Source: Paenibacillus silviterrae (GTDB lineage Bacteria > Bacillota > Bacilli > Paenibacillales > NBRC-103111). Taken from it: 64,000 nucleotides of DNA. Where the stretch lies: NCBI RefSeq assembly GCF_030167925.1, contig NZ_JASKUT010000001.1:2666001-2730000 (forward strand), in the 5' to 3' direction. Position 1 is the first letter of the stretch. Each line of letters begins with the position of its first letter. Of this stretch, positions 1 to 64,000 are shown one piece after another. The position numbers were made by a program, and so were the translations under genes. The notes under the pieces were generated by a model. That model was not told where the DNA came from. It made no database searches and saw only the letters and a program-made list of their open reading frames with translations.

Positions 1-969
1 AAGCTTCACGAGGCACGTGTCGCCATCGTAGGCATGGGCGCCCTCGGCACCGTCCTCGCGAACCATATGATTCGCGCAGGGGTCGGCTTCGTGCGCCTGA
101 TCGACCGCGACTTCGTCGAGACCAGCAATCTGCAGCGGCAGATGCTGTACGACGAAGCCGATGCGGCCGGCTCGTCGCCGAAGGCCGTCGCCGCAGCGGC
201 GCGGCTCCGGGCCGCGAACTCGCAGGTCGCGGTCGAACCGGTGGTCGCGGACCTGAACGCGACCAATGCGGAAGAGCTGCTGACGGATGTGCAGCTCATC
301 CTGGACGGAACCGACAACTTCGCGGTGCGGTTCCTGATCAATGACGTGAGCCTTAAGCACGGCATCCCGTGGATTTACGGCGGCGCGGTCAGCTCCCGCG
401 GCGTAAGCCTTACCGTCGTTCCCGGAGAGACGCCTTGCTTGCGCTGCCTCTTCGGGCAGCCCCCGGCGCAGGGAACGACCGAGACGTGCGATACGGCCGG
501 CGTCATCGGGCCGATCATACATACGGTCGCTTCACATCAGGCGACCGAGGCCATGAAGCTGCTCGTCGGCGCTCACGAGCAGCGCAATCGGCGGATGGTC
601 CACTGGGATCTGTGGTACAACCAATACTCGGCCGTTGACGTGAGCAAAGCCCGGAAAGCGGACTGCCCCTGCTGTGCGGAAGGACGTTATGAATATTTGG
701 AAGCATTCATGCATGAGGATACGCTGCAAACGCTATGCGGGAGAAACTCCGTGCAGATTCAGCCGGTTAGGCCTTCCGCGCTAAGCCTAAAGGAATGGGC
801 GGAGCGATTGCGTCCGCTGGGCGAAGTGGAGCTGAATCCGTTCCTGCTCAAGTTCCGGCTGGATGACGAAATCACGTTTGTGCTGTTTGAAGGCGGACGG
901 ATGCTGGTCCAAGGAACGGATGATCCAGTATTGGCCAAGAGCCTTTATAGCCGTTATATCGGAATGTAA
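1..969 (+). CDS. ThiF/MoeB/HesA-family adenylyltransferase (5' end outside window)
   Basis: E1-like enzyme that adenylates the C-terminal glycine of a sulfur-carrier protein (ThiS, MoaD or similar) for thiamine or molybdopterin synthesis. The frame is open from base 1, so the true start lies upstream. Visible: a Rossmann nucleotide loop (GMGALGT) near residues 11-17, the adenylation stretch with the NLQRQ motif, a first zinc pair CLRC, the active-site region TCDTAGVIGPI, and a second zinc pair CPCC. The last ~80 residues form a small extra domain, as in Bacillus ThiF-like proteins. Whether it serves ThiS or MoaD cannot be decided without upstream genes. AT-rich DNA follows the stop. Confidence 0.85.
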   Translation, partial: KLHEARVAIVGMGALGTVLANHMIRAGVGFVRLIDRDFVETSNLQRQMLYDEADAAGSSPKAVAAAARLRAANSQVAVEPVVADLNATNAEELLTDVQLILDGTDNFAVRFLINDVSLKHGIPWIYGGAVSSRGVSLTVVPGETPCLRCLFGQPPAQGTTETCDTAGVIGPIIHTVASHQATEAMKLLVGAHEQRNRRMVHWDLWYNQYSAVDVSKARKADCPCCAEGRYEYLEAFMHEDTLQTLCGRNSVQIQPVRPSALSLKEWAERLRPLGEVELNPFLLKFRLDDEITFVLFEGGRMLVQGTDDPVLAKSLYSRYIGM

Positions 970-1052
970 CTTAATGGAATTTTTGTGTTAAATTTTCAAT
1001 AATTATTAATAAATTTTTAGTAAAATTTTACTTCAAATCGCGCAGTTCGACA

Positions 1053-1081
1053 TTGTTTGCCAATCCGAATGCTGGTATGAT
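1053..1081 (+). promoter_or_regulatory. Sigma-A-type promoter of the HD-GYP gene
   Basis: TTGTTT (1053-1058), a 17-bp spacer, then TATGAT (1076-1081), about 40 bp before the TTG start of the HD-GYP gene. The surrounding DNA is AT-rich. Confidence 0.5.
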
Positions 1082-1123
1082 TAGGGAAATCGCACAATAT
1101 TTTTTATTTTGAGGTGAATTCTT

Positions 1124-2158
1124 TTGCGGGTTCCCATTTATGATGTGCGGGTTGGCGATCGTTTGGGGTCGGATACCTTCAACAAGCACGGGCTTCTTGT
1201 GCTATCCGCTCATACGGTTCTTCATGCGGAGGATATTGCTAAACTGCAGCGACATGACTTGGATTATGTCGACATTGATTTGCAAGTGGAAAATTCCAGG
1301 CTCACCGTCTCAACAGTCCAAGAGCAGCAAGCAGAAGCATACAGCAACGCGGTCGACAACATCAAGCTTGTGTTTGAGCAAGTACTTCATGAAGGGAAGC
1401 TCCATGAGGAGCAAGTGGAGAACGGTTTCACCCCGCTCGTTCAACACTTCAAGCAGGAAAAAGACGTCGTCTCGCTTCTGATCGCTCTAAATACGAAGGA
1501 CGATTACACTTACCAGCATAGCGTCCAAGTAGGCATGATCTCTTATTACATTGCGAAATGGCTGGGGCAGTCGGAAGACGAAGCGTTATTGGCGGGAAAA
1601 GCGGGCTATCTGCACGATATAGGCAAGAGCAAGGTATCCATAGACATCCTTCAGAAGCCTTCGCGTCTTACCGATGAGGAGTACGAAGAAATTAAAAAGC
1701 ATACCATTTTCGGGTATGAGATGCTGAAGCAATCCGGCTTCGAGCAAAGCTTGGCGGTCGCGGCGCTGCAGCATCATGAGCGGCTGGACGGGACCGGCTA
1801 TCCCCTGCGGATTAAAGGACATGAAATGTCCCGTATGTCCAAAATCGTAGCGGTCGCCGATGTGTATAGCGCCATGATCTCCAATCGCACATATCAGAAG
1901 GCCCGCAATCTGCTGCATGTTCTCCGTGAAATCCATCGCTGCAGCTTCGGAGAGCTGGACCCTGGCATTACACAGGTGTTTATTCGGAATATGGTTCCTA
2001 ATTTTGTCGGAAAGAAGCTCCAGCTAACGAATGGACAGCTCGGCACAATCGTTCTGACGAATCCGGTGGACTTCTTCCGGCCCTTAATTAACGTCGAGGG
2101 AAGGTTCGTTGATTTGTCTCACGAACGGGAGCTGGATATCGAACAAATCTTTGTTTAG
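1124..2158 (+). CDS. HD-GYP domain protein, probable cyclic-di-GMP phosphodiesterase
   Basis: 344 residues. The C-terminal two thirds is an HD-GYP metal-dependent phosphohydrolase: YLHDIGKSK supplies the HD pair and HHERLDGTGYP is the GYP signature, both intact, so hydrolysis of c-di-GMP is expected from the family. The N-terminal ~100 residues are a separate region common in Bacillales HD-GYP proteins, without membrane segments, so a cytoplasmic location is likely. The start is TTG at 1124, chosen because GAGGTG lies 7 bases upstream. The gene is monocistronic, with a promoter at 1053-1081 and a perfect terminator hairpin just after the stop. It belongs to the same signalling layer as the PilZ-type and EAL proteins elsewhere in this window. 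Confidence 0.88.
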   Translation: MRVPIYDVRVGDRLGSDTFNKHGLLVLSAHTVLHAEDIAKLQRHDLDYVDIDLQVENSRLTVSTVQEQQAEAYSNAVDNIKLVFEQVLHEGKLHEEQVENGFTPLVQHFKQEKDVVSLLIALNTKDDYTYQHSVQVGMISYYIAKWLGQSEDEALLAGKAGYLHDIGKSKVSIDILQKPSRLTDEEYEEIKKHTIFGYEMLKQSGFEQSLAVAALQHHERLDGTGYPLRIKGHEMSRMSKIVAVADVYSAMISNRTYQKARNLLHVLREIHRCSFGELDPGITQVFIRNMVPNFVGKKLQLTNGQLGTIVLTNPVDFFRPLINVEGRFVDLSHERELDIEQIFV

Positions 2159-2159
2159 A

Positions 2160-2195
2160 AATAAAGCTCAACGTCGGCTGACGTTGAGCTTTATT
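2160..2195. terminator. Bidirectional rho-independent terminator
   Basis: Perfect 16-bp stem (2160-2175 with 2180-2195) around a GGCT tetraloop, with A and T tracts at the two ends. It lies between the convergent HD-GYP and NlpC/P60 genes and can serve both. Confidence 0.85.
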
Positions 2196-2206
2196 CCTTT
2201 GAAGCA

Positions 2207-3361
2207 TTAATACGCTACTCTTTTGGCACGCAAGAACGTTTTTTTCCAGTAGCCCTTATTGATAGTTGAAATTTGTACGCCATTCCGAGGCAGCGGGGAA
2301 GCATGAATCATCCGGCGATTCCCCATATAGATGCCCACATGCCCGACCGTCTTATTGGTCCTGAACCGCCCCGGTACATAGAAGAACATGAGGTCGCCCT
2401 TACGCAGGTTTTTCCGGCTGACCGCCGTTCCCCTTTTCGCTTGCGCGCGAGCCGTTCTAGGCAAATCCACGCCGAACTTGTTAAACACATAATCCGTGAA
2501 GGTGGAGCAGTCGAAACGGCCGGTTCTTGGATACGGCCCTGTGCCGAAACGATACTTCACGCCCAAATATCGTTTTCCGCGGCGGATTAAAGCATTCATA
2601 TCAATATTTTTTAACACCGGAACGGCCTCTTGGTTCATTAGCGCTTCCAGCTCCACGGAGCTCAGCTGTGTCAGCTCCTCTACAGCGCCGCTAAGCGTTT
2701 CCGCATCGGCAGGATCCTCGCCCTCATCCCCCTTGAAAGGATCGTCCGGGTCATCTCCGAAGTCCAGTTCAGAGCCTGTATCCGCCTCCTCCGGTCCGTC
2801 CATCGGATCCATTACCGCTTCACCCACCGGACGCAGAACCACTTCGCGATCTGTCAGCTCGAAGGAGATATCGTCGCCGAATAAAGGCTGAATCGCCGCA
2901 GACGGCAGGAACACCTGATGGTTTCTCAAGATTGGCGCTTGAGGAAGGCTTACCTTCTCCTCTTCTTTCATGGCAGTGGTATCATTCACCTTCAGCTCAT
3001 AGTTGGAGCCGTATTCCCCTATTTGCAGCACGCCTTGATCGCCATCCCAATCGGTGTTATACTCCAGTGCCTTAGCGAAGGCGTTAGCTTCAACGTAACT
3101 TACCCCGTTGATCGTCGTGAGCGGCAAACGGGCCGTATCTGCTTCCAGTACCTTCGGTTGGTGCTTCGACTGGGCCGTAAGGCCCTTTGCGGCATTTTCC
3201 TGCTCCACTCTTGCCCTGTTCGTCTGCCTTCCGTCTGTGCTCGGAAAGCTCAATTGATTGTTTTGACGCTGTTCCTTGGACAAAATATGGCCGCAGCCCG
3301 TGGGGATGAGAAGAGTTCCGATGATCATGGCTAAAACGGCTCTTTGGCTTCGCTTTTTCAT
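2207..3361 (-). CDS. Lipoprotein with copper-amine-oxidase-like domain and C-terminal NlpC/P60 peptidase
   Basis: 384 residues. The start at 3361 (MKKRSQ) is chosen because AAGGAG lies 9 bases upstream; an in-frame start 8 codons earlier would bury that site. A signal peptide ends in the lipobox LIPTGC, so the protein should be lipid-anchored outside the membrane. The middle holds a copper-amine-oxidase N-terminal-like domain (GVSYVEANAFAKAL; LRNHQVFLPSAAI), then an acidic linker rich in D, E and P. The last ~125 residues are an NlpC/P60 cysteine peptidase with Cys in RFDCSTF, His in HVGIYMG and a third polar residue in MIHAS. Expected role: cleavage of peptidoglycan stem peptides in wall growth or turnover. 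Single gene. Confidence 0.85.
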   Translation of the reverse strand: MKKRSQRAVLAMIIGTLLIPTGCGHILSKEQRQNNQLSFPSTDGRQTNRARVEQENAAKGLTAQSKHQPKVLEADTARLPLTTINGVSYVEANAFAKALEYNTDWDGDQGVLQIGEYGSNYELKVNDTTAMKEEEKVSLPQAPILRNHQVFLPSAAIQPLFGDDISFELTDREVVLRPVGEAVMDPMDGPEEADTGSELDFGDDPDDPFKGDEGEDPADAETLSGAVEELTQLSSVELEALMNQEAVPVLKNIDMNALIRRGKRYLGVKYRFGTGPYPRTGRFDCSTFTDYVFNKFGVDLPRTARAQAKRGTAVSRKNLRKGDLMFFYVPGRFRTNKTVGHVGIYMGNRRMIHASPLPRNGVQISTINKGYWKKTFLRAKRVAY

Positions 3362-3450
3362 GCTGGCTGTCTCCTTGTTCAGCAAATTTTCACTTTCTAT
3401 AGCATGAGAAAAGGCTGAACCCCCTATGCATTGTCGGCTATGGAAACAAA

Positions 3451-3492
3451 AAGGACACAGCCTCCGGTATAACCCGGGAAAGCTGTGTCCTT
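3451..3492 (-). terminator. Terminator of the suf operon
   Basis: 11-bp perfect stem (3451-3461 with 3482-3492) and a GC-rich loop. The A-run before it on the plus strand becomes a T-run on the minus strand. It lies directly after the sufB stop. Confidence 0.8.
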
Positions 3493-3500
3493 CCTTATTA

Positions 3501-4898
3501 TTAACCGATAGAGCCTTCCATCTCGAACTTGATGAGACGGTTCATCTCTACGGCATATTCCATTGGAAGCTCCTTCGTAAACGGCTCGATGAAGCCCATA
3601 ACGATCATTTGCGTAGCTTCCGCTTCGCTTAAGCCGCGGCTCATCAGGTAGAAGAGCTGATCCTCGGAAACCTTGGATACCGTTGCTTCGTGCTCCAGCG
3701 TGATGTTATCGTTCATGATCTCATTGTAAGGGATCGTATCCGATGTGGACTGATTATCCATGATCAGCGTATCGCACTTGATGTTCGCCTTAGACCCCTG
3801 GGAATTGCGTCCGAAGGAAGCCAAGCCGCGGTATGTTACTTTACCGCCGTGCTTACTGATCGACTTCGATACGATCGTGGACGTCGTATCCGGAGCCAGA
3901 TGCGTCATCTTCGCTCCTGCGTCCTGATGCTGACCTTTCCCTGCTACCGCGATGGAAAGCACCATACCCTTCGCGCCGCGGCCCTTCAGAACGACGGCAG
4001 GATATTTCATCGTCAGCTTGGAGCCGATGTTTCCGTCAACCCATTCCATCGTTGCGTTCTCTTCCGCTACCGCACGCTTGGTTACGAGGTTGAAGATATT
4101 CGGTGCCCAGTTCTGGATCGTGGTGTAACGGACACGGGAGTCCTTCAGACAGAGGATCTCAACGACCGCACTATGCAAGGAGTTTGTGCTGTAGATCGGA
4201 GCCGTACAGCCCTCTACATAGTGCACGAAGCTGCCTTCGTCGGCAACAATCAGCGTACGTTCGAATTGCCCCATGTTTTCCGAGTTAATCCGGAAATATG
4301 CCTGCAGCGGAATTTCTACCTTTACGCCCTTCGGAACGTAGATGAAGCTTCCGCCGGACCATACGGCACTGTTCAAAGCGGCAAATTTATTATCGCTTGG
4401 AGGTACGATCGTGCCGAAATATTTTTTGAAGATCTCAGGATATTCGCGAAGCGCAGTATCCGTATCGGTAAAGATAACGCCCTGGTCTTCGAGCTCCTTC
4501 TGCATGCTGTGGTATACTACCTCAGATTCGTACTGAGCGGATACGCCGGCAAGGAACTTTTGCTCGGCCTCGGGAATACCCAGCTTGTCGAACGTTTCCT
4601 TGATTTCGGAAGGCACCTCTTCCCACGTCTTGCCTTGCTTCTCAGAAGGCTTGACGTAGTACTGGATATCCTCGAAATCCAGATCGTCCATGTTGCCGCC
4701 CCAAGTAGGCATATCCATCTTCTGGAATTGCTCCAGAGACTTCAAACGGAACTCCAGCATCCACTCGGGCTCGCCCTTCATACGCGAAATTTCCGTAACA
4801 ATCTCTTTATTCAAGCCTTTTCCCGACTGGAACACCGCTTTGTGCTCGTCGCGAAAACCATACTTATAATCTTCCATTTCGGGCATTTTTTTCGCCAT
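3501..4898 (-). CDS. sufB: Fe-S cluster assembly scaffold protein SufB
   Basis: 465 residues, normal SufB length. SufB forms the SufBC2D (or SufB2C2) complex on which Fe-S clusters are built in the cytoplasm with sulfur from SufS/SufU. The sequence shows the conserved SufB N-terminus, the beta-helix core and the C-terminal SufB/SufD segment ([19 protein letters not shown] and the helical tail ending near [12 protein letters not shown]). Last gene of sufCDSUB, 46 bp after sufU, with a strong AAAGGAGG before its ATG. A terminator follows. Nothing is truncated. Confidence 0.97.
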
Positions 4899-4944
4899 GA
4901 TGGTAAGACCTCCTTTTCAATTTAAGGTCATTCCGTACGTTTTA

Positions 4945-7893
<2,949 letters not shown>

Positions 7894-7921
7894 CTTGCGT
7901 ATCCTCCTATCCCTCTATCGC

Positions 7922-8752
7922 TTAGTATTTAGGCGCTGTAGTATTCATCGGAACCTTGAATTCTTTCTCTTCTTGGCCAACCGTTTCGTCTACAATCCCC
8001 AGTTCTTCCTTTACCCAATCATAGCCTTCCGCTTCCAGACGCTCTGCAAGCTCAGGACCGCCTGATTTTACAATGCGTCCTTGCATCATAACGTGAACGT
8101 AATCAGGCTTGATGTAGTTCAGCAAGCGCTGATAGTGCGTAATGATCAGGAAGCCGCGGTCTTCGGAGCGCATGGCGTTCACACCTGTCGCTACAATGCG
8201 GAGAGCGTCGATATCCAAACCGGAGTCAATCTCATCGAGAATGACGATCTTAGGATCGAGCATCAGCATCTGGAGAATTTCGTTCCGCTTCTTTTCACCG
8301 CCGGAGAAGCCTTCGTTCAGGTAACGATGCATGAATTCCGGATTCATTTCCAGCTCTTTCATTTTCGCTTCCATTTGACGGATGAACTTGATCAACGAAA
8401 TTTCGTTGCCCTCGCCGCGGCGCGCATTGATCGCACTGCGCAGGAAGTCCGCATTCGTAACACCGGTAATTTCGCTAGGGTACTGCATAGCAAGGAACAA
8501 GCCTGCTCTTGCTCTTTCGTCCGTCGCCATTTCAAGCACGTCTTCGCCGTTCAAGGAAACGGAACCGTCAGTAACTTCATACTTCGGATGTCCCATCAAT
8601 GTGGATGCAAGGGTCGATTTCCCCGTTCCGTTCGGACCCATGATGGCGTGAACCTCGCCGCCGTTGATCTTCAGGCTTAAGCCCTTGAGGATCTCTTTCC
8701 CTTCGACAGTTGCCTTCAAACCGTCTATGATAAATTGTGGTGAATTAGCCAT
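7922..8752 (-). CDS. sufC: Fe-S assembly ATPase SufC
   Basis: 276 residues, cytoplasmic ABC-type ATPase of the SufBCD scaffold. Walker [10 protein letters not shown] is at residues 39-47; the signature FSGGEKKR and Walker [13 protein letters not shown] follow in the normal order. The C-terminus runs about 20 residues past the common length (tail [18 protein letters not shown]), seen also in other Bacillales. First gene of the operon; a good sigma-A promoter with A/T-rich palindromes lies 40-85 bp upstream. Confidence 0.96.
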
Positions 8753-8793
8753 GATTTGCGCCTCCAGCGTTAAATTATTCTTTGTTAATAATT

Positions 8794-8836
8794 ATTCTAA
8801 ACTGATTATCAATGATTCTCAATGATAATATTATCT
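8794..8836 (-). promoter_or_regulatory. suf operon promoter with overlapping A/T-rich palindromes
   Basis: On the minus strand: TTGAGA (8822-8817), a 17-bp spacer, then TAGAAT (8799-8794). Just upstream is TGATAATATTATCT (8823-8836 on plus), two inverted heptamers close to the Fur-family half-site TGATAAT but without the usual central base. A second imperfect inverted stretch covers the -35 and spacer (8803-8822). A metal- or iron-responsive repressor could bind here; this is inference. Confidence 0.5.
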
Positions 8837-8920
8837 TACATTACCAATAAAAATCAATAGGCGTGCTTAGGCTCGGTGAAAATGAAGCGAACCCGGGAGC
8901 CTCGATCACATATAAACCGG

Positions 8921-9493
8921 TCACCCCAGCAACGATTTTATGGTATTTATCCGTTCCGCATATTGCTCATCGGATAAGACCGGCCGTCGCTCCGCTGCAT
9001 CCAGAGCTGCGGCAGGCAAGCCGATCCATGATTTGCAGCCGTTATACTCCGGCAGGATGCTTACCCGGACGGGCTCGGTTAGCTCGTACACACGCAGCAG
9101 CATAAGATGCAGCGGCTGTGCCCGCTTCCACTTGACCCGCTCTTCGGCGAAGCGGTCGGTCCAGATATGCTCTCCTTTGAGCCGATCCAGCTCCTCTTGC
9201 GATGCAATTAGTATGTCTTCCGTAAGCTCGGCATAACAACGAATCACCGCTTCCGTATCCTGGCTGCTCCAGCCCCTCAGAGTCTCGTCCAATTGATATT
9301 GATACTCTTCCTTAAGCAGCTCCCTGCGCTGATGCTCGTAAGTCGGATATAAGTAGAAGCTTTCGCTCTCGATCTGGAAATCCCGGGTTTCCTCCCGAAT
9401 CCCTCCTTTGCGCATAATGAGAATTTGCTGCCCGTTTCGAAGTGCTTCAATGGCCGAAGCCCACTCCTTTAGTGCAATTACCTGACCGCTCAT
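8921..9493 (-). CDS. DUF1802 family protein
   Basis: 190 residues, matching the DUF1802 pattern: ALKEWASAIEALRNGQQILIMRKGGIREE at the start, then FYLYPTYEHQR, and a conserved middle with ILIASQEELDRL. The family has no settled function. It is cytoplasmic, without signal peptide or membrane segment. It lies upstream of suf in the same direction, but the suf promoter sits between them. The ATG at 9493 has only a weak ribosome site. Confidence 0.75.
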   Translation of the reverse strand: MSGQVIALKEWASAIEALRNGQQILIMRKGGIREETRDFQIESESFYLYPTYEHQRRELLKEEYQYQLDETLRGWSSQDTEAVIRCYAELTEDILIASQEELDRLKGEHIWTDRFAEERVKWKRAQPLHLMLLRVYELTEPVRVSILPEYNGCKSWIGLPAAALDAAERRPVLSDEQYAERINTIKSLLG

Positions 9494-9645
9494 CCGTGAT
9501 TCTCAACTCCGTATTTGCTTGATCTTAACATTGTACCATGTTCGCGCGGCAAGGCAAAACCATACAGCTCCCTGATTGCATAAAACTTCGCGGTTCGCCC
9601 GATTCTAAAGAAGTAATGACATTATCCTTTGAGGAGGAATTGTAC

Positions 9646-9816
9646 ATGCGCGAAGGTCTTATTCCTACCGTCCTGGGTACAGCAGTAACAGCTTCCGGTG
9701 CAGCTATGAGAGGGAAGTATCCTATGGCAGCCGCCGCTGTAGTAGGCTTCGGACTTGCCCATGTGGTACTAGGGGCAATCGATTTGGTGGAGCATCGTAG
9801 GCAACGCATGCTTTAA
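9646..9816 (+). CDS. Small hydrophobic protein, unknown function
   Basis: 56 residues. Start at 9646 because GAGGAGG lies 8 bases upstream; the frame stays open further 5' but without a ribosome site. Two short hydrophobic stretches (GLIPTVLGTAVTASGAA and AAAAVVGFGLAHVVLGAI) end in a basic tail (EHRRQRML), so a small membrane protein or spore-associated peptide is possible. Not recognised. A terminator follows directly. Confidence 0.6.
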   Translation: MREGLIPTVLGTAVTASGAAMRGKYPMAAAAVVGFGLAHVVLGAIDLVEHRRQRML

Positions 9817-9831
9817 TTCTGAAAGAGGACA

Positions 9832-9860
9832 AGGGAAGGCACAATTCCAGTGCCCTCCCT
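9832..9860 (+). terminator. Rho-independent terminator after the small hydrophobic gene
   Basis: 11-bp stem with one mismatch (9832-9842 with 9850-9860), followed by TTTTCTTTTG. Confidence 0.75.
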
Positions 9861-9970
9861 TTTCTTTTGTATCCCTCTATTTCCAATCACCCTAATTTGA
9901 TTTATACTTAGGAATGGCAGTTTTTTGTCGAAACCGTTTAGTTAACGTCCACTTGGAGGGGATATATACC

Positions 9971-11176
9971 ATGTGCGCATACCACGCATTAAGTGAAGCG
10001 GAAGCAATCGAGTACGCCCGCCGCCTGCCCGATTTGTTTGCAGCCAATAGCGAGCTTGTCAGCCGTGAGATCGGCGACGGCAATTTGAATCTCGTTTTTC
10101 ATATCTCGGAGCCTTTTTCGGGGAAAAGCATCATTCTCAAGCAAGCCCTTCCTTACGCAAAGGTTGTAGGGGAATCCTGGCCTCTGACACTGGACCGTGC
10201 CCGTATTGAAAGCGAAGCGTTGATGATCCAGGAAGCGCTTTGTCCTGATCTTGTGCCCCATGTCCATGTCTATGAGCCGAAGCTTGCCCTTACGGTCATG
10301 CAGGATTTAAGCGATCATGTCATCATGCGCCGCGGACTGATGGAAGGCAATAAATATCCGCTGTTCGCCGAGCACATTTCCCGTTTTCTAGCCCACACCT
10401 TGTTCTTTACCTCCGACCTTGGAATGAATCAGCAGGAGAAGAAAGCTCGGGTGAAGCAATTCGTCAATCCGGAGCTGTGCAAAATTACCGAGGATTTGAT
10501 TTTCGATGACCCGTACACGAATTCGCCGAACAACAATGTGCCGCCGGCCATTCAGGATGCGGTAGAAGCGGTTTGGAACGATAAGGAGCTGCATCTTGAG
10601 GTTGCCCTTCTCCGTGAGAAGTTCCTCGTTCAAGCGCAGGCGCTGCTGCATGGCGATCTACATACCGGCAGTATTTTCATTAAACCCGAATCGACGAAGG
10701 TGATCGACCCGGAATTCGCTTATTATGGTCCGATGGGCTTTGATATCGGTGCGGTATTCGCCAATCTCCTGCTCAATTATGCCGCGCAAGAGGGCTGGAG
10801 TCAGGATGCTTCCTCTCGTCAGGACTTCCGGGCGTATCTCTTGAATACCATCCGGGACATTTGGGTGGGCTTCGATCGGCAATTCCGTACGCTTTGGAAC
10901 GAGCAGGGCAACGATCGCATGTTCAAGACAGAGGGCTTCCAGGACGCTTATATGACGCGCTTGCTGCAGGACACCTTCGGGTACTCCGGTTGTAAGATGG
11001 TTCGCCGCGTTCATGGACTCGCACAGGTCGCCGATATCAATAAGCTGGAGGACGCCGCGGCGAAGGAGCGCGCTCAGCGCATCGCCCTGCAAATCGGCAC
11101 GTCCCTAATTAAGCACAACCGGAAGGCAGCTTCGATCGAAGAGCTTCTGGATATCGCAGTGAAGGCGGTTCAATAA
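9971..11176 (+). CDS. mtnK: S-methyl-5-thioribose kinase MtnK
   Basis: 401 residues, usual length for MtnK, which phosphorylates methylthioribose in the methionine salvage pathway. Kinase fold of the choline/aminoglycoside type: N-lobe [15 protein letters not shown], catalytic loop [11 protein letters not shown], metal-binding [18 protein letters not shown]. The start at 9971 (MCAYHAL) is chosen because TTGGAGGGG precedes it; an earlier in-frame ATG at 9914 has no ribosome site. mtnA follows after one base. No SAM riboswitch fits in the ~110 bp upstream. Confidence 0.95.
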
Positions 11177-11177
11177 G

Positions 11178-12260
11178 ATGTCAACAGTAGAGCAAACGCA
11201 TAATGATTGGCTGCAGTCGGTACGCTGGAATTCGCTGGATAACCGGTTGGATCTTCTTGACCAGCGCCTGCTGCCCGATGAAATTGTTTATTTGGAGCTG
11301 ACCACCTCCGAACAGGTGTGGGACGCCATTAAACAGCTCGCGGTTCGCGGGGCTCCGGCCATCGGGATTGCCGCTGCGTTCGGGGTTTACCTCGGTGTTC
11401 GTCACACCGAAGGGGACAAAAGCGCCCTGCTGGCAGAAGTGGAGCGGCAATGCGATTACCTGGCTACCTCCCGGCCTACGGCAGTGAACCTGTTCTGGGC
11501 TTTGGACCGGATGCGGGCAACCGCGAAGGGGCTTCTTGCCGAGGGTACGGAAGTAACGGTCGAAGGCGCAAAGCAAGCACTGCTGGACGAGGCTAGGGCA
11601 ATCCAAGCCGAAGATGAGGAAACGTGCCGTCTGATCGGAGAGCATGCTCTAACCCTGTTCGAGGACGGCATGGGCTTGCTCACGCACTGCAACGCCGGCG
11701 GCTTAGCGACAGCCCGTTACGGCACCGCCTTGGCCCCGATGTATTTGGCGAAGGAGAAGGGACTCAACATCAAGGTGTTCGCGGATGAAACACGGCCGGT
11801 GCTGCAGGGTGCCAGACTGACGGCCTTCGAGCTGCAGCAGGCCGGTGTCGATGTGACGCTGATTTGTGACAACATGGCCGGAGCGGTCATGTCCAAGGGC
11901 TGGGTACAGGCGGTCATCGTCGGGACGGATCGCGTGGCGGCCAATGGCGACGTAGCCAACAAAATCGGGACCTACAGCGTAGCTGTATTGGCCAAAGCGC
12001 ACGGCATTCCTTTTTACGTGGCTTGCCCGATGTCCACAATCGACCTCAATACGCCTACAGGAGCGGACATTCCTATTGAGGAACGCCATGAAGACGAGAT
12101 TACGCAAGGCTTCGGCAAACGTACGGCCCCGCAAGGCATCAAAGTATATAATCCTGCCTTCGACGTGACGCCGAACGAATACGTTACCGCGATCATCACC
12201 GAAAAGGGAATCGTGCGAGCCCCTTATGAGGAAGGCTTGCGTAACCTGTTTGAAGAGTAG
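11178..12260 (+). CDS. mtnA: Methylthioribose-1-phosphate isomerase MtnA
   Basis: 360 residues, eIF2B-like fold, converts 5-methylthioribose-1-phosphate to methylthioribulose-1-phosphate. Typical segments: [15 protein letters not shown] near the N-terminus, [12 protein letters not shown], then [11 protein letters not shown] and [25 protein letters not shown] holding the catalytic Cys/Asp region. It begins one base after the mtnK stop, so both are in one operon. The later salvage genes (mtnBWXD) are not in the window. Confidence 0.96.
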
Positions 12261-12274
12261 CGGATAAATACAAA

Positions 12275-12312
12275 GGACGCCCCTCGGGTTTTAATCCGAT
12301 CAAGGCGTCCCT
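12275..12312. terminator. Terminator between mtnA and the small zinc-ribbon gene
   Basis: 7-bp GC stem GGACGCC (12275-12281) with GGCGTCC (12304-12310), then CTTTTT on the plus strand. On the minus strand it is followed by TTTGTATTTA, so it may work both ways. Confidence 0.65.
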
Positions 12313-12317
12313 TTTTC

Positions 12318-12446
12318 TTATGGCGTGTTCGTTTCCTTTGGCTCCTCTTCCTTTGCCGGCGGCTCGACTTTGCAATCCTCGCAGATCCAGCTGTTCCCCG
12401 TTTCACCTTGGCCCTTGATTTTGCCGCATTCTCCGCAGGTAATCAT
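12318..12446 (-). CDS. Small zinc-ribbon protein
   Basis: 42 residues: two CxxC pairs (CGEC, CEDC) 15 residues apart form a zinc ribbon, followed by a charged tail (EEEPKETNTP). The start at 12446 (MITCGEC) has an AAGGGGG site; the longer open frame to 12536 overlaps the PilZ-type gene and is unlikely to be used. Function unknown. Confidence 0.6.
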   Translation of the reverse strand: MITCGECGKIKGQGETGNSWICEDCKVEPPAKEEEPKETNTP

Positions 12447-12519
12447 GGCTGGCAGCCCCCTTATCTTTGAACTTACCTCTATTGAACCATAGAGCCGTCC
12501 CCGGCGGCTGTGACCGATA

Positions 12520-13107
12520 TCACACTTCCTGTGCAAACTGCTTTGTCAGAAGATAGCAGCGAAGCTTATGCAGATCCTTAGAAGAAATCGACTTGATTTC
12601 ACAGCCGTACCGGATCGTTTTCTCCAGGATATGCGCATATCTTACGATCAGCTTCGGATGGATGGTCTCCTCGTCACAGATGATCATCGAATCGTAGACC
12701 TCATTCATTCGGACGGAGAAATCGTCTACCTCCAGCCCGAAGCCCAGCCTGCTGACATCCGTAAAGCGAACCGAACGGATTTTGAAATCCTCGCTGATCG
12801 TACCGAAGGTATTGAGCTTAAAGCTCTTGAACACCTTGTCCTCCTGGCGGTACAGCTCCTCGTACGCGATAGGCGAATAACCCTGAATCTGAAAAATTTC
12901 GCTGTTTACAGGAGCCACGATGATCCGCGACGTAGCGGTCCGCATCACTTTCATCGTCCATCTGCGGAAACGGTCAAAGCAAATGATCGCATCTCCGCTC
13001 GAATATTCAGCTTCATCCGGCAGGCTGATTTCCATAAAGTCCGGCTGCTCGTATGCAATTTCTCCTTTGTGAACCTTGCCTTTATACAACATTTGAATCT
13101 CTTTCAT
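12520..13107 (-). CDS. PilZ-type domain protein (putative c-di-GMP effector)
   Basis: 195 residues. The N-terminal ~100 residues form a YcgR-N/PilZN-like beta domain (LYKGKVHKGEIAYEQPDFMEISLP) and the C-terminal half resembles PilZ (RSVRFTDVSRLGFGLEVDD, then VRYAHILEKTIRYGCEIKSIS). The canonical RxxxR and (D/N)xSxxG motifs are only partly kept: DVSRLG fits, the arginine motif is unclear. So c-di-GMP binding is plausible, not certain. The start at 13107 has GGAGGTG 6 bases upstream. Confidence 0.6.
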   Translation of the reverse strand: MKEIQMLYKGKVHKGEIAYEQPDFMEISLPDEAEYSSGDAIICFDRFRRWTMKVMRTATSRIIVAPVNSEIFQIQGYSPIAYEELYRQEDKVFKSFKLNTFGTISEDFKIRSVRFTDVSRLGFGLEVDDFSVRMNEVYDSMIICDEETIHPKLIVRYAHILEKTIRYGCEIKSISSKDLHKLRCYLLTKQFAQEV

Positions 13108-13325
13108 CCGAAGCACCTCCGCATCATTGCTATAATTGGAGTTTACTAGGAAGAAATTCAAAAAGTATCAAGCAATCGTTAAGAGATTATTAGATTTGGA
13201 TACCAGAATGAACAATTCGTGTCGAATGCTCATACGAAAGTCGAAGGTTTTTTTGACTTCAATCGCACAAATTGAGCTTTGGCAGCCCAAATTTTCTTGC
13301 GAATTCTGCCCATTACGATGACTTT
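13108..13325. other. Intergenic stretch before the 113-bp repeat
   Basis: No gene is supported. AT-rich DNA upstream of the PilZ-type gene; a 61-codon plus-strand frame here has no ribosome site and runs into repeat sequence. Confidence 0.5.
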
Positions 13326-13437
13326 CATAACGTTACAAGGAAGCATTATCGGCCCGATATAAGCGCCAGACGTCGTAACGCGATTTTTTCAACTTACGGT
13401 GGCAGATGAACACATTCTTGGTACAGTAAGGTGATTT
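13326..13437. repeat. 113-bp tandem repeat, copy 1 (left of the IS element)
   Basis: Begins CATAACGTTAC and ends GTGATTT. It matches copy 2 (14746-14858) over its whole length with scattered substitutions. It keeps CGTTACAA near the start and GTAACG near the middle as an inverted pair. The next copy would begin at the C of 13438, where the IS element is inserted. Confidence 0.85.
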
Positions 13438-13517
13438 CTGCAGCTAGAATAAAAAGTGGACACATCGTTAAGTGAAGTTAGATAATTAACTTAGCAAAGA
13501 ACAATGAGGTGTCCACC

Positions 13518-13835
13518 ATGGGAGATCAACGGCAGCGTTACAATGAAGAATTTAAAAAGCAGACAGTCAAATACGTACAAGAACAGACCAAGACGGTGCC
13601 GGAAATCGCGGCGGAGCTGAACATTCCGGCAGGAACAATCCACAACTGGATGTCTCAGTACCGTTCATTTGAAAATGAGCCGCTAGCCAACCCGGAAAAG
13701 CTTCGTCAAATGAAAGAAGAATTGGCAGCAAAAGAACGCGAAGCCAAGAAAAAAGATCAGGAGATAGCCGATCTCCAGGAGGAGCTGGCCATTTTAAAAA
13801 AGGCTCTGCACATCTTCAGCAAAGAAAAGAACTAA
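13518..13835 (+). CDS. IS3-family transposase OrfA
   Basis: 105 residues. N-terminal helix-turn-helix (EFKKQTVKYVQEQ, then VPEIAAELNIPAGTIHNWMSQYRSF) binds the terminal repeats; the C-terminal half is a leucine/charged coiled coil (MKEELAAKEREAKKKDQEIADLQEEL) typical of OrfA multimerisation. ATG at 13518 follows a GAGGT; a GTG three codons earlier is also possible. OrfA stops at 13835, but a slippery heptamer at 13796 allows a -1 shift into OrfB. Confidence 0.92.
   Translation: MGDQRQRYNEEFKKQTVKYVQEQTKTVPEIAAELNIPAGTIHNWMSQYRSFENEPLANPEKLRQMKEELAAKEREAKKKDQEIADLQEELAILKKALHIFSKEKN
13796..13802 (+). promoter_or_regulatory. Programmed -1 frameshift site of the IS3 element
   Basis: A AAA AAG heptamer in the correct phase (tta aaa aag in the OrfA frame). 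After a -1 slip the new frame is open from 13802 through the OrfB start, so an OrfAB fusion transposase can be made, as known for the IS3 family. Confidence 0.8.
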
Positions 13836-13873
13836 GGTTCCAGTTCATTGAAGATCACCGCTCCGAATTTCGA

Positions 13874-14701
13874 ATGGAGAAGATGTGCAAAGTGCTGCAG
13901 GTATCCAGGAGCGGGTTTTACAAGTGGCAAACGGCTACAGCAAGTGAGCGAGAGAAACGGAAGACGAAGGTGATGGAGCGGATTTCCTACCATTTTCACG
14001 ACTCTCATGGAAGATATGGCAGCCCCAAGATCACCCGTTTACTATGGGCTGAACAGTTTAAGATTTCAGAGCGCACAGTCAGTCTCTACATGAAGGAGCT
14101 AGGGCTGCGTTCGTGCGTTTCTCGAAAATTTAAGGTACAGACAACCGACTCTAACCATGATCTGCCTATCGCTCCAAACATCCTGAATCAGGAATTTGAT
14201 GTGAAGAAGCCAGAGAAGGTCTGGGTAGCAGACATTACCTACATCCCTTGCCGAGAGGGCCGATTGTACCTTGCCAGCATCTTAGACTTATGCACGCGTG
14301 AGATCGTCGGCTGGCGCCTTTACGATCGAATGACCACAGACTTAGTTGTAGACACGTTACAAGCCGCCTATGAGGCCAAGAAACCTCGGAAAGGGCTCAT
14401 CCATCATTCAGACCGCGGTTCACAGTATGCCTCAGATGAATACCGTAAGAAGTTGAAGGCTTACTCAATGAAAGCCAGCATGAGCCGAAAAGGGAACTGC
14501 TATGACAACGCTTGTATCGAGTCATTTCACAGCATATTAAAGAAGGAGCTTATTTACCGCACCAAGTTTAAAACGAAGCAGCAGGCTTATGAAGCCATTT
14601 TTCAATATATTGAGTTCTTCTACAACCGTAAGCGAATCCACAGTGCAATCGGTTATGTATCGCCGGTTAAATTTGCTGCGCGTTTTAAGAAGGCTGCTTA
14701 A
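13874..14701 (+). CDS. IS3-family transposase OrfB (DDE integrase)
   Basis: 275 residues from its own ATG; its frame is open back to 13802 for the OrfAB fusion. The HTH_21-like region (YHFHDSHGRYGSPKITRLL) is followed by the rve integrase core with the DDE triad: D in VADITYIPC, D in HHSDRGSQYAS, E in CIESFHSILKKE. It ends with the usual FYNRKRIHSAIGYVSPVKF segment. No frameshift or stop damages it. Confidence 0.95.
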   Translation: MEKMCKVLQVSRSGFYKWQTATASEREKRKTKVMERISYHFHDSHGRYGSPKITRLLWAEQFKISERTVSLYMKELGLRSCVSRKFKVQTTDSNHDLPIAPNILNQEFDVKKPEKVWVADITYIPCREGRLYLASILDLCTREIVGWRLYDRMTTDLVVDTLQAAYEAKKPRKGLIHHSDRGSQYASDEYRKKLKAYSMKASMSRKGNCYDNACIESFHSILKKELIYRTKFKTKQQAYEAIFQYIEFFYNRKRIHSAIGYVSPVKFAARFKKAA

Positions 14702-14745
14702 GGGTTCACTTAACGGAGTGTCTACTTTCTTGACAGAGGTCCATT

Positions 14746-14858
14746 CATAACGTTACAAGAAGCGTTACCGGGCCGTGTTAAGCACCATACGCATTGTAAC
14801 GCGATGTGTTCATCTTACAATGGCAGATGAACACATTTTGGGTACAGTAAGGTGATTT
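14746..14858. repeat. 113-bp tandem repeat, copy 2
   Basis: Complete unit containing two hairpins: CGTTACAA near the start pairs with TTGTAACG about 45 bases later, and TGTGTTCATCT pairs perfectly with AGATGAACACA around a 9-base loop. Followed at once by copy 3. Confidence 0.85.
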
Positions 14859-14915
14859 CATAACGTTACAGGGAGCATTACCGGGTCGTGTTAAGCGCCA
14901 GACGCCCTGTAACGC
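14859..14915. repeat. 113-bp tandem repeat, copy 3 (partial)
   Basis: The first ~57 bp of the unit, through CTGTAACGC, then the similarity stops. It contains the first hairpin only. Confidence 0.8.
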
Positions 14916-15435
14916 CATCTATCTGCCACAGGTAACCGATTTCGAGTTGTACATATAGTTCGAGATCGACAAAAGCCCGTTCTTTTGCGCCTTCGTGTTG
15001 CCCATGCCATTTGGTAACCTTAACTTCTAGAATGTGGGGAGGTACTCCTGCTTTTGTATACCGAATAACCTTATTCCACAAGGACTTTCTAATTTTGACT
15101 TTATATACAACATTGTGAGGCCAGTAGCTGCATTTTTAGTCATTGTGTTCTCTTAAAGTTGTTTTCTCACAAATCTCGCTTTTGAATTTCATTTGGGATC
15201 GTAGATTTCTGCGCTTTAGCAGTAATTCACCACTTGCCTGACACGTGACGGCCTTCTCTCTGGCGATACCAAACAAAACGTGGAAATCATGGACAGGGAA
15301 TTCTCATAAATGTAACGTAAGAAAAGCTTCTATCGAAGCCCTTTCGAGGAAGTGCATTCGTGCTAAAAATAAAGCTTTTCTTGCAATATCAGAAAGCTGA
15401 ACCCTCGGCTCGAACTTATACTTTCTGATCATATG
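14916..15435. other. Decayed or non-coding stretch after the repeats
   Basis: About 520 bp without a supportable gene. On the minus strand there are two short open frames: a 67-codon one (15081-14878) that runs into repeat copy 3, and a ~56-codon one ending at 15136 without a proper start. Neither has a ribosome site and neither is recognised. Base composition is more AT-rich than the neighbours. It looks like gene remnants. Confidence 0.45.
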
Positions 15436-15470
15436 AAAAAAGCCCTTCGAGGGATTCGAAGGACTTTCTA
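15436..15470 (-). terminator. Terminator of the iclR-to-cyclase operon
   Basis: On the minus strand AAGTCCTTCGA pairs with TCGAAGGGCTT around a short loop, followed by TTTT. It lies 12 bp after the cyclase stop, in the right place to end the deoxysugar operon. Confidence 0.8.
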
Positions 15471-15481
15471 TCAGTCTAGTA

Positions 15482-16147
15482 TCATGACTCATATTGAATA
15501 GCTACCACTCTAGCGGGTGCTCCGCTCGATTCGCGAACCTTAATAGGCAGAGAGAGAAGCTGCCAGCTCCCTTCGCTCAGCTCTGGGAAATTCAGCTGCA
15601 GTCCCTCCGCCACCCAGATGCCGCTGCCCAGCAGGATCCTGTGCGTTTCCTCGTTCTCGTCCCCGGTACCGCCGATGCTGAAATGATCAATCGCCACCCC
15701 GCGCACTTGATGCTTCGCGAGCAAACGGGCGGCGTCATTATTTAAGTAAGGCGATTGGTAGATCCACTCGGTCGTCCAGGCCTGCTTTTCCCCCCAGCCC
15801 GTGTACAGAAGCACAACGGCGTCAGGAGTCAGCTGCTCTAAGTATGGCTCAAGATCAACGGGTGTGATGGGGTCCGAGGGCCCCTTTATCCCAGCTAACG
15901 GAATATACACCGCCTGCCCTTGGAATCGCTCCACGGGAATTTCGTCGAGATTCGTACGAAACTCATTCATATGAGAAGGCGCGTCCATATGTGTGCCGGA
16001 ATGAAGACTCAGCGTAAGCCGCTCCATCTTCCAGCCGTCTCTAGGACCAATGAAGATATAGTCCAGCTTCGGCGGATCAAAGATCGGCAGCACAGGGCTG
16101 TTGTGATACAGCTCCTGTGTCAAATCCAGCATGCGCTTTACCCGCAT
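15482..16147 (-). CDS. Cyclase-family metal-dependent hydrolase (kynurenine-formamidase-like)
   Basis: 221 residues. It has the family metal motif HSGTHMDAPSHM (residues about 50-60) and a second histidine site in GVAIDHFSIGGTGDENEETHRILL. Family members are Mn/Zn hydrolases of cyclic or acyl substrates; some open lactones or hydrolyse formamides. As last gene of the operon it may supply the lactone-opening step between an aldose dehydrogenase and the UxaA-type dehydratase, or hydrolyse another intermediate; that is inference. Start at 16147 with AAGGAG upstream. A terminator follows. Confidence 0.8.
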   Translation of the reverse strand: MRVKRMLDLTQELYHNSPVLPIFDPPKLDYIFIGPRDGWKMERLTLSLHSGTHMDAPSHMNEFRTNLDEIPVERFQGQAVYIPLAGIKGPSDPITPVDLEPYLEQLTPDAVVLLYTGWGEKQAWTTEWIYQSPYLNNDAARLLAKHQVRGVAIDHFSIGGTGDENEETHRILLGSGIWVAEGLQLNFPELSEGSWQLLSLPIKVRESSGAPARVVAIQYES

Positions 16148-16195
16148 GACGTCAACTCCTTATGCTTGGTTCCCGGCGACCCGCGCTGAGCAGGT

Positions 16196-16261
16196 ACCAC
16201 ATGGAGCACGGCCCCCGCTCAAGCGAATCGCAGCATGAATGGTGCTAGTGCTCCATGTGGT
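16196..16261. repeat. 14-bp perfect inverted repeat at the SDR-cyclase junction
   Basis: ACCACATGGAGCAC (16196-16209) and its exact complement (16248-16261) are separated by 38 bp. The right arm overlaps the last codons of the SDR gene. It would form a strong hairpin in the intercistronic mRNA; there is no T-run, so RNA processing or stability is more likely than termination. Confidence 0.7.
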
Positions 16262-17039
16262 CGTCAGGCTGAGCGGCTTTCACCGTCAAGCCTCCGTCCA
16301 CCATCAGCAGGTGACCGTTCACCTGCATGGCTTCCTCGGACGCGAGGAACACCACCGCGTCGCCGATTTGGCGGGCGGTGCCCAGGCGTTTCATCGGATT
16401 CGCCTCAATCTCCTTCGCACGGATGGAAGGATCCGCTAAGTAGTCCGTGCACATATCCGTGTCTACCGTGCTCGGACCGACCGCGTTGACGTTGATGTTG
16501 TATTTGCCGAGCTCAATGGCCATGCCCTTCGTCAGCATATGAGCCGCCGCCTTGGACGACTGGTAATGCGGGATGACAGGGCTTGTCACCACCAGGCTCG
16601 CGGTAGACAGCACGTTGATGATTTTACCGTAGCGCTTCTCGATCATCGAGCGCGCCGCCAGCTGGGAAGCCAAGAAGATCGATTTGACATTCGTATTATA
16701 GGTGCGGTCCCAAGTTTCCTCGGTGACATGCATGAACGATTCAAACGGGGCGATACCTGCGTTGTTAACTAGAATCTCCACCTCGCCCAGCTGCTCTTTC
16801 ACCTGCTGGAACATGGCAGCCACCTGCTCGCTGCTGCCGACATCAGCCTGGACCACGATCGACTTGACACCGTGCGCTTCCACCTGCTCCTTGACCTTCT
16901 CTGCGAGCGGTCTGGAGCGTTCCGAAGTAAAATTAACCGCGACGTGAGCGCCTTCCTCGGCCAAACGAATCGCGATCGCCTCGCCGATTCCGCGGCTGGC
17001 GCCCGTAACTAAGGCCACTCGGCCTTTCAATCTACCCAT
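16245..17039 (-). CDS. SDR oxidoreductase (candidate sugar dehydrogenase)
   Basis: 264 residues, classical short-chain dehydrogenase. The start at 17039 (MGRLKG) has AGGAGG upstream; the longer frame has none. TGASRGIG is the nucleotide loop, NNAG stabilises the core, and the catalytic Ser...Tyr-x3-Lys is seen as S in STASL and YQSSK. After beta-2 it reads VNFTSERSR, without an acidic residue, which suggests NADP(H). It follows the UxaA large subunit by 100 bp. Of the two SDRs in the operon, one should oxidise the free sugar and the other the 2-keto-3-deoxy acid; which does which cannot be read from sequence. Confidence 0.85.
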   Translation of the reverse strand: MGRLKGRVALVTGASRGIGEAIAIRLAEEGAHVAVNFTSERSRPLAEKVKEQVEAHGVKSIVVQADVGSSEQVAAMFQQVKEQLGEVEILVNNAGIAPFESFMHVTEETWDRTYNTNVKSIFLASQLAARSMIEKRYGKIINVLSTASLVVTSPVIPHYQSSKAAAHMLTKGMAIELGKYNINVNAVGPSTVDTDMCTDYLADPSIRAKEIEANPMKRLGTARQIGDAVVFLASEEAMQVNGHLLMVDGGLTVKAAQPDDHMEH

Positions 17040-17139
17040 ACAGAAAGCCTCCTGCTTGAAATTATTGGTGCGTTCCACCGAGCCGCAATGCTTCACCTGT
17101 CGAATGCATGCCAGGGGATTCGATTTATCCAGAGTGCTG

Positions 17140-18300
17140 CTACAGACTCGGTCCGATCCGGTTAATGCTGAACTCCGTATGGCCGAGAACTTCCGCCTTC
17201 GTCAGCTTTCCGTTCGCTACCTCTTGAATTGCCTGCCAGATCCGTTCGCCTGCCGCTTCCAGACTCAGCGTACCTTCCAGCATATCGCTCACATCGACGT
17301 CCATGTTGTCTGTCATGCGCTCATACATCCGCTTGTTGCCGGTAATCTTGATAACCGGAATAACGGCCGAGCCGGTTGGCGTACCGCGTCCGGTCGTGAA
17401 GCACACCAGATGAGCACCGCCCGCTGCCATGCCCGATACGCATTCGATATCGTTGCCCGGCGAGTCCATGAAGTAGAGGCCGTGCTTCGGAATGCTCTCG
17501 GCATACTCGATCACGCCTTCAATCGGAGCATTGCCGCATTTACTGATGCAGCCAAGCGACTTTTCCTCAATCGTCGTGAGCCCTCCCGCAATATTGCCCG
17601 GGCTTGGATTGCCGCCGCGCATGTCGGCTCCCATCCGCTCCACTTCCTTCTCGAAGCGGTCGACAATGTAATACAGCTTATCGGACGTCTCCTGAGTTGC
17701 GCAGCGGGAAGCCAGCACATGCTCAGCGCCGATAATTTCGGTCGTCTCGCCGATGACGACGCCGCCGCCCTGCTGAATGAGCGTATCCGCCGCCGCTCCG
17801 AGGGCCGGGTTAGAGGCAAGGCCGCTGGTGGCATCCGAGCCCCCGCACTTCACGCCGATGATCAGCTCGCTGAACGGAATGGGCTCCGCCTTCATCTCAT
17901 CCAACTGCGCACGCATGCTGCGGGCAATCTCTGCACCGTACTGAATCGCCTTCACCGAGCCTCCGACCGATTGAATGTCGAATACTTCCACCGGCTTGCC
18001 GGTCGGACGAATCGCCTCCGCGAGCGCGTGCGGATCCACCACCTCACAGCCCAGGCTGATAATAATGACCCCTCCTACATTGGGGTTCCTGCCCGTCCCT
18101 GCCAGCACCTCGAAGGTGCGATCCTTATCCGCTCCGATCTGACTGCAGCCATGCTGGTGCGGGATCGCCACCGTCCCCGGCACGAGCTGCTCGATCCGGC
18201 TGCACACCTGATTGGCGCAAATGACCGTAGGAATAATCAGCAAATGATTGCGGATTCCCACATCGCCGTTCGGTCTTCTATATCCCATCATATGACTCAT
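17140..18300 (-). CDS. UxaA-family dehydratase, large subunit (altronate/sugar-acid dehydratase type)
   Basis: 386 residues, the C-terminal catalytic domain of UxaA/GarD/SuyB proteins. Typical blocks: GYRRPNGDVGIRNHLLIIPTV at the start, HGCSQIGADK, IKCGGSDATSGLASNPALG, and GNPSPGNIAGGLTTIEEKSLG. The family uses iron for dehydration of sugar acids (altronate, galactarate, L-fuconate in some bacteria) or for lyase action on sulfolactate (SuyAB). The small SAF subunit lies 18 bp upstream. With SDR and FAH neighbours, a sugar-acid dehydratase is favoured over a sulfo-lyase. Start at 18300 with GAGGAGAGG upstream. Confidence 0.88.
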   Translation of the reverse strand: MSHMMGYRRPNGDVGIRNHLLIIPTVICANQVCSRIEQLVPGTVAIPHQHGCSQIGADKDRTFEVLAGTGRNPNVGGVIIISLGCEVVDPHALAEAIRPTGKPVEVFDIQSVGGSVKAIQYGAEIARSMRAQLDEMKAEPIPFSELIIGVKCGGSDATSGLASNPALGAAADTLIQQGGGVVIGETTEIIGAEHVLASRCATQETSDKLYYIVDRFEKEVERMGADMRGGNPSPGNIAGGLTTIEEKSLGCISKCGNAPIEGVIEYAESIPKHGLYFMDSPGNDIECVSGMAAGGAHLVCFTTGRGTPTGSAVIPVIKITGNKRMYERMTDNMDVDVSDMLEGTLSLEAAGERIWQAIQEVANGKLTKAEVLGHTEFSINRIGPSL

Positions 18301-18318
18301 GTGAGCCTCTCCTCTCGC

Positions 18319-18639
18319 TTACGCTTTCTCCGCCGCCTGGTCTCCGCGACCGCGAATGCCTTCGACATTATGAACATGCACATGCTGTCCCGCCCGAATA
18401 TCGGACGTCGTTCTTCCGATGACCTCGCCGTACTTGCGAATGTCCGTACCGGCCGCCAAATCGGTAATCGCCACCTTATGACCGAACGGAATCGCGTCCA
18501 GCAGCGTCAGCTCAAACACCTGACCTTGCTTCATATAAGTAATAAGAGCCCCTGCTGCGAGATCCTGGATCGCGGTCGCCACATGATCGCGTCCATCCAT
18601 GACCAGCGCATCCGCCCCGCTTGAAATATGTCCTGCCAC
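18319..18639 (-). CDS. UxaA-family dehydratase, small SAF-domain subunit
   Basis: 106 residues, a stand-alone SAF domain that forms the N-terminal part of one-piece UxaA enzymes. Signature: RDHVATAIQDLAAGALI, IPFGHKVAITDLAAGTDIRKYGEVIG, and the end GQHVHVHNVEG. GTG start at 18639 after GGGAGGTG. Splitting the enzyme into small and large genes resembles the Campylobacter jejuni fucose locus, where two UxaA-type genes are found (established knowledge), and also SuyAB. Confidence 0.88.
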   Translation of the reverse strand: MAGHISSGADALVMDGRDHVATAIQDLAAGALITYMKQGQVFELTLLDAIPFGHKVAITDLAAGTDIRKYGEVIGRTTSDIRAGQHVHVHNVEGIRGRGDQAAEKA

Positions 18640-18672
18640 CTGACTGCACCTCCCTCATTCACGAAAAATCAA

Positions 18673-19581
18673 TTACGCTTGCTCATTCACCATACGATTC
18701 GTCAAGGAGCCGAGCTTCTCGATCTCAATCGTCACCACATCGCCGTCCTTGAGGTACACCTGCTTCTCCGGCGGGTACCCGAGAACAACGCCTTCCGGTG
18801 TCCCGGTAAGAATAATGTCCCCCGGCAACAGGGTCATGTGCTGCGAAATATAACTCACAATCTCGTCGCAATGGAAAATCATATCGGAGGTGTTGGAGCT
18901 TTGGCGAACTTCTCCGTTCACGATACAGCGAATGCTCAGGTCGTTTGGATTGCCCACCTCATCAGCAGTGACAAGATAAGGACCGAGCGGACTGAAGCCG
19001 TCGCAGCTTTTGCCGAGCAGCCATTGCTGTGTACGAAGCTGCAGATCGCGTGCCGAGAGATCGTTTACGTTGCAGTAACCGAATACGTGGCTGAGCGCAT
19101 CCTCTTTGGACACATACTTCGCCGTTTTCCCGATGACGATCACGAGCTCCGCTTCATAGTCCACCTTGTCGGTTACGCGAACAGGAAGCGGAACGTCGGC
19201 CCCATGGCCGGTGAGCGTGTTATTGAATTTGTTAAAAAGAATCGGGTACTGCGGAATCGGCGCATTCGTTTCCTCCGCGTGCTTGCGGTAGTTCAGACCG
19301 ACGCAGATGATTTTGTTCGGATGAGTCACGGCAGGACCGAGCGTCAGCTCTTCTTCATTCAAAAGATAGGCTTCGCTTCCTCCCGCCGCCAGCGCCTTGT
19401 CCACAAATGCCTGCAAAGCTGCAGTTGCGGCAGCTCCGCCCTCAATGACCTGATGTACGTTCGTCGCGATAGTTCCTTCCGCCGCAACGGTTTCAAGCGC
19501 TTTCGTAATATGTACTACACCGCGATCTGTCTTCACGCCAAGCTGCTGCGAGCCGTTATCGATAAAGGTTAAAAGTTTCAT
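18673..19581 (-). CDS. Fumarylacetoacetate hydrolase-family protein (candidate 2,4-diketo-3-deoxy acid hydrolase)
   Basis: 302 residues. A short N-terminal domain precedes the FAH core beginning NKIICVGLNYRKHAEE; metal ligands are the two Glu in DYEAELVIVIG and Asp in the CNVNDLSARDLQ region; it ends with ILTGTPEGVVLGYPP and a DVVTIEIEKLG segment. FAH-family enzymes cleave acylpyruvates. In the diketo-hydrolase pathways for L-fucose and L-rhamnose such an enzyme gives pyruvate and L-lactate (established). Start at 19581 with AGGAGGT. Flanked by SDR (50 bp) and UxaA small (33 bp) in one operon. Confidence 0.87.
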   Translation of the reverse strand: MKLLTFIDNGSQQLGVKTDRGVVHITKALETVAAEGTIATNVHQVIEGGAAATAALQAFVDKALAAGGSEAYLLNEEELTLGPAVTHPNKIICVGLNYRKHAEETNAPIPQYPILFNKFNNTLTGHGADVPLPVRVTDKVDYEAELVIVIGKTAKYVSKEDALSHVFGYCNVNDLSARDLQLRTQQWLLGKSCDGFSPLGPYLVTADEVGNPNDLSIRCIVNGEVRQSSNTSDMIFHCDEIVSYISQHMTLLPGDIILTGTPEGVVLGYPPEKQVYLKDGDVVTIEIEKLGSLTNRMVNEQA

Positions 19582-19631
19582 AAGTGCGATGACCTCCTAA
19601 TTGTAGTAAATGAACTGCGATTGTATGCTGC

Positions 19632-20405
19632 TTACGCATTCTTGCCGAACACAACGCCGCCGTCAATGTATAGCGGCGAGCCCATCATGAACTTCGATTC
19701 ATCCGATGCAAGGAACAAGGCGGCCTTCGCCACATCATCCGGCCGTCCGAGATCTCCGCTGAGCTGACGCTTCTTCAAGGACTCTACCGCCGCCTCGGGA
19801 TCGTCATAGGAGGTTCGGAGATAATTTTCCACAAACGGCGTCAAAATGGTACCCGGCAGCAGCGCATTCACACGGATATTATAAGGTGCATAGTCCACCT
19901 GCATGGACTTGGTCAGAGCCAGCACGGCTCCTTTGGTCGCCGAATAGGACGCCCTGCGAGCCAAGCCGATCTCCGCGATGCAGGAGGACATGTTGATGAT
20001 CGAGCCCTCCTTGCGCGCCATCATATGAGGGAGCACATACTTGCTTGGGAGGAAAACGCCGCGAATGTTGATGCTGATAACACGGTCCCAAGCATCCGGC
20101 TCCACCTCGTGAATGGCGCCCACGCCGCTAATCCCGGCATTATTAAAGAGCACATCGATTCGCCCGAACCGTTCGATGATCTCGTCGACCATCGCCTTGA
20201 CGGATTCCGGGTCCGTCACATCCGCCTGGATGAATAAGGCCTCTCCTCCGGCTTGACGAATTTCGTTTACTGTCTCTTGTCCTTTATCCTCCTGCAGGTC
20301 GTTCACGACGACCGTCGCGCCCTCGCTGGCGAACAGCAGCGCCGAGCTCTTGCCGATACCGGAGCCTGATCCGGTAATAAGGATGATTTTGTTTTGCAGT
20401 CTCAC
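19632..20405 (-). CDS. SDR oxidoreductase (candidate 2-keto-3-deoxy-L-fuconate/rhamnonate dehydrogenase)
   Basis: 257 residues. TGSGSGIGK nucleotide loop, NNAG, catalytic SSC...YSATK, C-terminal FMMGSPLYIDGGVV. The acidic residue after beta-2 (VVNDLQEDKG) points to NAD. The segment VNALLPGTILTPFVENYL resembles 2-keto-3-deoxy-fuconate dehydrogenases in general layout, but this is memory of the family, not a search. GTG start at 20405, with AAGGAAG about 9 bases upstream. It follows iclR by 18 bp. Confidence 0.85.
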   Translation of the reverse strand: MRLQNKIILITGSGSGIGKSSALLFASEGATVVVNDLQEDKGQETVNEIRQAGGEALFIQADVTDPESVKAMVDEIIERFGRIDVLFNNAGISGVGAIHEVEPDAWDRVISINIRGVFLPSKYVLPHMMARKEGSIINMSSCIAEIGLARRASYSATKGAVLALTKSMQVDYAPYNIRVNALLPGTILTPFVENYLRTSYDDPEAAVESLKKRQLSGDLGRPDDVAKAALFLASDESKFMMGSPLYIDGGVVFGKNA

Positions 20406-20423
20406 GGGCTCACTTCCTTTTCC

Positions 20424-21173
20424 TTAATAATGTGAAAGTCTTGCGGCCAAATCGCAAATTTCTTTCTGCGCGAGCTCCTTCTTCTGCTCCCAAACATGCT
20501 GGAACATCGAACAGCTGATCGCAGCGATGACCTCTCCCTGGGCATTGCGCACGGGTGCGGCGACACAGCAGAACCCCACCACCGCCTCCTGCAGGTCAAA
20601 AGCAAAGCCGCGCTCCCTCACCTGATTCAAATGCTCGACAAGCTCCTGACGAGTCTTCACCGTATAGGGCGTCAGCAGCGGCTCGAGCATCTCCTGCGGA
20701 AACCGCTCGGGAAGCTCCTGCTCAGGAAGCCAGGCAAGCAGCGCCTTGCCTAACGCCGTGGAATGGGCCGGAAGCTTCATCCCGGGCTCGGACGTCAGCT
20801 TGACCTGGGAAGGCATCTCTTCCTTCGCCAAATAAAGCACCTCATGCTGCTCCAGCTTGGCGAGCTGAATCGTTTCCTGAATGACGTGCTTCGTGACCGA
20901 GGCTTCCTTCTTGAACCGGTCGATGAGCGTGAATTGCTTGAAGAACACGTTGCCGAGCAGCCCGAGCTTCGAGCCTAAGGAGTAAGTCGCATCCTTCTCC
21001 CGAACAACCCATTCCAGCGCTTCCATGGTGGCAAGCAGAGAGAATAGCGAGCTTTTGTTAATGCCCAGCTTTTTGGAGATATCAATCAGCTTCAAAGCGG
21101 AGGGCTCTTCGGCGATGGTCTGCAGCACATGGTTTGCTTTTTCCAGGGCGGGAACCCAATATTTTTTGTCCAT
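20424..21173 (-). CDS. IclR-family transcriptional regulator
   Basis: 249 residues from MDKKYW (start 21173, GGAGG upstream); the frame is open 49 codons further but that part is not IclR-like. N-terminal winged helix (ALKLIDISKKLGINKSSLFSLLATMEALEWV) and C-terminal effector domain (LPAHSTALGKALLAWLPEQEL...GFAFDLQEAVVGFCCVAAPVRNAQGEVIAAISCSM). First gene of the operon, 18 bp before the SDR, so it probably autoregulates and senses a pathway intermediate. IclR-type regulators are typical of sugar-acid and aromatic catabolism. Confidence 0.92.
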   Translation of the reverse strand: MDKKYWVPALEKANHVLQTIAEEPSALKLIDISKKLGINKSSLFSLLATMEALEWVVREKDATYSLGSKLGLLGNVFFKQFTLIDRFKKEASVTKHVIQETIQLAKLEQHEVLYLAKEEMPSQVKLTSEPGMKLPAHSTALGKALLAWLPEQELPERFPQEMLEPLLTPYTVKTRQELVEHLNQVRERGFAFDLQEAVVGFCCVAAPVRNAQGEVIAAISCSMFQHVWEQKKELAQKEICDLAARLSHY

Positions 21174-21391
21174 GATGACAGAAGCCTCCGAGTTTTGGTT
21201 TTGTATAATAAACCACAGTTTTATATACTGACATAAACATAGTATCACCCGTCTCCAAAAGGTGTCAACGAATAAATTCCGGCCGGAAAAACGGATTTCA
21301 GCCGATTTTTCCCTTGCCATGACCCCTGCGCCGACCTATACTGACTGAAATGATACGAGTACGTGTTAGGGAATGAGGAGGTTGTTACAGA

Positions 21392-23110
21392 TTGGATATG
21401 GTAAAGCGATTTTTCAGCTATTATCGCCCTTACAAAACGCTGTTTATGGTCGACTTCGGCTGCGCGGTCTTAGCCGCTCTGCTGGAGCTGTCGTTTCCGC
21501 TTGCGGTCAAGTGGATCGTCGACAACCTGCTGCCGGGCAAGCAGTGGCCGCTGATTGTGTGGGCTTGCGTCGGATTGCTCGTTTTGTACGGCATCAGCAC
21601 CTTTTTGCAATACGTCGTAACCTATTGGGGACATAAGCTTGGCATTAACATTGAATACGATATGAGGAAACAGCTGTTCAGCCATATTCAGAAGCTGTCG
21701 TTCCGGTTTTTCGACAACACCAAGACCGGGCATTTGATGTCGCGAATGACGAACGACCTGTTTGAAATCGGGGAAATGGCTCATCACGGGCCGGAGGATC
21801 TCTTCATCGCGGTCATGACCTTAATCGGGGCGTTCTTCCTGATGCTCACTATTAATTGGAAGCTGGCCGTGCTCACCTTTCTCATCGTGCCTCTGCTGAT
21901 CTGGCTTGTAGTGGCCTGCAACCTGAAGCTGGTCAAGGCGGCCAAGCGGATGTTCTCGGAGATCGCCGAGGTGAACGCGCGTGTCGAGGACAGCGTTTCG
22001 GGAATCCGCGTCGTGCAGACCTTTACGAACGAACCGTACGAGATGAAGAAATTCAATCAAAGCAATCATCAATTCCGGGAAGCGAAGCTGGCGTCCTACC
22101 GCATCATCGCTTACAGCTCCTCAGGTATGTATTTGCTCATGAGACTGATCTCGCTCTTCGTGCTGATCTGCGGTGCCTGGTTTGTAGTGCAGGGGGAGTT
22201 GACCTATGGGGCGTTTGTTGGATTCCTGCTGCTGATTAACGTTTTCTTTAAACCGATTGAGAAAATTAACGCATTTCTGGAAAATTATCCGAAAGGGATG
22301 GCCGGCTTCAAGCGGTTTACGGAAATATTGGACACCGAGCCGGATGTGGCGGATCAGCCGGGAGCTGTGGCGGTAGCAACGCTGCGGGGCGATATCCGCT
22401 TCGAGGAGGTCTCTTTCGGCTACGAGGGGCACGCAAGAGTATTAAGCCGCGTAAATTTGGCGATTCGGGCCGGAGAAACCGTAGCCTTCGTCGGACCCTC
22501 CGGGGCGGGCAAAACGACACTCTGCAGCCTGATCCCGCGTTTCTACGAGGTGGAGGAAGGACGAATCACGATCGACGGGTTCGATGTTCGTGGCATGACG
22601 CTCGCCAGCCTGCGGAAGCAGATCGGCATCGTGCAGCAGGATGTGTTCCTGTTTACCGGAACGCTGCGGGAAAATATCGCCTACGGCAAGCTGGAGGCGA
22701 CCGAGGCGGAGATCCTGGATGCCGCACGGCGGGCTCGGCTCGGGGAGCTGATCGAGGCGCTGCCGGAGGGGCTCGATACGCAGATCGGCGAACGCGGCGT
22801 CAAGCTGTCCGGCGGTCAGAAGCAGCGTCTCGCCATCGCGCGGATGTTCCTTAAGAATCCGCCGATCCTCATCCTGGATGAGGCCACGTCCGCGCTCGAC
22901 ACGGAGACGGAGGCGGCGATCCAGCAGGCGCTGGCGGAGCTGTCCGTCGGCCGTACGACGCTGGTGATCGCGCACCGGCTGGCAACAATCCGGAGCGCGG
23001 ACCGCATCGTCGTCGTGACGGAGCAGGGCATCGCCGAGCAGGGCGGCCACGACGAGCTGCTCGCCGCAGGTGGACTGTACAGCCGCCTGCACCAGGCGCA
23101 GACGGTATAG
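21392..23110 (+). CDS. ABC transporter, fused permease-ATPase (multidrug/lipid exporter type)
   Basis: 572 residues, half-transporter of the MsbA/LmrA/YfiB type. Six predicted membrane helices (residues ~15-310) precede the ATPase with Walker A GPSGAGKTT, Q-loop VQQDVFLF, signature LSGGQKQR, Walker B ILILDEATSALD and H-loop AHRL, all intact. Acts as a dimer in the cytoplasmic membrane. Start TTG at 21392 (GAGGAGG 10 bases upstream); ATG two codons later is the alternative. Divergent from the iclR operon with 218 bp between. It is an exporter by architecture, so it should not be taken as the sugar importer of the neighbouring pathway. Confidence 0.92.
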   Translation: MDMVKRFFSYYRPYKTLFMVDFGCAVLAALLELSFPLAVKWIVDNLLPGKQWPLIVWACVGLLVLYGISTFLQYVVTYWGHKLGINIEYDMRKQLFSHIQKLSFRFFDNTKTGHLMSRMTNDLFEIGEMAHHGPEDLFIAVMTLIGAFFLMLTINWKLAVLTFLIVPLLIWLVVACNLKLVKAAKRMFSEIAEVNARVEDSVSGIRVVQTFTNEPYEMKKFNQSNHQFREAKLASYRIIAYSSSGMYLLMRLISLFVLICGAWFVVQGELTYGAFVGFLLLINVFFKPIEKINAFLENYPKGMAGFKRFTEILDTEPDVADQPGAVAVATLRGDIRFEEVSFGYEGHARVLSRVNLAIRAGETVAFVGPSGAGKTTLCSLIPRFYEVEEGRITIDGFDVRGMTLASLRKQIGIVQQDVFLFTGTLRENIAYGKLEATEAEILDAARRARLGELIEALPEGLDTQIGERGVKLSGGQKQRLAIARMFLKNPPILILDEATSALDTETEAAIQQALAELSVGRTTLVIAHRLATIRSADRIVVVTEQGIAEQGGHDELLAAGGLYSRLHQAQTV

Positions 23111-23228
23111 CTTTATCAGGCGCCTGTGAAGCTGTGTCCATTGGATCATAAAACTGACGTGAGGGTCATTACACTTTTTACAACCCCCTGTTGGAACCGT
23201 TCGTTGTATAGAAAACAGTATAGCAAGA

Positions 23229-23277
23229 GAAGCCCGCCGGCGGGCGATGCGGAGGCATCGATTCGCCGGCGGGCTTC
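23229..23277. terminator. Very GC-rich nested hairpin between convergent genes
   Basis: 14-bp perfect outer stem (23229-23242 with 23264-23277) holding a second inner hairpin (CGATGC/GCATCG). There is no real T-run on either strand, so it may terminate weakly or act as a structural element between the ABC exporter and the unknown gene at 23339. Confidence 0.55.
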
Positions 23278-23338
23278 CCCGTCTAAAGAGACGGATTCGA
23301 CAAGCGCACGGTTCGTTTTATATCGGGCACCGGCCCAG

Positions 23339-23944
23339 CTACATCGTCTTCCGCGAATGGCGATTGAGCACGCGGATTGCTTCCTCGAACTCACCGATCC
23401 CCTGCTCGCACTGGGCGATCCACGCTTCCAGCTGAGCCCTGCGGCTCTCCGTCATGTTCATATGAATATCGAATTCTCTGCGGCAGCGGTCGATTTCCAT
23501 CTGCAGATCCTCGATATAGTTCCGGATCGTCGGCAGCACATTCGGAAACTTGTTGATATCCGGCGTGTAGTCCTCCTCCGTATCCTCTCCTGCCCCTTCC
23601 GCTCCGGCAGCCACCGGCGCGAGGCCGATATGGTCCGTGTACTCCGGCGACAGCTTGTTGTTCTTGCGCGAGTAATAGCCGTTCGGCTTACACTCCACAA
23701 AGTAAATCGTAAGCGCCGAATTGTTCTCGATCAGCTCGAGCGCACGCTCCAGACAAGGCTCGCCCAGATAGCCGGCCAACAGCTGGGAAAACTCGTTAAT
23801 GGAAGAGGATTGCCCGTACTTTTTATATAAAACCTGCCCGGCCAAAGCAAAATCACAGTCCGACAGATCCCGGGCCAATTTGCGCTTTTCGAAAAACTGC
23901 AATACATCCTTCAAGAAAAAATGCAACATGTCGTTCACACTGCT
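23339..23944 (-). CDS. Hypothetical cytoplasmic protein downstream of lutC
   Basis: About 201 residues from TTG at 23944, chosen because GGAGAGG lies 7 bases upstream; ATG at 23929 is possible. Not recognised. The first ~110 residues are mixed helix/strand (LHFFLKDVLQFFEKRKLARDL...LTIYFVECKPNGYYSRKNN), then an acidic linker (GAEGAGEDTEEDYTPD), then ~65 residues of helical coiled-coil-like sequence (IRNYIEDLQMEIDRCRREFDIHM...EEAIRVLNRH). No signal or membrane segment. The lut terminator lies between this gene and lutC, so it is a separate unit. Confidence 0.65.
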   Translation of the reverse strand, partial: SSVNDMLHFFLKDVLQFFEKRKLARDLSDCDFALAGQVLYKKYGQSSSINEFSQLLAGYLGEPCLERALELIENNSALTIYFVECKPNGYYSRKNNKLSPEYTDHIGLAPVAAGAEGAGEDTEEDYTPDINKFPNVLPTIRNYIEDLQMEIDRCRREFDIHMNMTESRRAQLEAWIAQCEQGIGEFEEAIRVLNRHSRKTM

Positions 23945-24035
23945 CAATGTAGTCCTCTCCCGTTCATAAGAAAAAAGCCTCTTTCGCGGACCTCCCCGCA
24001 AAGCCTCTACAGAAAATTCGGCAAAACATGCAAAA

Positions 24036-24078
24036 AACCTTCCGGCTCTCGTAAAAATACGAAGAATTTCGGAAGGTT
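24036..24078 (-). terminator. Terminator of the lutABC operon
   Basis: AACCTTCCG (24036-24044) pairs with CGGAAGGTT (24070-24078), with a further TCGTA/TACGA inner hairpin. The A-run at 24032-24037 gives the T-run on the minus strand. It lies 16 bp after the lutC stop. Confidence 0.8.
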
Positions 24079-24093
24079 ATTTTATTCATCTAT

Positions 24094-24861
24094 TTATTTG
24101 ATGATCACAGCATACACTTTCCCCGGTCCGTGGATCCCGATCGTCAGGTCGTTCTCAATATCCGCGCTGCGGCTCGGGCCCGTAATCAGGTTGAGCGAGG
24201 AGGCATAATCCGATGCGTGCGATTTGCCGTCGGTAATCTTCGCGAACGCCTCGCCCATGCGGTCCACCAGCTGATCCGCCCGGAAGACGGCGAACAAAAT
24301 CTCGGTCAGTAGACTGACCGATCTGCCCTTCTCACGCGAGCACTGGAGCACCAGCGTACCGGTGTTGGCTACCGCATAGTCCGGCCAGACGATGCCGAGC
24401 TGGCAGCGCTCCGTCCGGCGCAGCAGCTCGCTGCGCTTCGACCAGTTGGAGCCTTCGGCGGCGACCTCCACCGAGCCTGCCTCCTCTTCCTGCCAAGGCA
24501 CGACCTCGATACCGCTCTCAGCCAGCGCAGCGTCGAGACCCAATGCCTTCAGTCCCTCATGCTCCCAGCGGGAGACGGAAGTGACCTTCAGTTCGGCGGC
24601 CACCTCACGCAGCCAAGCGCCGATCTTCTCCGGCGCCTCCGCCTCGTCAACCACCAGCACCTTGCCGGTCAGCGCCGTCCAGTTCGCCTCGAACAGCTCC
24701 ATCCGCTCCTCCGTCGTCCGCTGTACCGCCTTGTAGAAGTCCGGCGCTCCGCGATAAGGATGCTCCGGTGCGGCAGCTGCCGGCCCTCTGCGTCCTAACC
24801 GCGACGAAATATTGCCGATGAAGGCCTCGCGGCCGTGTATGGCACCCGTCTTATTGGCCAT
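24094..24861 (-). CDS. lutC: L-lactate utilization protein LutC
   Basis: 255 residues, LUD/DUF162 domain protein of the LutABC complex that oxidises L-lactate to pyruvate. Conserved ends: IVWPDYAVANTGTLVLQCSREKGRSVSLL and the closing LITGPSRSADIENDLTIGIHGPGKVYAVII. Its start overlaps lutB by 11 bp. Last gene of the operon. Confidence 0.94.
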   Translation of the reverse strand: MANKTGAIHGREAFIGNISSRLGRRGPAAAAPEHPYRGAPDFYKAVQRTTEERMELFEANWTALTGKVLVVDEAEAPEKIGAWLREVAAELKVTSVSRWEHEGLKALGLDAALAESGIEVVPWQEEEAGSVEVAAEGSNWSKRSELLRRTERCQLGIVWPDYAVANTGTLVLQCSREKGRSVSLLTEILFAVFRADQLVDRMGEAFAKITDGKSHASDYASSLNLITGPSRSADIENDLTIGIHGPGKVYAVIIK

Positions 24862-26323
24862 CGTGAGCGCCTCCCTTCTTCTGAAGCTCCTGCTGCAGCG
24901 CAGCCCACCGGTCGCGGAACGACTGCTTCGGCTTCATCGGCAGGAAGCGCGACTGCGTCCATCCGGCGGCCGGCCCCGGCGCCTTCCGGATGAAGCCCCC
25001 CTTGCTCACCAGGGGCTTCATCCCATAGTAGGCGGACTTCGTCGCCATACGATACAGCGTGACGTTCCCGAACACGGTTCGGAACGTCCGGAACGCGGCG
25101 CGCTCGGCAAGCGGGGTCAGCCCCAGCTTGACCTTGCGCGCGCGCAGCTGCACGAGCATATCGTGCAGCGGAATCTTCACGGGGCACGCCTCGTGGCAGG
25201 CCCCGCACAGGCTGGAAGCGTAGGACAGCTGTCCCGCTTCCTTCATGTCCTGCTGCAGCAGCGGCGTCAGCACGGCCCCGATCGGGCCGCTGTACACGCT
25301 TCCGTAGGTGTGGCCGCCCACGTGCCGGTACACGGGGCATACGTTCAAGCACGCCGCACAGCGGATGCAGTGCAGCACCTCCTGGAACACCGGATCGCCG
25401 AGCTGCGAGGAACGTCCGTTGTCGAGGACGATCAGATGCAGCTCCTCCGGTCCGTCCAGCTCGCCCTCGCGGCGCGGTCCCGTAATCATCGACGTGTAGG
25501 TCGTCAGCTTCTGACCCGTTGCGCTTCGCGCCAGCATGTTCAGCACGACCTCCAGATCGTCATACGTCGGCACGAGCCGCTCCATGCCCATGATCACGAC
25601 ATGGCACTTCGGAATCGTACTCACCATCCTGCCGTTGCCCTCGTTGGACACCAGCGTAATCGCGCCGGACTCCGCCACGCCGAAGTTGCAGCCGGTCAGC
25701 CCGATATCGGCCTCCAGGAAGTAATTGCGCAGCCGCTGCTTCGCGTAGCCCGCCAGCACCTTCGTCTCCGGCTCGAGCTTCTCTCCCGCCTCCTCGGAGA
25801 AAATATCGGCGATTTGTCCCTTATTCTTATGGATCGCCGGAATGATCAAGTGAGACGGCGTCTCCTTCGCCAGCTGCAGAATATACTCGCCTAGATCCGT
25901 CTCAATCGCTTCGATCCCGCGCTCCTCCAGGTGGTGATTGAGGTGAATCTCCTCGGACACCATCGATTTCCCTTTGGCCACCAGCTTCGCCTTGCGTTCC
26001 TCCGCCAGCTTCATGAACGTAGCGACCGCTTCCTCTGCGGTCTTGCAGAAATACACGTGACCGCCCGCCGCAGCAACATTGTCCGTAAACTGCGTCAGGT
26101 AATAGTCGAGGTTGTCGATTACGTGCTTCCGGATGAGCCTTGCGCGGTCGCGCCACTCCTCCCAGTTACCGAAGTCATCCGCCGCCTTCAGACGGCCGCC
26201 CTTCAGCTTATCCGTCGTATACGCCACCGCCTTACGCAGGAAATCGTTAGCCAGTGCCTCCTCCGTACGCTGCTTCAGCCCGGTGCCGATCAATTCCTTT
26301 TCACTTTTTGCCTGCAGACTCAC
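24851..26323 (-). CDS. lutB: L-lactate utilization iron-sulfur protein LutB
   Basis: 490 residues. The N-terminal LUD domain carries LTGCNFGVAESGAITLVSNEGNGRMVS; then two 4Fe-4S binding motifs (HCIRCAACLNVCP and LCGACHEACPVKIPLHD), and a C-terminal DUF3390-like segment. Electron-transfer subunit for lactate oxidation in the cytoplasm. It overlaps lutA by 23 bp and lutC by 11 bp, so all three are coupled. Confidence 0.95.
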   Translation of the reverse strand: MSLQAKSEKELIGTGLKQRTEEALANDFLRKAVAYTTDKLKGGRLKAADDFGNWEEWRDRARLIRKHVIDNLDYYLTQFTDNVAAAGGHVYFCKTAEEAVATFMKLAEERKAKLVAKGKSMVSEEIHLNHHLEERGIEAIETDLGEYILQLAKETPSHLIIPAIHKNKGQIADIFSEEAGEKLEPETKVLAGYAKQRLRNYFLEADIGLTGCNFGVAESGAITLVSNEGNGRMVSTIPKCHVVIMGMERLVPTYDDLEVVLNMLARSATGQKLTTYTSMITGPRREGELDGPEELHLIVLDNGRSSQLGDPVFQEVLHCIRCAACLNVCPVYRHVGGHTYGSVYSGPIGAVLTPLLQQDMKEAGQLSYASSLCGACHEACPVKIPLHDMLVQLRARKVKLGLTPLAERAAFRTFRTVFGNVTLYRMATKSAYYGMKPLVSKGGFIRKAPGPAAGWTQSRFLPMKPKQSFRDRWAALQQELQKKGGAHDGQ

Positions 26324-27050
26324 CGCGCTTCACCCCTTCCTCCAGCAGCTCCGCCAGATGCATCACCTGAATCGGACGCCCCTCTTTGTTCAAGCGTCCT
26401 TCAATATTCATCAAGCAGCCCATGTCCGTTCCGCAGAGCACGCTAGCCCCCGTGGAGCATACATTAGCCGCCTTCTCGCATACCATCGCTTCCGACATAT
26501 CCGCCATCTTCACCGCGAACGTGCCGCCGAAGCCGCAGCAATCTTCTTTTTTCGGCAGATCAATGAACTCCAGTCCCTCGACATTCTCCATCAGCTTCAC
26601 CGGCTCCTCGCGAATGCCCAGAAGCCTCGTGGCATGACAGGACGGGTGGTAAGTGACCTTTTCCCCGAAGACAGCGCCAAGATCCGTAATCCCCAGCACA
26701 TTCACCAAGAACTGGGTAAACTCATACGTTTTGTCGATCAGCTTCTCCGCCTTGGCCTTCCACTCCGGCTCATTCTCAAACAGCTGAGGATAGTAGTGAT
26801 GCACCATACCGGTACACGAGCCCGACGGCGACACCACGTAATCGCTGTGCTCGAAAGCACGGATCAGATTGCGAGCAACCTCTCTCGCATCATCCTGGTA
26901 GCCGCTGTTGTAAGCGGGCTGACCGCAGCACGTCTGCATCTCCGGAAAATCAACCTCGCACCCGTACCGGTGCAGCAGCCGAACGACGCTTTCCCCTACC
27001 TGAGGATACATGTTATCGGCAAGGCATGTAATGAACAAGGATACGCGCAC
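26301..27050 (-). CDS. lutA: L-lactate utilization protein LutA
   Basis: 249 residues, two CCG cysteine-rich domains (CCGQPAYNSG near residue 41 and CCGFGGTFAVK near residue 157) that bind Fe-S, like the GlcF/GlpC family. GTG start at 27050 after GAGGGGAC. First gene of lutABC. Its promoter region is shared with a divergent SDR gene and contains an imperfect palindrome. Confidence 0.94.
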   Translation of the reverse strand: MRVSLFITCLADNMYPQVGESVVRLLHRYGCEVDFPEMQTCCGQPAYNSGYQDDAREVARNLIRAFEHSDYVVSPSGSCTGMVHHYYPQLFENEPEWKAKAEKLIDKTYEFTQFLVNVLGITDLGAVFGEKVTYHPSCHATRLLGIREEPVKLMENVEGLEFIDLPKKEDCCGFGGTFAVKMADMSEAMVCEKAANVCSTGASVLCGTDMGCLMNIEGRLNKEGRPIQVMHLAELLEEGVKRGESAGKK

Positions 27051-27092
27051 CTGAAGTCCCCTCTTTTCGCAAAATTCGGATCATGATCTCTT

Positions 27093-27115
27093 ACTTGTCA
27101 GGTTATCAGATAAGT
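27093..27115. promoter_or_regulatory. Imperfect palindrome in the lutA-SDR divergent region (possible GntR operator)
   Basis: ACTTGTC, 9 bases, GATAAGT: six of seven bases match as inverted arms. It lies about 45 bp before lutA. The core AGGTTATCAGAT resembles AGGTAACAGAT in the leader of the GntR gene (about 29180-29195, minus strand). Operator function is inference. Confidence 0.35.
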
Positions 27116-27197
27116 TGGTTTTTGAAAAGTACCCTCGCCAAAAAAATGTTATACTTACATCGGATTCCGGATCTAAACGAAAGGATGTTGCTCATAT

Positions 27198-27941
27198 ATG
27201 AAAGCCTATATCATAACCGGAGCGTCCCGCGGACTCGGTGAAGCGTTAGCCGCTCGGCTGTTAAACGATGCAGAGCCTAAGAAGCTGATCTGCGTCTCGC
27301 GGGGCGTTCCCCCTGTTTCGTCGGATGATGATCGTGTCACCTACCTTTCGCAAGATCTGTCTGCGGGTCATGAGCTTGAAGCGCTGATGCAGAGACTGTT
27401 TGAACGGCTTCCCTCCGGCCTGACCTCGCTATATTTGATCAATAACGCCGGTGTCCTCGGCCCGATTGCGCCCGCCGCCGATTCGGAGCCGGATGAGGTC
27501 TCCCTGAACGTCCAGGTCAATCTGCTGGCGCCGATGCTGCTGACCTCCGCCTTTATCCGGCTCAGCGCTAAGCTGCCTATCGATAAACGGGTGCTGCATA
27601 TCTCCTCCGGGGCCGGACGCAAGCCCTATGCCGGCTGGAGCAGCTACTGCGCATCGAAGGCGGGCTTGGACCACTACACCCGCTGTGTGGGTCTGGAGGA
27701 GGAGGGCAAAGCCCACGGCGTGCGAATCGCCTCGCTCGCTCCCGGCGTCATCGACACGCAGATGCAGCAGGAAATCCGCTCGTCAAGCCCGGAGGCATTT
27801 CCTCAGCTTGACCGCTTCCTTGAGCTTAAGCGCTCCGGGCAGCTTACTTCGCCTGAGCAGGCTGCCGAGCAGGTGCTTCGCTTCCTGCACAGCGACCCCT
27901 GCGGCTTCGGCTCCATTGCTGACGTGAGAGACCTGCAATAA
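27198..27941 (+). CDS. SDR oxidoreductase, sepiapterin/benzil reductase-like (YueD type)
   Basis: 247 residues. TGASRGLGEALA nucleotide loop, CVSRG after beta-2 (favours NADPH), NNAG, catalytic SSGAG...YCASK. The layout (short variable middle, LAPGVIDTQMQQEIR) fits the YueD/sepiapterin-reductase-like group of Bacillales, which reduce diketones such as benzil in vitro; the natural substrate is unknown. Divergent from lutA. Not part of the IclR operon. Confidence 0.8.
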   Translation: MKAYIITGASRGLGEALAARLLNDAEPKKLICVSRGVPPVSSDDDRVTYLSQDLSAGHELEALMQRLFERLPSGLTSLYLINNAGVLGPIAPAADSEPDEVSLNVQVNLLAPMLLTSAFIRLSAKLPIDKRVLHISSGAGRKPYAGWSSYCASKAGLDHYTRCVGLEEEGKAHGVRIASLAPGVIDTQMQQEIRSSSPEAFPQLDRFLELKRSGQLTSPEQAAEQVLRFLHSDPCGFGSIADVRDLQ

Positions 27942-28014
27942 GCTTGCAAGGAACCATCCTGGGCCCTCCTGCATATCCTGTGATATCCCCATAGGTCAAA
28001 GGAGGGCTTTGCCT

Positions 28015-28443
28015 ATGAATGAGCGATTCGAGAAGGCGTTCGGCGAAGGCTGGAGCGTCTTTGAGCATGTGGTGCGGAAACGGCTTGCTTCGCTAAAGGA
28101 CAGCCGGGAACCTTTGCGGCGGGAGCTTCACGGCGCGATGGACCGGTCACTAAGACAGCTGCAGGTGTCCCGGTTCTCCGGCATTAGCGCCGACCTGTTC
28201 GAAACCCATCGTTCCATTATCGTCAGGGTGCTGCTGCCCGAGCAGGTATCCCCCCGCTCCGTGAAGCTGACACTTGATGAGATGAGACTGGTCATTTCCG
28301 GCATCCCCGGCAAGCGGCGGAAGGTACTCCGCCTCCCGGCACCGGTGCTGACCAAGAAGCCGCGGAAGCAGTTCCGTGACGGCATTCTGGAAATCCGCCT
28401 GAAGAAGCCTGCCGCAGGACAAGAGCGCAAAAAAAAGAAGTAA
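28015..28443 (+). CDS. Hsp20/alpha-crystallin-like protein
   Basis: 142 residues from ATG 28015 (AAAGGAGGG upstream). The middle resembles an alpha-crystallin-type beta-sandwich (SADLFETHRSIIVRVLLPEQVSPRSVKLTLDEMRLVISG...DGILEIRLKK), flanked by a basic helical N-terminus and a lysine-rich C-terminus. The IxI-type C-terminal motif is not clear, so chaperone activity is uncertain. In Bacillales similar proteins belong to the spore-associated CotP/YocM-like group. Confidence 0.6.
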   Translation: MNERFEKAFGEGWSVFEHVVRKRLASLKDSREPLRRELHGAMDRSLRQLQVSRFSGISADLFETHRSIIVRVLLPEQVSPRSVKLTLDEMRLVISGIPGKRRKVLRLPAPVLTKKPRKQFRDGILEIRLKKPAAGQERKKKK

Positions 28444-28451
28444 GCCGCAGC

Positions 28452-29165
28452 TCACTTCTTCAGAAATTTGACCAGCACCTGCTCCACATGGAATAGGTGC
28501 TTTTGCATTTGCTCTTGTGCTGCCGCCGGGTTGCGGTCACGGATGGCCTGGAATATGGCCTTATGCTCCTGATACAGCTGCCGGGCGACCTCCTTCTGCG
28601 CGTATAGCTGCAGCCGACGCGTCTCGCGGATCGCCGCCTGCATCTGCGACGAGATCGAATCGATCATGCGCATCATGATCGAATTATGCGTTGCCTCCGC
28701 CAGAATCAGGTGGAATTCGAGATCGGTCCGCTCGCCCTCGACCTCATCCCCCAGATGCTCCTCCATTCGCTTCAGCACCGCCTCGAACCGCTCCAGATCC
28801 GCTTCCGTCCGTTTCTCCGCCGCCAGCGCCGCATTGGAGATCTCAAGCGCCTGGCGGGCCTCGATCAGCTCCATTACGGTCTCCCGGCTCATCAGCAGGG
28901 AACCCAGCTCCGGCAGCTCCACATCCTGCGCTTCGATGATGCGCACATAGCTGCCTTCACCCTGATGCGCCTCGACAAGTCCCATCGCCTTCAGCGCACT
29001 TAACGCCTCCCGAACCGTGGACCGGCCTACCTGATAGCGCTCGGACAGCTCCTTCGTCGAAGGCAGCTTCTCTCCCGGCTTCAGGGCACCGCTTACGATC
29101 TGCTCCTTGATCTGCTCGGCGACCACCTCATAGATTTTGCGCGTGGTTATTTTCTGTATCTCCAT
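28452..29165 (-). CDS. GntR-family (FadR/FCD) regulator, candidate LutR
   Basis: 237 residues. N-terminal winged helix (ALKPGEKLPSTKELSERYQVGRSTVREALSALKAMGLV) and C-terminal FCD ligand domain (metal-type residues in DLEFHLILAEATHN and HKAIFQAIRDRN...HLFHVEQVL). FCD regulators often sense short hydroxy acids; B. subtilis LutR and E. coli LldR respond to L-lactate. With lutABC 1.4 kb away, lactate control is likely but not proven. TTGTGT-16-TATAAT lies just upstream on the minus strand. Confidence 0.88.
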   Translation of the reverse strand: MEIQKITTRKIYEVVAEQIKEQIVSGALKPGEKLPSTKELSERYQVGRSTVREALSALKAMGLVEAHQGEGSYVRIIEAQDVELPELGSLLMSRETVMELIEARQALEISNAALAAEKRTEADLERFEAVLKRMEEHLGDEVEGERTDLEFHLILAEATHNSIMMRMIDSISSQMQAAIRETRRLQLYAQKEVARQLYQEHKAIFQAIRDRNPAAAQEQMQKHLFHVEQVLVKFLKK

Positions 29166-29232
29166 CCGCTCCAGCCCCTATCGTCCGATCTGTTACCTAA
29201 CATTATACAGGCTTTGACAGGATACACAACGC

Positions 29233-30108
29233 TTATACATACCCCTGCGCTTGATTGCGGTAAGCGCCGGGAGTCGATCCGACGGTCTTGCGGAACATGC
29301 GGATGAAGTAATTATAGTCGCCATACCCTACGAGGGACGCGATCTCGGGCAGGGCCAGCGTGCTGTGCCGAAGCAGCCGCTTCGCCTCCTCCATCCTCAG
29401 CCGGTTATGGTATTGAAGCGGACTCATTCCGTAATGCTTGCGCAGGCAGCGTGCCGCGTAATCCTCGTCAAAGTGCAGCTCCTCGGCCATCCTGCCGGCC
29501 TGATACCCCTCTCCCGTTCTTGCCTCCAGGTATCGCATCACCTGCTCGGCCACGGCATACGAGCGGCTTCTTCTCCGGTCCGAACGCAAGGACGATTGAA
29601 GCGCGGAAAGCAGCCGGCCGAGCAGCACCTGGATATCCACCGCATGATCCATCGTCAAAGTGGACCGCAGCTGAAGCAGCTCGTCCAAAATCGGCTTGAG
29701 GGCCGCCCGGTCGAAAGGGCCGTATTTCGGCAAATACAGGAACTGTTCCTGCGGCGATAGATCCTGATCCCGGCCTGCCCGCACCGGTACGGACCATTCG
29801 ACCTGCTTGTCTTGGAGGCGGCCGTGCGGGAGCTCATGCTTGAAATGCACCCAATAAATATCCGTCGGCTCCTCACAGGGCTTCAGACCGACATGTCTCC
29901 GTCCGGGCTCCAGCAGCAGCAGCTCCCCGCCGCGAATGCTGTAGGATTTGTCCTCCTCCGTCATATACATGGTCCCGTCAAAAACAAGCAATAAATCGTA
30001 CACCTCAAAGATCCGCTCAAAGTGCTGCATCCCTACGGGCCACACCGAATGCCCGCCGGTCAGAAACTGCGGCAGCGGCGGAATGCGCAGCTGCAAGCAA
30101 TCCACCAT
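29233..30108 (-). CDS. AraC-family transcriptional regulator
   Basis: 291 residues from ATG 30108 (AAGGGGGAG upstream). The N-terminal cupin-like sensing domain has the usual pattern (YDLLLVFDGTMYMTEEDKSYSIRGGELLLLEPGRRHVG), and the C-terminal ~100 residues hold two helix-turn-helix units (AGRMAEELHFDEDYAARCLRKHYGMSPLQY; LPEIASLVGYGDYNYFIRMFRKTVGSTPGAYR). Divergent from the fucosidase-like gene, so it probably activates that gene in response to a sugar. TATAAT at 30131-30136 (minus) could be its -10. Confidence 0.9.
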   Translation of the reverse strand: MVDCLQLRIPPLPQFLTGGHSVWPVGMQHFERIFEVYDLLLVFDGTMYMTEEDKSYSIRGGELLLLEPGRRHVGLKPCEEPTDIYWVHFKHELPHGRLQDKQVEWSVPVRAGRDQDLSPQEQFLYLPKYGPFDRAALKPILDELLQLRSTLTMDHAVDIQVLLGRLLSALQSSLRSDRRRSRSYAVAEQVMRYLEARTGEGYQAGRMAEELHFDEDYAARCLRKHYGMSPLQYHNRLRMEEAKRLLRHSTLALPEIASLVGYGDYNYFIRMFRKTVGSTPGAYRNQAQGYV

Positions 30109-30144
30109 CACGCTCTCCCCCTTTGGATTCATTATAATGCAAAT

Positions 30145-30175
30145 GGTCGAAAATGTGCTATAACTGGTCGCGACC
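30145..30175. promoter_or_regulatory. Candidate operator between araC and the fucosidase-like gene
   Basis: A perfect 10-bp palindrome GGTCGCGACC (30166-30175) with an extra half GGTCG about 20 bases away (30145-30149). The spacing is compatible with binding on one face of the helix by the AraC-type regulator; inference only. Confidence 0.35.
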
Positions 30176-30222
30176 GTGCCTATGCTCTCTTCCAAAATCC
30201 GTACTATAGTAAGGAGGTACAG

Positions 30223-30294
30223 GTGTTTTCGGGAAGGTACATATCACCCCTAAGGAGGAGATGCAAGTATGCGTTTTCGTCAGGTTCATCTTGA
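30223..30294 (+). CDS. Possible 23-residue leader peptide overlapping the fucosidase start
   Basis: GTG at 30223 is preceded by a perfect AAGGAGG with 5-base spacing. The frame runs to TGA at 30292-30294, overlapping the first 26 bases of the downstream gene out of frame. The peptide is rich in R and S (SPLRRRCKYAF). It may couple or tune translation of the next gene. It could be chance; no comparison was possible. Confidence 0.3.
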   Translation: MFSGRYISPLRRRCKYAFSSGSS

Positions 30295-32248
30295 TTTTCA
30301 TACGTCGGAGGCGATCGCCGGTATCGGCAGCCGCTTCGACAAGCGACAGTTTCAGGACATGCTCCGCAAAGGCCGCGTAGATTCCATCACCGTGTTCTCC
30401 AAATGCCATCACGGCTGGGCTTATCATCCTACCCGGGAGAACGAAATGCATCCGCATCTCGACTTCGACCTGCTGGGAGCCATGATGGAGGCCGCTCATG
30501 AAATCGGTGTCAAAACCCCCGTTTATTTATCGGCAGGACTGGATGAGAAGCTGGCCCGCCGTCATCCGGAATGGCTGATTCGCGACATCAACGATAATAC
30601 GAACTGGGTCGACGGGTTCATGAAGCCGGGGTATCATCAATTTTGCTTAAACACGCCTTATTTGGACATCCTGCTTCGACAGATCGAAGAGGTCGTGCGC
30701 AATTATGACGCAGACGGCATTTTCCTTGACATCGTAGGCGTCCGCAAATGCTATTGCCACACCTGTGTCAACCGGCTGCTCGTTGAAGGCAAAGATCCTC
30801 GGGACAAAGCCGCTATCCTAGAGCAAGGGGAGCGCACCTATGCCAACTATACACGCCGCGTCCGCGAAACCATTGACGCCGTGAAGCCGGGGCTGCCGGT
30901 ATTCCACAACGGCGGTCATATCCGGCGCGGGCGACGCGACCTGGCGCAAATGAACACCCATCTGGAGCTGGAATCGCTGCCTACCGGCGGCTGGGGCTAC
31001 GACCACTTTCCTTTGTCGGCCCGCTATGCTCAAGGGCTTGGCATGCCATTCCTCGGAATGACCGGGAAGTTTCACACCTCCTGGGGCGAGTTCGGCGGCT
31101 ACAAGCATCCGAATGCGCTGCGTTATGAGACGGCGTTAAGCCTGGCGAACGGGGCGCGCTGCTCGATCGGCGACCAGCTTCATCCGGAGGGGGTGATGGA
31201 CCCGGCCACCTACTCTATCATTGGAGCGGCTTATGCAGAAGTGGAGCAAAAGGAGGCCTGGTGCATTGAGGCAAGGAACGTAGCCGATGTAGCTCTTCTC
31301 ACAGTGGAGGCCGTCCTTTCCCAAGGGGAGGAATCCCGCAGCGATCGCACCGGCGACTCCGATACTGGAGCAGTCCGGATGCTGCTGGAGGGCAAATTGC
31401 TGTTCGACGTTGTCGATCTGGAGAGCGACCTATCGCCTTATCGCGTCGTCATTTTACCGGATCGCATTCCGGTGTCGGAGGCGCTCGTTTCCAAGCTGAA
31501 GGCGTACGCGGCACAAGGAGGAAAACTTCTGGCCACCGGCACATCGGGCCTGAACACGGAGGGCTCCGCCTTTGCATTGGACCTGGGCGTACGGTATATC
31601 GGAGTCAATCCTTATCAGCCGGATTACTTTCGTCCGCATTTCGAGCTGAAGAGCCTGCCGGAGGCCTCCTTCATCTTCTACTCTCAGGGGCAGCAGGTGG
31701 AATTGACCCATCAGGGCACGCTGCTAGGACATCGGGAAAATCCTTATTTTAACCGGGATGTGTTTACGTTCTGCTCCCACAAGCATACGCCAAGCGCTCT
31801 GCAAAATAGCGGACCGGGAATGGTGGAAAGCCCGAGCGGCATTTATATCGCGTGGAATGTGTTCGAGGATTATGCCAATAACGGCAGCCTCATTCTGAAA
31901 GAAACGGTACAGTTTGCCCTCGACCGCTTGCTGGGAACGGCTAAGACGCTGCGCACAAGCTTGCCGGCTCAGGGGGTCGTGACGTTAACGAAGCAGTCTG
32001 CGGAGAACCGCTATATTAATCATTTGCTGTATGCCTCTCCCGTAAAACGCGGGAAAGGAATCGAGGTTATTGAGGACATCGTTCCTTTGTATGAAACGGA
32101 GGTTGCCGTCAAGCTGAAGGAGAAGGCTAAGCGGGTATATTTGGCCCCACAGCAGGTGGAGCTTCCTTTCCTTCAGGAAGCGGACGGTACCGTTCAATAT
32201 GTCTTGCCTAAGCTCGAATGCCATCAGATGGTCGTAATCGACGTATAA
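30269..32248 (+). CDS. GH151-type alpha-L-fucosidase candidate (beta-galactosidase-trimerization-like architecture)
   Basis: 659 residues, no signal peptide, so intracellular. An N-terminal (beta/alpha)8-like domain (VHLDFHTSEAIAGIG, FSKCHHGWAYHP, GIFLDIVGV, FHNGGH) is followed by a flavodoxin-like trimerization domain (YRVVILPDRIPVSEALVSKLKAYAAQGGKLLATG) and a small C-terminal beta domain. This layout and length fit GH151, a family with an alpha-L-fucosidase from Paenibacillus thiaminolyticus; assignment is from memory. Related alpha-amylase-like hydrolases of unknown specificity are the alternative. ATG at 30269 after AAGGAGGAG. Divergent araC gene. Confidence 0.65.
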   Translation: MRFRQVHLDFHTSEAIAGIGSRFDKRQFQDMLRKGRVDSITVFSKCHHGWAYHPTRENEMHPHLDFDLLGAMMEAAHEIGVKTPVYLSAGLDEKLARRHPEWLIRDINDNTNWVDGFMKPGYHQFCLNTPYLDILLRQIEEVVRNYDADGIFLDIVGVRKCYCHTCVNRLLVEGKDPRDKAAILEQGERTYANYTRRVRETIDAVKPGLPVFHNGGHIRRGRRDLAQMNTHLELESLPTGGWGYDHFPLSARYAQGLGMPFLGMTGKFHTSWGEFGGYKHPNALRYETALSLANGARCSIGDQLHPEGVMDPATYSIIGAAYAEVEQKEAWCIEARNVADVALLTVEAVLSQGEESRSDRTGDSDTGAVRMLLEGKLLFDVVDLESDLSPYRVVILPDRIPVSEALVSKLKAYAAQGGKLLATGTSGLNTEGSAFALDLGVRYIGVNPYQPDYFRPHFELKSLPEASFIFYSQGQQVELTHQGTLLGHRENPYFNRDVFTFCSHKHTPSALQNSGPGMVESPSGIYIAWNVFEDYANNGSLILKETVQFALDRLLGTAKTLRTSLPAQGVVTLTKQSAENRYINHLLYASPVKRGKGIEVIEDIVPLYETEVAVKLKEKAKRVYLAPQQVELPFLQEADGTVQYVLPKLECHQMVVIDV

Positions 32249-32261
32249 GCCTCTGGTCTTC

Positions 32262-32290
32262 AGCCCTACCCTCCCTCGTGAGGGCGGGCT
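32262..32290 (+). terminator. Hairpin after the fucosidase-like gene
   Basis: AGCCC..CCCTC pairs with GAGGG.GGGCT, 14 bp after the stop. The following DNA is pyrimidine-rich (TTCTGCATCTTCCTCTT) rather than a clean T-run. Confidence 0.55.
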
Positions 32291-32312
32291 TCTGCATCTT
32301 CCTCTTATCAAA

Positions 32313-32351
32313 AAACGACAGCCCTTGGGCTGCCCCATCGGACTGTCGTTT
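32313..32351. terminator. Bidirectional terminator between the fucosidase-like gene and yunC
   Basis: AAACGACAG (32313-32321) pairs with CTGTCGTTT (32343-32351), with an inner AGCCC/GGGCT hairpin; A-run on the left and T-run on the right. Confidence 0.7.
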
Positions 32352-32363
32352 GGATTGTTCATC

Positions 32364-32666
32364 TTAGAACATCTTCATTACAGCGTCCCGGCCCTTCATG
32401 CCGGCCACGATCCCCAGCGCTTCCGCCTCGTACGTAACCGATTCCAGCGGCGCTTCCAGCAAATCCTCTATCGTGCGCACTCCGGTGGCCCGCCCTGCGA
32501 TGATCCGCCGGTCCTTCAGCTTCTCGTTCAGCAGACCGACATCCAGCGCTCCGCACATGATATAGCCCTTATCCGTAGTGACAACAAGCAGGGTTGTCTT
32601 CGGCAGCTTCACTTCAATGGCAAGCGCGATACGTCCTTCCAGCTCAACCGGCTCCACTCGCATCAT
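32364..32666 (-). CDS. DUF1805 family protein (YunC-like)
   Basis: 100 residues, matching DUF1805/YunC: VEVKLPKTTLLVVTTDKGYIMCGALDVGLLNEKLKDRRIIAGRA pattern and a C-terminal EALGIVAGMKGRDAV. Small alpha/beta protein of unknown function, cytoplasmic. Single gene with a terminator after it. Confidence 0.8.
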   Translation of the reverse strand: MMRVEPVELEGRIALAIEVKLPKTTLLVVTTDKGYIMCGALDVGLLNEKLKDRRIIAGRATGVRTIEDLLEAPLESVTYEAEALGIVAGMKGRDAVMKMF

Positions 32667-32783
32667 AACGACATTCCCCCTTATGCATCAATCGGAAATC
32701 ATGCCTTATATAATGTATGAAGCCGGCTGAAGAACCGTTCCACGCTGATCGCAATCCGGGCGCCACTGGGCAAAGCTTGCGCT

Positions 32784-32812
32784 TTGGTTACTTGGGAAAA
32801 ACATGATATAGT
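32784..32812 (+). promoter_or_regulatory. Sigma-A-type promoter
   Basis: TTGGTT (32784-32789), 17-bp spacer, TATAGT (32807-32812), about 33 bp before the TTG start of the gene at 32845. Confidence 0.5.
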
Positions 32813-32844
32813 AGTAGGTATTAGGATAGTAGGGAGGCAACCCT

Positions 32845-33375
32845 TTGGAGAAGGAACCGCAGAAACGGAAGTTTTTGTTCAACGTCGACATCATGATCGA
32901 AGAAGATACCAACGGGCGTGCACTGGAAAAGCTTTTGCAGTTGTTGAACGGCAGCTCCGTCGAGGATTATCAGGTAAAGCAGGGAATCGAGCTGGGCAAG
33001 AAAATTGAAGTCGCTTTAAAGCAGGCGATCTTGAAGGATAAGGGGACAAGCAATGCTACCGATGCGGCTAAGCAGCCTAAAGAGGCCCCCCGAACAGAAT
33101 CGCCGGGCAAGCCTCAGGGGAAAGCGCAGGAGTCCGGAACTCAGGCATCTAAGGACGATCCGCATCGTGTGATATGGGAGCAGCTGCAGCAGCTGAAGGA
33201 AAGCAACAAGCTGATTCGCTTAACCGTAGTAAAAGGAAAGGGCGTAAAGCTTAGCATACCCTGCCGCATCTTAAGCACGGATCCCTCCGTCGGGAACGTG
33301 ACCGTATATCACGTGGATGAGAAGAAGGTATATTTATTTAAAATCAACGAAATCGATGATTTTACCGCCGATTAA
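32845..33375 (+). CDS. Hypothetical protein, two-part architecture
   Basis: 176 residues, TTG start with GGGAGG 8 bases upstream. Not recognised. The N-terminal ~65 residues (KFLFNVDIMIEEDTNGRALEKLLQLLN...) and C-terminal ~70 residues (HRVIWEQLQQLKESNKLIRLTVVKGKGVKLSIPCRILSTDPSVGNVTVYHVDEKKVYLF) look folded, joined by a K/P/Q/E-rich linker. The C-terminal part has the look of a small beta-barrel. No signal or membrane segment. Its TAA stop shares the tetramer TTAA with the stop of the convergent EAL gene. Confidence 0.65.
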   Translation: MEKEPQKRKFLFNVDIMIEEDTNGRALEKLLQLLNGSSVEDYQVKQGIELGKKIEVALKQAILKDKGTSNATDAAKQPKEAPRTESPGKPQGKAQESGTQASKDDPHRVIWEQLQQLKESNKLIRLTVVKGKGVKLSIPCRILSTDPSVGNVTVYHVDEKKVYLFKINEIDDFTAD

Positions 33376-35297
33376 GTGGGACGCTTCCGCTCGCTGGCCG
33401 CGGCCGAGTCAGAGACAGAGGCAGCCGCGGCGTTCTGCTGGAGCAATAGACACTCCGCTTGCCCCGCTTCTAACGGCGGGCTGAACCAATACCCCTGAAT
33501 TTCATTGCAGTGATTGCTGTACAAGTAGTCGAGCTGCTCCCTCGTCTCCACCCCCTCCGCTATGACCCGAAGGTTCAAATGCCGTGTCATGGCAATGATC
33601 GAAGCCACGATGGCCGCATCGTTAGGATCCGTCATGATATCCCGCACGAACGATTGATCGATTTTCAGCTTATCGATAGGGAAGCGTTTTAAGTAATATA
33701 ACGAGCTGTACCCTGTGCCGAAGTCATCGATGCTGATTTTGACGCCAAGCTTCTTCAAGCTTTGCAGCAGCTCGGAGACGTAGTCCACGTCCATCGTGCT
33801 GCTCTCGGTAATTTCCAGCTCCAGCAGCTCGGGAGGAAGTCCGGTCTCCTGCAGCACCCGGGCGATTTTGTCCGGAAGATCTTGCTGGAGAAACTGGCGG
33901 GTCGATAAATTTACGGCGATCGGGACCGGCGCGAAGCCCATCGTCTGCCACCGTCGATTTTGCCGGCAAGCCTCTTTCATCACCCATTCGCCTATAAGAA
34001 CGATCAGTCCGCTTTCCTCCGCGAAGGGGATAAAATCCATCGGAGGAATTATCCCCCTTTCGGGATGGCGCCAGCGGACCAACGCCTCGAAGCCGACGAT
34101 CCGTCCGGTGCTTATCTCCATCTGCGGCTGATAATGTAGCATTAGCTCCTCCCGCGCAAACGCCTTGCGCAGCTCATTTTCCAGCGTCAGCCGTTTCAAC
34201 GACACCGACTTCATATCGGAATTAAACACCTGATAGTTGCTTTTCCCTTTTTCCTTGGCACGGGTCAGCGCAATATCCGCGCACTTCATCAATGCGGCGG
34301 CATCTTCCTCGTCTTCCGACAGCAGCGCAATTCCAATACTGGCGGTCACATGAAGCTGGTACTGCTCCAGCATGAAGGGCTCCTCCAGCTCCTTATAGAT
34401 CCCCTCGGCAATCTCCGCCACATTCTCAATGCTATGTATATCCGTATAATACAGCGCGAATTCATCTCCCTCCGTTCGCGCGGCGAAATCCTTCTCCGTC
34501 ACGGAACGGGTGATTCGCTCGGCCACCTGCAGCAGAAGCATATCCCCATAGTCATGCCCGAAGCTGTCATTCACCATTTTGAACCGGTCCAGATCGACGA
34601 ATACGACTGCCAGCATACGGTTTCTCTTGACCGCTCGGGCGATCGCTTGATTCAAGCTTTGAACAAACAGCCGGCGGTTCGGCAATCCGGTCATATCATC
34701 GTAATACGCCAAATGACGAATCTGTTCTTCCGTTCGCATGCTGGCCGTAATATCCTGACAGATCAGCATGATGTCATCATCCCCTTGCCCTCGATTGAAG
34801 GGAACGGCCGTAACATCCAAATCCACCCGGTAGCCTTCCTTGTGCTGCACCGTCGTCTTGACGGAAACAGGCGCCCCTCTACTCAGCTCCGAGAAGAAGG
34901 CTTGCACCTTATCGCTCCTGTCGGAAGCTAAGATCGCGTGAAGCGGCTGCCCCAGCATCTCCGATTCCGAATACCCGAGCATCTCTTCCGCCGTTGTGTT
35001 CACTCGTTTGAAGCTGCCGCCGGAGTCGATCACCCCGATCGCGTTCGGATTATGATGAAGCAAAGCATCGTAAAATCCGGCGCTTTCCCTTGTCCTAGAG
35101 GCTTCGGTCTGCCTCGCGGCACCGTGATACAGCATGGAAGCCAAAGCCAGACTTCCCAAGGCGATCAAGGCCCATAACAGCTTCTCTCCCGTCCAGAAGG
35201 CAAAGATCGTGCACAGCAGAGCGAAGCCATACAATAACCATGGGAACAAACGCCTCCTCCCTTGAGGAGTGCTGGAATCCGGCTGGTCTCTCATCAC
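33372..35297 (-). CDS. PAS-GGDEF-EAL protein (c-di-GMP phosphodiesterase candidate)
   Basis: 641 residues: two membrane helices at the N-terminus (residues ~15-60), PAS (~75-195), GGDEF (~205-365) and EAL (~380-620). The GGDEF signature reads EGDEF (RTEGDEFALYY), so cyclase activity is doubtful. The EAL domain keeps its motifs: EALVRW, ELEITESSTM, DDFGTGYSSL, KIDQSFV and VIAEGVET. Net phosphodiesterase activity is therefore likely, with GGDEF possibly a GTP sensor. GTG at 35297 or ATG at 35294, after GGAGGGGG. Together with the HD-GYP and PilZ-type genes it shows an active c-di-GMP network. Confidence 0.9.
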   Translation of the reverse strand: MMRDQPDSSTPQGRRRLFPWLLYGFALLCTIFAFWTGEKLLWALIALGSLALASMLYHGAARQTEASRTRESAGFYDALLHHNPNAIGVIDSGGSFKRVNTTAEEMLGYSESEMLGQPLHAILASDRSDKVQAFFSELSRGAPVSVKTTVQHKEGYRVDLDVTAVPFNRGQGDDDIMLICQDITASMRTEEQIRHLAYYDDMTGLPNRRLFVQSLNQAIARAVKRNRMLAVVFVDLDRFKMVNDSFGHDYGDMLLLQVAERITRSVTEKDFAARTEGDEFALYYTDIHSIENVAEIAEGIYKELEEPFMLEQYQLHVTASIGIALLSEDEEDAAALMKCADIALTRAKEKGKSNYQVFNSDMKSVSLKRLTLENELRKAFAREELMLHYQPQMEISTGRIVGFEALVRWRHPERGIIPPMDFIPFAEESGLIVLIGEWVMKEACRQNRRWQTMGFAPVPIAVNLSTRQFLQQDLPDKIARVLQETGLPPELLELEITESSTMDVDYVSELLQSLKKLGVKISIDDFGTGYSSLYYLKRFPIDKLKIDQSFVRDIMTDPNDAAIVASIIAMTRHLNLRVIAEGVETREQLDYLYSNHCNEIQGYWFSPPLEAGQAECLLLQQNAAAASVSDSAAASERKRPT

Positions 35298-35403
35298 TCT
35301 TGCCCCCTCCGCTGTTTTCGGTTGGACATGCTTTTGTTCCTGAAATTAGGATATCCCTTAAGCAATTCTGCGCTCCGCAGGCGATTTCCTGCCGTAAAAA
35401 AAG

Positions 35404-35435
35404 AAGAAAACCATCCGGTATCGGACGGCTTTCTT
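35404..35435 (-). terminator. Terminator after the DUF423 gene
   Basis: GCCGTCCG-type stem around a TACC loop, followed on the minus strand by a long TTTTCTTCTTTTTTT run. Confidence 0.75.
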
Positions 35436-35441
35436 CCCCGC

Positions 35442-35837
35442 TTATTTCTTTCGTGCAGCCAGCATAAGAGACAGCCAGCCGTATAGAAACGCTACCCCGC
35501 CGAGCGGAGTAATCGCACCGAGCTTGGTGATTTGCGTAAGGCTAAGCACATAGAGACTCCCGGAAAACAGCACGATGCCGATCGCCATCGACCAGCCGGC
35601 ACGCCGCAAATGTCCGGTGTCCGGCAGCACGGCCGCAGCCAGGCCAACGGCAATAAGACCCAGCGAATGCATCATCTGATACTGCACCCCGGTTTGGTAA
35701 TTCGCCATGAAATTCGCGGGCATGGCTTCCTTCAACGCATGAGCTCCGAAGGCCCCAAGAGCAACGGACAGCAAAGCAAACAACCCGCCAAGCATAAGAA
35801 AGGTATGATTAGGTGATTTGGTCATTGGATGAAACAC
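35442..35837 (-). CDS. DUF423 family membrane protein (YwdK-like)
   Basis: 131 residues, four membrane helices. Family pattern: LGAFGAHALKE after helix 1, YQTGVQYQMMHSLGL, SGSLYVLSL, and LGAITPLGGVAFLYGW. Function unknown; widespread small membrane protein. GTG start at 35837 fits the GGAGGAG site; ATG four codons later is too far from it. Confidence 0.88.
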   Translation of the reverse strand: MFHPMTKSPNHTFLMLGGLFALLSVALGAFGAHALKEAMPANFMANYQTGVQYQMMHSLGLIAVGLAAAVLPDTGHLRRAGWSMAIGIVLFSGSLYVLSLTQITKLGAITPLGGVAFLYGWLSLMLAARKK

Positions 35838-35881
35838 CGCTCCTCCACAGAATATTGGACAGACTTATTTTAGCACAAAAA

Positions 35882-35916
35882 AAGCCGCTTTTCTTAACGC
35901 GTCAGAAAAGCGGCTT
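35882..35916 (-). terminator. Terminator after the gene at 35926
   Basis: Perfect 13-bp stem AAGCCGCTTTTCT with AGAAAAGCGGCTT, then a seven-base T-run on the minus strand. Confidence 0.85.
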
Positions 35917-35925
35917 CACAGCGAA

Positions 35926-36225
35926 TTACATTTGTCCGATATCATGCTGTCCTACGATCAAGGTGACCGGCTCCAGATACGCGCGGGTGGTTGTCGGCTG
36001 ACGGATCAAATCTACCTCTATATCGATAATTTTGACGCGGTGCTGCTTTCCTTCCCGCATGTCAAAGACCACCTGAAACTCCTTCAAACCTAGCTGGTAC
36101 GTAATGACAGACGTGCCGATCGACAAGGCGGGGGATTCGAACTCACCGTGCTCGAACAGCACCTCGGTTAAAATTTCGTCGTTCATGTCGACAATTTTGA
36201 CGGATTGGCTGATAAGGTACTTCAT
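35926..36225 (-). CDS. Small hypothetical protein
   Basis: 99 residues from MKYLISQ (36225), with GAGGAGG 7-8 bases upstream; the longer frame lacks such a site. Mostly beta-strand pattern (YLISQSVKIVDMNDEILTEVLFEHGEFESP...YQLGLKEFQVVFDMREGKQHRVKIIDIEVDLI). Not recognised; no signal or membrane segment. Confidence 0.6.
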   Translation of the reverse strand: MKYLISQSVKIVDMNDEILTEVLFEHGEFESPALSIGTSVITYQLGLKEFQVVFDMREGKQHRVKIIDIEVDLIRQPTTTRAYLEPVTLIVGQHDIGQM

Positions 36226-36412
36226 CTTAATCCTCCTCTGCTGCTGGGAATGAATGCTCCTTAAGACATTCGACACTCTTCCCGGTTATCCCTCCTTGCT
36301 CTGTGTAAATTTAGTGCAAAGTACCCAGTTCCTTCTACCTTTGGATTCGTTCCCTTTTGCGTCGTTCCCTCATACTATGCAACATGATTGTACATGAAGG
36401 AGAGGATCGACC

Positions 36413-36610
36413 ATGGGCGGCAAAAAAACAAAAGGCAAAAAAAATACCCCCTCATCGGATAAAAAGCAGTATCACATGAAGGTGGTTACATCCGATGTAT
36501 GTGAGCGCTGCCGCAAATGTACCCGAGGACTTCGGTATCTGGAAAAAATGAGCGAGCCGGGAGCGGTTGGCAAAGGTGTACCCTGCATTTTGACAAAAAC
36601 CAGAGTATAA
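36413..36610 (+). CDS. Small cysteine-rich basic protein
   Basis: 65 residues; AAGGAGAGG before the ATG. Lysine-rich start (MGGKKTKGKKN), then CERCRKC, a short helix and a further C near the end (GVPCILTK), which could bind a metal. Not recognised. Confidence 0.6.
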   Translation: MGGKKTKGKKNTPSSDKKQYHMKVVTSDVCERCRKCTRGLRYLEKMSEPGAVGKGVPCILTKTRV

Positions 36611-36621
36611 GCGCAGAACCC

Positions 36622-38304
36622 TTAATCGAAAGGCTTCTTTCCCGACCGCATCACGGCATACGCGAACAGCAGCCAGACCAGCAGGAATATCGCGATCAGC
36701 GTACCGATCTCCAACACGGGAATGTTCCAGAGGATACCGGATTGACGCTGCAGCGAGGTGCCGATAATGATCCCCGACATCAGGATGCTGAAGGAGAGCA
36801 GTACAATGCCGAACATCAGCCGGCCGCTGATTAGGTCGATCCTGGCCATCAGCCGGTCCAGGTCGAAGAGGCTGATCTCTACCCTGCCCTTTCTGACAAC
36901 CTTCATCAGATCCTTCACATACTTCGGAAGCTTGAGCGCTAGGTCCCCATACTCCGACAGCTCTTCCTGGAACCTGGTAGCCATATTGCGGGGATGGAAG
37001 CGATCCTTCAGCAGCCGCAGGCCGAACGGCTCGGCGATTCGCAGCACGCTGATCTCGGGGTCCAGCTGCTGAACCACACCTTCGACCGTCATCAGGCTCT
37101 TCCCGAGCAGAATGAAATCGGGAGGAATCCGCACCTGATGGCGGTTTGCCACGTCCAGCAAATCGCTGACCGCTTCGGCGAGACTCATTTGGCTGAACGG
37201 GATGCCTACATACTTGTCTCGCAGGTTATCCACATCCCGCTCAAGCTCGGCAACGTCCACATCATGTGTAACCAGCCCCATGCCCAGCACCGCCTTCATG
37301 ACGGCCGGCGTGCTTTGACGCATCAGCGCGATGACCAGATTGGCGAAGTGCCTCTTCATGGCCGGAGTCAGCCGTCCCACCATACCGAAATCCATCAACG
37401 CAAGAACTCCGCCCGGAAGCACCTGCAGATTGCCCGGATGGGGATCCGCATGAAAGAAGCCGTCTACGAGAATTTGCTGCAGCATCGCCTTCATAAGGCG
37501 TTCACCGATCTTTTTGACATCGTAGCCGTCCGCTTGGAGCTTCTCGATATGGCTAAGCTTAATTCCGTCGAGGAACTCCAGCGTCAGCAGCTTCTTGGTC
37601 GTCAGCTCCTTGTATACGCGGGGAACACGAACAAAGGGATCTTTCTCGAACTGCTTGCCGATCGTCTCGGTATTTCTCCCCTCGATGGTGTAATCCAGCT
37701 CCTGCAGCAGCGATTTGCCGAACTCCTGAATCATTTTGCGAAGCTGGTAGCGGCGGGCCCATTCGAACCGGCTTTCCGCGAGCTGGCCCAGATTTTGCAA
37801 AATTTCAAGATCCGTTCGTACATTCACCGTGATGTGTGGGCGCTGTACCTTGACCGCCACCCTCTCCCCGGTTCGAAGCACCGCCTCATGGACTTGCCCT
37901 ATGGAGGCGGCAGCGAGCGGAGTCTCTCCGAAGTAGGAATAGAGCTGTTCCAGCTCCATCCCAAGCTCAGATCGAACAATGTCTCTTACCTGCTCGAAGG
38001 GAAACGGAGCCACCTGATCCTGAAGCTTCACAAGCTCCTCCAGGATCGATTCCGGCACCAAATCCGCCCGGGTGCTCGCAATTTGACCAAGCTTGATAAA
38101 GGTTGGCCCCAGCTCTTGAAACATGAGGCGGATTCGCTCTCCGATCGACTTTCGCTCTACGCCTTTGGCGAAAAACCGGATTTTGCTCGGGACGGAAGAG
38201 ATTTTGAGAAGATCGAGGTCCTCGACCAGGAAGCCGAAGCCGTGCCGGGTGAACGCCAGAGCAATATCCCGGTACCGATTGATATGGCGAATCCGCTTGC
38301 CCAT
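36622..38304 (-). CDS. UbiB/ABC1 (AarF)-family atypical kinase, membrane-anchored
   Basis: 560 residues, normal length. Family motifs: KLGQIASTRADLVP (KxGQ), AAASIGQVHEA (alanine-rich loop replacing the P-loop), HADPHPGNLQV, and DFGMVGRLTP. Two membrane helices close the C-terminus. UbiB-type proteins are ATPases linked to isoprenoid lipid and quinone handling; the Bacillus role is unsettled. The phasin-like gene at 38333-38626 lies 28 bp upstream in the same direction, so they form an operon. Confidence 0.92.
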   Translation of the reverse strand: MGKRIRHINRYRDIALAFTRHGFGFLVEDLDLLKISSVPSKIRFFAKGVERKSIGERIRLMFQELGPTFIKLGQIASTRADLVPESILEELVKLQDQVAPFPFEQVRDIVRSELGMELEQLYSYFGETPLAAASIGQVHEAVLRTGERVAVKVQRPHITVNVRTDLEILQNLGQLAESRFEWARRYQLRKMIQEFGKSLLQELDYTIEGRNTETIGKQFEKDPFVRVPRVYKELTTKKLLTLEFLDGIKLSHIEKLQADGYDVKKIGERLMKAMLQQILVDGFFHADPHPGNLQVLPGGVLALMDFGMVGRLTPAMKRHFANLVIALMRQSTPAVMKAVLGMGLVTHDVDVAELERDVDNLRDKYVGIPFSQMSLAEAVSDLLDVANRHQVRIPPDFILLGKSLMTVEGVVQQLDPEISVLRIAEPFGLRLLKDRFHPRNMATRFQEELSEYGDLALKLPKYVKDLMKVVRKGRVEISLFDLDRLMARIDLISGRLMFGIVLLSFSILMSGIIIGTSLQRQSGILWNIPVLEIGTLIAIFLLVWLLFAYAVMRSGKKPFD

Positions 38305-38332
38305 TACGAGCCTCTCCTTTCCCGCTTACCGT

Positions 38333-38626
38333 CTATGAAGTCGGGGTTTCCAGCTTCTCGATCCGCTGTTCGAGCCGCGCGATATCCTCCTTCGTGGCAA
38401 CCTGGAGCTCCGCCATCACTTTCTGCAGCTGCTCACGAACCATGCGCTTGATCTCCGACTGCTGCTGCTCCCCTTTTTCCACCAGCCGAGTAACCAGCTC
38501 CTTGGATTCGTCCGGCGCCACATCACCCTTTTTCACCAAATCCTCCACCAGCTGCTCAATCTTCTCCTTGCTGAGCACGGTAATGCCGACACCTAGCGAT
38601 AACGCTTTTCTGAACAAATCATTCAT
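38333..38626 (-). CDS. Phasin-like coiled-coil protein
   Basis: 97 residues from MNDLFRKALSLGVG (38626, GAGG upstream). A short hydrophobic N-terminal helix, then a long amphipathic helical/coiled-coil stretch (EKIEQLVEDLVKKGDVAPDESKELVTRLVEKGEQQQSEIKRMVREQL...DIARLEQRIEKLE). This pattern is seen in PhaF/PhaI-type phasins and in a Bacillales family regularly next to UbiB genes. A granule role is not implied here. Forms an operon with the UbiB gene. Confidence 0.7.
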   Translation of the reverse strand: MNDLFRKALSLGVGITVLSKEKIEQLVEDLVKKGDVAPDESKELVTRLVEKGEQQQSEIKRMVREQLQKVMAELQVATKEDIARLEQRIEKLETPTS

Positions 38627-38690
38627 GAACCATACCTCGCATTTTTTAGGAAAAGTATCCACTTCCTGACGGAAAAATATGCATATCCGC

Positions 38691-39638
38691 TTAGGAAAGA
38701 CTTCTCCACAAATAAAAGACCGCGTAGGCCTCCCAAGGATGCCACGGCTCGAAGATGGCTCTGATTTCATCGGCGGACGGCTTCTCCGTACGTTGGAGCG
38801 ACGCCTTCAGCGCGTTCTGAAGGCCGGCATCGCCTATCGGAAAGGCGGACGTGTCGCGCAGACATCGCATCATTACATAGTTTGCCGTCCAAGGTCCAAT
38901 TCCGCGGATCGAGGTCAGCTGACGCTCAGCTTCTTGACTCGTCGCTGCCGAAGCTAGAGCCTCCTTCGTAAGGGCTCCGCTGTCCATAAGCTTCGCAATA
39001 CCGATGAGAAACTCCGCCTTCTTGGTTGTGAGCTGCAGCTGTCTCAGCTCCTCCACCGTAAGGCTCGCGATATCGGCCGGCTTAGGGAACCGCCAAAGTG
39101 TACGGCCGTTCCATTCCTTCCGCAAGCCGTAAGACTCCACCAAACGCTTCTTCATCGTATAAGCGAAGGTGAGATTGACCTGCTGCCCGACGACCGCCCA
39201 GCTCAACGCCTCGAACAGATCCGGGACGCCGATGATGCGCAGCCCCGCATAATCCTCCGCCAGCTTGCTTAACAGCGGGTCCCGCTCGGCCATAACGTAG
39301 AAGGGCGTTACATCCCTCTTCAGGTCGAACCACTCCTGTATATAGGAGACGGCCGCTTGTCCGGCGGATGGGCTTAGGGGCTTGCCCTCAACCGAGCGAA
39401 GCAGAAGACAGCCTTGCTCCTGCTCGGAAATTTCAATAAGGACCGGCTCCTCCATCGGCTCCAGCTCCAGCAGCTTATAAATACGCCGATCTTCCACGAG
39501 ATGCAAGCATTCCAGCGGCGATCTCGAAAGATAATGCAAGGCTTCACTATAACTGAAGCTCGCCGGAAGCGCCATCGTAACCACACCGGATTCAGGATCA
39601 AAACCGAAATCTTGCGTGCGCTTTCCCGGTGTAATCAT
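38691..39638 (-). CDS. alkA: DNA-3-methyladenine glycosylase AlkA
   Basis: 315 residues, HhH-GPD base-excision glycosylase removing alkylated purines. N-terminal AlkA_N-like beta domain (LPASFSYSEALHYLSRSPLECLH), helix-hairpin-helix LTSIRGIGPWTANYVMMRCL, and the catalytic Asp in FPIGDAGLQNAL. Third gene of the adaA-ogt-alkA operon; its start overlaps ogt by 41 bp. In B. subtilis alkA is divergent from adaAB, so the single-operon layout differs. Confidence 0.92.
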   Translation of the reverse strand: MITPGKRTQDFGFDPESGVVTMALPASFSYSEALHYLSRSPLECLHLVEDRRIYKLLELEPMEEPVLIEISEQEQGCLLLRSVEGKPLSPSAGQAAVSYIQEWFDLKRDVTPFYVMAERDPLLSKLAEDYAGLRIIGVPDLFEALSWAVVGQQVNLTFAYTMKKRLVESYGLRKEWNGRTLWRFPKPADIASLTVEELRQLQLTTKKAEFLIGIAKLMDSGALTKEALASAATSQEAERQLTSIRGIGPWTANYVMMRCLRDTSAFPIGDAGLQNALKASLQRTEKPSADEIRAIFEPWHPWEAYAVFYLWRSLS

Positions 39639-40164
39639 GAAATCCCTCCCGTTCCAGAAGCTTCTGCTTCGTCATGATTCCTCCGCGGAAGCCTGTCAAT
39701 GCCGCGTTCTTGCCGATGACCCGATGACAAGGAACAACGATCGGAATCGGATTGGCTCCATTGGCCGCCCCTACAGCTCTGACTGCGGCCGGGCTTCCTA
39801 CCGCAACGGCTATATCGGAGTAGCTTCTCGTTTGGCCCAAAGGAATCTCCGTTAGCGCCTGCCATACACTGATTTGGAACGGGGTCCCCCGCATGTCCAG
39901 GGGCAGCGAGAAAGCATCCCTGCGCCCGTCAAAATAGTGACGCAGCTGCTCGGCGGCCTCTGCTAACGGCAATCCGTTCTCTATCAACAGCGCATCCGGT
40001 ATTTGCTTAAGCACCCAGCTTTGCAGCGTATCGAACGATTCCGTCGGCCATGTAATCCGGCATAACCCTTTCTCCGTCGCCGCCAAGTAAATCGGCCTGT
40101 TGTCGAATAAAGGGTGAATGAAGGTGTCCCAGCACACCTCCGTACATGAACGGTTATTCTTCAT
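39598..40164 (-). CDS. ogt: Methylated-DNA--protein-cysteine S-methyltransferase (Ogt/AdaB)
   Basis: 188 residues. Suicide repair enzyme taking O6-methyl groups from guanine; the acceptor Cys is in VVPCHRVIG, with the HTH segment GTPFQISVWQALTEIPLGQTRSYSDIA before it and ALTGFRGG after. Overlaps adaA by 11 bp and alkA by 41 bp. Confidence 0.95.
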   Translation of the reverse strand: MKNNRSCTEVCWDTFIHPLFDNRPIYLAATEKGLCRITWPTESFDTLQSWVLKQIPDALLIENGLPLAEAAEQLRHYFDGRRDAFSLPLDMRGTPFQISVWQALTEIPLGQTRSYSDIAVAVGSPAAVRAVGAANGANPIPIVVPCHRVIGKNAALTGFRGGIMTKQKLLEREGFHDYTGKAHARFRF

Positions 40165-40741
40165 CGGTATTCTCCTTCTTTGCTATTCGGTTTCGATATT
40201 CATTAGGCGCACAGCCCTCACTTCTCTGAAATACAAAGGAAAAATGGGCGGCCGTCCCAAATCCGTTTGCTTTGGCTATATCGGCGATCGGCCGATCCGT
40301 CTCATGAAGACAGCGCTTCGCCGCTTCGATTCGGACCTGCTGCAGCCGCTTCGAAGGGGTCAATCCGGTGACCCTTTTGTACACACGCTGCATATGGTAA
40401 GGGCTAATGGCAAGGGCGGCGGCCATCGCTTCCAGTGTGAGACCGTTCTCCCGGTAGCGCTGCCGGATGAGCTCGGACAAAGCTTCAGCCAGCTCGGCAT
40501 CCGGTCCATGACGGGTCGGGTCGTCCGGCTTGCAGCGCTTGCACGCCCGAAACCCTGCATGCCGGGCTTCCTCTATGCTGCTGTAGACCCTCACATTGTC
40601 CCGCTTCGGCGTTCGCGAACGGCAGGACGGACGACAGAAAATGCCTGTGGTGACGATACCGACATAATACACTCCGTCATGCCGTGTATCCCGGCTCAAT
40701 ATCGTCTCATACACCGCTTCGAACACTTGATCGTCTTGCAA
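40154..40741 (-). CDS. adaA: Adaptive-response regulator AdaA (methyl-phosphotriester acceptor, AraC-type)
   Basis: 195 residues from TTG 40741. N-terminal Ada zinc domain with four cysteines (GIFCRPSC and ACKRCKP); the first Cys takes the methyl group from phosphotriesters and switches the protein into an activator. C-terminal AraC HTH pair (LEAMAAALAISPYHMQRVYKRVTGLTPSKRLQ; IADIAKANGFGTAAHFSFVFQRSEGCAPNEYR). The TTG has GGGAGGT 8 bases upstream; the longer open frame would contain the promoter (TTATCA-17-TATAAT at 40775-40803) and is rejected. Confidence 0.93.
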   Translation of the reverse strand: MQDDQVFEAVYETILSRDTRHDGVYYVGIVTTGIFCRPSCRSRTPKRDNVRVYSSIEEARHAGFRACKRCKPDDPTRHGPDAELAEALSELIRQRYRENGLTLEAMAAALAISPYHMQRVYKRVTGLTPSKRLQQVRIEAAKRCLHETDRPIADIAKANGFGTAAHFSFVFQRSEGCAPNEYRNRIAKKENTDEE

Positions 40742-40774
40742 ACGAACCCACCTCCCTAGCTCCTCGTGACACTC

Positions 40775-40803
40775 ATTATAAACCAACGTTCAGCGTGTGA
40801 TAA
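40775..40803 (-). promoter_or_regulatory. Promoter of the adaA-ogt-alkA operon
   Basis: TTATCA (40803-40798), a 17-bp spacer, and a perfect TATAAT (40780-40775), about 35 bp before the TTG start. Confidence 0.6.
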
Positions 40804-40853
40804 TACAATTGCAATAGGAGAGCAAGAATTCGATAGTCCCACCTCGAAGCACA

Positions 40854-40897
40854 AGAAAAAAAGCTTAACCTACCCGCGCGGCGGGCTGATTAAGCTT
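40854..40897 (-). terminator. Terminator overlapping the end of the OB-fold gene
   Basis: TTAAGCTT/AAGCTTAA arms (40861-40868 with 40890-40897) and an inner CCCGC/GCGGG stem, then seven T on the minus strand. The hairpin includes the last codons of the gene ending at 40870. Confidence 0.75.
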
Positions 40898-41628
40898 ATA
40901 TCCTCGATATGCTGCGGCAAAATTTGATATTGCCGGTGCTGGCTAAGAATTCCCGTCACCTCATAAATGCCGCCAACCTGAAGCTGTGAGGGCTTGATCG
41001 TCTCTTTCGGAAGACGCAACGACAGCTTGCTTCCTTCCCCCGCCTGAAGAGGGATCAGTACCCCCTCGTCTCGAGCCTCTTGCGGGATCTCTTGCAGCTG
41101 CGCTTTGATTGTAACGACGGTCCCTTTTAATGCTTCAAGCTTTCTTGCATCCTTCAGATCGCCGGCCGTCAGTACGTTCACCGGAGGCAAAGCCTGATCG
41201 GTCTTTAGTATCGCAAGACCTCCGTACTGAGGCCGAATTTCCATTAATCCTTTGACATCTGCAATGGCCCCGATCACTTGCACCTGGTCACCCTTTTGAA
41301 GAGTCATTCCCTCATAGGCGCTTAAGTGAATCCCGCCGGTAGCATCTTGTATATGAACGGATCGGATATTGCCCTGTCGCGTGATTTCCTCCGTCGTAAC
41401 AATCCCGCGGATCCTCACCGTCTGCCCGATAAAGTCCTTCGCTTCCAGAATGGAAAGAACCGGAAGATCACGCGCCTTGACCAGCCCTATCTCCATCTCC
41501 TGAACACGATCCTCCTGAAGGAATACATGCTGAGCCAGCACCTCCTGCACCGACCAAAGCACAAGCGGTACAAGCAGCAATAACAGCACCGACAACCGTC
41601 TCCCTCTTTTGATGGTTAAGGTGTTCAC
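40870..41628 (-). CDS. Membrane-anchored OB-fold protein (nucleic-acid-binding type)
   Basis: 252 residues. A basic N-terminus and one hydrophobic helix (LSVLLLLLVPLVLWSVQEVLA) anchor or export it. Residues ~60-140 follow a tRNA-anti-like OB fold (DFIGQTVRIRGIVTTEEITRQGNIRSVHIQDATGGIHLSAYEG), and a second beta-rich segment (LEALKGTVVTIKAQLQEI...LQVGGIYEVTGILSQHRQYQILPQHIEDI) looks like a repeat of the fold. Similar modules occur in secreted nucleases, but no nuclease domain is here. GTG start at 41628, AAGGAGG 9 bases upstream. Confidence 0.7.
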   Translation of the reverse strand: MNTLTIKRGRRLSVLLLLLVPLVLWSVQEVLAQHVFLQEDRVQEMEIGLVKARDLPVLSILEAKDFIGQTVRIRGIVTTEEITRQGNIRSVHIQDATGGIHLSAYEGMTLQKGDQVQVIGAIADVKGLMEIRPQYGGLAILKTDQALPPVNVLTAGDLKDARKLEALKGTVVTIKAQLQEIPQEARDEGVLIPLQAGEGSKLSLRLPKETIKPSQLQVGGIYEVTGILSQHRQYQILPQHIEDISLISPPRG

Positions 41629-41780
41629 TAGAAATGTCCTCCTTCGCTTGATCTCCTACTCCATCCATCATAGACGGCTCATGTTAAATCCAACCGCGTT
41701 TTATGTTAAGTGTTTATTAATCTCCTATCCTTAGTAACCCCCGATCGTTTCCAAATTATACATATTTCCGGAACAGCAAA

Positions 41781-41822
41781 AAGATCGCTGACTACCTGCC
41801 ATAATAGCCGGTAAGCGATCTT
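41781..41822 (-). terminator. Terminator after the coat-F gene
   Basis: AAGATCGCT (41781-41789) pairs with AGCGATCTT (41814-41822) with further pairing inside; five T follow on the minus strand. Confidence 0.8.
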
Positions 41823-41843
41823 CGTAATGGATTTCTTGTCGCC

Positions 41844-42332
41844 TTACAAGGAGATAGCCGCTTTGGCATTCGTAACATCATTGGCCAGCAATGCTTTTAA
41901 ATCATAGGCAGGGTACAATCCGCGCTCGTACATGAACTGAAATACTTTCCCGTGCAGCTCTATCGCACCTATCAGCTGTTTGTGAAAAACAGCTCTTAAC
42001 TGAGGGGTAGCGGTCTCCGTGATGGCGATAGCGTAATTACGAACAGCCGTTTTGGCAAAAGCCAGCAGCTGGGCGGACTCTGCGCCGAGCAGCTCCGGCA
42101 TATCGCTGCTGCTTCGCATCTCAGGAGCTTTAGGGTAAAATTGCAATAGCTCCGTAAGATTTTTCTCCAAAATTTTTACCGTTTCAGAGTAAAGGGAGTA
42201 TAGGCCCCGGTCTTGAAGACTGGGCAGCTTCTTTTTGAACGAGACTAACTGGCTGGTCTGGAATGCCACAAGCTCATGCAGCTCCAAGGTTTCATGCCAC
42301 GCCAGGTGATTCGGTCTGCTTTGAGGGCTCAA
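41844..42332 (-). CDS. Spore coat protein F-like (CotF family)
   Basis: 162 residues from TTG 42332 (AAGGAG 9 bases upstream). Ferritin-like helical coat-F pattern: HLAWHETLELHELVAFQTSQLVSFKKKLP, a middle LQDRGLYSLYSETVKILEKNLTELLQFYP, and a C-terminal coat-F segment with FMYERGLYPAYDLKALLANDVTNAKAAI. Expected in the spore coat. It lies 87 bp downstream of the PAS gene in the same direction. Confidence 0.75.
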   Translation of the reverse strand: MSPQSRPNHLAWHETLELHELVAFQTSQLVSFKKKLPSLQDRGLYSLYSETVKILEKNLTELLQFYPKAPEMRSSSDMPELLGAESAQLLAFAKTAVRNYAIAITETATPQLRAVFHKQLIGAIELHGKVFQFMYERGLYPAYDLKALLANDVTNAKAAISL

Positions 42333-42419
42333 AGGAACACACTCCTTTTTTATAGTACAAAAAAGTATATGTGTGTTGTCAAAAAATAGAAATTGTCCCC
42401 ATGTTTCAACAGGCATCCT

Positions 42420-43004
42420 CTATTCGCTTAACGGTTTCTTGAAGCATGGAAAGGGAGACAAGGCTCCTTCGGCCGCTTTCAGCTCTGACTTAATTTGAGC
42501 GAGGGACTGTTCCGCTGCTTTGGCTTGAGAGCGGACCTCTTCCAGCTTCGCAGTAAGCTCTCGAAGCTCATCTTCCTTTGTTTTCAGTAAGTGCTGCAGC
42601 TGTTCTAATTCGCTCTTGGCCCGGTTTGCCCCATACTCAGCTTGAGTGATCTGCCGCTCATACTCCATTTGACGCTGCATCGGGAGCAAGACGCATTCAT
42701 TGGAACAAATACCCTGCTGCTCCCTACGGACAGCACTCAGCAGCACAGGAACGTTCTCTCCTGTTACGGATGTTAAGGATACATACATTTCATCGATTCT
42801 TTGGTTCAGCTTAATTAAGGGAGCAAAATAAATTTGGAATATAACCCGGCTGGACCTGCTTAAGATCGATTCGAATTTACACATATACAATAAGTCCATT
42901 TGATATCCGATAAGTGCAAGAAGCGTATGATTAACCGATAGAATTCGGCAATCGTCATCTAAGGTCAAGTACCCGCACGGAGCGTTAAGCAGTCGGTCAT
43001 CCAT
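42420..43004 (-). CDS. PAS domain/coiled-coil protein paired with RsbQ, no output domain
   Basis: 194 residues. Residues 1-110 form a PAS domain (DDDCRILSVNHTLLALIGYQMDLLYMCKFESIL...VSLTSVTGENVPVLLSAVRRE). Residues ~110-180 are a long coiled coil (YERQITQAEYGANRAKSELEQLQHLLKTKEDELRELTAKLEEVRSQAKAAEQSLAQIK). It ends at KPLSE without a kinase, phosphatase or GGDEF domain. In B. subtilis the RsbQ partner RsbP is PAS-coiled coil-PP2C, so this looks like RsbP without its phosphatase. It overlaps rsbQ by 8 bp. Confidence 0.8.
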   Translation of the reverse strand: MDDRLLNAPCGYLTLDDDCRILSVNHTLLALIGYQMDLLYMCKFESILSRSSRVIFQIYFAPLIKLNQRIDEMYVSLTSVTGENVPVLLSAVRREQQGICSNECVLLPMQRQMEYERQITQAEYGANRAKSELEQLQHLLKTKEDELRELTAKLEEVRSQAKAAEQSLAQIKSELKAAEGALSPFPCFKKPLSE

Positions 43005-43833
43005 GACCCGCCCTGCTCTCCGAAGAATCCGGAAAGGAAGTGCATAGGTATTGTTTGATCAGCTGAATGGTTTCTTCAGGATGACTGATATGCGGGCAGT
43101 GTCCCGTTGCTTGCATGAGCTGCAAGGTGCTCTGGGGCATTTGGTAATGCACGAACGCACCTACCTCCAAAGGAGCAATAGCATCTTGATCGCATTGAAG
43201 GATGAGCGCGGGAATGTTTACCTTCGACAGCTCCTGACGATAGTCCGATAAGAAGGTTGCCCGTGCAAATGAAATGGCAATTTGAGGATCCATCGCGCAA
43301 AAGCTTTCCTCAAGCTCGCGGGCGAGCTCCGGCTGATCCGGATTCGCCATGACAATAGGCGCCAAGAAGTTAGCCCAGCCCTTATAATTTTTGCTCATCA
43401 GCTCAATCAGCTCTTCAATATCCTTCCTTTCGAAGCCTCCTATATAGTCTGGCGGTTCATTGATAAAGCACGGGGAAGGACCGATCAGAATCAGCCTGCT
43501 AAAGAGACTCGGCTCGCGGATAGCCGCAAGAATCCCGATCATAGCACTGACAGAATGCCCTACAAAGATCCCCTTTTGCATACCGGCGGCTTCGCACACA
43601 TCCAGCAAATCCTGTGCATAGCCTGCTAAATCCTTGTAGCGTTCCGGGTTATAGGCTCCCCAATCGGACTTCCCCGAGCCGACATAGTCGAACAGGATGG
43701 TTCGGTAATCGCTCTCAAATGCGGGAGCTACAAAACGCCACATATGCTGATCGCAGCCAAAGCCATGCGCAAATATCATGGGCATTTCACCGCTGCCTTT
43801 TATTTGAACGTTGTTACGTTGTATGATGCTCAT
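42997..43833 (-). CDS. rsbQ: RsbQ-type alpha/beta hydrolase
   Basis: 278 residues. Strong RsbQ pattern: NNVQIKGSGEMPMIFAHGFGCDQHMWRFVAPAF, catalytic Ser in VGHSVSAMIG, Asp in LILQCDQDAIAP, His in ATGHCPHISHPEE. RsbQ works with a PAS protein to sense energy stress for sigma-B; its fold is shared with plant KAI2/D14. The next gene, overlapping by 8 bp, encodes a PAS/coiled-coil protein. C-terminal tail SSESRAGHG is extra. Confidence 0.92.
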   Translation of the reverse strand: MSIIQRNNVQIKGSGEMPMIFAHGFGCDQHMWRFVAPAFESDYRTILFDYVGSGKSDWGAYNPERYKDLAGYAQDLLDVCEAAGMQKGIFVGHSVSAMIGILAAIREPSLFSRLILIGPSPCFINEPPDYIGGFERKDIEELIELMSKNYKGWANFLAPIVMANPDQPELARELEESFCAMDPQIAISFARATFLSDYRQELSKVNIPALILQCDQDAIAPLEVGAFVHYQMPQSTLQLMQATGHCPHISHPEETIQLIKQYLCTSFPDSSESRAGHG

Positions 43834-43987
43834 CTTCAGATACCCCCAAGGATGACGTGATGTAAAAGGCTAATATACCATATATTCAATACCTCCCGCT
43901 ATAATACTTCCTTGCAGTAATAAAAGCGAAGCTGAGAAGCCTGGAACATGCCATGGGCAAGCCGTCCGTATACGTTTAAAAAGGAAA

Positions 43988-44020
43988 AAGGCATGATGCG
44001 GCGGCCGCCTGCATCATGCC
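43988..44020 (-). terminator. Terminator after the small gene at 44043
   Basis: Perfect 11-bp stem AGGCATGATGC/GCATCATGCCT around an 11-base loop. On the minus strand it is followed by TTTTTCCTTTTT. Confidence 0.85.
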
Positions 44021-44042
44021 TGCTTATCGTTTAAAGAGCTGC

Positions 44043-44240
44043 TCAGCTTTCGTTGAACGCAATCTCAATCTTGGTGATCCGCATCATCGTCTCTGTCGAA
44101 ACCCAGATCGAATTCAGCTTTTTCCATTGGTCGCTGTCGGCCGGGTACTTCTGACTCATATCCTCGATCATATGTAAAAGTTTATTCGTATCCTCCGCCA
44201 AATGCTCGTTGAGCGACTTGCCCACCTTGGTCTCCGTCAT
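44043..44240 (-). CDS. Small hypothetical helical protein
   Basis: 65 residues from MTETKVGKS (44240, GGAGG 8 bases upstream). Charged, helical (LNEHLAEDTNKLLHMIEDMSQKYPADSDQWKKLNSIWVSTETMMRITKIEIAF). Not recognised. Confidence 0.6.
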   Translation of the reverse strand: MTETKVGKSLNEHLAEDTNKLLHMIEDMSQKYPADSDQWKKLNSIWVSTETMMRITKIEIAFNES

Positions 44241-44355
44241 CCGTGCATCCTCCCAGCCTATCAGTCTACCCCTATTGTAAAAGAATCCGCTAGACGGCGA
44301 CATAGGAAGTTTTGTCGAGGAGATAGGAACATTTGTCGCTTGCACCGGAACGGCC

Positions 44356-45501
44356 TTATCTCATCCCTGCATATCTGACAACAACGGTCCCTGAGGGAAC
44401 CGTTCTCAGAACGGAAATCATCTGGCTTCCCAGCTTGACCGCCGTACTGCTTCCGGTCGTGTCGACCTGTCGGACCATATGGGTAAAATCAGACTCGCTT
44501 AACGCAGCTCCCGCTGCCTTAAGCAGCGTGTAAGCCGATTTGACCAGCACCGGGCTGCCGGGCTCCAGGATTTGAATTTCGCCGGAGCGGTCGTCGGTCC
44601 GGGTCTGGATCAGTCCGCTGCCCCCGCCCTCCGGACTAGGGATTCTCAAGCTTTGCCCGCTTTCCTGAATCGTAAGACCAAGCTGCGAAATGGCCGTCTT
44701 TGCCTGCTGATCGAGAACGGTACGAGATTCTTCGGTCAGCACCGGTGTTTGCGGTCTACTTGGTCCCGGTGAACTGTCCCCTCCGCCGGAGGACCCGTTG
44801 CTTCCTGAGGAACCTCCACTGCTTCCGCTTCCCGCTGCCGAGCTGTCTGCCGTCTCGGACGCTTGCTTCTCTGTGCTCGCAGGCTTCTTCGTCGCATCGG
44901 CCGGCGCAAGCAGCTTCCGCCCCTCCTCCGACTCCGCGAAGACGACGACGCCACGGACGAAGGTAACCGCCTCCGCCCTCGACAGCCGGTCGTTCATCCG
45001 GTAACCCTCCACTGTGGGAGCCGTTTTCCCATTTGATATCCCCTTATCCAGAACGAATTGCACCGCCTCGGTTGCCGTTAGCCGCTTACCGAAATAGGCG
45101 GCAATTATGGCAGCAACCTGCCCCCGGGGAATCGGCTGAAGCCGATCCTCCGTCTTTAGGGCCGCCGGAATCGCAAGGGACTGTGCCTTTTCATAATAGG
45201 GTCCGAACCACGCTTCACCGGCTTTCAAGGCGCGAACCTCCATACCATGGGAACGCAGCAGCATCGTTAGAAACTCTGCCTCCGACACCTGGTCGTAGGG
45301 GCGGAAGGTTTGGTCTTCGTAGCCGTCCACAATCCCCTTCGTAACCGCCCATTGTACGTTTCTTTCATACCATGAACCGCTTTCTACATCGCGCAGCGGC
45401 TCCGCGGCAAGCGTGGTGTCGGCAGACAACACCGTAGCGAGGAGCAGCGCAGTTGCTCCTCCACGAACGATCTTATTCTTCCAGTTGCCCATGTTACTCA
45501 T
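44356..45501 (-). CDS. S-layer homology (SLH) domain protein
   Basis: 381 residues. Signal peptide (IVRGGATALLLATVLSADTTLAA), then SLH-type repeats: FRDV-like LRDVESGSWYERNVQWAVTKGIVDGYEDQTFRPYDQVSEAEF, a second around AWFGPYYEKAQSLAIPAAL, a third around LDKGISNGKTAPTVEGYRMNDRLSRAEAV. These bind pyruvylated wall polymers. A G/S-rich linker (~225-260) leads to a C-terminal domain without a known match (VLDQQAKTAISQLGLTIQESGQSLRIPSPEGG...). It starts 15 bp after the GH44 stop, so the two are cotranscribed. Confidence 0.85.
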   Translation of the reverse strand: MSNMGNWKNKIVRGGATALLLATVLSADTTLAAEPLRDVESGSWYERNVQWAVTKGIVDGYEDQTFRPYDQVSEAEFLTMLLRSHGMEVRALKAGEAWFGPYYEKAQSLAIPAALKTEDRLQPIPRGQVAAIIAAYFGKRLTATEAVQFVLDKGISNGKTAPTVEGYRMNDRLSRAEAVTFVRGVVVFAESEEGRKLLAPADATKKPASTEKQASETADSSAAGSGSSGGSSGSNGSSGGGDSSPGPSRPQTPVLTEESRTVLDQQAKTAISQLGLTIQESGQSLRIPSPEGGGSGLIQTRTDDRSGEIQILEPGSPVLVKSAYTLLKAAGAALSESDFTHMVRQVDTTGSSTAVKLGSQMISVLRTVPSGTVVVRYAGMR

Positions 45502-45516
45502 TCTCCCAACTCCCTT

Positions 45517-48500
45517 CTACGGTGTACCCACAATGAGCGTCGCCGACCTCGCCGGCACCTCTATCGAGAATTGGTTCTGCAGCTGCATCGTCCCGGCCTG
45601 AGAGAGTCGGTTCGTGCTGTCGAACCGGTATACCTCGCCTTGGCGAAGAGACGTCCCCGCTACCTTCATATCCATGACTTTCGGAGCCGTATCCTTGTTG
45701 AAGAGCAGCATGTAGAGCTTGCCGTCGGAGCCCTGAATCGAATAGGCGCCTACCATGTCGACATGGCTGCTTTCGGTTCTTACACTATCGCCTTGAACTC
45801 GGTTGCCCTTTCCGTCATAGTCCAGGTACAGCTTGAAGGCATCTTCGACCGGCGTGTTCGCCAGCGGCTGTCCCCAGCGTGTTGCCAAATCGACGCCCTC
45901 CCGGCCGAAAATCGCCATCGCTTCCGCCTGCGCCAGCCCGCTGCTGATTCCTCGTCCGTTGCCGAAGTTGTACTCCGTAATCGCAAGCTTCGTCCCGGGA
46001 GCCGTTTTGTTAATGATCTCCTTCATCCGCGGGATCAGATTCACCGGCTCGCCGATCCACGAAGAGCTGTCCCGGAAGGAGGGGTCGTAAAGCGCCTTGA
46101 GTGATTTTAATCTTCTTGCAGCCACCGAGTTCGATTCGTCCGCCGTAATCGCTACGCCCGCTTCCGTCGGATAATAATGAATATCGAGGTAATCGATCAA
46201 TCGCGTACCGCGCTGATTCTCATAACCTCTCACCTGCTCCAAGAACCATTCCAGGAAGGGCTTGCCGCCATGACTTTGCCTGTCGGGTCCGGAGGAACAG
46301 CCGTCCGCCGCCGAATAGAAGTAGGCGCACCAGCCCCAAACGACCGGACCGAAAATTTGACTGTCGGGATCTTTATCCTTAATCGCTTGTCCATATGCTT
46401 GGGTATAACCCCAAATTTCATCATACGTCGTTTTCTCCGGATGAATATCCCGATGCGTATAAGGCCAAAGCATCGGCTCATTATCCAGCGCATAGTAATT
46501 GACCTTATCGCCTACGCGGCTTTGAATATGGTCCATCCAGCGGGTAATGAAGTCTGGACCGACCCTTTTGGACGTATCGTTCGGATCGTTGCCTGTTATG
46601 GTTTGCCCGTCCGGCGTCACGCCGTTGCCTGCATCCGGGTTACACCACCAACCGCCATACGAGCACTCCGTTTGCTGCTGCGCCCCGTATTTGTTCACGG
46701 AGAAACCGACTCTTACTTGACGATCCTTCGGCGTCCAGCCGATAGTCGGTACCTGCAGCAGCATTTTACCGCCGTTACCTAAGGTTTTGTCGATCAGCCG
46801 GTCGGTTCTCGAGCCGTGCGGGAGCGTCTCATTCGGACTGATTTCCTTAGGCAGGTTCATATAGAACCAATCGGCTGCATGATTTTGTACATTGGCCTCC
46901 CAGTTGTAGCGCGTAGCGGCATTACCGCCCCAGCGGACAACGGGATATTGGGTGAAGGAGGACACGTCCTCCGGGGGAATCTCCTCATAATTGACGCCGT
47001 AGATGTCGGGATTGACAGCTCTGCGATTTTGCGTCGTATCGATCTGTACGCTCACGTTGGTAACCGGAGGTTTCGGATTCTGGACCCGGTCTTTAAAGCG
47101 AAGCAGCTTCACATCGTCAAAATACACCGCCGGCTGCTCCTTCCAATCCCAGGCCTGGAAAACAAAGGAGTCGAAATAGCCGTCTGTTAAACCGAGATCG
47201 GAGAGGCGAACGGTAACCTTGGTCCACTCGCCGGCCTTAATCCCGTACGGCAAAATATCATCGAGCACAACCGAGCCGAGAATACTGTTGCCGTCCTGAA
47301 CGACGAAACGAAGCTTTTGTCCGCCCTTATCGCCCCCATGCACGTAGAACTCATAGCCGTAGTAATCCTGCACGGCATACGGTTCGTCATGATTCAGGTA
47401 CACACCCGTCCAGTTGTGCGGCTGGAAACGGATCGAACGCATCCCTGTATGAACCACGGAGCTATTTTGAAGATCAACCTTCCCCCAGCTCCAGTTGTCG
47501 TAATTGTTTTGCAGCTGGTCGTCATAGACGGTTTCCGGCAGCGCCTCGATTACCTTCACCTCGAGCTGCGCCTCGAAGCTGTCATAGGTGGCGGTAACCA
47601 CACTGGTTCCCGTACGATGTGCCTGAAGAACGCCCCCGCTTACGCTGACAACGTCCGGCTCGGAGGAAGCCCAGTACACCGCATGCGTGACACGCTCGGA
47701 ATACCCGTTATCAAAATTCGAGGTAACGACAGGGAGCTCGGAGTTCCCGTTGTACATCAGCAAGGAGGTGCGGCCGAAGGTGATATCCTTGCGCTGCGGC
47801 TGCTGATACACTTCCTTGGTCAATACCATATCGTCCAAATACAGCTTCCCCTGCTCCTGATCTCCGCGTCCTACGAATAAGAAGCCGTCGAGGATGGCGT
47901 TCGGCACCGGGAGCTCATTGAGCGGGATCGTCACCTTTTCCCATAGGCCGGGCTGGATCGTTCGATGGCTCAGGTAATTGTTCAAATCGATGGTGACTAC
48001 CGGGTCGCCGCCTGCCTGGAGAATCAAATTGACCTGCTGACCTCCCGTTGTACCGCCGTGAATCCAGAACTCGAGCGTTGTGTATTCCGCGGTGCTCAAG
48101 ACTCGATCCTTGTATAAATACAGGCCCGCATTCCAGCCGGGCTGCAGCATCATCGCGTACACGTCCGAGTGGACCGTCGCTTGTTCTGTCAAAGAATGCG
48201 AACCCCAGCTGTAATTGTGAAACCCGGCATTCAGCTTGCTGTCAAAAACCTTAAGCTGCTCATATACCGAAGCGGGCGGCTTGTTCGAAACAGGCACGCT
48301 TTCAAATAGAAGACTCACATTGTCTATGTATACGCTCCCCTGCTGACCCTGGCTCTTGTCCCTGAGCAAAATGCCGTCATAGACGCCGTTCGGGATGCGC
48401 AGCGGCGTAAGATCGATTTGCACCTTCTGCCATGCGTCCCCCTGAAGCCCGCCGCTCTCTAAATACTGGCTCAGGTCCACCTTCGCCACCGGCTCACCGC

Positions 48501-48867
48501 CGGCCTGAAAGATGACGTTCATTTGCTGCTGTCCTTGCCCGCCCCCGTGAATCCAAAATTGCAGCGTATTCAGCTCGGAGACGAGGAGCGGCTCCTGACT
48601 GTACAGGTATAACCCCCCGTCGAAGCTGGGGTTGAAACGGATGGAGCTTGTTCCCTGATGTACCGTCTGTGTCTCCTCCAGCGAATGCTCGGCCCAGCTG
48701 TGATCCGTAAATCCGGCGGCAAGACCGTCCGTATAAACGGCCTTTTCGTTTGTAACGGCTGCTCCCACCTCCTGAGCGCTCCAAGTCGGGAGCAGACCTG
48801 TCAAGCTTAAACAAACAGCGAGACATCCGGCTGCAGCCCGGCGAAGCCTTTGCTTCCCCATGATCAT
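45517..48867 (-). CDS. Secreted multi-domain GH44 glycoside hydrolase (endoglucanase/xyloglucanase type)
   Basis: 1,116 residues. Signal peptide (~1-36). Three similar ~150-residue beta-sandwich modules (about 40-190, 205-355, 445-600), each with SW..HSL..., GLYLY and YIDNVSLL-type ends, look like carbohydrate-binding modules; a Big2-like segment (about 365-440, ending GTSVVTATYDSFEAQLEVKVIE) sits between the second and third. The catalytic GH44 domain follows (about 615-1116) with the acid/base Glu in YYALDNEPMLW and nucleophile Glu in AITEYNFG. Substrates in this family: cellulose, mannan, xyloglucan. GGGGAGG precedes the ATG. Upstream of an SLH protein in one operon. Confidence 0.9.
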   Translation of the reverse strand: MIMGKQRLRRAAAGCLAVCLSLTGLLPTWSAQEVGAAVTNEKAVYTDGLAAGFTDHSWAEHSLEETQTVHQGTSSIRFNPSFDGGLYLYSQEPLLVSELNTLQFWIHGGGQGQQQMNVIFQAGGEPVAKVDLSQYLESGGLQGDAWQKVQIDLTPLRIPNGVYDGILLRDKSQGQQGSVYIDNVSLLFESVPVSNKPPASVYEQLKVFDSKLNAGFHNYSWGSHSLTEQATVHSDVYAMMLQPGWNAGLYLYKDRVLSTAEYTTLEFWIHGGTTGGQQVNLILQAGGDPVVTIDLNNYLSHRTIQPGLWEKVTIPLNELPVPNAILDGFLFVGRGDQEQGKLYLDDMVLTKEVYQQPQRKDITFGRTSLLMYNGNSELPVVTSNFDNGYSERVTHAVYWASSEPDVVSVSGGVLQAHRTGTSVVTATYDSFEAQLEVKVIEALPETVYDDQLQNNYDNWSWGKVDLQNSSVVHTGMRSIRFQPHNWTGVYLNHDEPYAVQDYYGYEFYVHGGDKGGQKLRFVVQDGNSILGSVVLDDILPYGIKAGEWTKVTVRLSDLGLTDGYFDSFVFQAWDWKEQPAVYFDDVKLLRFKDRVQNPKPPVTNVSVQIDTTQNRRAVNPDIYGVNYEEIPPEDVSSFTQYPVVRWGGNAATRYNWEANVQNHAADWFYMNLPKEISPNETLPHGSRTDRLIDKTLGNGGKMLLQVPTIGWTPKDRQVRVGFSVNKYGAQQQTECSYGGWWCNPDAGNGVTPDGQTITGNDPNDTSKRVGPDFITRWMDHIQSRVGDKVNYYALDNEPMLWPYTHRDIHPEKTTYDEIWGYTQAYGQAIKDKDPDSQIFGPVVWGWCAYFYSAADGCSSGPDRQSHGGKPFLEWFLEQVRGYENQRGTRLIDYLDIHYYPTEAGVAITADESNSVAARRLKSLKALYDPSFRDSSSWIGEPVNLIPRMKEIINKTAPGTKLAITEYNFGNGRGISSGLAQAEAMAIFGREGVDLATRWGQPLANTPVEDAFKLYLDYDGKGNRVQGDSVRTESSHVDMVGAYSIQGSDGKLYMLLFNKDTAPKVMDMKVAGTSLRQGEVYRFDSTNRLSQAGTMQLQNQFSIEVPARSATLIVGTP

Positions 48868-48971
48868 GTCGATTCCTCCCCTTCCGGTAAACTGTGCAGC
48901 GTCAGGCCCGACCTGCGACCTACCCGACTGCTGCGGATGCCCTCATCTTAGAACAGCACCACCGTCAAAAC

Positions 48972-49018
48972 AAGTGTGTTTCGACACACTTTTGCATATT
49001 GTGACAGTCATGCATGAC
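48972..49018. promoter_or_regulatory. Inverted repeats upstream of the GH44-SLH operon
   Basis: A perfect 8-bp stem AAGTGTGT/ACACACTT with TTCG loop (48972-48991) and a 12-bp palindrome GTCATGCATGAC (49007-49018), within 105-150 bp of the GH44 start. They could be operators; no clear promoter could be fixed. Confidence 0.4.
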
Positions 49019-49058
49019 ACGGTCACGGGTAATGATAGTCATTAGGTCCCGTACAAAA

Positions 49059-49094
49059 AAACATCCCTCCAGCGCTATGGCCAAAGGGATGTTT
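49059..49094 (-). terminator. Terminator after the DUF2383 gene
   Basis: ACATCCCT/AGGGATGT stem followed by a seven-base T-run on the minus strand. Confidence 0.75.
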
Positions 49095-49110
49095 GGAGAG
49101 ATGCTTGAAT

Positions 49111-49548
49111 TTATACGATGTGTTTTTCCAGCTGCTTGATATGGTTTTCTGCGGATTGGCGGATACGTTCGATCAGCTTGCGGCTTGTATCATCCAGCTC
49201 CTGCTGAAGCAGCTTCTCCGATTGCTCGATGCCCATGCGCTCGCCTTTTATCGCTTCTTGGATGAGCTCGGCCGTTTCTTCGCTTACGCCTTTCCATTTG
49301 TTGCTGATCGTGCCTGCAATCGAATCAATAAGTCCGGGTCCGTCCGCGGCGGTTCCGTTTAAATTCTGGATGCGTTCCGCCAGATCGGCTGCTTCCTTCT
49401 TATGGCTTTGCTGAATCTCCTGAAAGGCCCGCTTTACTTCAGGGCTCTTCACATGCTGGATGTACGTCTCATAGCTATGTACTCCCATATAGACACCCTT
49501 CAAATAATCGTTAAGCATCGTAACGGTTTTGTCCTTCGTCGCTTGCAT
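49111..49548 (-). CDS. DUF2383/ferritin-like four-helix protein
   Basis: 145 residues, all-helical (TVTMLNDYLKGVYMGVHSYETYIQHV, EIQQSHKKEAADLAERIQNLNG, LIQEAIKGERMGIEQSEKLLQ, LIERIRQSAENHIKQLEKHI). The spacing of helices and His/Glu residues fits DUF2383 (PA2169-like). Function unknown, sometimes spore- or stress-related in Bacillales. Single gene with terminator. Confidence 0.75.
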   Translation of the reverse strand: MQATKDKTVTMLNDYLKGVYMGVHSYETYIQHVKSPEVKRAFQEIQQSHKKEAADLAERIQNLNGTAADGPGLIDSIAGTISNKWKGVSEETAELIQEAIKGERMGIEQSEKLLQQELDDTSRKLIERIRQSAENHIKQLEKHIV

Positions 49549-49649
49549 GCTGCCAGCCCCTTCCGTTGTAGTCTCCCGTAGTATTTGGGAACATACGTCA
49601 CATTATTCCTCTTGAAGGCCGGCTCGGCAGCTTAAGCGACTATGCTATG

Positions 49650-50381
49650 CTACGTGAACAGGTAGCTGATGTAAATCATGAGCAGGAGACCGAACATAAA
49701 GGAATAGGTCGAGGGGCGTTCATAGCCGTGGCCGTGGCTTTCCGGGATCAGTTCCTTATAGACGATGAACAGCATGGCGCCAGCCGCGAAGGCGAGTCCG
49801 TACCCGACAAGCGGCTGAATGGAGTTTGCCGTGAAGTAGCCGACGACGGCAGATACCATTTCCATAAGGCCGGTCAGCGTGACGATGAGGAACGATTTCC
49901 ATTTTGTCACGTTTGAGTTCAGCAGGAAGACGCCTAGCACCAGCCCCTCCGGCATATTCTGCGCTCCTATAGAGATGGCGACCATCGGCCCCAAGCTCTC
50001 GTTCTGGCTTGCGTAGCTGAATCCGGTGCTGAGTCCCTCCGGTATATTATGAATAAAAAGAGCGATGATGACGAGCAGCGATTTCGCATGGAACTGGCTG
50101 ACGCCCGAATCATTCTCAACGTCGATATGGGGGATATTCTTCTCGATCCTGTCCAGTACGACGAAGCCTAATATGAAACCGACGGATAGTGCGAAGATAC
50201 CCTCTTCCTTAATCGCCTGCGGCATCAGTCCGAAGGTACTCGCGGCAACCATAATGCCCGCCGTAAAGGCGATGAGTACGTCCTTCCACTTCTCGGATAG
50301 CTTCTTGACGAATAGCAGCGGTACAGCGCCCATCACCGTGGCCATCGCCGATACGAAGCTGCCCAGCAGTGCTGTCTCCAT
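49650..50381 (-). CDS. ZIP-family metal transporter
   Basis: 243 residues, about eight membrane helices. ZIP signature HNIPEGLSTGFSYA in helix 4 and SIGAQNMPEGLVLGVFL in helix 5, both with the metal-binding residues kept; GYGLAFAAGAMLFIVYKELIPESHGHG near the end, with a His-rich loop. Probably takes up zinc or another divalent cation. On the minus strand, TATAAT lies about 35 bp upstream, next to a TGCATATGCA palindrome. Confidence 0.92.
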   Translation of the reverse strand: METALLGSFVSAMATVMGAVPLLFVKKLSEKWKDVLIAFTAGIMVAASTFGLMPQAIKEEGIFALSVGFILGFVVLDRIEKNIPHIDVENDSGVSQFHAKSLLVIIALFIHNIPEGLSTGFSYASQNESLGPMVAISIGAQNMPEGLVLGVFLLNSNVTKWKSFLIVTLTGLMEMVSAVVGYFTANSIQPLVGYGLAFAAGAMLFIVYKELIPESHGHGYERPSTYSFMFGLLLMIYISYLFT

Positions 50382-50487
50382 AGGAACCTCCTCTGGTCTA
50401 TGATGGTAAGGGTATTATACCATAATTATGCATATGCAAGCTCCGGGAGAACGGGAAGCGCCTAGGCGTAAATTTGCGGCACATCCG

Positions 50488-51015
50488 ACGGTTTCTGGCA
50501 CTCCAGCCGCACTCCTGCCACTACTGTGCACTCTCGCGTCCCATCAGTCGCTCAACACGGCATGCAGTGGCACTTTCGCCACTATTTCCGTGGTTTCACG
50601 CACTCTCGCCGCTTCCAGTCCCATTTCTGCTACTACCGTGCACTTACGTGTCCCATCAGTCGCTCAACACGGCATGCAGTGGCACTTTCGCCACTATTTC
50701 CGCGGTTTCACGTACTCCAGCCGCTTTCAATCGCACTTTTGCCATTATCGTGCACTCACGCGTCCCATCAGCCGCTCTACACGGCATGCAGTGGCACTTT
50801 TGCCACTATTTCCGCGGTTTCACGCACTCTCGTTGCTTCCAGTCGCATTTCTGCTACTACCGTGCACTTACGTGTCCCATCAGCCGCTTAACACGACATG
50901 CAGTGGCACTTTCGCCACTATTTCCGCGGTTTCACGCTCTCTCGCTGCTTCCAATCGCATTTCTGCCACTATTGGGCACTCAAGCCTCCCGCCAGCCGCT
51001 CAACACGGCATGGAG
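50488..51015. repeat. 112-bp tandem repeat array, four full copies plus partial ends
   Basis: Full units start at 50561, 50673, 50785 and 50897 (CATGCAGTGGCAC...), exactly 112 bp apart; a degenerate partial copy precedes (50488-50560) and only the first bases of a further unit remain at 51009. Each unit has an AGTGGC/GCCACT hairpin. Units 1 and 3 share variants not found in 2, and unit 2 shares variants with the 5' partial copy, so the array seems to have grown as 224-bp pairs. All three plus-strand frames are nearly open through it; these frames are not genes. Confidence 0.9.
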
Positions 51016-51040
51016 TTTAGTAGCGGTCCCTCTTTACCTC

Positions 51041-51069
51041 TTGTAAAATAATCACAAATGTAGTAATAT
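51041..51069 (+). promoter_or_regulatory. Promoter between the 112-bp array and the nuclease gene
   Basis: TTGTAA (51041-51046), a 17-bp spacer, TAATAT (51064-51069). A transcript from here would first meet the hairpin at 51098. Confidence 0.55.
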
Positions 51070-51097
51070 TGAACACATATATTAGGCAGTGAAGCAC

Positions 51098-51145
51098 ACG
51101 CCGCTCTACCCAAACGTAATCGTTTTGTGGTGAGCGGCGTTTTTA
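51098..51145 (+). terminator. Strong terminator in the leader of the nuclease gene (possible attenuator)
   Basis: ACGCCGCTC (51098-51106) pairs with GAGCGGCGT (51132-51140), with an inner AAACG/CGTTT stem, then TTTTATTT. It ends only ~25 bp before the start codon of the gene at 51170 and ~30-70 bp after the promoter, so it may act as an attenuator or end a short RNA. Confidence 0.75.
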
Positions 51146-51169
51146 TTTGACCAGGGGAGGTATGAAGCC

Positions 51170-51850
51170 ATGTCAACGTTCGAAACGGCCCATGCTCAGT
51201 GGCTAGCAGCGCATCAAACAGCTCGCGCGGGAGAGAGACTTCGCCGACTGGTGGAGGGGCACAGCCATGCGGAGCAGCTATTCCTAGAACAGGTGTGGTA
51301 TCCCATCTTTCAGCATTTGGAGGATCTGCATCCGGAGTACGAAGTGGTCGATTACAAGGAGGGCACACGCTTCCTGGATTTCGCCTTTCTTCGTGCGCCG
51401 ATTCGGTTAGCGATTGAAATCGATGGATACGGCCCCCATCTATCGAAGATCAGCCGGTGGCAATTTTCCGATCAGCTCATGCGGCAGAACAGCCTCATCA
51501 TCGAAGGCTGGCAAATCCTAAGGTTCTCCTACGACGATGTGAAGGAACGCCCCAAGCTATGTCAACAGCAGCTGCTTCAGCTGATGGGAAGACGCATGGC
51601 TCAGCGCGGCAGCACCACAACTACAAGGCTGAACCCCACGGAGAAAGAGATTATCCTCCATGCCTTGGACAAGAAAAAAGACCTCCGGGCAAGCGACATC
51701 ATGTCGCTGCTGGAGGTCAGTCGATACAAAGCTTGCCGCATCCTTAGGAAGCTGCATCACAAAAACATTCTGCGGCCAAAAGGGACCGGAGCCAAGCGAA
51801 TCCATCGCTATCAGATAAACATCGATCAGCTTTCTGACTACACTCTATAG
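51170..51850 (+). CDS. PD-(D/E)XK (DUF559-like) nuclease domain fused to a winged helix
   Basis: 226 residues. Middle domain (about 40-150) follows the DUF559/Vsr-like PD-(D/E)XK pattern: E in HAEQLFLEQVWYP, D in TRFLDFAFLRAP, ExD in LAIEIDGYGPH, then RQNSLIIEGWQILRFSYDDV. The C-terminal ~70 residues form a winged helix (TEKEIILHALDKKKDLRASDIMSLLEVSRYKACRILRKLHHKNIL). Likely a DNA-binding nuclease; target unknown. GGGGAGG before the ATG. Preceded by promoter, terminator-like leader and the 112-bp array. Its end overlaps the convergent DUF6526-like gene by 13 bp. Confidence 0.75.
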   Translation: MSTFETAHAQWLAAHQTARAGERLRRLVEGHSHAEQLFLEQVWYPIFQHLEDLHPEYEVVDYKEGTRFLDFAFLRAPIRLAIEIDGYGPHLSKISRWQFSDQLMRQNSLIIEGWQILRFSYDDVKERPKLCQQQLLQLMGRRMAQRGSTTTTRLNPTEKEIILHALDKKKDLRASDIMSLLEVSRYKACRILRKLHHKNILRPKGTGAKRIHRYQINIDQLSDYTL

Positions 51851-52278
51851 TAGTCGCCTCTCCAGCTCTTAATGAGTTTCTTGATGTCGCCCGGCGACAG
51901 CTGCTCTTTCACTGCCTTGTCACAAAGAGCCGGAAACTCCTGATCGCTTGCGAAACGTAGAGCAATCAGCTGTTTCAGTGTAATACGGGAATCCAGCCAC
52001 TGCCCCGTCAATCGGAAGTACCGTAAATTCTCTTCGGTCCGGATCAAACGGTCCTGCACTTTTACACCGAATGACCGGGACAACGGGATAAGCAGCATCA
52101 CCATCACGGACAATCCGACAATCACTAACGGCTCTAGCAGCCGATCCCCGCTCCTCAAGCTTCCTAGAGCATACACAAGGGACGCAATCGCAACGATGAG
52201 GCCTAACGGCATGAGAAAATAATGCACCACCGGCACGATCTGACGATGATTCGCGTAGTTCTGATTTGGCTGACTCAT
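51838..52278 (-). CDS. DUF6526-like small membrane protein
   Basis: 146 residues from MSQPNQNYANH (52278; GAGAGG upstream). Two membrane helices (VHYFLMPLGLIVAIASLVYALG; LLEPLVIVGLSVMVMLLIPLS) followed by a cytoplasmic helical part (KVQDRLIRTEENLRYFRLTGQWLDSRITLKQLIALRFASDQEFPAL). This pattern fits the DUF6526 family, function unknown. It follows the ABC permease by 28 bp and may be in its operon. Confidence 0.7.
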   Translation of the reverse strand: MSQPNQNYANHRQIVPVVHYFLMPLGLIVAIASLVYALGSLRSGDRLLEPLVIVGLSVMVMLLIPLSRSFGVKVQDRLIRTEENLRYFRLTGQWLDSRITLKQLIALRFASDQEFPALCDKAVKEQLSPGDIKKLIKSWRGDYYRV

Positions 52279-52306
52279 GAATAATCCTCTCCCCAACTAG
52301 AATGTA

Positions 52307-53422
52307 TTATTCCCATTTAAAGGACAAGCTCGCAATAATAAAAGCAACCGCCATCCAGCCGCCGAGCAGCGCCGCTTCGGGCCAGAGGGTAGTCAAATCC
52401 GCCCCTACGTTCATCACTTGACGGAGCGAGCCCGACAGATGGGTGATCGGCAGCAGCTTTACAACAGGCTGGAGCAGCTCCGGCATATTCTTCACCGGGA
52501 AAAATACGCCTCCGAGGAACAGCAGCGGGAACGAGATGAAGCCCGCAATCGGCCCTGCGCTCTCCGGCGTCTTGGCAAGCCCGGCTACAATGAAGCCGAT
52601 GGACATGAAGGTCAGCGTGCCGAGCACGACGAACAGGATCAATAGCCACCAGGAGCCGTTCACCTGCGTATCGAAAAACAGGTAACCCACTAGAAGCACC
52701 GCAATGGCCTGAAAACCGTTCATAATTAAACGAGATGTAATTTGTGCCGCGATGAACGTGGAGGCCTTCAGCGTGGTCGACTGCATCCTGCGCAGAATCC
52801 CCCGTTCCCGCCACGCGGCAATTTGCCCGGCAACACCGTTCAGGTTGTTGGACATAATCATCATCGCCACAATGCCCGGAACGAGGAAATCGATATATTT
52901 CAAGTTAATCGATTGAATCCCCTTCGGCTGAACAGTAACCCACTGCTTGTACTGAGTGAGCTGCTTGCTCACGTTATCCGCGGCCGTCTGGACGAGCTGC
53001 ACCCCGAGCTGGGAATTGGTCATGTTCGTTTCGTCATAATAGACCGTGACCTGAGCCTCTTTCGCCGTCCCCGCAGCGGCCCCTGCCTTCACCGTCGCGA
53101 CGGCATCTCCATATCCCTTCGGGATGACCACAACGAGCTGGCGGTCGCCCTTCTTCAGCTCATCCAAAGCCGCATCATCGTTCTCCAGCATCGTCACATC
53201 CAGCACCAGCTGAGCCTTCAACGATTCGATAAACTGGGAGGACGCTGCGCTGCGGTCCTGATCAATTAATGCCGTTGACAGCTGCACCCCGCCGCCGTTG
53301 CCCAGAAACGAGCCCAGCGCAACCATCAGCACGATTGGAAACACAAGGGTAAAAAACAGGAACGACCGGTTCCGGGAAAAAATGCGCAGCTGCGCCATCG
53401 TAAGCTGTATATATGCTCTCAT
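52307..53422 (-). CDS. ABC-2 type permease
   Basis: 371 residues, ABC-2 family: one N-terminal helix (SFLFFTLVFPIVLMVALGSFLG), a large extracytoplasmic domain (~45-180), then five helices (VPGIVAMMIMSNNLNG..., FIVAGLAKTPESAGPIAGFISFPLLFLGGVFFPVKNMP, final AALLGGWMAVAFIIASLSF). Partner of the ATPase at 53419, overlapping it by 4 bp. Exporter of drugs, peptides or lipids; substrate unknown. Confidence 0.9.
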   Translation of the reverse strand: MRAYIQLTMAQLRIFSRNRSFLFFTLVFPIVLMVALGSFLGNGGGVQLSTALIDQDRSAASSQFIESLKAQLVLDVTMLENDDAALDELKKGDRQLVVVIPKGYGDAVATVKAGAAAGTAKEAQVTVYYDETNMTNSQLGVQLVQTAADNVSKQLTQYKQWVTVQPKGIQSINLKYIDFLVPGIVAMMIMSNNLNGVAGQIAAWRERGILRRMQSTTLKASTFIAAQITSRLIMNGFQAIAVLLVGYLFFDTQVNGSWWLLILFVVLGTLTFMSIGFIVAGLAKTPESAGPIAGFISFPLLFLGGVFFPVKNMPELLQPVVKLLPITHLSGSLRQVMNVGADLTTLWPEAALLGGWMAVAFIIASLSFKWE

Positions 53423-54414
53423 GCTTCTCGCAAGCTCCTTCCCGTCATCTGAAGGAATACATCCTCCAAGGTTGCCGATCGAGTCTGAAGCTCCTGGAAC
53501 TTCAGCGTCTCCCGCTCGGTGAACTGAATGAATTCAAGCAGCGAGGTCTGCAGGTGATCCGTATGCAGCACGAACACCTCGTTGCGCCGCTCGGCTCGCT
53601 TGACCTCTCCCAGCTCTCCTAACCGCTTCAGCAAACGATCGATGTCGCCCGGGTCCTCAGGAAGCTCGGGCAGCCGGAACTCGATAGCGCTGTCCGACTG
53701 CAAGCCGCTTACGAGATTGCGCGGGGTGTCCAGGGCAATGATCTCGCCCCTGTCCATCAGGCAAATGCGGTCGCACAGGACATGGGCTTCCTCCATGTAA
53801 TGCGTGGACAGCACGACCGTCTTGCCCGCTTGCTTCAGCTTGAGAATGATATCCCACAAGGTGCGGCGCGCTTGAGGATCTAAGCCTGTAGTCGGCTCAT
53901 CCAAGAATACTACCTTCGGATCATTCAAGAGCGCCAGTGCAATGGCAAGCCGCTGCTTCTGTCCGCCAGACAGTCCTTTGACCCGGGAATTCGCCTTATC
54001 CGTCAGAATCATCTGCTCCAGCAGCATATCCACCGAGAGGGAGCGCTTGTAGAAGCTGGCGTACATGTTCATGATTTCCTTCACCTTCAATAGCTCGAAC
54101 AGCGAGGTCGACTGCAATTGAACACCGATGACCTCCTTCACGCGGTTCAGCGCAGTCTGCGTATCAAAGCCGGCTACCTTCGCTATACCGCCGTCCGGCT
54201 TACGCAGCCCCTCGATCATTTCCATGGTTGTGGTTTTCCCCGCGCCGTTCGGTCCGAGCAACCCGAACACCTCGCCCTGCAGCACCTGAAAATGAATGCC
54301 GCGTACCGCCATGAAATCACCATAACGCTTCACAAGGCCCTCCACCTCGATAATCGGCTTTCGTCGGTCCTCTTCGGACAAAACAGCCGCGCCTAACCCC
54401 TCGGTATTCATCAA
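53419..54414 (-). CDS. ABC transporter ATP-binding protein
   Basis: 331 residues. Walker A GPNGAGKTT, signature LSGGQKQR, Walker B VVFLDEPTTGLD, H-loop STHYM. About 90 extra C-terminal residues (after SDSAIEFRLPELPED) form the DUF4162-like tail seen in drug and lantibiotic exporters. Cotranscribed with the ABC-2 permease. A MarR gene lies 109 bp upstream but a terminator separates them. Confidence 0.93.
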   Translation of the reverse strand: MMNTEGLGAAVLSEEDRRKPIIEVEGLVKRYGDFMAVRGIHFQVLQGEVFGLLGPNGAGKTTTMEMIEGLRKPDGGIAKVAGFDTQTALNRVKEVIGVQLQSTSLFELLKVKEIMNMYASFYKRSLSVDMLLEQMILTDKANSRVKGLSGGQKQRLAIALALLNDPKVVFLDEPTTGLDPQARRTLWDIILKLKQAGKTVVLSTHYMEEAHVLCDRICLMDRGEIIALDTPRNLVSGLQSDSAIEFRLPELPEDPGDIDRLLKRLGELGEVKRAERRNEVFVLHTDHLQTSLLEFIQFTERETLKFQELQTRSATLEDVFLQMTGRSLREA

Positions 54415-54471
54415 GTCCCACTCCTATCATTTCACTCTAGAATATTTTCATTTCGGTACTATTATGCTTAA

Positions 54472-54520
54472 AAAATCCGCTTTCCAAGCAGCACCTTTGT
54501 GCCGCCGAGAAAAGCGGGTT
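54472..54520 (-). terminator. Terminator after marR
   Basis: CCGCTTT/AAAGCGG arms (54477-54483 with 54511-54517) and an inner GCGGCAC/GTGCTGC hairpin; a six-base T-run follows on the minus strand. Confidence 0.8.
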
Positions 54521-54522
54521 AC

Positions 54523-54969
54523 TCACGGATTTTCCATGTGCTTCTCCATCTTGTTAAAGAGCTCCAGCAAGATCATACGCTCCGCTGGAGTGAGCGATTC
54601 CAGCATAGCTCCGGCAAGCGTCTCCATATGCTTCGGAAAGCTCTCCATGACCTCGCGGGCCTCTTCCGTCAGCGTGATCACAAAGCTCCGCCGATCTCCC
54701 GGATCGAGATTCCTCCGGATGAAGCGTTTCTCCTCCAGACTGTCAAGCAGCCGGGTCAACGTACTGGGGCTGATATCCTGCATCTGCCCTGCGATCTCCT
54801 TCACCACGAGCGGGCCGCGTTGGTGCAGCAGAAGAAGGATCGAAGCCTCGTGCCGATTCAGGTCACAATTGCTTTCGAACGCCTGGGTGCACTTCTTCAG
54901 CTTCTGCCCGATGAAAAGAATAAACTCACGTACCGAGCAAAGCTGCTTGGGGTCAATAGGGGAAGACAT
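54523..54969 (-). CDS. MarR-family transcriptional regulator
   Basis: 148 residues. Winged helix: LNRHEASILLLLHQRGPLVVKEIAGQMQDISPSTLTRLLDSLEEKRFIRRNLDPGDRRSFVITLTEEA, with the DPGDRRS wing. Probably represses the ABC exporter downstream or itself; its own terminator means the exporter has a separate promoter. GGAGG before the ATG. Confidence 0.92.
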   Translation of the reverse strand: MSSPIDPKQLCSVREFILFIGQKLKKCTQAFESNCDLNRHEASILLLLHQRGPLVVKEIAGQMQDISPSTLTRLLDSLEEKRFIRRNLDPGDRRSFVITLTEEAREVMESFPKHMETLAGAMLESLTPAERMILLELFNKMEKHMENP

Positions 54970-55046
54970 ACGGCCATCTCCCTCCTTCTTAGAAGACTAA
55001 TTTCATTATGGTAGTATCTGAAGTATACTTGAACGGGATTCCACTG

Positions 55047-55991
55047 TCAAACGGATGGCTCCTCCTGCAGATGCACCCAACGCTCTCCCACCCAAGTGTC
55101 AATCTTCGCCCATTCGCCTCGTACCTCAGCAGCCCAAACCGTCTGCGGACTCAAAGATAACGTCGTTCGCAGCATGCGGCCCTCCACGAGCTCGAATAGC
55201 CGGGCAGGCTGACTTAGCACCATTTCTCCCTGCATGTCCAGCGGCTCCCCTTCTACGGTTTCGGACAAGAACTTGTTGATGCCCGTGGCAAGCCCTTGCA
55301 CCATTCGGCCTACATATTCCGAGTCGGACAGTAACTCATCCTCTCTTGGATTGGACATAAAGCCCATCTCTACAAGGATCGTCGGCACCTCCGACCAGTT
55401 AAAGCCGCTCAGATCCGTACGTGGCACGGCACCTCGAGAAACAGCGCCGGTAGCAGCAATTACCTCGGGGAGTACAACCTCCGCCGCGCGGCGGCTTTCT
55501 TCATGGATCGCACCTGTATACTTATTCAAGCCAGGGTAAAGCATCGTCATGCCCTGCGTCTTGGATGAGCTGTCGCCATCGGCGTGAATACGCACCGCAA
55601 GGTCTGCGGCTGCTTCATTGCATACCGCCGCGCGCTCCCGATTCGAAAGATTCACATCGTGCACCTCGCGGGTCATCACGACCTTGTAGCCGTATTCCTG
55701 CAGCCGGTCGCGGAGCAGCAGCCCTGCATCCAAATTGACCGCATACTCCGGCCTCTTCGTTTTCACCCCTGCCGTTCCCGAAGATACCTTCGGCTTCGTT
55801 TCCGCAGCACCGGGTCCTATTGGCTCATGTTCATTAATCCCCCGCAGCTGGTGCCCCGGGTCAAGACAAACCGTTCGTTCCTTGTGCGGCGCTGCTTGAG
55901 CTACCCATCCCGACTCCAGCCCTAATAGGCCCACTAAGCCAATCAGGCATACTATTCTTCCCAGTCTTCCCGCTTGCCCGCCACGCTTCAT
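55047..55991 (-). CDS. N-acetylmuramoyl-L-alanine amidase (Amidase_3)
   Basis: 314 residues. Signal peptide (IVCLIGLVGLLGLESGWVAQA). Amidase_3 zinc ligands: His in CLDPGHQ, Glu in the KRPEYAVNLD helix, His in RIHADGD, and catalytic Glu in VEMGFMSNPRED. The last ~60 residues (ARLFELVEGRMLRTTLSLSPQTVWAAEVRGEWAKIDTWVGERWVHL) look like a small SH3-type wall-binding domain. Cleaves the amide link between muramic acid and the stem peptide. Single gene. Confidence 0.92.
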   Translation of the reverse strand: MKRGGQAGRLGRIVCLIGLVGLLGLESGWVAQAAPHKERTVCLDPGHQLRGINEHEPIGPGAAETKPKVSSGTAGVKTKRPEYAVNLDAGLLLRDRLQEYGYKVVMTREVHDVNLSNRERAAVCNEAAADLAVRIHADGDSSSKTQGMTMLYPGLNKYTGAIHEESRRAAEVVLPEVIAATGAVSRGAVPRTDLSGFNWSEVPTILVEMGFMSNPREDELLSDSEYVGRMVQGLATGINKFLSETVEGEPLDMQGEMVLSQPARLFELVEGRMLRTTLSLSPQTVWAAEVRGEWAKIDTWVGERWVHLQEEPSV

Positions 55992-56069
55992 CCCAGCTCC
56001 AACCCTTCCGTATAACCGTATCTTTCATCCATTCGCCATCATATCCCACAAATCCTACCGACAACAAGA

Positions 56070-56092
56070 AAAGCGGCCTCTCCAGGCCGCTC
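56070..56092 (-). terminator. Terminator after rpoD
   Basis: AGCGGCCT/AGGCCGCT stem around a four-base loop, then TTTTCTTG on the minus strand, 12 bp after the rpoD stop. Confidence 0.8.
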
Positions 56093-56103
56093 CCTCGCAT
56101 ACG

Positions 56104-57228
56104 TCAGCTATCCATAAAATCCTTCAGCCTTCTGCTGCGGCTCGGATGTCTCAGCTTCCTGAGCGCCTTCGCCTCAATCTGGCGAATCCGCTCACGGGTA
56201 ACACCGAACACCTTACCCACTTCCTCCAGCGTCCTTGTGCGGCCGTCGTCCAGGCCAAAGCGCAATCGCAGAACATTTTCTTCCCGCTCCGTAAGCGTAT
56301 CAAGAACCTCCTCCAGCTGCTCTCGAAGCAGCTCGAAGGCCGCGGCATCCGCGGGAGCCAGCGCATCCTGATCCTCGATAAAATCACCGAGGTTCGAGTC
56401 GTTCTCTTCCCCGATCGGCGTCTCCAGCGATACCGGCTCTTGAGAGATCTTCATGATCTCGCGAACCTTCTCTTCGCTTAATTCCATCGCTTTCGCGATC
56501 TCCTCCGGCGTCGCCTCCCGGCCGAGATCCTGCAGCAGCTGTCTGGATACACGCACCAGTTTATTGATCGTCTCAATCATATGTACGGGAATCCGAATCG
56601 TCCTAGCCTGGTCGGCGATTGCACGGGTGATAGCCTGGCGAATCCACCAGGTTGCGTAAGTACTGAACTTAAACCCTTTGCGATGATCAAACTTCTCCAC
56701 CGCCTTGATCAAGCCCATGTTTCCTTCTTGAATCAAATCGAGGAACAGCATGCCTCTCCCGACATATCGTCTTGCGATACTGACGACTAGCCGCAGGTTC
56801 GCTTCGGCAAGTCTGCGCTTCGCCTCTTCATCTCCCTGTTCAATCCGCAGAGCCAGCTTTACTTCCTCTTCACCGGAAAGAAGCCCGACACGTCCGATCT
56901 CTTTTAAATACATGCGAACCGGATCATCAATCTTGATCCCCGGAGGTAAGGTCAGATTATCCAAGTCGAAATCCGTGTCAGCAGGAGCCCCCTCTTGCTG
57001 TTGTTGTTCTCTGCCGTTATCCGCGGCGTCGCTAATGTCAATGCCTTGTTCGATGAGCTGCTCAAAGAAATCGTCAATCTGATCCGGGTCCTGTTCAAAG
57101 GGAGCCAGCTTCTCCGTAATTTCCCGGTAGGTCAACGAGGAGCGCTTCTTCCCCAGCTCTATAAGTTGCTCTTTTACTTGTTCGAGAGTCGGCTTTGTTT
57201 GCAGCTCCTCACGTTGATCGTCAGTCAT
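56104..57228 (-). CDS. rpoD: RNA polymerase sigma factor RpoD (SigA type)
   Basis: 374 residues, Bacillales SigA length. Region 1.1 (~1-80), region 1.2 [16 protein letters not shown], region 2 [38 protein letters not shown] with [16 protein letters not shown], region 3, and region 4 [31 protein letters not shown]. All residues for -10 and -35 reading are kept. A poly-Q stretch joins 1.1 and 1.2. Usually rpoD follows dnaG; here no dnaG is upstream and the gene is flanked by its own terminator and an intergenic region, so it is either relocated or a second copy. Confidence 0.95.
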
Positions 57229-57266
57229 AATTCATCTCCCTTGCTCGTGAGTCATGGTGATTCCAG

Positions 57267-57295
57267 TTGACAATACCACGGTACTATGCTAATCT
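57267..57295 (+). promoter_or_regulatory. Strong sigma-A promoter in the rpoD-yhbH intergenic region
   Basis: Perfect TTGACA (57267-57272), 17-bp spacer, TAATCT (57290-57295). Plus strand, pointing away from rpoD; transcription would begin near 57302. Confidence 0.6.
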
Positions 57296-57301
57296 TAATA
57301 T

Positions 57302-57431
57302 AGATAATTATGCACGTAATACCACCAATAATATACTAATCTTTATTGTACCAAATTTATTTTTTCATGACAACACTTTTTTTCACGAGATCAACAAAGC
57401 TGACTCCTACATCATAGGGTCGGCTTTTTTT
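57302..57431 (+). ncRNA. Candidate small RNA or terminated leader between rpoD and yhbH
   Basis: The region from the predicted start (near 57302) to a terminator is about 130 nt and has no credible reading frame. The terminator is AAAGCTGAC (57398-57406 region) pairing with GTCGGCTTT (57419-57427) and running into seven T. It may be an independent sRNA or an attenuated leader of yhbH, which starts 138 bp later. No family was recognised. Confidence 0.4.
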
Positions 57432-57568
57432 GCTTCTAGGAATGGCCAAAATGGGACAAGCCCGCAAAAATTTCTGTTCACATATCCCCCCTCTCCTCGA
57501 ATATAAATAGTAACAAGCACTTTTTTCATCTTATCGTTATTTTGCCTTTCATCCAGGAGGTGTCTCCC

Positions 57569-58732
57569 ATGACAGAACCGCTATTCACCGTATCCCGTGA
57601 AGATTGGTCCCTGCACCGCAAAGGCTATCAAGATCAAACTCGACATCAGGAGAAAGTGCGTGAGGCCGTAAAGCAAAATTTGCCGGATCTCGTGTCCGAT
57701 GAGAGCATTATTATGTCTGACGGCAAGCAAACCGTCAAAATCCCGATCCGAAGCTTGGATGAGTACCGTTTTCGCTACAACTACAACAAGAGCAAGCATG
57801 TGGGTCAAGGCGACGGAGATAGTCAGGTTGGGGACGTACTAGGAGTCGATCCCCAAGCGGCCAGCGGCCCGGGTAAAGGCGAAGGCGCGGGAGATAAAGC
57901 CGGCGAAGACTATTATGACGCGGAGGTCGAACTGGAGGAGCTTCAGTCGATGCTCTTCGAGGAGCTGGAGCTCCCGAATTTGCAGAAGAAAGAGAAGGAT
58001 AATGTCACTTCGAAGGAAATCATTTTTAACGATGTCCGCAAGAAGGGGATTATGTCCAATATTGATAAAAAGCGCACGATCCTCGAAAATCTGCGCCGCA
58101 ACTCGCGGGAAGGCAGCCCCGGCATCCACGGGATCAGCCCCGATGACCTTCGCTTCCGCACCTGGGAAGAGAAGATCACGCCGCAATCCAATGCTCTGAT
58201 ATTGGCCATGATGGATACCTCAGGCTCGATGGGCTCCTTTGAGAAGTACATTGCCCGCAGCTTCTTCTTCTGGATGACCCGGTTCCTGCGAACCAAGTAC
58301 GAGAAGGTGGAAATCGTGTTCATCGCGCATCATACGGAAGCGAAAGAGGTCACGGAAGAGGAGTTCTTTACGAAAGGCGAAAGCGGCGGAACGATTTGCT
58401 CCTCGGCCTACCAGCTTGCCGTTGACCTCATCGATCGCAGGTATCCCCCTAGCCGTTACAATATTTACCCGTTCCACTTCTCCGACGGAGACAATTTGAC
58501 CTCCGATAACGAGCGCTGCGTGAAGCTGATCGGCGAGCTGGTCAAGCGCAGTAATATGTTCGGCTACGGAGAGGTGAACCAATACAACCGCAGCAGCACG
58601 TTAATGTCCGCTTACCGCAACATTCATGATCCGAAATTCGTTCATTATGTTATCAGGGAAAAGGGCGAAGTGTATAAAGCGCTCAAAACCTTCTTCCCGA
58701 AAAGCGGTGAACTCAAGGCAGCTACTAGATAA
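57569..58732 (+). CDS. yhbH: Sporulation protein YhbH (DUF444)
   Basis: 387 residues from ATG 57569 (AGGAGGT upstream; an earlier TTG frame start has no site). DUF444 family, YeaH in Gram-negatives. A VWA-like domain in the C-terminal half has MIDAS-type motif [15 protein letters not shown], followed by [32 protein letters not shown] and [16 protein letters not shown]. The N-terminus is charged, with a G-rich linker. In B. subtilis it is a sporulation gene working with PrkA and SpoVR. SpoVR is about 0.9 kb downstream here; PrkA is not in the window. Confidence 0.93.
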
Positions 58733-58832
58733 AGTTTGTCTAAAGAAATGCCGAAGGTTCTATATTGACGTCGAATTATAGGCTATAATGTCAATAAAAT
58801 GAAGCGATTCAGTAAATGAGGCGGCTGTGGAT

Positions 58833-59027
58833 ATGGATAAAAAAAACAAAGCTTGTGCCAAGATCAGGTTTGACAGTAGAGAAGAAGCGACGCATTTCGC
58901 CAACGGCATGAAGATTACCATCACGAACGATCTGGAAGCTTACCTTTGCAGCATTTGTTCCGGCTGGCACATTCGGATTAGCGGCAAGGGAAGTAAGGAT
59001 TCCATAGATACAGCCCTGTGTTCATAA
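58833..59027 (+). CDS. Small zinc-ribbon-like protein
   Basis: 64 residues from ATG 58833 (GTG at 58827 is an alternative); GAGGCGG upstream. Basic start, helix DSREEATHFANGM, then YLCSICSGWHIRISG with CxxC and a nearby His, which may bind zinc with the earlier Cys (KACAKIRF). Function unknown. The transcription terminator overlaps its last codons. Confidence 0.6.
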   Translation: MDKKNKACAKIRFDSREEATHFANGMKITITNDLEAYLCSICSGWHIRISGKGSKDSIDTALCS

Positions 59028-59044
59028 CACGGGCTGTTTTTTTA
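59011..59044 (+). terminator. Terminator overlapping the end of the small zinc-ribbon gene
   Basis: CAGCCC.GTGTT pairs with AACAC.GGGCTG (59011-59022 with 59026-59036), then nine T. Confidence 0.85.
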
Positions 59045-59263
59045 TGATTTGATACCAGGCAATCGTTCCTCCAAGGCTCGGATCATATCCGCGTAAGTAT
59101 CCCTTAGCTCCGCCATGGTTATCAGCTCCGGAACCATCCTTCGTTCCTCCTCCGAATGCTGGTCCAGCACACTTCCCAGTCCGTCGAAATTGAACTTGAG
59201 GTCCTTATAGGTTTGGTCCAGCTTCTCAAGAACGACACCAATTAAAGATGCATATTGCTCCAC
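59042..59263 (-). CDS. Small hypothetical helical protein
   Basis: 73 residues, helical and charged (ASLIGVVLEKLDQTYKDLKFNFDGLGSVLDQHSEEERRMVPELITMAELRDTYADMIRALEERL). ATG at 59263 with GGAG upstream. Not recognised. Convergent with the zinc-ribbon gene; both end at the same terminator region. Confidence 0.55.
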   Translation of the reverse strand: MEQYASLIGVVLEKLDQTYKDLKFNFDGLGSVLDQHSEEERRMVPELITMAELRDTYADMIRALEERLPGIKS

Positions 59264-59654
59264 AAGGGTTCCCTCCGTTTGGTTACTATTTTGAAAGCTT
59301 ACCGATCAAGTAGCGGATTCCGAACTCCTCGACCGCGATCGTCGCGGCCATCGGATCATCGTTAGCCCCAGTGGATTGCAGCTTCTTCAGCTCCTCCACC
59401 TTCGATAGAAGATCAACAACTTCATAAACATATGTTCATTTTAACATATGTTATTCGTTGACACTTGAAATTCCATATTACAATTAAAAATGACCTAGGA
59501 GTTGATTATCCATGAAATTGGCATGAACCCCGTATTGGAAGAAGCCGCAGAGCAAACTGGCGATTATTGTCGCCCTTCCCCCCCGCATACTCCCCCGTCC
59601 CATCGCATACATATGGTATGAACCTTAAAACTCCTTGCCGGAGGGGGACGGACG
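59264..59654. other. Intergenic stretch with gene remnants before spoVR
   Basis: No complete gene. On the minus strand, 59289-59430 holds a ~45-codon open frame (ending GIRYLIGKLSK) with no start codon or ribosome site, likely a remnant. Two AACATATGTT-like decamers (about 59428-59455) lie before a TTGACA at 59458 on the plus strand, and a few short frames follow. Composition is AT-rich. Confidence 0.45.
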
Positions 59655-61088
59655 ATGAACCACGATGAATACATGAAGCAGCTCAATTATGCGATTGCAG
59701 AAATAACGGAAATCGCGCAAGGCTTCGGACTCGATTTTTACCCGATGCGGTATGAAATTTGTCCGGCCGATATCATCTACACGTTTGGTGCTTACGGGAT
59801 GCCGACCCGCTTTTCCCATTGGTCGTTTGGCAAGACCTTTCATAAAATGAAAATGCAGTACGACCTCGGCCTCAGCAAAATATACGAGCTCGTCATCAAC
59901 TCCGACCCCTGCTACGCCTTCCTGCTGGACGGCAACTCCCTCATTCAAAACAAGCTGATCGTAGCTCACGTACTCGCTCACTGCGATTTCTTCAAGAACA
60001 ATGTCCGCTTCTCCAAAACGAACCGCAACATGGTCGAAAGCATGTCCGCCACAGCCGAGCGCATCAGGCAATACGAGATTCAATACGGGACGGAGGAGGT
60101 CGAGCGCTTCATCGACGCCGTGCTGGCTATTCAGGAGCATGTCGATCCGCTGATCATGAAGCCGTATCACCGCCAGCGCGAGGAGCGAGATCCCCGCAAC
60201 AACCAGTTAAGGGCAAAGCCGGAGCGCCAATTCGGCTATGAGGATCTGTGGGACCTCGATGAGCGCGGCAAGGAGAGCTCCGATAAGCCGAAGCAGCCGC
60301 AATCGAAGTTCCCGCCGGTAAAGCAGAAGGACATCATGCTGTTCATTGAGGAGCATGGGCACTATTTGAAGGATTGGCAGCGCGACATCATGACGATGCT
60401 TCGCGACGAGATGCTCTACTTCTGGCCGCAGATCGAAACGAAAATCATGAACGAAGGCTGGGCCTCCTACTGGCATCAGCGCATCATGAGAGAGCTCGAT
60501 TTGACGGAGGACGAAACGATCGAATACGCCAAGCTGAACTCCTCCGTCGTTGTCCCGTCTCGCCACTCGCTCAATCCTTACTATCTGGGACTCAAAATTT
60601 TCGAGGACATCGAGAAGCGCTGGGATAACCCGACGCCGGAAGAACGGGAACGCTTCGGGCGTAAGGGCGGTGAGGGACGGCAGAAGATGTTCGAGGTCCG
60701 GGAGGTCGATTCCGACATCTCCTTCATCCGCAACTATATGAACAAGAAGCTGGTCGAGGAGCTGGATCTTTACGTTTTTGAGAAAAAGGGGCCGGAATGG
60801 AAGATCACCGACAAGTCGTGGGAAAACATCCGCGATCAGCTGGTGTACTCGCGGGTGAATGGCGGCTTCCCTTACATCTCGGTGGACAATGGGGATTATG
60901 AACGAAACGGCGAGCTCTACTTGTTCCACGAATACGAAGGGATGGAGCTCGATCTCAAGTATGTGGAACGCACCATCCCTTACATTCATCAGCTGTGGGG
61001 CAAGACGGTGCATCTGGAAAGTGTTGTGGAAGGGAAACCGGTGCTGTTCACGTATGACGGGAAGAAGCATCAGAGGAAGTTTCTATAG
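59655..61088 (+). CDS. spoVR: Stage V sporulation protein R (SpoVR)
   Basis: 477 residues, family length. Characteristic blocks: [85 protein letters not shown], and the C-terminal [40 protein letters not shown]. SpoVR is needed for spore cortex formation in Bacillus; its homologue YcgB is linked to YeaG/YeaH. GGAGGGGG before the ATG. Terminator follows. Confidence 0.97.
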
Positions 61089-61096
61089 TTACAACG

Positions 61097-61137
61097 AAGC
61101 CGCTGCGGATGCTGGAGAAGCATCCGCAGCGGCTTTT
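61097..61137 (+). terminator. Terminator after spoVR
   Basis: Perfect 16-bp stem (61097-61112 with 61120-61135) around seven bases, followed by TTTT. Confidence 0.9.
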
Positions 61138-61140
61138 CTG

Positions 61141-62058
61141 CTACAGATCGGCTAACACTGCCGCAAGATGACGCTCCAAGCGATCCTTCATCATAGCAGT
61201 CGTTAGATGGGTCACACCGCAGGCTGTCCAGCCGGAGTATACCTCCGGAGGTCCCGGCAAAAATTCGAGAATGGAGACAAGCTCCCAATACGGCTCGTAA
61301 TCGAAGTCATCCCCCGCGAGACGGCGGTAGACGGACAGGAAGGCTGCCGCGGTCTCAGGCCCGAACAGAAGCGCCAGGTTCAGGCGGCAGTGGCCCACAT
61401 CGACCCCGGCAGGGCCGCGGCAGGCATTCACCCAGTCCACAACTCCGCTGACCCGTCCGTCCTGCCAGAGAACATTGGTCGGGTGATAGTCCCTGTGGAG
61501 GAACACCGTCCTTCCCTCCGGCGGCGGCAGGCGAACGATGCGAATCGCTCGTTCCCACAAAGCCGGCTGCTCCGTCCATGACGGTACCGTTAAGCTATCG
61601 CGATCGTTATAGCTGAAATAGGTCCAGGCATGTCCTTCTCCGGTGCAGCGATGAATCTGTACGAGAGGCTCGGCCAGCCGGTGCAGCCACACGTCCATCC
61701 GAACAGACTGCAGGTGTACATGACCGGGCAGCAGCGACATCAGGACTAGTGGTCTCCTCTGTTCATCGACTCCCTCTTCATGGAAGCCGATCACCCGGGG
61801 CACGGTAACTCCTGTTGACGCGGCAAGCCCCAAGCTGCGCGCCTCATGGAGCGCGAGATCAGGTTCCTTTTCCAGCCACTCCCGGTTCGTGAACTGCCTG
61901 AGCACGAGCTGATGCAAAGCGCCCCGGCTGCTAATCACCAACCGGTGCACCGCCGAGGAAGCGCCGCCTGGCATGGGCTGAACCGATTCAACGGAAGCGC
62001 CGGCCCCTACACAGGCAGCAGCCCATTGCAGCGATGCAGAAGATGGAAAGTCAGCCAT
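61141..62058 (-). CDS. Aminoglycoside phosphotransferase (APH)-family kinase
   Basis: 305 residues from MADFPSS (62058; AAGGAAG upstream). APH fold: PGGASSAVHRLVI loop, VLMSLLPGHVHL hinge, catalytic VFLHRDYHPTNVLW, metal site GVVDWVNACRGPAGVDVGHCRLNL. Substrate unknown: many such proteins phosphorylate sugars, choline or amino compounds rather than antibiotics. It starts 25 bp after the manA stop, so the two are likely cotranscribed. Confidence 0.85.
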   Translation of the reverse strand: MADFPSSASLQWAAACVGAGASVESVQPMPGGASSAVHRLVISSRGALHQLVLRQFTNREWLEKEPDLALHEARSLGLAASTGVTVPRVIGFHEEGVDEQRRPLVLMSLLPGHVHLQSVRMDVWLHRLAEPLVQIHRCTGEGHAWTYFSYNDRDSLTVPSWTEQPALWERAIRIVRLPPPEGRTVFLHRDYHPTNVLWQDGRVSGVVDWVNACRGPAGVDVGHCRLNLALLFGPETAAAFLSVYRRLAGDDFDYEPYWELVSILEFLPGPPEVYSGWTACGVTHLTTAMMKDRLERHLAAVLADL

Positions 62059-62083
62059 AAGCAACACTTCCTTCACTCCGTAA

Positions 62084-63211
62084 TCAGGATGAGGCCGGCG
62101 GGTAGCAGAGAACGATGTCCAATCGGCCCTCTGCTTCACAAGACCAATGAAGGCCCAGTACATCTGCCGGTACAAACAAGCGATCGCCCTGCCGCACCTC
62201 CATATTCCCTTGTTCCCAGTGGACGTTTCCCATACCTGAGGTCACGATAGCTACAGCGAACGTACCGGAAGGCTTCAAGGCATAACTTCCTGTAACCGTA
62301 ACCCGGTTCATCCGAAAGCGGTCGGTATCCTTGGCCCCGATCAGCTCCCACTCGGTTCCGCCTTCCGTTTCCGATATGGCAACCGGTGTTTTGCGATAAC
62401 GGGCCAGCGCCTCCTCGTAGCTATAGGTGTCATAGTGGAAGCAATCCAGCATCCGCTCGAAGCCCAGCCCCTGATGGCAGGCCTGATCGGGGACTACGTG
62501 CCCCCTCGGCGTCGTTCGCTCGGTTCGCAGCGTAAGATCCGTCGGCTCCTGAATCTCGATCAGGAAGCAGCCGCTGCCGATGGCGTGCGGCACGCCTCCC
62601 TCGACGAGGAACACATCACCCTCCTGTACGGGAATGCGGTGCAGCGCGTCGATCATCCCGGGAATGTCCTGCTTATCGAACAGCTCCTTCCACCGCTCGC
62701 GCGTCACGCCCGGCTTGAACCCGAACAACACGTAAGGCTCCTCGCCGTCGATCGGTCTGCCGCCTAGAACATACCACGCCTCCGTTTTTCCGAACGCGGA
62801 GTCGAATGCCTCCCTGGCGAAGGCGCGGTCCGGATGCACCTGGATCGTCAACCGCTCCGCCGCGTCCAGTACCTTCACGAGCACAGCCGTTTGATGCCCG
62901 AAGGCGGCAGCATGACGGATCCCCAGCATCGCCTCCGGGTAAGCTTCGATCAGATCCTTCAGCAGCGGCCCCGTTTGGCTGCCGGGAAGCGCCACTCGGC
63001 TATACCCCTCAACAATGTGCTCTCGCCCCACGTTCTTTGCCTTGACCACAGAGGCCACCCATTCTTCCGGGAAATCGTCATCCGCAGCTTCACTTTGCCC
63101 GAGCCAAGCCTCCAATGCTTTCCCGCCCGAATAAGTGCGCCAAACCCGATTGAATTGCAGCTTTAACGGCTGTACGGTTAGTGAAGCGGATATGCGTTCG
63201 CTGTTTGTCAT
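62084..63211 (-). CDS. manA: Mannose-6-phosphate isomerase, class I
   Basis: 375 residues. Interconverts mannose-6-phosphate and fructose-6-phosphate. Class I zinc cupin: Q/H pair in RLTIQVHPDRAFAREAF, Glu in FGKTEAWYVLGG, His in VEGGVPHAIGSGCFLIEIQEPTDLTLR. The N-terminal FNRVWRTYSGGKALEAWLG region is somewhat unusual but the family is clear. First of two genes (manA - APH kinase). Confidence 0.9.
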   Translation of the reverse strand: MTNSERISASLTVQPLKLQFNRVWRTYSGGKALEAWLGQSEAADDDFPEEWVASVVKAKNVGREHIVEGYSRVALPGSQTGPLLKDLIEAYPEAMLGIRHAAAFGHQTAVLVKVLDAAERLTIQVHPDRAFAREAFDSAFGKTEAWYVLGGRPIDGEEPYVLFGFKPGVTRERWKELFDKQDIPGMIDALHRIPVQEGDVFLVEGGVPHAIGSGCFLIEIQEPTDLTLRTERTTPRGHVVPDQACHQGLGFERMLDCFHYDTYSYEEALARYRKTPVAISETEGGTEWELIGAKDTDRFRMNRVTVTGSYALKPSGTFAVAIVTSGMGNVHWEQGNMEVRQGDRLFVPADVLGLHWSCEAEGRLDIVLCYPPASS

Positions 63212-63233
63212 CCTCGTGTTCCTTCCTGGACGT

Positions 63234-63274
63234 AAAGGACCTGGAACACAAGATTGCTTGCGCTTAGGTCCTTT
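63234..63274. terminator. Hairpin between the response regulator and manA
   Basis: AAAGGACCT (63234-63242) pairs perfectly with AGGTCCTTT (63266-63274). The T-run on the minus strand is only three bases, so termination may be partial. Confidence 0.4.
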
Positions 63275-63278
63275 CCTT

Positions 63279-63995
63279 TTATAATGAGCTTATAAATTTA
63301 TACCCGACGCCATGCACATTAATGATGTACTGCGGATTGGAAGGATCCGGCTCGATCTTCTTGCGAAGATTGCTTACATGAACAATGATCGTTCTTGTAT
63401 CATTGAAGCTCTCTTGGCCCCATATCTCCCGAAACAGCTGCTCATGCGAGAAGGTTTGCTCCGGACGGGAGGCAAGGAAGCTGAGCAGGTCGAACTCCTT
63501 CCGGGACAGCGTGACTTCCCCGCCGTTGACTCGCACGACGCGGCTCAAGCGGTCGATCTGGATGGAGCCTATCGTCTGCTTGGCGCCGCCGGCTTCCTTC
63601 TCGCCGCCGGACAGATGAGGTCTGCGCAAATGCGCCTTCACCCGGGCGATCAGCTCATTCGGGCTGAAGGGCTTGGTCATATAATCGTCGCCCCCGAGGC
63701 CGAGTCCCATAATTTTGTCCGTCTCATCCTTCTTGCAGCTTAAGAACAAAATAGGGGCTTGGGTTCGCTCCCGTATCTCCTGACACACCTCAAACCCGTT
63801 TTTACCAGGAAGCAGTACATCCAGAATGATCAGCTCGGGCTGCTCCTCCATCACAATGCGGGCCGCGTTCTGGCCGTCCTCAGCCTGGACGACGCGAAAC
63901 CCGTTTTTTTCCAAATATAAACGAATGACCTCCTTTATCTCCGGGTCGTCTTCGATTACCAGTATTTTTGCACCGATCAAGGTTCTCACCACCAT
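63279..63995 (-). CDS. OmpR/PhoB-family response regulator
   Basis: 238 residues. Receiver domain with the acidic pocket ILVIEDD, phosphorylated Asp in ELIILDVLLPGKNG, Thr/Ser and Lys in LFLSCKKDE...DDYMTKPFSPNEL; C-terminal winged helix (VTLSRKEFDLLSFLASRPEQTFSHEQLFREIWG...TIIVHVSNLRKKIE). The start is uncertain: ATG at 63995 or a TTG six codons in. The cognate kinase is not visible; upstream sequence is beyond the window. Confidence 0.92.
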   Translation of the reverse strand: MVVRTLIGAKILVIEDDPEIKEVIRLYLEKNGFRVVQAEDGQNAARIVMEEQPELIILDVLLPGKNGFEVCQEIRERTQAPILFLSCKKDETDKIMGLGLGGDDYMTKPFSPNELIARVKAHLRRPHLSGGEKEAGGAKQTIGSIQIDRLSRVVRVNGGEVTLSRKEFDLLSFLASRPEQTFSHEQLFREIWGQESFNDTRTIIVHVSNLRKKIEPDPSNPQYIINVHGVGYKFISSL

Positions 63996-64000
63996 TCAGT

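Follow-up and report, generated by a model that had tools for sequence, protein, structure and literature searches.

A Bacillales family of PD-(D/E)XK-like winged-helix genes tends to adjoin its own phased, dispersed palindromes and, in Paenibacillus and near kin, follows a conserved RNA-like leader

Introduction

A gene for a putative DNA-cutting, DNA-binding protein that stands beside an array of repeated palindromes, behind its own promoter and a terminator-like hairpin, raises the question of whether enzyme, repeats and leader belong together, and what such an assembly would do. We addressed this question for one such locus in the window, a stretch of 64,000 nucleotides from the 7.4-Mb genome of Paenibacillus silviterrae (G000). 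The original prediction, made from the letters of the window, had likened the locus to repeat-linked nucleases or transposases such as RAYT/REP.

Results

The locus in the window

The palindromes of the window array share the core AGTGGC-N6-GCCACT or a variant of it, and follow one another at centre-to-centre distances of 112, 51, 61, 51 and 61 bp, the 112-bp unit being the sum of 51 and 61 (Table 1). The array is flanked by a minus-strand gene for a ZIP-like transporter and by the nuclease-winged-helix gene, whose open reading frame is as originally described, as are the promoter and the long hairpin with its T-run ahead of the start codon. Folding of the RNA at 51076-51149 gave -27.3 kcal/mol (z -4.26), and 0 of 200 shuffles were equally low. 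A generic scan of the window, which accepted promoters from 9/12 upward (the window's has 8/12) and terminator loops of up to 8, reported neither the leader promoter nor the leader terminator, so that the case for both is a comparative one.

Table 1. Features of the array, leader and gene in the window
Feature	Position	Strand	Details
112-bp tandem array	50508..51016	.	period 112, 4.5 copies
Five palindromes of one type in the array	starts 50565, 50677, 50729, 50789, 50901		
Sigma-70-like promoter TTGTAA-17-TAATAT	51041..51069	+	8/12; TTGTAA 51041-51046, TAATAT 51064-51069, 17-bp spacer; position conserved in homologues
Leader 5′ mini-hairpin AGUG-AAGCA-CACG	51088..51100	+	3 bp in the window; family-wide covarying stem, AAGNA loop
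Intrinsic-terminator-like hairpin and T-tract	51098..51148	+	stem arms 51098-51114 and 51124-51140, T-run 51140-51148; overlaps 3′ arm of the mini-hairpin
Shine-Dalgarno-like AGGGGAGG	51153..51160	+	from sequence
Nuclease-winged-helix gene	51170..51850	+	226 aa; PD-(D/E)XK-like about aa 33-137, wHTH about aa 156-216

A chromosomal family of putative nucleases

By its sequence, the window protein is a member of a chromosomal Bacillales family that joins a PD-(D/E)XK-like domain to a C-terminal winged helix (wHTH). A protein search found the family in 19 of 25 genomes of the window's genus, and eight Paenibacillus genomes hold 4-11 family places each; G000 has five places besides the window's, two of which adjoin and are apparent pieces of one frameshifted gene. 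At a G000 paralogue (L037), inspection by eye shows two copies of the nuclease gene's 3′ end with adjoining DNA, in the manner of a tandem duplication. From a contig collection, at least 554 stretches were confirmed and the best 80 of them kept as loci, 40 from Paenibacillus and near kin (Cohnella, Fontibacillus and two bins) and 40 others, mostly Bacillaceae. This grouping is our own, and it counts Ammoniphilus (L122, L144), placed by NCBI in the Paenibacillaceae, Aneurinibacillus group, among the others. In a sample of the phylum, 7 of 299 genomes matched at 1e-15, and the family therefore looks narrow; three of the seven match over just part of far longer open frames (754-766 aa), and the other four are the genome of the window, a pair from its order and a small, distant one. 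Assignment to a defence system was rejected, as PADLOC gave weak matches over the wHTH part only and NCBIfam likewise. The same holds for an origin as a phage or plasmid gene, given the lack of phage matches and a single plasmid-listed replicon, of 2.7 Mb, from Paenibacillus.

The family proteins probably bind and cut DNA. The nuclease assignment draws on weak Pfam matches, on DUF559 in 34 of 41 members, on invariant residues and on weak fold matches. The window protein itself scored 22.2 bits against MTES_1575 (cut-off 38.2) and 17.9 bits against DUF559 (cut-off 20.6), both weak matches, and among 41 family members, at E ≤ 0.01, DUF559 was matched in 34 and MTES_1575 in 31, with HTH models matched as well. 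All 41 members have E35, D70, E83, D85 and H90, a conserved acidic active-site pattern. Among divergent paralogues, E35 and D85 are replaced in L021, L023 and L033, and the IEID motif reads IEIQ (L021, L033), IEIM (L023) or IEIK (L035); given the altered IEID and the loss of E35 in the former three, some of these paralogues may be catalytically dead. AlphaFold2, run on 41 sequences, predicted an N-terminal alpha/beta domain followed by the C-terminal winged helix (pLDDT 84.4, pTM 0.60). Foldseek with this predicted structure returned nothing at E ≤ 0.001, its best, weak matches being the Bax1 endonuclease (E 0.003), MarR/ArsR proteins and NGO0050 (3hrl; probability 1.00, E 0.02). VIA-align confirms the wHTH with Z of 8-9, the aligned rows covering the wHTH half alone.

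Arrays adjoin the gene, mainly on its 3′ side

We compared self-BLAST windows beside the gene with others at the same loci, each allowed no more than 250 bp of other coding sequence. Tandem repeats within 450 bp 3′ of the gene were found in 33 of 69 homologues, compared with 1 of 60 other genes (Fisher p 2e-10; loci of related species are non-independent, so that p-values overstate independence). On the 5′ side, enrichment is not established (4/65 homologues, 1/53 other genes). A stricter count, of recurring exact 12-mers, gave 10 of 155 adjacent regions and 1 of 158 other regions. In the 600 bp that follow the gene, self-similar DNA accounts for 29%, against 2.3% farther out (45/79 and 10/72 loci); on the 5′ side, the corresponding shares are 6.4% and 3.0% (18/80 and 19/78 loci). 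With 3′ arrays far commoner than 5′ ones, the window's own 5′ array represents the rarer arrangement, for which L080, L087, L306 and L310 provide the other clear cases. An array went undetected in about half of the homologues. The results dispose of the possibility, raised along with the original prediction, that homologues never lie near such repeats, and the arrays have a spacing rule in common.

Palindromes differ in sequence and agree in geometry

The repeats are palindromes of about 21 bp, often of the form TA(N17)TA; in the dominant palindromes of 54 loci, TA stands in both arms in 29 and in at least one arm in 42. Paralogues within a genome can carry unlike palindromes, as in P. oryzisoli (G033), where they read TAGTGATG-T5-CATCACTA, TAACGCCCATTTGGGCCGTTA and TAAGTCGATAAAATCGACTTA. 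A single repeat common to all homologues was thus rejected, geometry alone being shared, and the question posed with the original prediction, whether homologues stand beside the same repeats, has a positive answer for palindromic repeats as a kind and a negative one for a single repeat, because the paralogues carry different ones.

Palindrome similarity follows protein identity, with a Mantel r of 0.633 over 54 loci (0/2000) and of 0.403 over the 33 loci of Paenibacillus and kin (0/2000), and its mean is 0.43-0.44 below 50% protein identity and 0.71 above 75%. Common descent at orthologous sites accounts for part of this co-segregation of palindrome and protein. In a set of paralogues, the nearest we have to a fresh test, with two of its nine positive loci previously seen, at least three copies of one palindrome were present at 9 of 20 loci and in 0 of 60 shuffles, which preserve base content only.

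Neighbouring similar palindromes, in the flanks of the gene as well as in dispersed arrays, lie at distances that cluster at 41, 51, 61-62 and 112-113 bp; 41, 51 and 62 bp are about 4, 5 and 6 helical turns, and the distances are independent of the palindrome sequence. Such neighbours occur at 22 of the 40 loci from Paenibacillus and kin, at 17 of the 40 others and in 0 of 160 shuffled flanks, shuffled again with base content alone preserved. In three sets, 53/58, 25/26 and 106/108 of the distances between 30 and 75 bp fell within the three spacing classes, distances from the same array being non-independent. The best period was 10.4, 9.9 and 10.6 bp, respectively, where the middle set has two classes only and most spacings come from the first and third. 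With one count per cluster, the modal spacing was 41, 50-52, 61-62 or 112 in 19 of 22 clusters (46 loci), the exceptions being 69, 108 and 128. One geometry across unlike arrays would be expected if adjacent palindromes were bound by the protein on a single face of the helix.

Palindromes are dispersed, and some arrays are present in one species and absent in relatives

In G000, TAGTGGC-N6-GCCACTA with at most two mismatches occurs at 58 forward places, compared with 46 for the reversed control, so that the evidence for its dispersal is the spacing and not the count. Among the 50 forward places listed, 37 fall into ten clusters, the window's and nine further ones of the same palindrome, in which inner distances are all 51, 61 or 111-113 bp. 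Clusters L003 and L004 and the place L002 have the palindrome in common and not the spacer; the same is true of six P. oryzisoli arrays, in which the palindrome is common and the spacer array-specific. A concatenated query gave from at least 8 to at least 67 matches in each of eight Paenibacillus genomes, mostly to the genome's own segment. Among the matches listed, gene-side repeats matched DNA away from the gene (on other contigs or far off) in seven of these eight genomes, and in G038 all matches listed adjoin the gene.

In Bacillaceae, the unit is an element of about 190 bp with four palindromes that directly follows the stop codon. Five of eight genomes hold from 12 to at least 40 matches to it and three hold 1-2, and family genes number 1-2 in each of the seven among them that were searched. 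The gene-side element is closest to copies from its own genome in Bacillus timonensis and Peribacillus kribbensis (77.5 and 76.5%, compared with 68.6-73.0%), and is not closer to them in Neobacillus mesonae (72.6%, compared with 73.1 and 77.5%). In N. mesonae (G028, L203-L222), the four-palindrome module lies inside two kinds of dispersed IS-like MITE, which could move its copies; one kind measures about 358 bp with GGCTSTTTTC ends, as seen by eye, and the other about 640 bp.

Some arrays are present in one species and absent from the corresponding site in another. For six P. oryzisoli arrays, the joined flanks were searched for in three relatives, and three sites were examined closely. At L244, 790 bp separate the flanks in P. 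oryzisoli and 35, 34 and 43 bp in the relatives. At L246, P. oryzisoli has 980 bp between the flanks and P. qinlingensis 33 bp; the remaining two relatives, with 86 and 104 bp, retain a single half-palindrome together with some of the spacer, which may represent either a seed or what is left of a former array. At L243, 565 bp in P. oryzisoli compare with 74 and 93 bp in relatives, and in P. plantarum the flanks enclose 368 bp, including repeats built on another palindrome. In Bacillaceae, one of six queried sites was clearly empty, with 7-14 bp between the flanks in six relatives and about 110 bp of the query's flank missing too. Of 18 dispersed arrays fetched, 16 were callable, and for 10 of these a terminator-like hairpin lies no farther than about 120 bp to one side; in random paired windows at the same loci, the count was 30 of 108.

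A leader with a covarying mini-hairpin

In Paenibacillus and near kin, nearly all homologues are preceded by one layout, which runs promoter, GUGAAGCACACGCCG, stem-loop, U-tract, Shine-Dalgarno and start codon. A rule-based scan, whose thresholds, like those for the palindromes, were chosen once the pattern was known, found this leader at 38 of the 40 loci of this group (13/800 shuffles) and at 0 of the 40 homologues outside it (12/800 shuffles); the two misses were L123, where a hairpin is visible by eye, and L148. A promoter-like pair of at least 8/12 stands at the expected stretch before 29 of 41 leaders, against 13.5% of shuffles that preserve base content alone. Promoter and hairpin, as predicted from the window, thus gain comparative support. 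Of 43 leader candidates, L031 and L022 were dropped because the T-run rule of the script missed both; the anchors of leader alignment A3 were picked by eye, and L112 was omitted from A4.

The mini-hairpin is a conserved word of the leader, with a 4-bp stem around an AAGNA loop. Its stem occurs as CGUG/CACG, UGUG/CACA, CGUA/UACG, GGCG/CGCC, GACG/CGUC and UGCG/CGUA. Over 40 distinct sequences, 93.1% of stem cells are paired, compared with 79.8% in shuffles, and 21 double changes compare with 4.2 in shuffles and at most 6 when the stem is slid; two further measures of covariation are weak, namely double-change pairs (reached by 13/500 shuffles) and further pair types (88/500). On this comparative sequence evidence, the leader is conserved and RNA-like. 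A covariance model applied to 25 genomes gave at least 40 leader matches at E ≤ 1e-4, with 150 of about 800-1900 candidates scored per genome, so that leaders can be missed, as that of L028 was. Among the 40, 30 lie directly before a family gene or a decayed copy, 8 lack an intact family gene and 2, in other contexts, look false. Of the orphan leaders, L311 is accompanied by a gene remnant of 25 residues (tblastn) and L312 perhaps by a few codons (by eye).

At E values up to 5, Rfam placed no family at the leader in window positions 49000-53000, where a weak snoRNA match lies elsewhere, and at its gathering cut-off it placed none at the leaders of related loci from 20 sources; within these stretches, the leader is an RNA motif that Rfam does not recognise. 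A leader peptide (GTG AAG CAC ACG CCG), considered by eye, was dropped, given that neither a consistent start nor a consistent Shine-Dalgarno was seen and that the stem changes track pairing.

Upstream of a P. oryzisoli gene, positions 2070-2156 of L078 match the BsrC sRNA of Rfam with 72 bits. The leaders of L070 (G002) and L074 (G008) are very similar, G002 having, by eye, a MerR-like gene next to it and no nuclease gene. At the G000 paralogue L035, an upstream repeat of period 62 (1748-1830) contains (A/G)TG-AAGCA-CAT, the loop of the mini-hairpin, maybe by chance. Upstream of Bacillaceae homologues (L102, L106, L107, L125, L129, L141 and L150), up to about 300-380 bp are conserved across genera, ending near GACCATTRGATAGGAGG ahead of the start codon.

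Discussion

Given that members of this nuclease family tend to adjoin their own phased, dispersed palindromes, the proteins may make or use these repeats. In the explanation that best covers the whole, to which we assign a probability of about 0.55, the wHTH binds its own palindrome, the nuclease drives growth and spread of the arrays, and the gene is kept at low expression. We infer that the wHTH, probably as a dimer, would bind its palindrome of about 21 bp as duplex DNA, and that the whole-turn spacing (41/51/62 bp) would set several dimers on one face of the helix, while the nuclease domain would nick or cut near the palindromes thus occupied. Staggered cuts whole turns apart, followed by fill-in repair, would duplicate the palindrome together with a fixed length of neighbouring DNA, leading to arrays of constant period with local spacers, and new sites would be seeded occasionally. 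Duplication of a palindrome plus fixed local DNA would be expected to leave arrays whose period and palindrome stay constant and whose spacers are particular to each array, as observed; this step is a model fitted to the pattern. The more specific proposal of a new repeat-generating class, a wHTH-guided PD-(D/E)XK “duplicase” with phased 41/51/62/112-bp arrays and separate paralogue specificities in each genome, is tentative, and we put it somewhat short of even odds.

In Paenibacillus and near kin, the gene's own promoter followed by the mini-hairpin and the terminator would keep the gene low, and the leader is probably an expression brake. By the precedent of IS elements, low expression through attenuation or shielding appears the likeliest role. 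That the terminator just shields the nuclease from outside transcription, with the mini-hairpin aiding folding or pausing, comes close to an even chance: according to one account (PMC2965389), terminators ahead of transposases act as “mobile attenuators” and hold IS expression down, but stem pairs that change round a near-constant AAGNA loop suggest recognition by something.

The main rival to array-making by the nuclease holds that the proteins bind palindromes for regulation or chromosome organisation, like parS sites or silencing clusters, with a nuclease fold that is structural or rarely used and arrays that arise by slippage or unequal recombination. Palindromic sites of about 21 bp in helical phase suit duplex binding by wHTH dimers, and the absence of catalytic residues from some paralogues fits as well. 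Against this stand the five residues invariant in 41 members, and slippage alone explains neither units of 51/62 bp at unlike loci nor arrays at new sites; we regard this rival as unlikely, if the strongest on this point. Somewhat less probable still is that the RNA of about 65-75 nt ending at the terminator is a functional sRNA, for example an antitoxin, with readthrough yielding the protein in a type III-like manner. The order of promoter, structured RNA, terminator and gene would suit such an RNA, as would the AAGNA loop with its covarying stem and the eight leaders without an intact family gene, but the leader lacks tandem RNA repeats, the rule-based scan found it before none of the 40 homologues outside Paenibacillus and near kin, and the orphan leaders may be mere remnants. 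Moreover, the loop is common to paralogues 27-51% identical to the window protein, a pattern that points to one shared factor more than to cognate pairs; the leader may still be an RNA partner of the protein. The view that the arrays are ordinary terminators, REPs or MITEs, at gene ends that merely tolerate insertions, is disfavoured and improbable, since the terminator-like hairpins near dispersed arrays and the MITE-borne module of N. mesonae are outweighed by the enrichment beside the gene, the co-segregation of palindrome and protein, and the paralogue-specific palindromes within one genome.

Preferring array-making by the nuclease, we note that position, co-segregation of sequence and a helix-phased spacing rule together tie a nuclease family to palindromes of Bacillales. 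The open-access literature, searched by titles and abstracts with subscription papers and preprints left aside, gave no link of this nuclease-wHTH family to palindromes and named no enzyme as a partner of Bacillales palindromic repeats. Should the nuclease prove to build the arrays, locus-specific tandem duplication would have a natural source in it, and the family would amount to a large collection of nucleases that bind palindromes, several specificities being available in each genome. How palindromic repeats of bacteria originate can thereby be tested directly.

Among known systems, type III toxin-antitoxin loci have tandem RNA repeats upstream of the toxin gene, with a terminator between; the present leader has a terminator, but consists of a single mini-hairpin and that terminator without repeats. 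CRISPR arrays carry unique spacers between their repeats, and spacers within each of the six P. oryzisoli arrays are copies of one another. The family resembles DUF559/MTES_1575 proteins in its weak Pfam matches, its E..D..ExD..H residues and the Foldseek match to NGO0050, and differs in that the window protein falls under the Pfam cut-offs and that a C-terminal wHTH, a conserved leader and cognate palindromes are added. As with the 5′ terminators of IS elements, a terminator stands ahead of a mobile-element-like gene; unlike them, the leader has a covarying AAGNA mini-hairpin near its 5′ end that is common to divergent paralogues.

RAYTs are Y1 (HUH) tyrosine transposases. No Y1 transposase model was found in Pfam scans of the window protein (E ≤ 1) or of the 41 members (E ≤ 0.01). 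REP palindromes bear a GTAG or CGTC tag at one end. A search for GTAG, CTAC, CGTC or GACG no more than 8 bp from the palindrome, with a fixed position in 60% of copies, gave nothing at 18 of 19 loci; at the remaining one, L079, CGTC/GACG lies inside the palindrome. RAYT (TnpA-REP) genes are flanked by dispersed short palindromes in repeat-specific pairs, and REPs lie mostly downstream of coding regions (PMC3733652). The same source lists bcr1, a dispersed non-coding Bacillus repeat, as a MITE; from such elements, the present palindrome arrays, which are not defined by terminal repeats, are set apart by description only. Membership in the RAYT/REPtron family was rejected, its defining enzyme and tag both being absent, and the present system further differs in its TA(N17)TA palindromes, 41/51/62-bp spacing, array-specific spacers and Bacillales hosts. 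The analogy drawn in the original prediction nonetheless extends beyond the window: as in RAYT/REP, the gene of a chromosomal, putatively DNA-processing enzyme is matched to palindromes dispersed through the genome, and if the nuclease makes these arrays, it would represent a second, independent invention of a RAYT-like partnership.
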